NCBI GenBank assembly: GCA_013153395.1
Contig: JAADEL010000049.1
Location: 1-36,877, forward strand
Direction of reading: 5' to 3'
From: Microcaldota archaeon
GTDB lineage: Archaea; Micrarchaeota; Micrarchaeia; Anstonellales; J096
Length of the DNA: 36,877 nt
The notes beneath the pieces were generated by a model. That model was not told the origin of the DNA, made no database searches, and saw only the letters and a list, made by a program, of their open reading frames with translations. The number at the start of each line of letters is the position of its first letter. Positions within the stretch are counted from its first letter, which is position 1. This document shows, piece by piece, positions 1 through 36,877 of the stretch. Both the position numbers and the translations under genes were made by a program.

Positions 1-56
1 GGGAAGCGCTTGGGCTTTTCGTAGACTACCTCCTCTGTAAGCTTTAATTGGGGCAC
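1..56 (-). CDS. N-terminal fragment of a divergently transcribed unknown protein (runs off the window)
   Basis: Reverse strand GTG at 56 reads V-P-Q-L-K-L-T-E-E-V-V-Y-E-K-P-K-R-F without a stop. A TTTAAA box lies about 25-30 nt upstream on the minus strand. Confidence 0.4.
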   Translation of the reverse strand, partial: MPQLKLTEEVVYEKPKRF

Positions 57-105
57 GTTTAAGTGTTGGAGGCTTTTTCTTTTAAACCTTTTATTAAACC
101 AAAGA

Positions 106-627
106 GTGGTTGTACAGGAGAAGTTTGATGGAAAACCTATAGCCTTTAGGAGTAAAGATAGAAGGTTTGTGATATTTGCAGAGGACCTGTTGAAAAGGCA
201 TTCTATTCCTTATTGGGTACCCGCCCGTTATGCAGTATTTGATATATATGATATCAGAGGAGTGTTTTTAGAAGATGATGACATGAGGAAGGTAGTAAAA
301 GATATACGAGAAGGCAAACTTCCGATAGAGGGAGCTCGGCCTTGGGATTTCTTTGCTGTTCCTTGGATAGAAAAGGGCTTTATTGATATAAAAGAGCTTC
401 CTTATCTTATACTCCCTTCTTACTACACTCAAAATAGCGAGAAGATGGAAGGGATTGTGGTAAAGCCGTTAAGAGAGTTGTTCGAGATAGAACAGCTTCG
501 TGGAAAACTGGTAAGAAAGGAGTTTGAAGAGGGGATCCGAGAACACCATCTTAGACAACCTACCCTCTATAACATCATAGACCCCAGCAAACCTATCCTC
601 TTAAGTTATAAAGATTACACTCAGTAA
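106..627 (+). CDS. Small ATP-dependent nucleic-acid ligase / nucleotidyltransferase-like protein
   Basis: Ligase-like motifs: EKFDGK (motif I, KxDG), YAVFDIYD (motif III-like), EGIVVKP (motif IV), KLVRKEF (motif V). GTG start. Confidence 0.6.
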   Translation: MVVQEKFDGKPIAFRSKDRRFVIFAEDLLKRHSIPYWVPARYAVFDIYDIRGVFLEDDDMRKVVKDIREGKLPIEGARPWDFFAVPWIEKGFIDIKELPYLILPSYYTQNSEKMEGIVVKPLRELFEIEQLRGKLVRKEFEEGIREHHLRQPTLYNIIDPSKPILLSYKDYTQ

Positions 628-634
628 AAAGAGC

Positions 635-2101
635 ATGTACGTTTTAGATACCAGCATCGTAATAAATCGACCAAAGGAAGTATGGGATTTAGAGGATCCC
701 ATCTATATTACCAGAGCCACTCTAGCAGAACTAGAGCATCTCTCCAACCTAGGAAAAGAAGAGGGATTCATAGGGTTCCAGTTTATCGAGGAGCTTAAGA
801 AGAAAAAGAGAGTGGAGATTGTAGGTCCAAGACCTACTCCTGGGCAAATACAGTTTGCTAAAAAGGGTGGAGAGATAGATAACCTTATAAGAGAAGTGGC
901 CAAGAGCCTGGATGCCACTTTGGTAACATCGGATAGGGTTCAATATCTAGTAGCAAAGGCGGAGGAGATCCCCGCATTGCTCATACTACCGGAGGGTTCC
1001 TTACCTTTTGAAAAATACTTTACCAAGAACGTGATGAGCGTTCATCTGAGAGAGAATTCCCATGTGCAGCTCAAAGAAGGGCATCCTGGAGGCTGGAGGC
1101 TCAAAACCTTGGACGAATTTATGGATAAAGAAAAGATTTCTTATGTAATTTCTCAGATAGAGAACTATGCTCGTGCCAACAACATCTATTTTGAAATATT
1201 AAGAGAAGGGGCCAAGGTAATCCAAATCAACGATTATCGTATTGTGATTGCCTATCCTCCCTTCTCGGATGCGAGAGAGGTCACCGTGGTAAGACCAGTA
1301 AAGAGATTGACCTTGGAAGATTATAATCTAAGGAAAGAGTTGTTAGAAAGGATAAACAGAGAGGCAGAGGGAATATTGATAGCGGGTTCTCCGGGTTCAG
1401 GAAAAACCACCTTTGCCAACGCCCTTGCCAACTACTATGTCTCCCAAAACAAGGTGGTAAAAACCTTGGAGGAGCCCCGAGATATGGATGTGCCTCCTGA
1501 AGTAAGCCAGTATAGAAGGCTAGAGGGAAGCTATGAATATACCAAAGATATCTTGCTCCTGGTAAGGCCTGACTATGTGTTCTTTGATGAAGTAAGGAGA
1601 ACAGACGACTTCCACACCTACATAGACCTAAGAATGGCCGGTATTGGTATGGTGGGAATAGTGCATGCCAAGGCACCTATAGATGCTATTGAAAGGTTTA
1701 TTAACAGGGTGGAGCTGGGAATGATCCCGCAGATTATTGATACGGTGATATTTATCGAAGGAGGTCAGATTGGACAGGTTTATACCTTGAATCAGGTGAT
1801 AAAGGTTCCTTCAGGCATGTTTGAGAGGGATTTGGCAAGACCTGTGGTGGAGGTAAGAGACTTCTTCACCGAGAGATTATTGTATGAGATATATAAGTTC
1901 GGAGAGGAAACAGTGGTCTATCGCATAAGAAGCCAATCCAAGCTCGATAAAGAGCTCTCTAAAATCTTTGATGATTATAAGCTAGAGCACAGAGATGGCC
2001 GCTGGACCGTGATTATTCCAAAGTCGGAGCTCAAGAAGCTTAACAAGAAGTCGGTGAAGAAGCTCCTGAAAAAATACAACCTCCATTTTGAAATAGAATG
2101 A
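635..2101 (+). CDS. PIN domain + PilT/VirB11-like ATPase + KH-like C-terminus (COG1855-type archaeal protein)
   Basis: N-terminal PIN (MYVLDTSIVINRP...), Walker A AGSPGSGKTTFANAL, DYVFFDEVR, basic C-terminal domain. Confidence 0.85.
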   Translation: MYVLDTSIVINRPKEVWDLEDPIYITRATLAELEHLSNLGKEEGFIGFQFIEELKKKKRVEIVGPRPTPGQIQFAKKGGEIDNLIREVAKSLDATLVTSDRVQYLVAKAEEIPALLILPEGSLPFEKYFTKNVMSVHLRENSHVQLKEGHPGGWRLKTLDEFMDKEKISYVISQIENYARANNIYFEILREGAKVIQINDYRIVIAYPPFSDAREVTVVRPVKRLTLEDYNLRKELLERINREAEGILIAGSPGSGKTTFANALANYYVSQNKVVKTLEEPRDMDVPPEVSQYRRLEGSYEYTKDILLLVRPDYVFFDEVRRTDDFHTYIDLRMAGIGMVGIVHAKAPIDAIERFINRVELGMIPQIIDTVIFIEGGQIGQVYTLNQVIKVPSGMFERDLARPVVEVRDFFTERLLYEIYKFGEETVVYRIRSQSKLDKELSKIFDDYKLEHRDGRWTVIIPKSELKKLNKKSVKKLLKKYNLHFEIE

Positions 2102-3483
2102 TAGAGCTGCGCGAATACCAGAAGAACATTGCCAAGACGTGTTTGTTCCACAATTGTTTGGTGGTGCTACCCACTGGCCTGGGAAAAACCCACATTGCCT
2201 TTTATATCATGTCCAGGTATAAGACGGGTTTATTTTTGGCACCTACCAAGCCCCTTGTAGAGCAGCAGGCCAAGGTCTTTATGGAACATTATTCCCAGGA
2301 TGTGGAGATAGCTACAGGGGACAACCGCAAGCGCCAGTACAAAGCCCGTTATATATTTGCCACACCCCAGACGATTGAAAGGGATTTAGATAGACTGGAT
2401 CCTGAGAGGTTTGATGTGATTGTGTTTGATGAAGCTCATAAGGCGGTGGGCAACTATGCCTATGTGAAGATTGCCAAGCACTTTAGGCCCAAGCGCATTA
2501 TAGGGCTAACGGCCTCTCCTGGACATGATATAGAACGTATTCAGGAGATCCTCCACAACCTACGCATCCAACGCATAGAGATAAGAACTGAGGAAGACCC
2601 CGATGTAAAGCCTTATATGCAGAAAAAGCTTATCCGGTATGTGCCGGTAGAGCTCACACCCGAATACAAGGAGCTGGTGAAGATGCTTGGAGAGCTTATG
2701 AAAAAACACGCAGAAACCTTGAAAAAATTCCATATTCCTGTGCCCACCAAAGCAACCATGTCTGCCAGCATGCAGGAGATAGATAAGCTTCCACCTGAGC
2801 ACAGGTTCCCTGCCATGATCGCCTTCTCCCAATATGTAAACCTAAGCCATATTAAAGAGCTGCTAGAGACAGAGAGCGTGCTTGCCGTAAAGAACTATCT
2901 CCAAAAGCTCGATAGGAAAAAACAATCCGTGAAAGCTCTTCTAAAGGATTTGGAGCCTTTTTTGAAGAAGCTGGACGAGGTAGGGGAGCATCCCAAGGTA
3001 AAAAAGGCTGTTTCCCTCATAAAGGCCTTGAAGGGCAAAAAAGGCATTCTTTTCTCTCAATACACAGACCAGATACGCTATCTTAAGGACCTGCTAGAAA
3101 AAGAAGGCATAAAAGCAGAAATCTTCATTGGCAAGCACAAAGGATACACGCGCAAAGACCAGTTGCGCACCTTGGAAAGATTCCGAAAGGGAGAGTTTGA
3201 CGTGCTGGTTTCGTCCAGTATCGGAGAGGAAGGATTGGACGTCCCTGTGGTGGATTTTGTTATATTCTATGAGCCGGTGCCTAGTGCTATTCGCACCATC
3301 CAACGAATGGGACGCACAGGCCGTTTTAGAGAGGGATATGTGTATATGTTGGTGGCCAAGGGAACCCGAGACCAAGGATATATGTATGCGGCTAAGAAAA
3401 GAACCAAGCAGATGTATTCTACCCTAAACAACCTTAAAAAGACCTTAGAGGAGGCCAAGAAAAAAACGTTGTTAGATTTCTAA
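2098..3483 (+). CDS. Hef/Mph1-type SF2 DNA helicase, helicase part only
   Basis: LPTGLGKTHIAF, VFDEAHKAVG, GLTASPG, SSSIGEEGLDVP, QRMGRTGR. Ends after motif VI with no ERCC4 nuclease region. Confidence 0.85.
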   Translation: MIELREYQKNIAKTCLFHNCLVVLPTGLGKTHIAFYIMSRYKTGLFLAPTKPLVEQQAKVFMEHYSQDVEIATGDNRKRQYKARYIFATPQTIERDLDRLDPERFDVIVFDEAHKAVGNYAYVKIAKHFRPKRIIGLTASPGHDIERIQEILHNLRIQRIEIRTEEDPDVKPYMQKKLIRYVPVELTPEYKELVKMLGELMKKHAETLKKFHIPVPTKATMSASMQEIDKLPPEHRFPAMIAFSQYVNLSHIKELLETESVLAVKNYLQKLDRKKQSVKALLKDLEPFLKKLDEVGEHPKVKKAVSLIKALKGKKGILFSQYTDQIRYLKDLLEKEGIKAEIFIGKHKGYTRKDQLRTLERFRKGEFDVLVSSSIGEEGLDVPVVDFVIFYEPVPSAIRTIQRMGRTGRFREGYVYMLVAKGTRDQGYMYAAKKRTKQMYSTLNNLKKTLEEAKKKTLLDF

Positions 3484-3815
3484 AGAAGCTTAAGGTGGCC
3501 TGTGATATTGTCCAATACCTCATCAGGATAGGGACCGATCCCTAGGGCAGTAATGGTTCCTGGTTCTAACTGAGTGTGGCCCGCATCCCGGATAAGCACA
3601 GGGTTGAGACCTTGTTTTTTTGCCTGGTCATAGAGACGCAGGAGTTCTTTTTCAGGAGCCTTGAGCACCACCTTTTTTACACCGGATCTCTCCCACTGCC
3701 ATTTGTTAAACCAAGGAGCCCGTTGATAGGCCTCTAAAGAAGCATGGGCCACCTGAGCACACATCTTGCCCTTGCCCATTTTGATATCCTGGTTAATCAC
3801 AATTACTTGCTTCAT
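3480..3815 (-). CDS. pth2: Peptidyl-tRNA hydrolase, Pth2 family
   Basis: MKQVIVINQDIKMGKGKMCAQVAHASLEAY...LIRDAGHTQLEPGTITALGIGP is characteristic of Pth2. Confidence 0.95.
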   Translation of the reverse strand: MKQVIVINQDIKMGKGKMCAQVAHASLEAYQRAPWFNKWQWERSGVKKVVLKAPEKELLRLYDQAKKQGLNPVLIRDAGHTQLEPGTITALGIGPYPDEVLDNITGHLKLL

Positions 3816-4854
3816 AATTTTTTGTAAGTTCTTTTAAAAAGGTGGTTGCGTATGACCCTCGCGGGAGCTTGAAAGAGATATGGTCCTGGAAAAGCTTGAG
3901 ATCAAAATAGCGCTCTAGCATCTTGCGGGGAGCGCCCTTTGCCCTTAAGGTAGGGAGAGAACGCATCTGAAAATGTTCTTGGGTAAGGTTTAATTGCTGG
4001 AGGATTTCCTGCTGATAAGGATTGATGTTGGTATCATATCCAACCAAATAACCCTCCTCCACCAAATCTTGATTATCATAACGCAGGTCAAGCTCTTTGT
4101 TAAAGATATAGGATTGGACGCTGTGGATAAATAAAAGGGAAAAGTTCCTGGGGAGCTCTAGCAGGATTTGCTTGGGGCTCTTCCCCTCTCTCAACCGACC
4201 CACAATCCAGTTTTCATGCTTCATATGCTTGGGAAAGGAGGGAAGTTCGCCTTCTTGGATGCGTTTTCTTATCTCCAGGATCTCGGGATTGTTTTCCCGG
4301 GGATAGGTGAGGAAAAGCTGAAGGGCCTCTTCAAACCTCTCTTGGAGCAAAAGCAACCCTACCTTAACATTGATGCATTTCCTCCCAAACCTCTGCTCTC
4401 CGAAATAGTTCAAGAAATAGCCCGGGAGCTCCTCTATAACCGGGCTAAGGCGTTCAATCTCAGGATGGTAAACATGGAAAAGATTCCCCCAGAGGTCGCC
4501 CATCCGCAGCTTTTTTATCAACGTTCCTCCCTTTACAATCTCCACATCCTTGATAGAAAGGGGTTCTATAGGGCGAGGAAGGGTTATGCGTTGGTAGGTG
4601 GTGGCATTCTTATCCTTCATGCCCGCAAACCCAATATACTTGAGCTTTATTCCTGTAAGGTAGGAAAGGCGTTTTAAGAGAGTGTCGGTGGACCAGTTTT
4701 TCTTTTTTATTATATAAAGGTGTTGAGAGCCTTTTTCATCCTTACGATAGTCCAAGTTCACAACCTTTCCTTCTTGATCTATCTCATGGACATGGAAGGT
4801 CTGGGCATTGAGGGTAAAGGAAATGCCAGGACGGGTTTGGGTTAAAAACCTCAT
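3793..4854 (-). CDS. truD: tRNA pseudouridine(13) synthase TruD
   Basis: GFAGMKDKNATTYQRI catalytic motif, NYFGEQRFG, C-terminal LPRGSYATTFLKEL. Confidence 0.93.
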   Translation of the reverse strand: MRFLTQTRPGISFTLNAQTFHVHEIDQEGKVVNLDYRKDEKGSQHLYIIKKKNWSTDTLLKRLSYLTGIKLKYIGFAGMKDKNATTYQRITLPRPIEPLSIKDVEIVKGGTLIKKLRMGDLWGNLFHVYHPEIERLSPVIEELPGYFLNYFGEQRFGRKCINVKVGLLLLQERFEEALQLFLTYPRENNPEILEIRKRIQEGELPSFPKHMKHENWIVGRLREGKSPKQILLELPRNFSLLFIHSVQSYIFNKELDLRYDNQDLVEEGYLVGYDTNINPYQQEILQQLNLTQEHFQMRSLPTLRAKGAPRKMLERYFDLKLFQDHISFKLPRGSYATTFLKELTKNYEASNCD

Positions 4855-4865
4855 TTCTCAAAATT

Positions 4866-5774
4866 ATGTCCATGTATTATTATATAAACCATGAGGTGTT
4901 CCATCCTCTCAAGGAGTTTTTAGAAAGAGAGGGCATGCCCACCCAAAAAATAGAGAAGAGATGGGAAATCTTCTTTCCCAAGTATTTCCTCTTTACAAAA
5001 AACAAAGTGGATCCCAATAAACCTTCTATCGTGCATTCTCCTTGGATCCATGATATTCCGTGGAAGATTAAAGCTCCTAAGATTGTGATTGAGGAATACT
5101 TTTTTACCAATGGGCTGAGGGATAAGCTCTTCAAAAAGGTAATGGCCCCCTATAAGGTTTTTATCACGCTTACTCCAATTACCCATCAATTCTTGATTGA
5201 TTGGGGAAAGGAAAGCTTTCTTTTGCCTCCGTTGTTAGAGGGGAAGCTGGTGAAGGAGAAAAAGGACTATATCCTGAGCGTAATGAGATTGGAAAGGAGG
5301 AAAAATCCTGAGATGATTGTCCGCCTTGCAAAGGCCTTTCCTGAAAAAAGGTTCATAATAGCAACCGGCGGCCATTATGAAAAAAGATATCTGGAAATGT
5401 TAAGACTTCCCAATGTCCAGATTATCAAAGAGAGATTGCCAAAGAAGAATTTAGAGGAGCTTTTGGCAAAGGCAAGGTTGTTTGTGTTTCCCACCCTCCA
5501 GGACCCTATAGGATATGCTCCTATCGAGGCCCTGAGGTTTGGGACGCCTGTTCTACTTTCCACAAAGGCTGCTGTAAGCTCCTTCTTCCCTGATAAAGAA
5601 TGGGTACTTCCTCCAGAGGATGAAAACGCATGGGTAGAAAAGGTAAAGGAGATGTGGGAAAAGGCAAAGCCTGAGGACTTTTATCGGAGCTTTAAAGCGG
5701 TGTTTTCCAAGGATGAAAGCATCTACCGCGATAACTACCGCATATTCAAAAACTATCTAAAGAGCTTTGCTTGA
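4866..5774 (+). CDS. Glycosyltransferase family 1 / GT4-like
   Basis: YILSVMRLERRKNPEMIVRLAKAFPEKRFIIATGG; LFVFPTLQDPIGYAPIEALRFGTPVLLST. Confidence 0.8.
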   Translation: MSMYYYINHEVFHPLKEFLEREGMPTQKIEKRWEIFFPKYFLFTKNKVDPNKPSIVHSPWIHDIPWKIKAPKIVIEEYFFTNGLRDKLFKKVMAPYKVFITLTPITHQFLIDWGKESFLLPPLLEGKLVKEKKDYILSVMRLERRKNPEMIVRLAKAFPEKRFIIATGGHYEKRYLEMLRLPNVQIIKERLPKKNLEELLAKARLFVFPTLQDPIGYAPIEALRFGTPVLLSTKAAVSSFFPDKEWVLPPEDENAWVEKVKEMWEKAKPEDFYRSFKAVFSKDESIYRDNYRIFKNYLKSFA

Positions 5775-7899
5775 TGTTCTCGGTGAGCTCAGCTTCCGAT
5801 ACACCCAGTTCTTGAATAAGCTTCATCACAGCAGGCAGCACTTGATGATGGATATAATATTCGGCATCATATTGAAGGTTATGGGATTTGAAGAGCTCAT
5901 AGGGCCAGGCCTTATCGGAGGTTTTTCCATCTTGAGCTGCTATTATATACCTAATCAAAGTTCCTGGTTTGACCTTTTCTCCCTTTTGTCTGAGGCGTTT
6001 GGCGGCCATCACTTCAGGGCTTATCACATCATACTTGTCCAAGGACTTGGTAATCTGAGAGGTGATGACGAGCTCCTCGGGCTTGACCTCTCCGCGGCGC
6101 AATCTCTTTACCACTTCCTGGATATAGGAAATGGCCTTTTCCTTGCTTCCCTCTTTGAGGATGATATCAAGGACCTTGCGCTGGGTCTCACGAGCAATAG
6201 GGCTCCAGTCCCTACGCACAAGCTCAAAGCCCCTTATCTTGACGGAGCCGTCCTCGGCTAGCAGAGCATACTTTTTCTTTGCTCCCGCTTCCTCCCCCTT
6301 CTTAGTTACAAAGAGGCCGCGGATGTAGAAATTTTCCAAATCAAGGCGCATTTTTCCTGGAAGTTTTTTATTAATATACTCCAAAAATCGTAAAATGTCC
6401 TCCTTTTTCTCATAAATCAAAAACACCGAATCGGTATCCGTATAAAGCACCTTGAAGCCCCATTTCTCCGCCTCTTCAATTACTTCCATGATGTGCTTGC
6501 GGCCCCACGCGGTCACGCTCTCGGCCGCCTCTCGGAGATAATAACGGCTCCTAGGATATCCCATATAGCCATAGAAAGAGTTGGCCAACACCTTAAGGGC
6601 CTGAGCACGCGCCTGAAGCTGTTTGTTGTCTGGGTCTTCTTTAAGCTTTTTCTTGATCGCATCCCTCTCATCTATCAATCCTTCTAAAATCCTTGGGATT
6701 AGGCCCTGAGGATGGTCTAAAAAGGCATGGCCCAATGGAGAGATATACCCCTTTCCCTCTTTATTGTAGGTATAGTAATCGATGTTGTAGGTTATGATGA
6801 TGGAGGGATATAGGCTGCGAAAGTCCAAGACCGCAATGTTCTCATAAATCCCAGGCTCAGGGAGCTTTACATAGGCTCCCTTTATAGGATTGCTTTCTCG
6901 ATATTCTACTTCTTCCCGAGAGGGTAGAGCAGGAATCAAAAACTCCGGTCCTCCTTCGTAGAGCAAAAGATTTTCCACCAGTTGCCCCGGGGTGCTGGAA
7001 ACAAGCTCCTGCATAAAGGTGCGGGAGGTGTGGGAAAGCTCTATTATAAGGTCAAAGAAATGCTCAAAAAGAGCCTTGGTGGCAAGGGCATCCGAAAGAG
7101 AATATTCCCAAAGGTCCTTATCTCCGTCTTGCCACATCTTCCATATCTCATTCTTTGTGATGGAGAATTTATCCTCTCCAAACAACGTCTCATATACGGT
7201 TTTCAAAGTATAGTCCTTTACCTCAATTACCCCCAATCTTTTGAACAATCTCACAATCTTGTACATATCCACATGGATTCTTCCTGGGATTTTGACCTTT
7301 TTCTTCCCCATATCCAGGCCCCAACGCGCAATATTGAACACAATCCCATGTTTTTTGGCCCGCTTTTGAAGATAGGGTAAATCAAACATAAAGGAATTAT
7401 ACCCAACTAAGATATCAGGGTCGTAGGTGAGCACAATATCCATAAAGGCTTTGATGAGTTGTTTTTCGCTTTTATAGGGGGTTTGTCTGTTGCCATTACT
7501 TAACATAAGAACATCGGCCTTGTCCTTGGTTGCATAAGATATGGCAATAATAGGATCCTTGCGGGCATCCACTGCTCCTCCTTCATTATAAACCTCAATG
7601 TCAAAGGCCAGGTAGGTAAGCTCATCCTTGATATAGTGGGGAGCAGTGCGGGTATCTATCTGATAGCGCTTTTTCAAAGGAATGTCATATTCATAGGGCT
7701 CAGGAACATCAAGAATAAGACTTTTAATAGCTTTGGTGTCAGGTGCCTCTCTCTTTTGAAGCTGCTTGGGCTTAAACTCCTTCCATATCTTCTTTATAGG
7801 TCCTTGGTCATCTTTATAGAGGAAATAGGGTGAAAACTCAGGCTTGTAATAGCCATCCTTGCGATAGATTACCAGATTATCATCAATCTCCAGTATCAT
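5746..7899 (-). CDS. polB: Family B DNA polymerase
   Basis: Exo I FDIEVY, Exo II YNSFMFD, Exo III YSLSDA; polymerase motifs DFRSLYPSI, KVLANSFYGYMGY, YTDTDS; C-terminal PIP-like QSSLDSF. Confidence 0.96.
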   Translation of the reverse strand: MILEIDDNLVIYRKDGYYKPEFSPYFLYKDDQGPIKKIWKEFKPKQLQKREAPDTKAIKSLILDVPEPYEYDIPLKKRYQIDTRTAPHYIKDELTYLAFDIEVYNEGGAVDARKDPIIAISYATKDKADVLMLSNGNRQTPYKSEKQLIKAFMDIVLTYDPDILVGYNSFMFDLPYLQKRAKKHGIVFNIARWGLDMGKKKVKIPGRIHVDMYKIVRLFKRLGVIEVKDYTLKTVYETLFGEDKFSITKNEIWKMWQDGDKDLWEYSLSDALATKALFEHFFDLIIELSHTSRTFMQELVSSTPGQLVENLLLYEGGPEFLIPALPSREEVEYRESNPIKGAYVKLPEPGIYENIAVLDFRSLYPSIIITYNIDYYTYNKEGKGYISPLGHAFLDHPQGLIPRILEGLIDERDAIKKKLKEDPDNKQLQARAQALKVLANSFYGYMGYPRSRYYLREAAESVTAWGRKHIMEVIEEAEKWGFKVLYTDTDSVFLIYEKKEDILRFLEYINKKLPGKMRLDLENFYIRGLFVTKKGEEAGAKKKYALLAEDGSVKIRGFELVRRDWSPIARETQRKVLDIILKEGSKEKAISYIQEVVKRLRRGEVKPEELVITSQITKSLDKYDVISPEVMAAKRLRQKGEKVKPGTLIRYIIAAQDGKTSDKAWPYELFKSHNLQYDAEYYIHHQVLPAVMKLIQELGVSEAELTENIKQSSLDSF

Positions 7900-8013
7900 G
7901 CTAAAATATGGCCCATGGTCCTTTTAATATTATACTAATGAGCATTATAATGCCCTCGTCGACCAAGATAATCTCAAGAAAAAGCTGCCCTACAAACTTT
8001 TAAACTCCTGTAA

Positions 8014-9117
8014 GTGATTAAGGGCGTGGATATTGATGCCAAGATAAGGGAGCTGGAAGAGGAGCTGGCACGCACTCAGAAGAACAAGGCCACCGAAAAA
8101 CACATTGGTCTTTTGATGGCCAAGATTGCCAAGCTTCGCCGGGAGAAGATAAAGCAGGCCAGCAAATCCAAAAAGGGCCATGGCTTCAATGTCTCACGCA
8201 CCGGAGACGGTAGAGCAGCCCTGTTGGGATTTCCTTCAGTAGGAAAATCCTCCCTTATCTCCAAGCTCACAGGCAAGGAATCCAAAACTGCTGGATATGC
8301 CTTTACAACATTGGATGTGATCCCGGGCATGCTCCACTACAAAGGAGCAAAGATACAGGTGCTCGACCTCCCTGGCATCATAACCGAAGCCTCCAAAGGA
8401 AAGGGACGAGGAAAGGAGGTGCTTTCCGTGGTGAGGACCTCGGACGTGGTGGTGATTGTGCTAGATGCGGAAAAGGCCGAGAAAGAATATCAAGCGTTGA
8501 TGAAGGAGGTGGAAAACGCCGGCATAAGATTGAACAAAAGCCCGCCTGATGTCTCCATAAGCAAAAAATCCAAAGGCGGCATTAACATCTATCGAAGAAA
8601 AAGAGGAAAGGGCCCTAGCGATGACTTTATTCTTTCGGCTCTCCGAGAACATGGAATATTGAATGCGGATGTGGTTGTGGGCGAGAACGTAACTGAAAAG
8701 GATTTTATTGATGCCCTCGACCCTTCTTTGGTTTATCTCAAGGGAATGGTGGTAATAAACAAGATTGACCTCATCTCCCAAGAGAGATTGAAAGAATTAC
8801 AAAAACTATTCCCGGATGCTGTGTTTGTGTCCATTTATTATCCCGAGACCTTGGAAAGGCTTAAAGAAAAGCTCTACGATGCCTTTGAGTTTATCCGCGT
8901 ATATACCAAGCCTTGGAGAGGAGAAGTAGAGAAAGAACCCCTTATCTTAAGGAAAGGAGCTACAGTAAAAGAAGCATGTGAAAAAATCCACCGAGACCTG
9001 CTCAAGAATTTCCGATATGCATTGGTATGGGGACCTTCTGCCAAGCATCCTGGCCAAAGAGTAGGTTTAGAACATAAGCTAGAGGATGGTGACATTATCA
9101 CCATTATTGCAAGATAG
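8014..9117 (+). CDS. DRG-family GTPase with C-terminal TGS domain
   Basis: GFPSVGKSSLISKLTG, DLPGIIT, NKIDL, C-terminal TGS (VWGPSAKHPGQRVGLEHKLEDGDIITII). In-frame GTG at 8026 may be the true start. Confidence 0.92.
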   Translation: MIKGVDIDAKIRELEEELARTQKNKATEKHIGLLMAKIAKLRREKIKQASKSKKGHGFNVSRTGDGRAALLGFPSVGKSSLISKLTGKESKTAGYAFTTLDVIPGMLHYKGAKIQVLDLPGIITEASKGKGRGKEVLSVVRTSDVVVIVLDAEKAEKEYQALMKEVENAGIRLNKSPPDVSISKKSKGGINIYRRKRGKGPSDDFILSALREHGILNADVVVGENVTEKDFIDALDPSLVYLKGMVVINKIDLISQERLKELQKLFPDAVFVSIYYPETLERLKEKLYDAFEFIRVYTKPWRGEVEKEPLILRKGATVKEACEKIHRDLLKNFRYALVWGPSAKHPGQRVGLEHKLEDGDIITIIAR

Positions 9118-9976
9118 CATGGGCCGCCTTCTTTAACCTGTTCATTATAGAAAAGCCCAATCCTTTTTCAGGCACGCCCAACACCACCATATCTCCTATC
9201 TTATCCAACTCCCGTATCCAATAATAGAGATTCTGGGCAAGTTCTCTTTCATTCTGGTAGTAAAAGACCTTTTCCAGCTTTCTTGGCAATGGAATATCTT
9301 TTCTCCAGATTGCCCCTTTTACCTCGGGAAAATCTCCATCAGGCCGGGTAAGGAGATAGAGCTTATGGGTGGGCTGATAATGAGGATACTTCATTCCAGG
9401 GGCCTCGGCCTCCTTGCTCTTTGCCACCACCAGCTCAGGCAAAAGCTCTTTAAGCTCCTCATAGGTGATAGGGCCGGGCCTAAGCAGCCTCGGCCTTCCT
9501 ACCAAAGAGATAACGGTGGATTCGATGCCTTGGGTGGTTTTTCCCTTTAAGATGACATCTACCTTGTCGCCTAGCTCCTCTACCGCATGCTCATAGGTGG
9601 TTATAGAAGGCCTGCCTGAGAGATTGGCGCTGGGAGCGGCAATAGGCCCTTCTTTTTCAATAAGCAAAAGGGCAACAGGATGGGCAGGCATCCTTACCGC
9701 TACGGTGTCCCTTCCTCCGGTAACCTCATAGGGCAGAGCAGGATGCTTTTTTAGCACCAGCGTTAAAGGCCCAGGCCAATAGCGTTCTATCAGCTTCCAG
9801 GCAACCTCAGGCACCTCCCATGCTATTTCCTCCAGATGCTCAATCCGGGAGATATGCACAATCAAGGGATTATCAGCAGGCCTCCCCTTTATTTTAAATA
9901 TCCTTTTTATTGCTTCTTTATCCCAGACAGAGGCACCTATACCATAGACGGTTTCAGTGGGAAAAACATATATCAT
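9104..9976 (-). CDS. sua5: Threonylcarbamoyl-AMP synthase (Sua5/YrdC family with C-terminal extension)
   Basis: FPTETVYGIGASVWDKEAIKRIFKIKGRPADNPLIVHI; APSANLSGRPSIT; C-terminal Sua5 domain (APGMKYPHYQPTHKLYLL). Confidence 0.94.
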   Translation of the reverse strand: MIYVFPTETVYGIGASVWDKEAIKRIFKIKGRPADNPLIVHISRIEHLEEIAWEVPEVAWKLIERYWPGPLTLVLKKHPALPYEVTGGRDTVAVRMPAHPVALLLIEKEGPIAAPSANLSGRPSITTYEHAVEELGDKVDVILKGKTTQGIESTVISLVGRPRLLRPGPITYEELKELLPELVVAKSKEAEAPGMKYPHYQPTHKLYLLTRPDGDFPEVKGAIWRKDIPLPRKLEKVFYYQNERELAQNLYYWIRELDKIGDMVVLGVPEKGLGFSIMNRLKKAAHAILQ

Positions 9977-10266
9977 AGCAAAAAGGCAATAGGGCTGTCT
10001 TTGTATTGTTCCTTGAGCTCAGGGTTGTTTTTGATTTCCTCTATTTTTTCTTCATCGCACACCCATTCTGGGATCTCTCCTTTGCCCTCTAAATCATAAG
10101 CTGCCCCAATATGACAAAACACACATCTAAACCAATAAACCTTTTTCCCATCCTTGTCAACCACCGTAACTACATTCATATCTCCGTGCTCAGGGCAGGC
10201 AAGGCCCTTTTCCTTTACTATCACTTTCTTTATGCCGCAATGGTCAAGGGGAATTCGATAAAGCAT
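9973..10266 (-). CDS. Small putative zinc-binding protein of unknown function
   Basis: 97-aa ORF with CPEH and CVFC pairs; overlaps the sua5 start (translational coupling). Confidence 0.6.
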   Translation of the reverse strand: MLYRIPLDHCGIKKVIVKEKGLACPEHGDMNVVTVVDKDGKKVYWFRCVFCHIGAAYDLEGKGEIPEWVCDEEKIEEIKNNPELKEQYKDSPIAFLL

Positions 10267-10287
10267 ATATTGTTGTTCCCTAAGGTT

Positions 10288-11802
10288 TTAAAAATCCTTT
10301 AACATGTAGAAATGGCCCTTGTGATATCCGAGCTTGCGATAGTATTCTCGCACTCCCACGCCTGAGATTACCGCCATATCGAGGCCTTTTTCTTGGGCGA
10401 TCTCTTCTGCTCTCTTTATCAACCTTTTTCCTATGCCGCGATGTTGGATAAGGCCCTTTTGGCCAATGGGTGCCTCAGGTCCATAGACGTGGATTTCCCG
10501 GATGATTGCCCGGTCTTGGAGCTCCTCTACCGACCATTCCTTAGGGATGCGGAGGCGTAGAAAGCCGTAAAGAACGCTTTTGTCTTCTTTCTCTACGGAG
10601 AGAAAATACTCTTCGCCTCCTGAGGCCTTATAGCTCATTTCAAACATCTCGGTCTCCTCCGGATTAAAGGAAAGAAGGCCTTTGCGGGCAGCCTCGTTGG
10701 CTCTTATCTCCTGGGGCGTGATACCCTTTTCCTGGGCAAGCCTCTGAGCAATCTCCCGAATATTGGACTTCTTTACTCCTGCCTCAATCTTATGGCCCGG
10801 GATATCTCGATTTATGCGTTGGATGCGCACATAGTGGGGAATATATTCAAAGGCCTGAGCAATGATTTGGGCGGCCTCCTCATCGCTATAAGGGGTGTAA
10901 AGGCCTTTTTTATAATCCTCGTAGAGAGGAGCACCGGGCACCACCAACGTAGGATAGATCTTAAGCATGTCAGGCCTAAAGCGCTCATCCTCAAAAAGGC
11001 TTTTTATCATCTCAAGGTCCTTTTTGGGATTGCTGCCCGGCAACCCTAGCATAATATGATACAAGATCTTGTATCCGGCGTTCTTGAGCTCCCGGGTTGC
11101 CTTTATTACATCCTCCACAGTATGCCCTCGGTCCACTAGCTCATAGATTTTGTCGTCCGGATGCTGCACACCTAGCTCAACCTTGGTAGCCCCATAGGAA
11201 AGCATCTCAGGAATGTTATAAACATCGGGTCTTGTTTCAATGGTGAGGCCCACTACGCGGCGCTCTGCCCTCTCGTTATAAGTAAGGGCTTCGGGCAAAG
11301 AAGGAGCATCCCACTCATTTACTGCATCATATATCCTTTTCACAAACCATTGCTTGTAGGCAGGGTCCATCTCTAAGAAGGTGCCGCCCATTATTATGAT
11401 ATCGAGCTTTTGGGCGCGGTGATGTTGGATTTTGTAATGCAAAAGCCTGGCCTTTACCTGCTCATAGGGATCATAGTTCACAGAACGGGCCCTCAGAGCG
11501 CTGGGCTCATAGCCGGTGTAGCTTTTGGGAGCAATGCTCGATATAGGGCAATAGCGGCAGCGCCAACGACAGGATCCCTGCGGCCTTACCATAACCGCCA
11601 CAGGAGCAACCCCTGAAAGGGTGCGGGTAGGCTTGCGAAAGAGCTTCTCCTGGAGGTCCTCAGAAAGATGGGGCAATATCTCGGAGTTCTTGGGCACGCG
11701 AGAAAGCCTATATTTAATGGAGGCTTGCTTTTTTGCCTGCTCCACGCTCAACCCTTGGCGCAGAAGCTTCTCAACCTCCCTTATAAACTCAGCAGGAAGC
11801 AT
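10288..11802 (-). CDS. elp3: Elp3: radical SAM + GNAT tRNA U34 carboxymethyl-forming enzyme
   Basis: Radical-SAM cysteines in CRWRCRYCP, Elp3-like GVAPVAVMVRP and KIEAGVKKSNIREIA, GNAT domain HRGIGKRLIKRAEEIA. Confidence 0.95.
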   Translation of the reverse strand: MLPAEFIREVEKLLRQGLSVEQAKKQASIKYRLSRVPKNSEILPHLSEDLQEKLFRKPTRTLSGVAPVAVMVRPQGSCRWRCRYCPISSIAPKSYTGYEPSALRARSVNYDPYEQVKARLLHYKIQHHRAQKLDIIIMGGTFLEMDPAYKQWFVKRIYDAVNEWDAPSLPEALTYNERAERRVVGLTIETRPDVYNIPEMLSYGATKVELGVQHPDDKIYELVDRGHTVEDVIKATRELKNAGYKILYHIMLGLPGSNPKKDLEMIKSLFEDERFRPDMLKIYPTLVVPGAPLYEDYKKGLYTPYSDEEAAQIIAQAFEYIPHYVRIQRINRDIPGHKIEAGVKKSNIREIAQRLAQEKGITPQEIRANEAARKGLLSFNPEETEMFEMSYKASGGEEYFLSVEKEDKSVLYGFLRLRIPKEWSVEELQDRAIIREIHVYGPEAPIGQKGLIQHRGIGKRLIKRAEEIAQEKGLDMAVISGVGVREYYRKLGYHKGHFYMLKDF

Positions 11803-11840
11803 TGGTGCTATCTTTTAAATATTCCCTATTAAATATATAA

Positions 11841-12416
11841 GTGCAGGCTTTCAAGGAGTTCAGCAAGGTAGAAAAACAAGACCGATTAGCTTTATGGTAT
11901 GGAGGTTCTTTGTTGGGCATAATAGGAGCGACAGGGATGGGGCTGATTTCTGAACATCTTGCCATCAACCTTTTGATTGCCTCAGTGATTCTTTCCGCGA
12001 GATTGGCAAGGGGAGAGATAAAAAGAAAGGTGAAAATCCCTTATTATGTGATTGAAGCAACTCGAGGTAATCTTATCTATCGGGCCCATCTGGAGAAAAT
12101 AAAGGATGATAAATGGCAGTTCTCGGTGTTGAGGATGAAGGAGAAAGATGGGCTTACCTACTATGATGGAGAGAGTGAGATTCCCCTGGTAATGGTTTCT
12201 TCAAAGCAGCTGGTGCTGTTGGGTAGTGAGGAAGAAACTGCTCTTATTGCTCAAGAAATAAAACGAGCTAACAAAAGCCTAAAGCTCTATGCTATAGCAA
12301 AGCAACCTACCGGGCTTTATCTCACGGGCATAAAGGAAGAAAAGCCTCCGCTTCACTCTCCTAAATATAAAATAATAAAGAAAGGAGAGGGTATTCCTAT
12401 AGCAAGGATAGGATGA
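11841..12416 (+). CDS. Hypothetical membrane-associated protein
   Basis: 191-aa ORF with a hydrophobic hairpin (LLGIIGATGMGLISEHLAINLLIASVIL) then a soluble domain. TTTTAAATA box upstream. Confidence 0.6.
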   Translation: MQAFKEFSKVEKQDRLALWYGGSLLGIIGATGMGLISEHLAINLLIASVILSARLARGEIKRKVKIPYYVIEATRGNLIYRAHLEKIKDDKWQFSVLRMKEKDGLTYYDGESEIPLVMVSSKQLVLLGSEEETALIAQEIKRANKSLKLYAIAKQPTGLYLTGIKEEKPPLHSPKYKIIKKGEGIPIARIG

Positions 12417-12474
12417 AAACTCATCAGAAGCGCTTATTTAATGTTGGTCGTATGTTGGAAACAAGCATGCATAA

Positions 12475-12486
12475 GGTTTAAAAACC
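12475..12486 (+). promoter_or_regulatory. Putative 23S rRNA promoter (TATA box with purine-rich BRE)
   Basis: ATAAGGTTTAAAAACC about 30-40 nt upstream of the rRNA precursor stem. Confidence 0.6.
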
Positions 12487-12514
12487 CTTCGCTTGTATAA
12501 CTAAAATTGTCTCT

Positions 12515-12549
12515 GGCCGGTTGGCCAGTGTGTGAGGGCGAGGTTGGAG
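12515..12549 (+). repeat. 5' arm of perfect 35-bp inverted repeat bounding 23S rRNA
   Basis: GGCCGGTTGGCCAGTGTGTGAGGGCGAGGTTGGAG is the exact reverse complement of 15436-15470. Confidence 0.97.
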
Positions 12550-15435
12550 AGTTTGTTGCAACCGGCGTAGGGGATGGCCGGGCTCTCCGTACAACGCCCC
12601 GTGGCAAGCTGCGATAAGCCCAGGGTAGGCGCAGGCAGCCGTTAAACCTGGGATGGGGCGAAGCACAGGTTCTTCGGAACCTGTCAGTAACGCCGGGAAT
12701 TGAAGCATCTTAGTACCGGCAGGAAAAGAAATCAATATGAGATCCGGGTAGTAAGGGCGACTGAACCCCGGACAGACCGTCTCGAATCCACCTCAGCAAT
12801 GAGGTCGGAGATGTGAGGGGGAGCATCCTAGTACCGACTCGAAGTGGGCTGGAATGCCCCACCATAGAGGGTGATAGTCCCGTAGAGGTAGGTGCTAGGA
12901 GCGAACCAGAAGAGTACCGCTCTCTGGCTGAGAGCGGGAAGATGGGGGAACTAACCTCCAAGTCTAAATATAGCGGAGAGACCGATAGCGAATTAGTAGC
13001 GCGAGCGAACGCTGAAAAGTTCCCCGGGAAGGGGAGTGAAAAGAGCCTGAAACTACGCCGGGACAGGCAGCCAAGGCGTGAAAGGGTACCTAGGTGAAGC
13101 CGACTGGGGCAACCCAGGAGGCCATCCTAGGGTCAACGTCTTGGCATTCTTCTCGAAGCAAGAGCCAGGGAGTTCTGCGGGGTGGCGAGGCGAAAGCCGG
13201 AGCGAAAGCGAGCGCCCGCAACGTTAAGTGAGGGGCGTCCTCCCAAAAGGGGATTAGTCACCGCGCAGAGACCCGAAGCCCGTTGCGAACTAGAGCGGGG
13301 CAGGGCGAAGCCCACCTGACGGTGGGTGGAGGCCCGCAACTAGTGTTGGTATATCCACTTAGGTGACCTCGCTCTAGGGGTGATAGGCCATTCGAGCCGG
13401 GCGATAGCGGGTTCCTCCCCAAATGTGTCTCAGCACAGCGTCGCCGGAGGCGGCCTGAAGGGTAGAGCACTGATTGGGTGGCCCGGGGGAGAATATCCCT
13501 CACCACCCTATCAAACTCCGAATCTTCAGGCGCCGTAGATGGCGGCAGTGGGGCTCCCCGGGGTAAGCCTGGGGGTCTATAGCGGAACGACGCTACGTGC
13601 GGTTAAGGGCCCTAAGTGCCGGCTAAGTGCGAATCCAAAAGAGGGGTATCCTCTTAGACAGCTGGGACGTAGGCTTAGAAGCAGCCATCGTCTAAGCAAC
13701 GCGTAAAAGCGGACCAGCCGAGAGGATACCTCTCAAAAATGGACGGGGCTAAGCCGGCCTCCGATACCGCACCGGTCCCGAAAGGGACATCGAGTAGGGA
13801 GGCGTCCGGAGTGCTTCGAAGCAGGGCCGTGAGGTCCTGTGGAGCGCTCTGGAATGAATATCCTGGCGTCAGTAGCAGCAAACTCGGGTGAGAATCCCGA
13901 AGGGCTGATAGGGCAAGGTTTCCTTGGCAACGTTCGTCAGCCAAGGGTTAGGCGGTCCTAAGGCACCCCCTAATAGGAAGGTGCCGATTGGGAAAGGGGT
14001 TAATATTCCCCTCCCAGAGTGGTAGGCCTTGCAGCAATGCAGCCCCCGGTAGCCGACGCCTTGGGATAGCGGCAGCCCCGCAAGGGGTCTAAGCGCTGAA
14101 GCCCCCAGAGTCTCGTTGTGAGGAGAAGGGGGTGAAGGCGTGACGGGGTAACTGCCGCGACTCCTGGGGACCATGAAAAGGCAGGGGGAACGACCCACTC
14201 TGACCGTACCAAGAACCGGTACAGGTGCCCTAGCTGAAAAGGCTCAGCCCAGTAGGGAGAACCCAGGCAAGGGAACTCGGCAAATTGGCCCCGTAACTTC
14301 GGGAGAAGGGGTGCCTGGGATCGTGCAGATCCCAGGTCGCAGTGACCAGGGGAGAGCGACTGTTTATCAAAAACACAGGTCACCGCAAGGCCGAAAGGCT
14401 GTGTACGGTGGCTGACGCCTGCTCACTGCCAGTACCCGAAAGCCCCTTACAAGGGGCCTAAGGGCTGGTAAAGAGCGGGGGTAACTCTGACCCTCTTAAG
14501 GTAGCGTAATACCTCGCCGCTTAATTGGCGGCTTGCATGAATGGCGTAACGACTCTCCCACTGTCCCTGCCTGGGACCCTGTGAAATCACTTCCCGGTGA
14601 AGATGCCGGGGACTCCCAGTGGGAAACGAAGACTCCATGGAGCTTTACCACAGCCTGGTGTTGGCTTGCTGGTCCGGCTACAGAGCGTAGGCGGGAGCCG
14701 TCGAAGCCGCCTCTCCGGGGGCGGTGGAGGCGCCCATGTAACACCGCCTAGTCGGGCTGGCAAGCCTAACCGAAAGGGACAGCGCCAGGTGGGTGGTTTG
14801 GCTGGGGCGGTACACCCACGAAAAGGTAACATGGGTGCCCAAAGGTCTGCTCAGGCGGGTCAGAAATCCGCTGTAGAGGGCAAAAGATAAATGCAGGCCT
14901 GACTTCTTCCCTAACAGCGTGGGAAGAAGAGGGGAAACCCGGGCTTAGCGAACAGCAATATCCCATTAGTGGGGGATTGCTCTGTCAGACAAGCTACCCT
15001 GGAGGTAACAGGCTCGTCGCGGGTGAGAGTACATATCGACCCCGCGGCTTGGTACATCGCTGTCGGCTTGGGTCATCCTGGCTGTGTAGGAGCAGCCAAG
15101 GGTTGGGTTGTTCATCCATTAAAGACCCACATGAGCTGGGTTCAGTACGTCGCGAGACAGTACGGTAGTATCTGCTGGGAGTGTCGCGCATTGAGGGGAA
15201 GGATCCCTTAGTACGAGAGGAACAGGGATTCGGGGCCTCTGGTGTACCGGTTGTGAAATGCACTGCCGGGCAGCTACGCCCTAGAGGATAAGACCTGAAA
15301 GCATCTAAGGTCGAAGCCTCTCCCAAAACGAGTGCGCAGAAGCCCGCCCATAGCAGATGGGTTTGATAGAGGGGCGGTGTAAGCACCAAGGGCAACCGAG
15401 GTGTTCAGCCGGCCCCAACTAAAGGGCTAATCACC

Positions 15436-15470
15436 CTCCAACCTCGCCCTCACACACTGGCCAACCGGCC
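15436..15470 (+). repeat. 3' arm of perfect 35-bp inverted repeat bounding 23S rRNA
   Basis: CTCCAACCTCGCCCTCACACACTGGCCAACCGGCC, followed by TTTTT. Confidence 0.97.
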
Positions 15471-15474
15471 TTTT

Positions 15475-16707
15475 TCATTTTACTTTACCGAAAAGGCTGG
15501 TGTGTGAAACATCATAGATCTCTACTTCTACAAAAGAACCTAATGGCACATCCTTATCCAACACCACCTGACGATAGAAATCTGTTCTTGCCTTTTTAGG
15601 CTCAGTAACCAAGACGCGATAGCTCTCTCCAAGATGGAGCTCATTGTTTTTATAGTTGATTTCCTTCAGGAGCTCATGCACTATGAAAGATCTCTTCTTG
15701 ATTACTTCGGATGGGAGCTGTCTAAGCTTGGCGGCCTCTGTAAAAGGCCTCGGAGTAAATTTAGAGAGATTAACAACATCAGGCCTCCATCTTTCCAAGA
15801 ATCTCAGGGTTTGCTCAAAGTCCTCTTCAGTCTCAGTAGGATAACCTACTATGATGTCGGTGGCTGCTGTAAATCTTTTCCCATATTTTTCCCGAAAGGC
15901 CTTGAGCACATCTATCCAATCTTGGACGGTGTGGGATCTATTCATTTCCCTTACAACCTTCTCGCTTCCCGATTGAATAGAGAGATGGAAGAACTTGTAA
16001 ATCTTGGGACTATCATATACTCTCAAAAGGCCTTCTAACATCTGCTTATAATAATGGGGGCTACCCATCCCTATTCTTACTCGGAAATCTCCCTCAATCT
16101 GGGTGATAAGCTCTAAAAGCTCAACCAGATTACTTCCCACATCCTTGCCATAAGTTCCTATGTCGGTTCCTGTGAGGTCAATCTCCTTACATCCTTCCAT
16201 CAAGGCCTGCTTTATCCATCTTATTATCTGTCCAGGGGTGCGAGATTGATAACGGCGGGCAAGCTTTGTGAAACAAAAATGGCAACTGGAGAAACAACCC
16301 TCCTGAATAGGAATCTTTCCTATGGGTGGTGTAAAGCTTAGCGGAAGGTTTTCCTTTTTCTCGAGTTGGTAATAAAAGGATTGCTTCCCTTCCAAGGCAT
16401 CCTTCACCGCCTCGTTGATATGGGAAATGGCGGTGGTGGAGATTACAGGCACTCCATAGCGTGAAACAAGGGGCTTGTTGGCGGTTAAACATCCGGCAAT
16501 CACGAATTTCTTGCCTTTTTTCTTGAGCTCGTTCAAGTAATGGACGATTTTGTCCTCAGTAGGACCTTTTACCGCACATGTATTCACCACAACCACATCG
16601 GCCTCCTCTTCATTGGAAGCTAGCTCGTGCTGGAGCATTGCTTGCATGGCCTCGCTATCGGCCTGATTCAAGGTACAGCCATAGGTGCGAAAGAATACTT
16701 TGGCCAT
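15475..16707 (-). CDS. MiaB-family tRNA t6A37 methylthiotransferase (CDKAL1/e-MtaB type)
   Basis: YGCTLNQADSEAM, NTCAVKGPTEDK, radical SAM CFSSCHFCFTKLARR, TDIIVGYPTETEEDFEQTL, C-terminal TRAM-like domain. Confidence 0.92.
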   Translation of the reverse strand: MAKVFFRTYGCTLNQADSEAMQAMLQHELASNEEEADVVVVNTCAVKGPTEDKIVHYLNELKKKGKKFVIAGCLTANKPLVSRYGVPVISTTAISHINEAVKDALEGKQSFYYQLEKKENLPLSFTPPIGKIPIQEGCFSSCHFCFTKLARRYQSRTPGQIIRWIKQALMEGCKEIDLTGTDIGTYGKDVGSNLVELLELITQIEGDFRVRIGMGSPHYYKQMLEGLLRVYDSPKIYKFFHLSIQSGSEKVVREMNRSHTVQDWIDVLKAFREKYGKRFTAATDIIVGYPTETEEDFEQTLRFLERWRPDVVNLSKFTPRPFTEAAKLRQLPSEVIKKRSFIVHELLKEINYKNNELHLGESYRVLVTEPKKARTDFYRQVVLDKDVPLGSFVEVEIYDVSHTSLFGKVK

Positions 16708-16744
16708 TCTGAATGTTTTAAAGGCTTTGTTTTTAAATATAGGC

Positions 16745-17761
16745 GTGAATAAAGGCCTCTTATTTGTGATCTTGATGGGCGTGCTTTACTTTGGTGCAAA
16801 GGCCCTTCATTGGGAATACTATCCAGTATTGGAGTTTGTATTTGCGGTAAGCGCTCTGGTGTTGGCGGCAGAGGCCTTTACTGAAAAGGCAGAGAAGCTA
16901 GGAAAGATGCTAAGGCTTTCAAGCTTTATCGTTGGTGTGGTTATATTAAGCTTGGGTACAGGGATGCCTGAGATCGCCTCCTCCATTGCAGCTGTAGTGA
17001 ATGGAAAAAGTGAGGCCGCCTTTGCCAATGCCATTGGTTCTAATATTGCCAGCATATTGTTGGTGGGTGGAATCTCCTTTGCCCTCATAAAGCGCGAGTA
17101 TATCCTAAAATGGGATATGCTCCACGGGGATGTGAGCTTCTTGCTCTCTACTTTGCTTGCCACCGGAATTGTGTTGCTGGATGGGAAGGTAGATTTCTTT
17201 GAGAGCTTAATACTGGTGCTCGGTTATGGGCTTTATTTGCTCTATATGCGGGATGTACATCGCTGGTCCCAGGAAGAAAAGGAAGAAAAGCATTCAGAGG
17301 AAAAGCTTACCCCTATGGAGGGATTGGTGCTGTTGGCAGCATTGGGTGTTATTGCCTATAGTGCAGAGCTGGTGGTGGAAAGCTTGGACGGCATGGCCCA
17401 TTTGTTTAAGTTGCCTATAGCTATTGTGAGCTTGTTTGCCCTCTCTATAGGAACCTCTTTGCCCGAGTTTTTAGTAAGCATAGCGGCTGCCCGCAAAGGA
17501 AACCTAGAGCTTGCCTTAGGAAACATAAACGGCAGCAACATCTTCAACATCTTTGCTGCTTTGGGCGTCTCAGGCCTGTTTGGAACGATCAATGCTCCGC
17601 TAGAGCAGTTCTTGGTGCCTTATATGTTTTTGTTTGCAGCCACCTTTTCCTTTATCCTCATCTTCTTGGATAAAAAGGTGCATAAATACGAAGGATACCT
17701 GCTTATTATCCTCTATCTCTTCTTTGCACTTACTATGATCAGGCACTCATGGCAGTTCTGA
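16745..17761 (+). CDS. Calcium/sodium (CaCA family) cation antiporter
   Basis: Two alpha repeats: LSLGTGMPEIASSIAAVVNGKSEAAFANAIGSNIASILL and LSIGTSLPEFLVSIAAARKGNLELALGNINGSNIFNI. GTG at 16745 preferred over the ORF-track start at 16685. Confidence 0.9.
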   Translation: MNKGLLFVILMGVLYFGAKALHWEYYPVLEFVFAVSALVLAAEAFTEKAEKLGKMLRLSSFIVGVVILSLGTGMPEIASSIAAVVNGKSEAAFANAIGSNIASILLVGGISFALIKREYILKWDMLHGDVSFLLSTLLATGIVLLDGKVDFFESLILVLGYGLYLLYMRDVHRWSQEEKEEKHSEEKLTPMEGLVLLAALGVIAYSAELVVESLDGMAHLFKLPIAIVSLFALSIGTSLPEFLVSIAAARKGNLELALGNINGSNIFNIFAALGVSGLFGTINAPLEQFLVPYMFLFAATFSFILIFLDKKVHKYEGYLLIILYLFFALTMIRHSWQF

Positions 17762-18316
17762 AGGAAGGTTCAACATATGAGGGACAATAGTACAATCTCG
17801 GACGCTTTTTTCCCCTAATCGGCTTGCAATATTCTGCCACACCCTCCATATATCATTCCAGCGTTTGAGGAAAGGGCCCATATTGTTGGGGTTGTAAAGG
17901 TGAAAGAGCTCCCGATGGAGAGATTCGGGTATTACATATTCGGTTTGAGAGTAGTCATGTCTTCCGAAATATCTGTCCAATAACAACAAAGGAGTGTCGG
18001 TGGAGGTTAGCTGGGTTTGTCTTACCGCCTCTGCCAAGGCCTCGATGTAATTGGTTATGGCCTTGTTGGAAAAGAGATGAGTGTAAGGAGTTAGAGGTTC
18101 TCCTCCGGGGGGAAGATGCTGAAGGGCCTGATGAGCATGAAACAAATGTTCTATGATCTCACTTACTCGGGCCTTCCCTAGATAAAATCCGTCGTTCTTG
18201 AAGGTGCCTTCAAGAAGCTTAGGATAGGCGTCTTTCAATCTCTCCAAGAAAAGGCCAGCCTCTTTTCCCTTCTTCTCCTCTAAGAAGGTCTTATAGGATG
18301 GGTAGTGGGTATTCAT
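17747..18316 (-). CDS. Hypothetical protein
   Basis: 189-aa ORF with codon usage like its neighbours; no family recognised. Confidence 0.6.
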   Translation of the reverse strand: MNTHYPSYKTFLEEKKGKEAGLFLERLKDAYPKLLEGTFKNDGFYLGKARVSEIIEHLFHAHQALQHLPPGGEPLTPYTHLFSNKAITNYIEALAEAVRQTQLTSTDTPLLLLDRYFGRHDYSQTEYVIPESLHRELFHLYNPNNMGPFLKRWNDIWRVWQNIASRLGEKSVRDCTIVPHMLNLPSELP

Positions 18317-18365
18317 GATGTTTTATGGTCCGGAGGGTTTATAAGATTGATGTTGAAAAAACTAT

Positions 18366-19460
18366 ATGGAGTGGTACAATTTTGTAAAGGAGAGAGTAGA
18401 AAGAGAGAGGGAGATAGACTATTATTATGGTCCGGCGCTAGAGAGAATTCCTTTTACCGTTGAGAACAGGGTGGACATGGATACCTTGATACGAAATAAA
18501 GCGATGAGGCCAGGATGGATTGTGAACCTCACCGAGAACAGGCTCAAAAACCTAGCGGAGATTGTGAGAAGTGGGATAAATGGATTGGCCTATCACGATT
18601 GGAAGATGTTGGATGTAAATTATTGGGATTTCAAGAGAAGGTGGAAGGAGGCATTAGAGGTAGCTCAGGAGCTCGAGAGAGAACCGCGGGATGCTATATT
18701 GCTTGCTGTGAAGTGGAAAAGCGGAGATAGTATTAAACATGCTTATGAAGCGTTAAAGCCTTATATTAATAAGAAGAATGTGCTCTGGCATTGGCTTTCT
18801 GCGTGGGGTACTCAGATCCCTGTTTCATGTGCTTTGCAGAAGATAAAGGTAGTAGGAGGTGCTATCGATTACATTTTATTCGATGATGAGTTTTATGGGG
18901 TATTGCCCCAAGACCTAGAGCAGAACGTGAGGTTTTTGGCAAAGGAGTTTCCTGATTTGGATGAAAGAGAAAGAGCACGATTGGCGGCAAGCAAAGAAGT
19001 GGCCAAGCTCGTAAATGGTTATTATAACGATGTTTGGAAGACATTAGATGAGATTGCCACCCAATATGGACTGGATAGGAAAAGGCTTAAGCTGGCCTTT
19101 GTAGAAGCCCTTAAAGCCCAACCATCCTATCTTAGAGCCTTTGACTACAGTGTGCATGCCCTGAAAACCTTAAGAGAGAAAGCAGAAAAGCTTCATAAAG
19201 AGGGAGTACTTGATAAGGTGGCCTATAGCGGGGGGTTCTTTTATCTTCCAGCTCGTATAGTAGCAGGATTGATAAGGGATATCAAACATGATCCTCTGAT
19301 AAAGGATAAAAAGGAAGCCATAATAGAGCATATCACTACTGGAATAGGGCCTTATCTAGCTGGCCATCCTAGGATAATCGGAGACCGACTAGAACGAGAG
19401 TTCTCAGCCCATCGGGAAGAGGTACAAAGAAAAAGAAAATTAAAAGAAATTACTTTTTGA
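18366..19460 (+). CDS. Hypothetical protein, mostly helical, 364 aa
   Basis: Long ORF, charged helical composition; no known motif recognised. Confidence 0.75.
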
Positions 19461-20112
19461 GACAGAGCCACCAATCAAAACACTCTATCTCTCCCATAGC
19501 TTCTCTTTGTTTTCTTTCCTCTATTTCTTCTTCGGTAGTAGGTGGTGGAACAATCTTCTTATCTCCGAAGCGCTCGTTCTCAGGCCAGTTGGCAGGGGTG
19601 GCAACGCCTTCTCTGTCAGAGGTCTGGAGGGCCTTTATAGTTCTCAATATTTCATTGATGTTTCTTCCAATCTCCTGCGGATAATAAAGGATGGCTCTTA
19701 TTATTCCCTTGTCATCAACGATGAAGACTGCTCTCACAGTAGTAGGTCCCTTTCCTGGATGGATCATTCCCAAGGTCTCGGCCACCATTCCAAGGTCATC
19801 AGCAATCACAGGAAACTCTATCTTTACTCCCATTTTCTCCTTTATCCACTCTAGCCACTTGTGGTGAGAATATATTTGATCAATGCTTAGTCCTATCAAC
19901 TCGGTGTTGAGATTCTTGAACTCAGGGTATTTCTCCTGGAAGGCTATGAACTCAGTGGTACATACAGGGGTAAAGTCAGCAGGATGGCTGAACAACACAA
20001 ACCACTTGCCCTCCATGTCATCAGGGAGCACTAGCTTTCCCTTGGTAGTCTTTACCTCCAATCTAGGAAATCTATCGCCTATTAAAGGCATTCCAAAAAA
20101 CTCTTCTTCCAT
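19450..20112 (-). CDS. Peroxiredoxin (archaeal Prx6-like AhpC/TSA)
   Basis: [18 protein letters not shown] peroxidatic Cys; [21 protein letters not shown]-terminal ECFDWWLC cysteines. Confidence 0.95.
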
Positions 20113-20144
20113 GCTATCACCAGCCTAAATAAGAAAGGGGAGCT

Positions 20145-21209
20145 TTAAATAACTATCGTGTTCAGAGGTGGGAGCTTGAGATTGCTTTCCAGTTCTTTTA
20201 TTTTAGAAAGAGGGGCATTGATAGAGACCTTGTCAGGAGCAAGGTTGCAGCGTTCCTTTACCTTGGAAGAAAGGTCATAGGTGCCGATTTCGCGGGCTTT
20301 GTCTATAATCTCTTGTTTGTTAAAACCGATAAGAGGTCGAAGGATGAGCATGGAAGTAATCTCGGAGATGGTGGAGAGGTTTCCTAGGGTTTGGGTGGAG
20401 ACCTGTCCTAGGCTTTCGCCTGTAGCAAGGGCCAGTGCATCGATATCTTTGCCTACCTTCTCAGCCACCCGATAGAGCATTCTTTTGAAAACAACCATGC
20501 GATAGCGTTTAGGGACGGTGAAGATTTGCTGAACAATCTCCCTACCATCCACGAAATAGAGTTTGCCTTCCATGCCCCAATGTTCTTTAAGATAGCGATA
20601 AACCTCAAGCACATCTTCATGGGGCTTGTCAGAGAGAAAGAGATAATCAATCTGGGCACCTCGACGGGCCAGCATCCAGCCTGCCACCGGAGAATCCAGC
20701 CCCCCGGAGAACATCAACAATACCTTTCCTTGGCTGCCATAGGGTAGGCCTCCCGGACCCTTCAAGGGATTCATGAGGATTAAGGCTCGACCATGCCTAA
20801 TCTCAACCTGAATTGTTTCATCATATTGTTTCACACCTAGCTTTATTCGTTCATGTAAAAGGGAGGCTAGCTTTTGGGCGATCTCAATAGAGGTGCCGGG
20901 ATAGGATTTGTCTGCTCTCTTTACCTCTAGCTTATAGACCTTATCGGGTGAGGCATGCTGGGTGATGGTAGAGGCAATACTCTCTAGGTCCTTTTCACTC
21001 TCTATAACATCCCATACCTCGGTGATGCCAAAAACGCGGGCAAGTTTTTCTTTATCCCCTTCAGCAAAGAGGCGGCCCTCCTTAAAGTAGGCCCAGCCAC
21101 CCATCCGTTCAATATTGCGGAAAAGCTGCTGAAAAAGGCGGCGTTGGCTCTGCCTGCTTTTTAGCCCAAGTTCATCATACTTGAGCAGGTATTTATTCGC
21201 TGAGGGCAT
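20145..21209 (-). CDS. thiI: tRNA 4-thiouridine synthase ThiI (no rhodanese domain)
   Basis: N-terminal ferredoxin-like/THUMP region, PP-loop MFSGGLDSPVAGWML, ATGESLGQVSTQTLGNL. Confidence 0.93.
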   Translation of the reverse strand: MPSANKYLLKYDELGLKSRQSQRRLFQQLFRNIERMGGWAYFKEGRLFAEGDKEKLARVFGITEVWDVIESEKDLESIASTITQHASPDKVYKLEVKRADKSYPGTSIEIAQKLASLLHERIKLGVKQYDETIQVEIRHGRALILMNPLKGPGGLPYGSQGKVLLMFSGGLDSPVAGWMLARRGAQIDYLFLSDKPHEDVLEVYRYLKEHWGMEGKLYFVDGREIVQQIFTVPKRYRMVVFKRMLYRVAEKVGKDIDALALATGESLGQVSTQTLGNLSTISEITSMLILRPLIGFNKQEIIDKAREIGTYDLSSKVKERCNLAPDKVSINAPLSKIKELESNLKLPPLNTIVI

Positions 21210-21516
21210 ACTTCATGCGATAGCCTTCCAGAGCCAGCCCGGTTTTGGTGGCATTTCGGGGCTTGCGAGAAACCTTGCTTATGTATTTATTGAACCAATA
21301 CCCAAAGTCGGAGAGGTTGTTAGTATGGTCAATCATCATATCAATAACGCTGGCAATAATGCGCTTGGCGCGTTCGTTGTTGCCCAAGAGAGCAAGGGCA
21401 ATAGCAATCTGATTCCTGAAATGGGCCTTGTCCTCATAAGACATCTGCTTCCATGCCTCCACTATGCGGCGACGGCGTTCCGGAGGAATCTGCTCAAACA
21501 CTCCCATCTTTACCAC
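21193..21516 (-). CDS. Hypothetical protein
   Basis: 107-aa ORF overlapping the thiI start; apparent operon. Confidence 0.6.
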   Translation of the reverse strand: MVKMGVFEQIPPERRRRIVEAWKQMSYEDKAHFRNQIAIALALLGNNERAKRIIASVIDMMIDHTNNLSDFGYWFNKYISKVSRKPRNATKTGLALEGYRMKYALSE

Positions 21517-21743
21517 TCCAATAATGGGTCGGTTGAACGGGTGCGGACCGCTTCCTCTAATCTCTCTACTAGCTCATCTGCTTCCTTTCTTGCTTCTAAG
21601 GCTAGGGGATTTGAATGGAATTGTTGGAGGATTTCCTCTAGTGCCTTGAGAGCCTCATCCACCTCTCGAAGAGAAGGAAGGGTTTCGAACATCTCTTTCT
21701 CAACTTGCTCAATTTCTTTATCTTCACGGTGTAGAATTGCCAT
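21510..21743 (-). CDS. Hypothetical small acidic, probably helical protein
   Basis: 77-aa ORF overlapping the next gene by a few nt; Glu/Leu-rich. Confidence 0.55.
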   Translation of the reverse strand: MAILHREDKEIEQVEKEMFETLPSLREVDEALKALEEILQQFHSNPLALEARKEADELVERLEEAVRTRSTDPLLEW

Positions 21744-21766
21744 ACTAATATTATGGGCCTAAATCT

Positions 21767-22036
21767 TTATAAGTCCCAAACATCTTCCGGTTCCTCGGTT
21801 ATAGGGATCCACTCTCCATCATAGTAGCGATAAAGCATTTTGTCTACCGAGTTGTAGAGCAAGAAGCTGGGATTGACGTTCTCTTCAGGCAAATCTATGG
21901 CAATATAGGGATAATTGAAGGTCCAAGGGATCTCCTCCCGAAAAGGATTCTCAACAATAAGAGCAATGCGCTTGGTCTCTTTCTTCTTTTGCTCACAATA
22001 TTGAATAATACGTTCAATATCTTCCTTTTTTGCCAT
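21767..22036 (-). CDS. Hypothetical protein (89 aa)
   Basis: MAKKEDIERIIQYCEQKKKETKRIALIVENPF... starts at ATG 22036. The longer ORF-track version is an artefact of reading through the tRNA. TTTAAA box just upstream. Confidence 0.6.
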   Translation of the reverse strand: MAKKEDIERIIQYCEQKKKETKRIALIVENPFREEIPWTFNYPYIAIDLPEENVNPSFLLYNSVDKMLYRYYDGEWIPITEEPEDVWDL

Positions 22037-22066
22037 ATTTACATAAGGAAAATAAGGTTTTAAAGG

Positions 22067-22152
22067 TGGAGGGGGTGGGATTTGAACCCACGAACCCACT
22101 ACGGGACCAGGTCTTAAGCCTGGCGCCTTTGGCCTGGCTTGGCTACCCCTCC
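22067..22152 (-). tRNA. tRNA-Leu (anticodon UAA), CCA not encoded
   Basis: Reverse strand GGAGGGGTAGCCAAGCC...CCAGG-CTTAAGA-CCTGG...GTGGG-TTCAAAT-CCCAC-CCCCTCC-A; 7-bp acceptor, long variable arm. Confidence 0.95.
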
Positions 22153-22197
22153 TACCACTATTTACCTCTAAAACCTTTTTAAATTCCACGGTATATA

Positions 22198-24489
22198 ATG
22201 CTTATAATCATGGATACGAAAAAGAAGCTGGAATTGTTAGGTAAGCAGATGGCTGAGCAAATCCTCCAAGGAAAATCTCCCACCTTCAAAACCAGGGTAA
22301 GGTCAAGGTCTAATGTGGTGCTAAATGATGGGATTTTAACGTTGGGAGAGCGATGGGAGGAGAGAACCTTTGCCAATGTTTCACAAGCCAAGATCTTTAT
22401 GCAAACGATGGCGGTAGCCAGCAAGCTAAAGAGCTTTCTTGACCAAGGACTCCACACCAGTATACGAGGCCTCTATTATCAGCTGAAGTTTAGCCTTGGA
22501 GAGGATCTAGACGAAAATCTCTTCGATGAACAGAGCGAGAGTAATGCGTTAGTGGAGGATTTAGAGGCGGCATTGGGTGTGAAACGAGAGGACTTCAATC
22601 TCACTACCGATAGAAAGGGTGTATTAGCAGGACCTATAAAAATCATAGATAGATTTGGAGGAGAGGAGGTAGTTATTGACGGAACAAAGATGGGTAGAAG
22701 CGGATGGATGATTCCTTCGGATGTGGATAATGACATGGAGATAAAAGAGGTGGATGCCAACTATGTGCTGGTGGTGGAAAAGGATGCACTCTGGCAACGT
22801 TTGAATGAGGACCGCTTTTGGGAGAAAGAAAAGGCCCTTCTGATCACCCCAAAAGGACAATCATCTCGTGGAACAAGAAGGTTGTTGAGAAAGTTAGCCG
22901 ATATGGGTTTGCCCATCTATGTGTTTAGCGTAGGGCCTGATACCTGGATTACCATTTATACTAAAGACAAAGTAGGGTTAAGGAAGATCTCCCAGCTTAA
23001 GGCAGGGGACGAGGTGTTTGATGGATTTGCAAAAAGGAGCGATAGTCCTTATTACTCAGAAGGAGTATCTCCAGCAGGCAGAGTATGGATAGTAAAGATA
23101 GGGCAAGTGGTGGAACATGAGCATAACGGAAAGATGTTTGAGATTGTGAACAACCAGGGAAAAAGCATCTGGGTAACAGAAAATCATTCTTTGATTGTGT
23201 TTAATTCCAGATTGTTTGTGATTGGGGAGAAAGTACCCGATGATATCACCCATTGGGACTATGGATTGGTGAGATATCTTCCCAATATGGAGATGTTAAC
23301 AGAATGGGAGGGAAAAAAGATTACCAAGGCCTTCATGATAAAGCTGGCTCTAAGCTGGGCTCCCGAGATAAGAAAGAGAAAATCGGTGGAGAAGCTCCTT
23401 CAAAAGCACAGGATTTCTTATAAAGAGGGAAAGCATACGTTGGAGCTAAAGGAAAAACTTCCTCTTCAGCCATGGGCGGATGAAGTGCTCAACATGCCCT
23501 ATAAGGAGGAGTTTATAAAGGCTTACTTCCTAGCCTATGGACAAAGAAAGTATGGCGGAATAACAGTAGAAGTCAGCGATGAGAGGGCCAAGGCAGTATT
23601 GACCACCTTGCTTGATCAACTCGACATAGACTACAATGCTTTAGATGACCAGATCACCTTAAAGACCTCCTTCCAATCGATAGAAAAAGGAAAGTTCCCT
23701 AAAATCAAGTTCCCGCTGAAGTTGTTCAAATCAGTGGAGTACCTCTTTAAGCTCAAGTATAAGAAATCCCTTCATAAGCTGGAGAAGCTTTCCCTGGAAG
23801 AATTCCGCGATTTTATCATGAATACTCCGCCTTCAAAGACCTATTGTTTGCTGGAGGATTGTAAGGAGGGGATTTCTCCTCCTATGCGGAAGCGGGCAAG
23901 AGATGTGTTGTTCAAGCAGAAGCTTATCACAAAAACCGGACGCTTAACCAATAAAGCCTTAAACATGCTTAGGAAGCTGGAGTTGTTGGAGAATATGGTA
24001 AGGCATAGGGTGGTGCCCCAGAAGCTTAAGATTGCCCGCGTCAAAACCAAGAAAACCAAGGTGTATGATATCTCGTTGCCGGGTGTAGGCACCTTTTTCG
24101 GGAATAGTATCGCTGTGCACAATACCGATTGTGATGCTTGGGGATGGTATATATATTGGACTTTGAAAACAGGCTCTATCAATCTTGCCTATCTAGGAAA
24201 AGAATTCACCGTACCAGAGGCCAAGTTTATTGGAGTGACGATGTCCGACATAGAGAAGTTCCCATTCTTAAAAAAGCTCACCATAAAGGCAAAAGAGGTA
24301 GACCTAAAAAGGGCTCAGGAGATGCTAAACTATCCTTGGATTAACAAGCATCCAGAATGGGTGAGAGAGCTTGAGCTTGTGCTTAAAACCAAAAAGAAGC
24401 TAGAGCAAGACGCCCTTCAAGGGCAAAGACTTACCTTTGTAGGAGAATACGTGAAAAAGAAAATAGAAGAGCAGGATTTCTTACCTTAG
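22198..24489 (+). CDS. top6A: DNA topoisomerase VI subunit A (Spo11-like), interrupted by an in-frame intein
   Basis: N-extein TSIRGLYYQLKFSL (catalytic Tyr region), VVEKDALWQRL (Toprim Glu), LPIYVF; C-extein TDCDAWGWYIYWTLKTGSINLAY. Likely start at the ATG at 22210. Confidence 0.95.
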   Translation: MLIIMDTKKKLELLGKQMAEQILQGKSPTFKTRVRSRSNVVLNDGILTLGERWEERTFANVSQAKIFMQTMAVASKLKSFLDQGLHTSIRGLYYQLKFSLGEDLDENLFDEQSESNALVEDLEAALGVKREDFNLTTDRKGVLAGPIKIIDRFGGEEVVIDGTKMGRSGWMIPSDVDNDMEIKEVDANYVLVVEKDALWQRLNEDRFWEKEKALLITPKGQSSRGTRRLLRKLADMGLPIYVFSVGPDTWITIYTKDKVGLRKISQLKAGDEVFDGFAKRSDSPYYSEGVSPAGRVWIVKIGQVVEHEHNGKMFEIVNNQGKSIWVTENHSLIVFNSRLFVIGEKVPDDITHWDYGLVRYLPNMEMLTEWEGKKITKAFMIKLALSWAPEIRKRKSVEKLLQKHRISYKEGKHTLELKEKLPLQPWADEVLNMPYKEEFIKAYFLAYGQRKYGGITVEVSDERAKAVLTTLLDQLDIDYNALDDQITLKTSFQSIEKGKFPKIKFPLKLFKSVEYLFKLKYKKSLHKLEKLSLEEFRDFIMNTPPSKTYCLLEDCKEGISPPMRKRARDVLFKQKLITKTGRLTNKALNMLRKLELLENMVRHRVVPQKLKIARVKTKKTKVYDISLPGVGTFFGNSIAVHNTDCDAWGWYIYWTLKTGSINLAYLGKEFTVPEAKFIGVTMSDIEKFPFLKKLTIKAKEVDLKRAQEMLNYPWINKHPEWVRELELVLKTKKKLEQDALQGQRLTFVGEYVKKKIEEQDFLP
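22927..24123 (+). mobile_element. Intein (about 399 aa) within Top6A
   Basis: Starts SVGPDTWITIY...KAGDEVF (block A), IWVTENHSLIVF (block B), ends VYDISLPGVGTFFGNSIAVHN (blocks F/G) followed by +1 Thr. Removal joins LPIYVF to TDCDAWGWYIY. Confidence 0.95.
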
Positions 24490-25019
24490 AAAGGGTTGTC
24501 GGGCCTGAGCTTATAGGCTCGGAATTCCCTTCTTTTTTCAGCCTCCACTTTCCTAGCCACCTCCTGGAACTCCTGAGGAAGCTCATCTATTTGAGGCTTA
24601 GTAGAGGCATGCTTCCACATCAAGGCAAAGAGATCCTTGCGGTGTGGAAGATGCTGGACGAGTTTGAGGATGGATTTAAAGTCGGAGAGCTCTGGCGCTC
24701 TTTTTACCAATTGCTCAGCCACCTTCTCAAATCCCTTGGCAATAGCATAAGGGAGAGGATTGGTGTACTTTTTATCCACTAGCAGATCCTCCTTAGAGAG
24801 AAGTTGAAGAACCTCAAGAGCTAGCTTCTCATCCTCGATGGCTCGAAGCATATAGGTGAAGGGATTGTTGCGAGTGGCAATAATAAGCTCCGCCAACGCT
24901 GACACAAAAGAAGGTCCATATTGTTGGATTCCCCTCTTGAGGACGCGACAGAATCTCTCTCTATCGTAATGTACTCCAAAGGCAGCTTTCGCATAATCGG
25001 TGTAAAATGCCACTCTCAT
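24486..25019 (-). CDS. Hypothetical protein, helical
   Basis: 177-aa ORF; possibly ankyrin/HEAT-like helical pairs but no family recognised. Confidence 0.65.
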   Translation of the reverse strand: MRVAFYTDYAKAAFGVHYDRERFCRVLKRGIQQYGPSFVSALAELIIATRNNPFTYMLRAIEDEKLALEVLQLLSKEDLLVDKKYTNPLPYAIAKGFEKVAEQLVKRAPELSDFKSILKLVQHLPHRKDLFALMWKHASTKPQIDELPQEFQEVARKVEAEKRREFRAYKLRPDNPF

Positions 25020-25039
25020 ACATAAATTACCACCAAATC

Positions 25040-25669
25040 TTATTTAAACCTTTCTATAGCACAATCTACCACATATTGTTGTGCCTTGCTCATATAATGA
25101 AGGCGTAATAGCTTAGGGTCTAGATCCCACAAGGAGTAGACAGTAGGATGCTTGAGTTGGTCAAGATGGGCAAGCAAGGTTAATGGCACAGGAAGGCCAG
25201 CGGTACGGTCAGCCGCCACATTAGCCCATCTCTTTTTGCCATTCCAGAAAGGGTAATCCTTATGGTTGTGGATATGGCCATGCACCAAGATATGACCGTT
25301 TTGGTTACGGTTGAATTGTCGGGGATTATGGATAAAGGCAAACTTATGAGTCTTCCCGTTAAAACGAATGCGATAAAAATTGGCAAACATCACTTTAGGA
25401 TGGTGTCCATTTATCCGGTCATGATTGCCCATTATAAAAGAGGAAAGATTACGCGGAAGCCTTTTTAGCCATGGGAAAGGAGATTCATCCCTTGCCATAT
25501 CCCCTACAAAGATCACACTTCCATCTGAGGTAATCTCCTTCCAGACTTTTAACAGAACCCGGTTCATTTCGTTCACATCGTCAAAACGCCTTTTCTCCCG
25601 GTTTCGAAACCTTAACACCACTACGTCCCCAAAGTGGGTATCAGCCACCGTGTAAAACACTTTCCCCAT
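25040..25669 (-). CDS. Calcineurin-like metallophosphoesterase
   Basis: VADTHFGD, VGDMARDE, MGNHDR, VHGHIHNH motifs. Confidence 0.88.
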   Translation of the reverse strand: MGKVFYTVADTHFGDVVVLRFRNREKRRFDDVNEMNRVLLKVWKEITSDGSVIFVGDMARDESPFPWLKRLPRNLSSFIMGNHDRINGHHPKVMFANFYRIRFNGKTHKFAFIHNPRQFNRNQNGHILVHGHIHNHKDYPFWNGKKRWANVAADRTAGLPVPLTLLAHLDQLKHPTVYSLWDLDPKLLRLHYMSKAQQYVVDCAIERFK

Positions 25670-25672
25670 ATT

Positions 25673-26668
25673 CTACCTTTCCCGAACATTTTTTAAAACA
25701 TCTAGGAAAAAGTCCCAGGTTTTTACCACCGTCAGATCCCTACATCTTACCTCGCGCCCTAGGACCTCAGAGAAAGAAGGGGTTGTCCTGCCTTCATCGC
25801 CGTGAAAAAGTTCTTTGATATAAGTGCCTGCCTCAGCGGCCACATAGGTAAAGGTCTCGAAGCTCTTTACCCAATAAACGGTCTTTTTACGGGTTTTCTT
25901 TGCCCTCCGGTTTTCCACCCTCTTAGGTGTATATTGGGAGATAACGAGGTTTTGAAAGGTAGATTCCAGCTTCTTCCTTTCCTCGGGAGAGAAAGGATCA
26001 TGATGGCAGAGATAGAGCTTGTCAAAATGAGAATCCGAGACCAACTTCACAAAGCTCCTGGGCACCTTCCCATAGATAATGGCAACTACCTCGGGTGTTT
26101 CAATAAGGCCTTGGAAGTCCTGGAAGCTCTCGGGTTTTTGGAGCTCCATCACAAAGGCCCTGCCCCCGATGTTAAAGGCATCCACATCCTCCCTGCCTGA
26201 AGCATGCATATAATAGGCCTTGGGCTTGTAGATTTGAGAGAGATAATCTCCGATAATCTCCTCCACTGAGTTCCACTTCTTGCGATGCCAGCGCTTTTGG
26301 GATATCATGTTTTTGAGCTTGAAATATCTCCCGAATAAAAAGAGGTCTCCTTTTTCCAGACTGTAGCCCTCAGGCGTGACGTTGATTATGGTCTCCGCAT
26401 TATCATAATCTAACACAAGGTTGTTGCGCTCTAGGATGAACTTCCTTATGTCAGAGGCCAGCGTGCTGCGAGGATTAAAGAGATAGTTTTCCTCATTAAA
26501 GCCGGAGATGCGGATAGCTGCCTTGCCCTCTAGCCCCTGCAAGGATTCCAGCTTCTCAAATATGTTATAGCATACTGGACAGGATCCGGGCTTGGGAGCA
26601 ACATTATATCGGTAAGCGCATCTCTCACATACCACGCTTTTGTGTAAAGGATAGGGATTAAAAAGCAT
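25673..26668 (-). CDS. pus10: tRNA pseudouridine synthase Pus10
   Basis: N-terminal CxxC...CPVC zinc site, HASGREDVDAFNIGGRAFVMEL catalytic motif, ISQYTPKRVENRRAKKTRKK, GTYIKELFHGDEGRTTPSFSEVLG. Start MLFNPYP at 26668 favoured. Confidence 0.92.
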   Translation of the reverse strand: MLFNPYPLHKSVVCERCAYRYNVAPKPGSCPVCYNIFEKLESLQGLEGKAAIRISGFNEENYLFNPRSTLASDIRKFILERNNLVLDYDNAETIINVTPEGYSLEKGDLFLFGRYFKLKNMISQKRWHRKKWNSVEEIIGDYLSQIYKPKAYYMHASGREDVDAFNIGGRAFVMELQKPESFQDFQGLIETPEVVAIIYGKVPRSFVKLVSDSHFDKLYLCHHDPFSPEERKKLESTFQNLVISQYTPKRVENRRAKKTRKKTVYWVKSFETFTYVAAEAGTYIKELFHGDEGRTTPSFSEVLGREVRCRDLTVVKTWDFFLDVLKNVRER

Positions 26669-26675
26669 CCTGCTT

Positions 26676-29198
26676 ATGTTAAGCGGAATGATAACTAGGG
26701 TGGAGCCCCAACACACCGATAAAGAAATCTTGGATATGCTGGACGAGGATGTAGCTCTATGGTTTAAAACTACCTATAGGTCCTTTACCCCTCCTCAGAA
26801 GATTGCCATACCTGAAATCATAAAGAAGGAAAATGTGCTTGTGAGCTCGCCTACTGGTTCGGGAAAAACGCTCTCGGCTTTTCTCGGGATATTGGATGAG
26901 CTCATAAAGCTTCATAAGCAAAAAAAGCTAGAACGCAAGATATATGCCCTTTATGTTTCTCCGCTGCGGGCCCTCAACAACGATATCAAGAGGAACTTGA
27001 TAGATGTGATGGAATCCCTCAAGCGGTTCTATCCTACAGAGGATATAAAAATAGGGGTGTGGACAGGAGATACTACGCAAGCAGAAAGGGACAAGATGCG
27101 CAGGAATCCTCCTCATATCTTGATCACAACACCTGAGTCCCTGACAATAATGCTAAGCACCAGCATGCTCAAGCATCTTAAGGAGATAGAATGGGCCATT
27201 GTGGATGAGATACATGCTTTGGCTGACAACAAGAGAGGGGCTTTGCTCTCTGTCTCCTTGGAAAGGATAGCCCACTATAAGGAGTTTGTGCGCATAGGTC
27301 TCTCTGCTACCATCCACCCGCTAGAGGAGGTTGCCAAGTATCTTGTAGGGCCTAAGAGGAAGTGCAAGGTGGCCGATGTCACCTATAGCAAGGCCTTTGA
27401 GGTAGATTCAGAAAGCGTGATGGACAACTTTATCTATGAGCCTGACGAAAAGGTATTTGTAAACTTGATGAACTTCTTGGCAAAAAAGGTGATGGAGAAC
27501 AAAACCACCTTGATCTTTACCAACACACGCTCAGGAGCAGAGGCATTGGCCTTTCGCCTTAAACAATGGCTTAAAGGAAAGCTGCCGCCCGATGCTATTG
27601 AGGTCCATCACTCCAGCTTAAGCAGGAACAAAAGGCTGGAAGTAGAGGAAAGGATGAAAAGAGGAGAGCTCAAGGCCATATTCTCCTCCACAAGCCTTGA
27701 ACTAGGCATAGATATTGGATACATTGATTTGGTGATAATGATAAACTCGCCCAAGAGTGTGGCAAAGGCGGTCCAACGCATAGGAAGGGCAGGCCACCGG
27801 TTGCATGAGGTAAGCAGAGGAATCCTGCTAGGGTTGGATATGGATACCTTTATTGAGAACTCCATTATTGTGAAAAACATCCGGGAGAGGCATTATGATA
27901 AAACTAAGGTAATCAAGAATGCACTTGATGTGCTTGCTCAGCATATCATAGGTATGGCTGCTCAAGAGGAGAAACTTTCCTTAGAGGAGATAAAAAAGAT
28001 TATTTACAAAACCTATACCTATGGGGAGTTGCCCGAGGAGAGTTTTGAAGGCTTGATTGAATATCTGAAGGGATTTAGTCCGTTGTTCAGGCCTAAGATT
28101 ATTGTGGATGAGAATGAGGTAAGGCTCCACCCTGCCATGAAACGATTCTTTTATTGGAGAGGGGTTGGAACAATACCTTCGGAAATCAAGCTAGATGTCA
28201 TAGATATAGAGAACCATCGTAAGATAGGGGATTTGGATGAGGTGTTTGCTGAGGAGCTTATGCCCGGAGATGTGTTTGTGATCGCCTCCAAGCCCTATCG
28301 CGTGATGAGGATCTTTAACAACGTGGTATATGTGAAAAAGGCGCCTGAGAAAGAGCCCCAAATCCCAAGATGGGTGTCAGAGGTGCTCCCGCTAGGATAT
28401 GAGATTGCATTAGATATTGAGAGCTTTCGCACCAACGCCCAGTCCATGGATGCTCAGGAGATTGCTACCCTCCTTCAAATCTACCCCAAGTATGCTAATC
28501 AGATAAAGGAATACTTAGAAGAACAGGCCCAGTATGCCGTGGTGCCTGATGAGAAAACCTTTTTGGTGGAGAAGATAGAGGAGGATGACAAAAACTATTA
28601 TATCTTTCACACAGTAGCGGGTCGAAGAGCCAACGAAGCCATATCCAAGGTATTTTCTTCCATCGTGGCAAAGGCCCATCGCATAGATGTAAGAAGCTTG
28701 TTCAACGACTATGGATTTGTGATCGTGCTGCCTTGGGACATCGAGCTCACCAAATCCGAAATCAAAAACATGCTCAATATCTCGCAGGAGGAGTTTTTGC
28801 GAGAGCTCAAGCAGGTGCTCAAGAACACGGAGCGGTTTAAACTTCGGTTTAGGCATATTGCAGAAAGGGCGTTTGCTATCGTGAAACAAAAGGACCCCAG
28901 GTTCAGCACATTGGCTATCTCTAATAGGTTGTTGGAGGAGCTGTTTGAAACCGATCCTGAGCATCCCCTTATCCAAGAAACCTACAATGAGATTATGAAC
29001 TATGACCTGCGTATAGACGAAGCCCTCGATTACCTAAAGAAGGTGAGAAAGCGCAAGTTGGAGTTGTTGCCTCTCTCTATGCCCAGTCCCTTTGCTTGGA
29101 ACATCCTCTATGCAAGCCACTCAGGAGACGTGGTAAACATCAAGAGCAGGAGAGAGCTTATAAGGGAGCTCCATCAAAAGATAAAGGAGATGCTATGA
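26676..29198 (+). CDS. lhr: Lhr-type SF2 DNA/RNA helicase (Lhr-core)
   Basis: SSPTGSGKTLSAFLG, VDEIHALADNKRG, GLSATI, STSLELGIDIGYIDLVI, QRIGRAGHRL. In-frame ATG at 26688 is the likelier start. Confidence 0.93.
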   Translation: MLSGMITRVEPQHTDKEILDMLDEDVALWFKTTYRSFTPPQKIAIPEIIKKENVLVSSPTGSGKTLSAFLGILDELIKLHKQKKLERKIYALYVSPLRALNNDIKRNLIDVMESLKRFYPTEDIKIGVWTGDTTQAERDKMRRNPPHILITTPESLTIMLSTSMLKHLKEIEWAIVDEIHALADNKRGALLSVSLERIAHYKEFVRIGLSATIHPLEEVAKYLVGPKRKCKVADVTYSKAFEVDSESVMDNFIYEPDEKVFVNLMNFLAKKVMENKTTLIFTNTRSGAEALAFRLKQWLKGKLPPDAIEVHHSSLSRNKRLEVEERMKRGELKAIFSSTSLELGIDIGYIDLVIMINSPKSVAKAVQRIGRAGHRLHEVSRGILLGLDMDTFIENSIIVKNIRERHYDKTKVIKNALDVLAQHIIGMAAQEEKLSLEEIKKIIYKTYTYGELPEESFEGLIEYLKGFSPLFRPKIIVDENEVRLHPAMKRFFYWRGVGTIPSEIKLDVIDIENHRKIGDLDEVFAEELMPGDVFVIASKPYRVMRIFNNVVYVKKAPEKEPQIPRWVSEVLPLGYEIALDIESFRTNAQSMDAQEIATLLQIYPKYANQIKEYLEEQAQYAVVPDEKTFLVEKIEEDDKNYYIFHTVAGRRANEAISKVFSSIVAKAHRIDVRSLFNDYGFVIVLPWDIELTKSEIKNMLNISQEEFLRELKQVLKNTERFKLRFRHIAERAFAIVKQKDPRFSTLAISNRLLEELFETDPEHPLIQETYNEIMNYDLRIDEALDYLKKVRKRKLELLPLSMPSPFAWNILYASHSGDVVNIKSRRELIRELHQKIKEML

Positions 29199-29869
29199 TG
29201 CACCCATGGGGAGCAATAATACTGGATGGTGCGGTGGTTGCCTCGGATTTGCATCTAGGACTGGAGCTCTCTCTGGGATTGCCCATGGAGCTTCACACCA
29301 AGCGCATTCTTCAAAGATTGCAGACCTTGCTCAAGAAATATGATGCCAACCTCCTGATCTTAGCAGGAGATGTTAAGGATGATTTTGGGATGTCCCATAT
29401 TCAGCCTTTGAGATATTTCTTCCGCGAGATCTTCAAGGACGTGGATATTGTGGTAACCAAAGGAAATCATGATAACTATATTGAGGCCATCATCGGAGAT
29501 TGGGCCGATATTGTGGAAAGCTACCGCTACAAGGAGTATATAATCTCTCATGGGCACAAGGAGATCGATCCCGAGGGAAAAACCCTGATTATAGGAAATG
29601 ACCACCCCATAATCAGCTTTCGGACAAAGACAGGTGGAAAGCGAAGATATAGAGCGTTTTTAAAGTTTGAGGACCTAATAGTTATGCCCTCCTTTAACTG
29701 GCTTAGCCCGGGGAATGATGTGCTTCGGACCTTTAAGTATTCCTCCCCTAATCTCAAGAAAAAGGATATCAACGAAGCCGAGGTATGGGTATCGGATGAG
29801 GAGGAGCTCTATAACTTTGGCAAGCTGGGTCAATTGAGGTTGAAGCTGGATGAACTCTCTCCTAAATAA
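29195..29869 (+). CDS. Metallophosphoesterase of the Lhr-associated (COG1407-type) family
   Basis: MHPWGAIILDGAVVASDLHLGLE, LAGDVKDDFG, TKGNHDN, SHGHKE; start overlaps the lhr stop codon (ATGATG). Confidence 0.88.
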   Translation: MMHPWGAIILDGAVVASDLHLGLELSLGLPMELHTKRILQRLQTLLKKYDANLLILAGDVKDDFGMSHIQPLRYFFREIFKDVDIVVTKGNHDNYIEAIIGDWADIVESYRYKEYIISHGHKEIDPEGKTLIIGNDHPIISFRTKTGGKRRYRAFLKFEDLIVMPSFNWLSPGNDVLRTFKYSSPNLKKKDINEAEVWVSDEEELYNFGKLGQLRLKLDELSPK

Positions 29870-31088
29870 GATAAGGAAAAGGTTGGCTGCTCTGGAAAGC
29901 CCTACAATAATCCACCACTATGATGCAGATGGGATCTCATCGGCAGCGATTATTGAACTTTTTCTAGAAAAGATGGGCAAAAAGGTGGAAAAAATCTCAT
30001 TGAAGGTGCTAGATAATGAGAATTTGTCCAAGATAAAGGACATTCCTGAAAAGGTAATAGTGGATTTTGGGACCAATGTGGGGGATCAGCTGCCTGATGC
30101 TATTATTATTGACCATCACACTCCTCAGGCCCAATACCCCAATGTTTTCAATCCTCATTATTTTGGAATTGATGGAAGCAGAGAGGCCTCTACGTCCAGC
30201 TTGGCCGCTCTTATCACAGGCGAAAACGAGGACATTGCCTTAATCGGGATCACAGGAGATAGGCAACCCTTTGTGGGCATCAACAAACAGCATCTGGACC
30301 AGGCCATAGAAAAGGGGTTGGTAGAGGTAATAGAGGATATAAAGCTGTTTGGGAGAAGAAGTAGACCGGTTCATGTGATGCTAACCTATGCCTTTCCCGA
30401 TTTTCTCCAAAGCCCGAAACAGGTTCATGCTTTTCTGAAACGCCTTAACATCCGAGTGAAAGAAGGAGTAAGATGGCTTACGTATGAAGAGCTTTCTTTA
30501 GAAGAGAAAGTAAGGTTGGCAAGCGCCATTGTGGAAAAGGCCCTTTATATGTGGGGCATTGAAAAGATAGACGAAGTCTATGGAACCAATTATATCTTGA
30601 GGCGCTGGAGCTATGACCTAAAAGAGATTACCACTATCGTAAATGCCACTGGAAGGCAGGGTAAGTCCGAAGTAGGGATTGCTATATGTAAAGGGGACCT
30701 TAAGGCCCTTCAAGAAGGTCTAAGGCTGTTGAAAAAACATCAGCGGGAGGTTGCTAAAGGCTTGAGGTTGGCAGAAAACGAGCTTGAAGATATGGGGGGA
30801 TTCTATCTCTTGGATGGAAGGGGTAAGGTGTCGGATGGAGTGATTGGAGTGGTAATCTCGATTTTGGAAAGGGATTATGATAGGCCATTAGTAGGGATCG
30901 CCTACGATGGAGAGAGGATAAAGCTTAGCATGCGAGGTTCCAACATCCATGTGGGAAAGGTGATAGAGGAGGTGTTGAAAGAAGTGGATGGCATAGGTGG
31001 AGGACATGAAAGGGCAGGGGGCGCCCATCTCGAACAAGAAGACCTTGAGAGATTCCTGGAGGTTTTAAATAAGAAACTGAGAAAATAA
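29850..31088 (+). CDS. DHH-family (RecJ/GAN-like) phosphoesterase
   Basis: HHYDADGISSAAI, IIDHHTPQ, C-terminal GGGHERAGGAHL (DHHA1). Confidence 0.9.
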   Translation: MNSLLNKIRKRLAALESPTIIHHYDADGISSAAIIELFLEKMGKKVEKISLKVLDNENLSKIKDIPEKVIVDFGTNVGDQLPDAIIIDHHTPQAQYPNVFNPHYFGIDGSREASTSSLAALITGENEDIALIGITGDRQPFVGINKQHLDQAIEKGLVEVIEDIKLFGRRSRPVHVMLTYAFPDFLQSPKQVHAFLKRLNIRVKEGVRWLTYEELSLEEKVRLASAIVEKALYMWGIEKIDEVYGTNYILRRWSYDLKEITTIVNATGRQGKSEVGIAICKGDLKALQEGLRLLKKHQREVAKGLRLAENELEDMGGFYLLDGRGKVSDGVIGVVISILERDYDRPLVGIAYDGERIKLSMRGSNIHVGKVIEEVLKEVDGIGGGHERAGGAHLEQEDLERFLEVLNKKLRK

Positions 31089-31092
31089 TAAC

Positions 31093-32175
31093 ATGGAGTT
31101 GTTAAAGAGATTGGTACAGATTCCCACTGTTAATTCTGAACATGGAGAAAAGGTAATTGAGATCGTGCTCAATGAGCTTCGGGATTTAGGATGTGAGCAC
31201 CGGATTTATGAGGTAGATGGAATAAAGAGCTTGGTGGTAAGGTGTAAAGGAGAAGGTCCTTTGCTTGCCTTTAACGGGCACTATGATGTTGTTCCAGTAA
31301 GTGAAGGTTGGACAAAGGATCCTTTCGGAGCGGAGATAGAAGGCGGAAAGCTTTATGGGCGTGGAGCAAGCGATATGAAAGGAGGTTTAGTAGCGAGCAT
31401 AGAGGCCTTTAAGGAACTGGCAAAGCAAGGAAAGAATGTGATGCTAATGGTTGTAGGGGATGAAGAGAAAGGAGGAAAAAGAGGAACAAAGGCAGTGTTG
31501 GAGATGCTGGAAGAAAAACCCCGTTATGTGCTGGTGACAGAAGGTATGCAAGGGGATATAAACTTCGGAGATTCTATTAAGGTGGGAAGGAGAGGCGTAG
31601 CTTGGTTTGATATTGTTATAAAGGGGGTCCCAGGGCATGCCTCCAATCCTCAAAAAGCCCGTAATCCTGCAGATGGCTTGCTTCTTCTCCTAAGTACCTT
31701 AAAAACCTTGAAGCTAAATGATGCTCCAGAGATGATTCCCACCACTATTGTCCCTACTTATATAGAGATGGATGGTGGAGCGCTGAATGTAATACCGGAG
31801 CAAGCTAGAGTAGGCATAGATATGAGATACAACTACAACATCGAGCCTGTCGAGGTAATGAAATCCTTGGTGGAGATCCTAGAAAAGGCGGGCTATAATG
31901 CCCGATACGAGGTAAAGATATTGGAGCCTGCCTTTTTCAATCGCGATAAGAGATTCCTGGAGATAGTGCAAGGGGTAATGAGGAGAAAGGGATATATTGC
32001 TAGACCAGATACTCAAGGAGGTTCTTCAGATGCCCGGTTCTTTGCGGCGATGGGCATACCGGTGCTGGAGATAGGAACTCGTGCCTTTAACATCCACTCT
32101 ACTGATGAATATGTAATACTGGAAGATGTGGAAAAACTGAAGGAGTTATTGGTGGAGATAGGAAATGCGCTTTGA
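31093..32175 (+). CDS. M20 family metallopeptidase / deacylase (ArgE/DapE-like)
   Basis: FNGHYDVVPVSEGW, GRGASDMKGGL, VGDEEKGGKRG, GGSSDARFFAAMGIPVLEIG. Confidence 0.92.
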   Translation: MELLKRLVQIPTVNSEHGEKVIEIVLNELRDLGCEHRIYEVDGIKSLVVRCKGEGPLLAFNGHYDVVPVSEGWTKDPFGAEIEGGKLYGRGASDMKGGLVASIEAFKELAKQGKNVMLMVVGDEEKGGKRGTKAVLEMLEEKPRYVLVTEGMQGDINFGDSIKVGRRGVAWFDIVIKGVPGHASNPQKARNPADGLLLLLSTLKTLKLNDAPEMIPTTIVPTYIEMDGGALNVIPEQARVGIDMRYNYNIEPVEVMKSLVEILEKAGYNARYEVKILEPAFFNRDKRFLEIVQGVMRRKGYIARPDTQGGSSDARFFAAMGIPVLEIGTRAFNIHSTDEYVILEDVEKLKELLVEIGNAL

Positions 32176-32746
32176 GAATAAGATGTTGATAGCTTATTTT
32201 GGGTATGCGGCCAAACAAGCTTTAGAGGGGAAAGAACCCTATCTTATCCAACATATCTGGGATGAGCTTAAGCAACTCCCAGAAGACCAACTTCACCGCC
32301 TAATGAAAGGAGATAGAAGGCTGTTGAAAAGAAAATGGATAGAGGATTTCCAAGCTTGGAGATGGTGGAGGGCAGAACGATTTTATCTCCATGGCCCTGC
32401 CATAACTGTCTCTCCTCTAGAGAGAGATGCATGGTTTAGCATAAGGAGTGCTTTAGAGGAATTTTACATCAGTTTAGGATATATTGTGCCTTCGGTAAAG
32501 TATTATGACCTCACTATTCAAAAGGATGGAAAAACCTATCAAGGATTGATTACTCCAAGGTTCCAGCTTATCTTCATAGGTGATGTTCCTGAAGAAAAAC
32601 CTCTCCCTTATTTTTCCATCTACAAGGTGGATAACTTGCTAGGAGAGATGAGTATTCCTATATATCAGGCACGCATTAAATCCGCTTTAGTTCCTTTGCT
32701 TTCAGGTGGCATAGTGAATGAAAGCCTGATCGTGCATAGGGTGTGA
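32165..32746 (+). CDS. Hypothetical protein (193 aa)
   Basis: ORF overlapping the M20 stop; no motif recognised. Confidence 0.65.
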   Translation: MRFENKMLIAYFGYAAKQALEGKEPYLIQHIWDELKQLPEDQLHRLMKGDRRLLKRKWIEDFQAWRWWRAERFYLHGPAITVSPLERDAWFSIRSALEEFYISLGYIVPSVKYYDLTIQKDGKTYQGLITPRFQLIFIGDVPEEKPLPYFSIYKVDNLLGEMSIPIYQARIKSALVPLLSGGIVNESLIVHRV

Positions 32747-32764
32747 CAAATTCGCTTCGCTAGC

Positions 32765-32791
32765 TGTGCAAAAATGTTTAAAACTTGCACA
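32765..32791 (+). promoter_or_regulatory. Inverted repeat TGTGCAA-N13-TTGCACA surrounding a TATA-like TTTAAAA
   Basis: Direct reading: TGTGCAA AAATGTTTAAAAC TTGCACA. Confidence 0.6.
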
Positions 32792-32849
32792 CTGAGAAAA
32801 ATAAAACAGGTATAATCTGCATTGGAAAGGTCCTTTAGAGGTTTCTGCT

Positions 32850-33757
32850 ATTAAAAGAGATACTTTTCCAAACTCTGGTCCTATCTAGGATACAGGCTAG
32901 TGGTAGCATTGGTGGGGCCGCGTAAAGTGGGAAAAACTTTAGTTATGATGACGAGATAAAAGAACCTGCAGAGATTATTGAAGAATGGAGAAGAGCAGTA
33001 GGAAAGCCCATTAAAGGGAATTTTTATCTTTTTCTCGATGAGGTTCAGCAGCTCCCTAATTGGACAGGGAAGATCAAGGCCCTCTCAACTTAACATCCAT
33101 ATTGTATTGAGATATGTCCGATAGGGTTGCTGGCAGGTCGCTTGGTGGAAATAGAGGTGCCTCCGCTAACCTTTCCCGAGTATATGCGATTCAAAGGATA
33201 TAATGAATGCAACGAGGCTATCTACCAAGAGTATATGCTAAGACAGCTTCCTTTTTTGGCCCTTTATCCCATCGAAAGTCCAGATTATATAAAAAGCATT
33301 ATGGATAAGGTGCTCTATGGGGACATTATCCGAATCAAAGGGGATCGAGAGCTTGCCCTTGCATAATCTTGAAACAACCAGGACAGATTATAAAGACCTC
33401 TCACCTTGGAGTAAATCGCAATAAAGTGTCGGAGCACCTGAGGTTGCTAGAAGAGACCTTTAAGAAAACTCTATAATTATTCCCGAAATTCTAAAAAAGG
33501 AGGTGCGGGCCAAGAAGCATTATCCTTTTTATACTACCCTGCACGCCTATGCAGCTTTGCCTGAGTTTTCCTGAATGGTTGAGACAGAGGCGGCCTTTCA
33601 ACTAAATGCCCAGTATTTTTATTATGAGAGAGGGCGAGAGGTAGATTTTGTGGATGAGGACTGGGCGCTGGAGTGCAAGATGAAAAAGAGGATAAGAAGG
33701 CAAGAGCTCCGAACCTTGCTAAGCCTTCCCCAGCCCAAGAAATGTGTGCTCACTTAA
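32850..33757 (+). pseudogene. Decayed archaeal AAA ATPase of the COG1373 / DUF4143 type
   Basis: Broken frames encode, in order, VVALVGPRKVGKTLVMM (Walker A), NFYLFLDEVQQLPNWTGKIKAL (Walker B), LAGRLVEIEVPPLTFPEYMRFKG, GDIIRIKGD, NRNKVSEHLRLLEETF, HYPFYTTLHAYAALPEF and NAQYFYYERGREVDFVDEDWALECK, with stops and frameshifts between. Confidence 0.85.
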
Positions 33758-33816
33758 ACTTTGTGTGATTTGCACAGGGCATGAGTTTATAAAATAATGG
33801 CTGGGAGTTAAGGGTT

Positions 33817-35745
33817 GTGAGGATAGTTATAGCAGAGAAGCCCAAGGTTGCCCAGAAGATTGCCTCTATTTTCAAAGGGCTTAAGCTCACGCCCTATAAA
33901 AAGATCCGCTATTTTAAAGGAGATGATTTGGCGGTTATCTCTGCTGTAGGTCATGTTTATAACCTGGCTGAAACCAAAAAGAGCTACCAATACCCGGTAT
34001 TTGATATAGAGTGGAAACCTGCCTATCTTGCCAACAAAAGCGCTGCCTACACCAAAGACTACGTGGAGCTTGCCCAGAAGCTTGCCCCCAAGGCAAAGGA
34101 GGTTATTGTTGCTACAGATTACGATACTGAAGGAAGCTTGATAGGATATAACCTGGCAAGGTTTACTATGCCGGGCAAGCCTCTCTATAGAATGAAGTTC
34201 TCCTCCATCACCTTGCCTGAGCTAAAGAAAGCATGGGAAAACCTCCAAGAGTTTGATTACAACAATGCCTTTGCCGGAGAAGCTCGGCACACCATAGATT
34301 GGTTTTATGGAATAAACCTCTCTAGGGCTTTGATGAGTGCTCTCAAAAAGGCGGGCATGTTCAAGATACTAAGCATAGGAAGGGTACAAGGTCCTACGTT
34401 GGATTTGGTGGTGAAACGAGAGCATGAGATAAGGGACTTTAAGCCGGAAATCTATTACGTGGTAAAGGCCAAGGGAAAGGGCGTGGAGTTTGATTATGGA
34501 AAAAGGATGAGCAAAGAAGAGGCCCAAGAGGTCTATGATAGGATAGGGAAATATGCCACAGTGGTAGATATAGAGAATAAGGAAGTGGAAGTAATGCCGC
34601 CTGTGCCTTTTGACCTTACCACCTTGCAGACCGAGGCCTACCGCATACATGGGATAACGCCTGCTCAAACGTTGAAGCTTGCCCAGGCACTCTATGAAGA
34701 AGGGCTGATAAGCTATCCGAGAACAAGCTCTCAAAAATATCCTCCTACTTTGCCCATTAGGAATATCCTTTCTCAGCTTGAAATCCATCAGGAGTATGCG
34801 GAACGATTGTTGGGCAAGGGAAGGTTGAGGCCGGTGCAAGGTAAGAAAGAGGACCCTGCCCACCCTGCCATCTACCCTACCGGAAACTATAAACCTCTGG
34901 AGGGGCAAGCAAAGAAATTATATGATTTGATTGTGAGGAGGTTCTTGGCTACTTTGTCTCCTCCTGCCCGCAAGGCAATAACTACTGTAACTATTGAAAG
35001 CAATGGTGTGAAACTGAAGGCTAAAGGAGAGCGCATCCTAGAGCCTGGTTTTATGGAGATTTATCCTTACGTGAGTTTGAAGAAAGAGCTACCAGACTTC
35101 GAACATGGTGAAACATTCCCTATTACCAAAAAGCTCTCCAAGGAGCAAACAAAGCCACCTGCCCGATATAATGAGGCATCTTTGGTAAAGGAGCTGGAGA
35201 AAAAGAACCTGGGAACAAAGGCCACCCGAGCAGTGATTGTTTCCACATTATTCGATCGAGACTATCTTACTAAGGAAGGAAAGCACATCCTGCCCACCGA
35301 GTTTGGAGAGGTAGTGAGGGAGGTGCTGAAAGAGAATGTTCCCACTATCTTAGATGAAGAGCTTACCCGCAGCTTGGAGAAAAAGATAGAGGGCATCCAA
35401 GAAGGAAAGATGGACAAGGAGGAAGTGATAGACGAGGCGAAGGAGATTGTATACAATATCTCCCAGGAGTTTAAAGAGAAGGAAGAGAAGATAGGAAAAG
35501 AACTGTTGAATGCCTTCCGAGCATATAGCGATAAACAAGAGGTATTGGGAAAGCATGTATGTGGAGGCAATCTCAGGCTAAAAAAGGGAAAAAAGAATTA
35601 TTATCTGTGGTGTGATAAGTGTAAGGAGGCCCATCCTCTTCCGCCTGGAGTGCCCTTCAAGATAAAGGATAATAAGCTGATGATGAAGAAAGGTAGGCGG
35701 TTTGTGGAGTTCCGGAACGAACAAATTGACAGCATGTTGGCATAG
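33817..35745 (+). CDS. topA: DNA topoisomerase I (type IA)
   Basis: Toprim VIAEKPKVAQKIA and ATDYDTEGSLIG, ILSIGRVQGPTLDLV, catalytic YPRTSSQKYP, C-terminal zinc-ribbon-like CGGNLRLKKGKKNYYLWCDKC. Confidence 0.95.
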   Translation: MRIVIAEKPKVAQKIASIFKGLKLTPYKKIRYFKGDDLAVISAVGHVYNLAETKKSYQYPVFDIEWKPAYLANKSAAYTKDYVELAQKLAPKAKEVIVATDYDTEGSLIGYNLARFTMPGKPLYRMKFSSITLPELKKAWENLQEFDYNNAFAGEARHTIDWFYGINLSRALMSALKKAGMFKILSIGRVQGPTLDLVVKREHEIRDFKPEIYYVVKAKGKGVEFDYGKRMSKEEAQEVYDRIGKYATVVDIENKEVEVMPPVPFDLTTLQTEAYRIHGITPAQTLKLAQALYEEGLISYPRTSSQKYPPTLPIRNILSQLEIHQEYAERLLGKGRLRPVQGKKEDPAHPAIYPTGNYKPLEGQAKKLYDLIVRRFLATLSPPARKAITTVTIESNGVKLKAKGERILEPGFMEIYPYVSLKKELPDFEHGETFPITKKLSKEQTKPPARYNEASLVKELEKKNLGTKATRAVIVSTLFDRDYLTKEGKHILPTEFGEVVREVLKENVPTILDEELTRSLEKKIEGIQEGKMDKEEVIDEAKEIVYNISQEFKEKEEKIGKELLNAFRAYSDKQEVLGKHVCGGNLRLKKGKKNYYLWCDKCKEAHPLPPGVPFKIKDNKLMMKKGRRFVEFRNEQIDSMLA

Positions 35746-35820
35746 TTTCAGTTTTTGAAACCATAGAAACGGGCATTTTTAAATATAAGTTAGCTTCCCT
35801 AGTAATTCGGGTGAGAAAAA

Positions 35821-36567
35821 ATGAACGTGCGATACGGTTTGTTGGCCCTGGTGATGCTGGGGCTGGTGTTTGCAATGCCTCCATGGGCAGGTACAGGACA
35901 GGCCCGTGGACCTAGTGCCGACCTAGCGCAGAATATAACAGGGAACTACAGTATTACTGAGGAAGAGATAGAGGGCTTGATCTACATGCTTCAGGAAGAG
36001 AAGCTAGCCAGAGATGTATATCTAACTCTATATGAAAAGTGGGGTGCCCAGATCTTTTACAACATCGCCCAATCTGAGCAAAGACACATGGACGCCGTGC
36101 TAGCAGTAATGGAAGCCTATGGAATAGAGAATCCTCTACCTAGCGATGACAGAGGGGTGTTCAGGGATCAGATGTTCGTGGATCTCTACAACCAGCTAGT
36201 AGAGGAGGGATCCCAATCCCTTGAGGCAGCTTTGCAAGTAGGTATCAAGATCGAGGAGCTTGACATTGCTGACCTTGAAGAGAGAATGGCAGTGGTAACC
36301 AACCCTGAGATCCTCCGAGTATATCAGAATCTCGAGGCTGGTTCTGAGAACCACCTAAGGGCTTTCAAGGCTCAGCTTGAGGGCACCACTCCTGGAGGAC
36401 AGGGACAGATGCAGGCAGGCCAAGGACAGCAGGGACCTCAGCAGCAGCCTAAGGTAGAGAGAAAGGTACTTCGATGGAGATTCCTAGGATTTACCATTGA
36501 AATCCCAGTGACTGTACAGGATGGCAAGATCATTGAGAAGCCTTGGTGGGCCTTCTTTATTCAGTAA
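35821..36567 (+). CDS. Exported DUF2202 (ferritin-like) domain protein
   Basis: Signal-peptide-like N-terminus (MNVRYGLLALVMLGLVFAMPPWAG), EEEIEGLIYMLQEEKLARDVYLTLYEKWGAQIFYNIAQSEQRHMDAV typical of DUF2202, Q/G-rich linker. Confidence 0.88.
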   Translation: MNVRYGLLALVMLGLVFAMPPWAGTGQARGPSADLAQNITGNYSITEEEIEGLIYMLQEEKLARDVYLTLYEKWGAQIFYNIAQSEQRHMDAVLAVMEAYGIENPLPSDDRGVFRDQMFVDLYNQLVEEGSQSLEAALQVGIKIEELDIADLEERMAVVTNPEILRVYQNLEAGSENHLRAFKAQLEGTTPGGQGQMQAGQGQQGPQQQPKVERKVLRWRFLGFTIEIPVTVQDGKIIEKPWWAFFIQ

Positions 36568-36599
36568 TTTTGTTCTTTTTCTTTAACTTTTTTAACCTT

Positions 36600-36628
36600 C
36601 CCAGGGTAAAATAGATATATACCCTGGG
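36600..36628 (+). repeat. 9-bp perfect inverted repeat (hairpin)
   Basis: CCCAGGGTA AAATAGATATA TACCCTGGG, 32 nt after the DUF2202 stop. Confidence 0.75.
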
Positions 36629-36737
36629 TAGGGTAGTCGTGAGGGCGAAAACTCCAAGTGACGTTGGAATTTTGTTTGGTTTTATGTTCTTTGATGGTGA
36701 TTAGAAATGCCTAAATATGGTAAATTAAGACGACCAA

Positions 36738-36814
36738 AAAATTCCAAGTGACCTTTTTCCACCTAAGACGACCAACTCAGATCCCTTTTCCAAACCGGTC
36801 TCACTTGGAATTTT
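36738..36814 (+). repeat. 14-bp perfect inverted repeats bounding a 77-bp segment
   Basis: AAAATTCCAAGTGA (36738-36751) and TCACTTGGAATTTT (36801-36814); a third near-copy AAAACTCCAAGTGA lies at 36648-36661. Confidence 0.85.
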
Positions 36815-36850
36815 CACCAACCTTTTTAACCCTTTGGTCCTATACAAAAA

Positions 36851-36877
36851 ATGACGGGTTTGAATAAGACCTATGAG
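36851..36877 (+). CDS. Start of a protein truncated by the window end
   Basis: ATG ACG GGT TTG AAT AAG ACC TAT GAG (MTGLNKTYE); TTTTTAACC box about 25 nt upstream. Confidence 0.35.

Follow-up and report, generated by a model that had tools for sequence, protein, structure and literature searches.

The gene for subunit A of topoisomerase VI (Top6A, the DNA-cutting subunit) in a small-genomed archaeon is interrupted by an intein just 5' of the metal-binding site, which raises the question whether this insert is still spliced, whether it is still mobile and whether it may regulate the enzyme. The gene lies in a stretch of 36,877 nucleotides, which is called the window here. Our analyses point, with a high degree of confidence, to a class 1 intein (Ser1, Asn-cyclising, Thr+1) that would be competent for splicing, has apparently lost its ability to home and is inherited together with its host gene. 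The precursor and its splicing elements are arranged as follows:

22198..24489, forward strand: Top6A precursor gene, 763 aa, stop codon within the coordinates
22198..22926, forward strand: N-extein, 243 aa, with the winged-helix part, the YY pair 93-94 and the Toprim Glu E194 (Pfam and PDB alignment)
22927..24123, forward strand: intein, 399 aa, Ser1 to Asn399 (PF14890, TIGR01445 and TIGR01443 above cut-off; empty sites in relatives)
22927..22929, forward strand: Ser1, first splicing nucleophile (invariant in all six same-site inteins)
23176..23187, forward strand: block B, T84-x-x-H87 (T and H do not vary among the six same-site inteins)
24067..24069, forward strand: block F Asp (VYD; alignment with relatives)
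24118..24123, forward strand: C-terminal His398 (24118-24120) and Asn399 (24121-24123; sequence)
24124..24126, forward strand: Thr+1 (sequence)
24124..24486, forward strand: C-extein, 121 aa, opening with Thr+1 followed by the Toprim D644-x-D646 (Pfam and PDB alignment)

The frame at 22198-24489 on the forward strand reads through 763 codons with neither stop nor frameshift. The flanks of the insert match PF04406, PF20768 and PF21180 (Pfam) and comprise a type IIB N-terminal domain with YY93-94, the pair that in this family contains the catalytic Tyr, and a Toprim domain with E194, D644 and D646. When aligned with the solved Top6A 2zbk_A (PDB), the precursor matched with its residues 18-243 and 643-762, two blocks that abut at residues 259 and 260 of 2zbk_A and lie 399 residues apart in the precursor. 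The middle 399 residues scored 40.0 bits with PF14890 Intein_splicing (Pfam, cut-off 35.8), 29.6 with TIGR01445 intein_Nterm (NCBIfam, cut-off 24.5) and 26.2 with TIGR01443 intein_Cterm (NCBIfam, cut-off 15.6), so that splicing profiles match both ends, as in class 1 inteins with a Hint domain. Excision joins LPIYVF to TDCDAWGWYIY, which is the Toprim DxD loop, and the alignment of the joined extein with the uninterrupted Top6A of the nearest complete relatives from the same genus and family covers the full length (75-79% identity). Three genomes of the same genus contain the empty site (P/K)IYVF-TDCDAWGW with 79% identity across the joint, marked here and below by the hyphen. A sequence-only reading of the window had placed an intein at 22927-24123, which proved exact to the base, and had named Top6A as host, as the flanking domains and the two-block alignment confirm. 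Its location of the site directly before the Toprim DxD (T643, then D644-x-D646), its assignment of Ser1, a C-terminal HN and Thr at +1 (S1, H398, N399 and T+1) and its expectation that excision restores the DxD were likewise borne out, the latter by the three empty sites.

In class 1 inteins, an N-O shift at Ser1 is followed by transesterification to Thr+1, cyclisation of Asn and an O-N shift. In the Top6A precursor, the two splicing halves would fold together after translation, Ser1 would form the ester, Thr+1 would attack it and Asn399 would cyclise, by which the exteins would be joined from F243 to T643 and the Toprim DxD loop would be restored. In block F, the Asp is kept, whereas the His of the relatives is Gly in the window's intein; Asp and His are common but not universal at this place in inteins. 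The intein is expected to splice, judging from its residues, though perhaps more slowly given the Gly in block F. A single-sequence fold prediction was too poor to interpret (mean pLDDT 39.8). The missing His, together with the draft state of the genome (631 kb in 49 contigs, 83.7% complete), could also point to a dead gene or an assembly artefact, from which nothing is spliced. We consider this very improbable in view of the open frame of 763 codons, the conservation of the other splicing residues, the host-like composition, the five further genomes with an intein at this site and the presence of Top6B. G+C is 0.436 inside the intein compared to 0.46 in the window, and this host-like composition gives no sign of a recent foreign arrival.

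The window also carries an archaeal 23S rRNA and tRNA-Leu, and Top6B is encoded on a different contig of the same genome. A comparison of the gene neighbourhood (window 22065-24489) with loci L042-L044 and L034-L037 showed that Top6A adjoins tRNA-Leu in the window, that in three genomes of the same genus it is flanked by a SufB-like/thioredoxin-like pair on one side and by a 2-oxoacid oxidoreductase beta-like gene on the other, and that Top6B is directly upstream of Top6A in more distant relatives only. The host genome additionally encodes a gyrase/topo IV-type A subunit, and therefore topoisomerase VI may not be its sole type II topoisomerase. Gyrase is reported to occur in most Woesearchaeota (PMC9348778).

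The middle of the intein contains traces of what was probably a homing endonuclease:

23506..23544, forward strand: remnant of the second LAGLIDADG motif, EEFIKAYFLAYGQ (EFLRGYFRGDG in relatives, acidic residue changed to Tyr; alignment)
23866..23970, forward strand: possible winged-helix remnant between the endonuclease and the C-terminal splicing half (weak; PF24409, E 0.016)

No LAGLIDADG domain was matched by Pfam in the window's intein, even at E 1. In the alignment with the relatives, the first motif is missing and the second reads AYFLAYG compared to GYFRGDG, so that the two catalytic acidic residues of a homing-active LAGLIDADG enzyme are not both present. The four complete inteins at the same site in relatives, in contrast, match LAGLIDADG_3 with E values between 2.5e-15 and 5e-19 and contain the motifs GY(Y/F)VAEG and GYFRGDG; their endonucleases look intact. 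With its 399 residues, the intein is degenerate rather than minimal. The match to a winged helix in the linker is suggestive only, and the relatives have weak MarR_2/GntR-like matches near the same place (best E 1.8e-4). Loss of the endonuclease with retention of splicing is known as an end phase of the homing cycle (PMC4071816). We infer that the Top6A intein homed in the past: the first invader of the site was probably a LAGLIDADG-bearing intein that recognised the highly conserved DNA coding for TDCDAWGWYIY. In the window, the endonuclease has decayed at the level of its sequence, and the element would no longer home. The intein may persist because its removal must be exact and a loss of splicing would cost the cell Top6A.

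Occurrence of the insert beyond the window was surveyed with the joined extein as query, for which class and phylum both returned 303 genomes, and genomes with low scores or two Top6A matches were re-examined individually. Top6A was matched in 279 of the 303 genomes, and among the matches listed, at least six of these 279 genomes, the window's own included, carry an insert at the residue that is interrupted in the window. A long open insert splits Top6A at this residue in G040, G048, G080 and G097; these four complete inteins have 546, 546, 564 and 542 aa, respectively, begin with S(V/I)DA and end with LLLHN-TDCDAWGW. In G294, the insert at the same residue is cut off by the contig end. With inserts at one residue in at least six genomes, chance is excluded, and the presence of inteins at the exact spot in five relatives indicates a genuine selfish element of an ordinary kind. 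No intein was found at any other position of Top6A among the matches listed. Apparent splits of Top6A in G103, G190, G191, G224, G235, G247, G298, G300 and others lie where a contig ends or where a circular sequence was joined; at the split in G228, no intein is seen. In G097 (L039), the residue before Ser1 is Cys (LPIYVC-SIDAEE), where the remaining Top6A inteins from this order have Phe, and it may be a redox-sensitive neighbour.

The decapeptides with the highest conservation in Top6A lie immediately beside the intein site, as homing predicts. At 30 uninterrupted Top6A loci that were read at the joint, the +1 residue was Thr in 20 and Met in 10 (L007, L014, L020-L023, L025, L027, L029 and L030), next to the invariant D-x-D, and the corresponding residue in G228 (L041) is Asn. 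All five intein-bearing genes in which the C-terminal side is known have Thr at this position. Since Met is unable to act as second nucleophile, sites with Met at +1 should be closed to such inteins, and, as far as their sequence tells, sites with Met, or with Asn as in G228, should be immune to inteins of this kind.

The sequence-only reading had proposed that splicing could couple Top6 to cellular conditions, which goes further than the evidence. In this view, the intein in the catalytic loop would splice conditionally and thereby switch topoisomerase VI after translation, and it would have been kept for this purpose although genus-mates lack it. Unspliced Top6A should be unable to hold metal ions, and the precursor should consequently be inactive; conditional splicing is moreover documented for other inteins, for example that of mycobacterial DnaB (PMC6195587). 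However, inspection of the residues showed that the splicing centre has Ser and Thr as nucleophiles and no Cys; the intein has just two Cys (307 and 312), both in the linker that separates its splicing halves. The scattered presence (at least six of 279 Top6A-bearing genomes) and the absence from genus-mates fit a mobile element, and inteins usually insert at conserved catalytic motifs without having a regulatory role. We find no support for regulation by splicing beyond the position of the insert, and a switch function appears highly unlikely.

The descent of the window's intein can be read in two ways. A comparison of this intein with the others of the phylum gave the Top6A intein of G294 as best match (E 1.6e-7) and the intein of a myo-inositol-1-phosphate synthase-like protein as the second; with self-matches set aside, the Top6A intein of G040 came fourth (E 0.0017). 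A profile built without the window's intein placed it below inteins of other genes, on rank 22 for the N-terminal half and outside the best 22 for the C-terminal half. In the tree, the other five Top6A inteins group together (87/90), whereas the window's intein lies outside on a very long branch. Together with the second-best match, in which the myo-inositol-1-phosphate synthase intein is joined to the extein as HN-TDFLGM, these results allow for two independent invasions, in which the window's intein would come from another lineage, for example from a different gene in which the joint is followed by a T-D motif. Such a second origin is quite conceivable, although we do not favour it: the window's intein has both its best match in the phylum and its nearest rows by tree path among Top6A inteins, and a single clade of all six same-site inteins was not rejected (p-AU 0.109, with the window's intein on its very long branch). 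Two invasions would leave the conclusions on splicing and lost homing unchanged. The other complete Top6A inteins share 47-54% identity compared to 74-82% in their exteins (leaving out the close pair G040/G048), and this lower identity of the inteins does not indicate recent spread.

Searches for kin of the intein found none in viral contigs and none in phages, and in plasmids one weak match, to the endonuclease region of the G040 intein. The sole match in an intein scan of GTDB genomes was a distant intein in a HerA-like ATPase of a woesearchaeote (L033, SKIS01000040.1). An open reading frame of 257 aa with a weak match to intein residues 253-360 was discarded as similarity between charged helical sequences. 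A search of the host genome with the PF14890 profile found no second intein; in the phylum, PF14890 matched in 189 of 303 genomes, with 12 or more matches in several and many genomes of only about 1 Mb, compared to the count of just one in the window's genome. Hosts of these other inteins, as named by reading their sequences, include a DegT-like aminotransferase (L081, G069), the archaeal release factor aRF1 (L079, G280), a Cdc48-like AAA ATPase (L113, G281) and the myo-inositol-1-phosphate synthase-like protein (L077, L119 and L121 in G076, G035 and G026, respectively). The joint of the latter, GGN-S...HN-TDF(L)xM, resembles that of Top6A in its Ser1, its HN and a Thr+1 that precedes an Asp. 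Outside Top6A, the closest relative of the larger Top6A inteins is located in an XPD/Rad3-like helicase (L109, G016).

The same-site inteins of G040, G048, G080, G097 and G294 (cut off) share the insertion residue and Ser1 with the window's intein, and the four complete ones also share HN-TDCDAWGW; they differ from it in length (542-564 aa), in the presence of LAGLIDADG_3 and in sequence, with approximately 30% identity. The best match of the Top6A intein profile among solved structures is PI-PkoII, the DNA polymerase intein of Thermococcus kodakarensis (PDB 2cw7/2cw8), with an E value of 1e-31 for a profile that is dominated by the larger Top6A relatives; the window's intein alone gave no match to PI-PkoII in the PDB search. 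PI-PkoII has Ser1 and a C-terminal HN like the Top6A inteins and differs from them in its host gene and from the window's intein in its full endonuclease. Presumably, it adjoins the TDG of the polymerase motif YxDTDG and thus likewise precedes a T-D at a metal-binding Asp. Inteins were also described in halobacterial Top6B (PMC4071816), which belongs to topoisomerase VI as well but is the ATPase subunit B, so that the insertion site is different from that in Top6A. Before tree building, inteins were removed from several Top6A and Top6B sequences in a study from 2022, the main text of which gives no site, organism or subunit (PMC9348778). A full-text literature search, to which InBase and most subscription papers are closed, found this study as the one paper that mentions Top6A together with inteins, and no description of the Top6A site. 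The sequence-only reading had known of no Top6A intein from this site; with respect to the literature this still holds for the site, whereas the intein is not unique, given its five same-site relatives, and inteins in Top6A sequences had been noticed before. As far as seen, the Top6A site is a recurrent insertion site that has not been described, and the element itself is of an ordinary kind.

With this site, the Toprim DxD loop of Top6A joins the catalytic motifs known to be invaded by inteins. The best NCBIfam model for Top6A scored 374.5 bits on the intein-bearing precursor compared to its cut-off of 465, and since such genes fall below the curated cut-offs of full-length models, they may be missed or misread in annotation. 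About one third of the inspected empty sites have Met at +1 and should be unable to host an intein of this type. As the Top6A site occurs within a single archaeal phylum with an intact-looking endonuclease, with a decayed endonuclease and in the empty state, it could allow the whole homing cycle to be followed at the same place.
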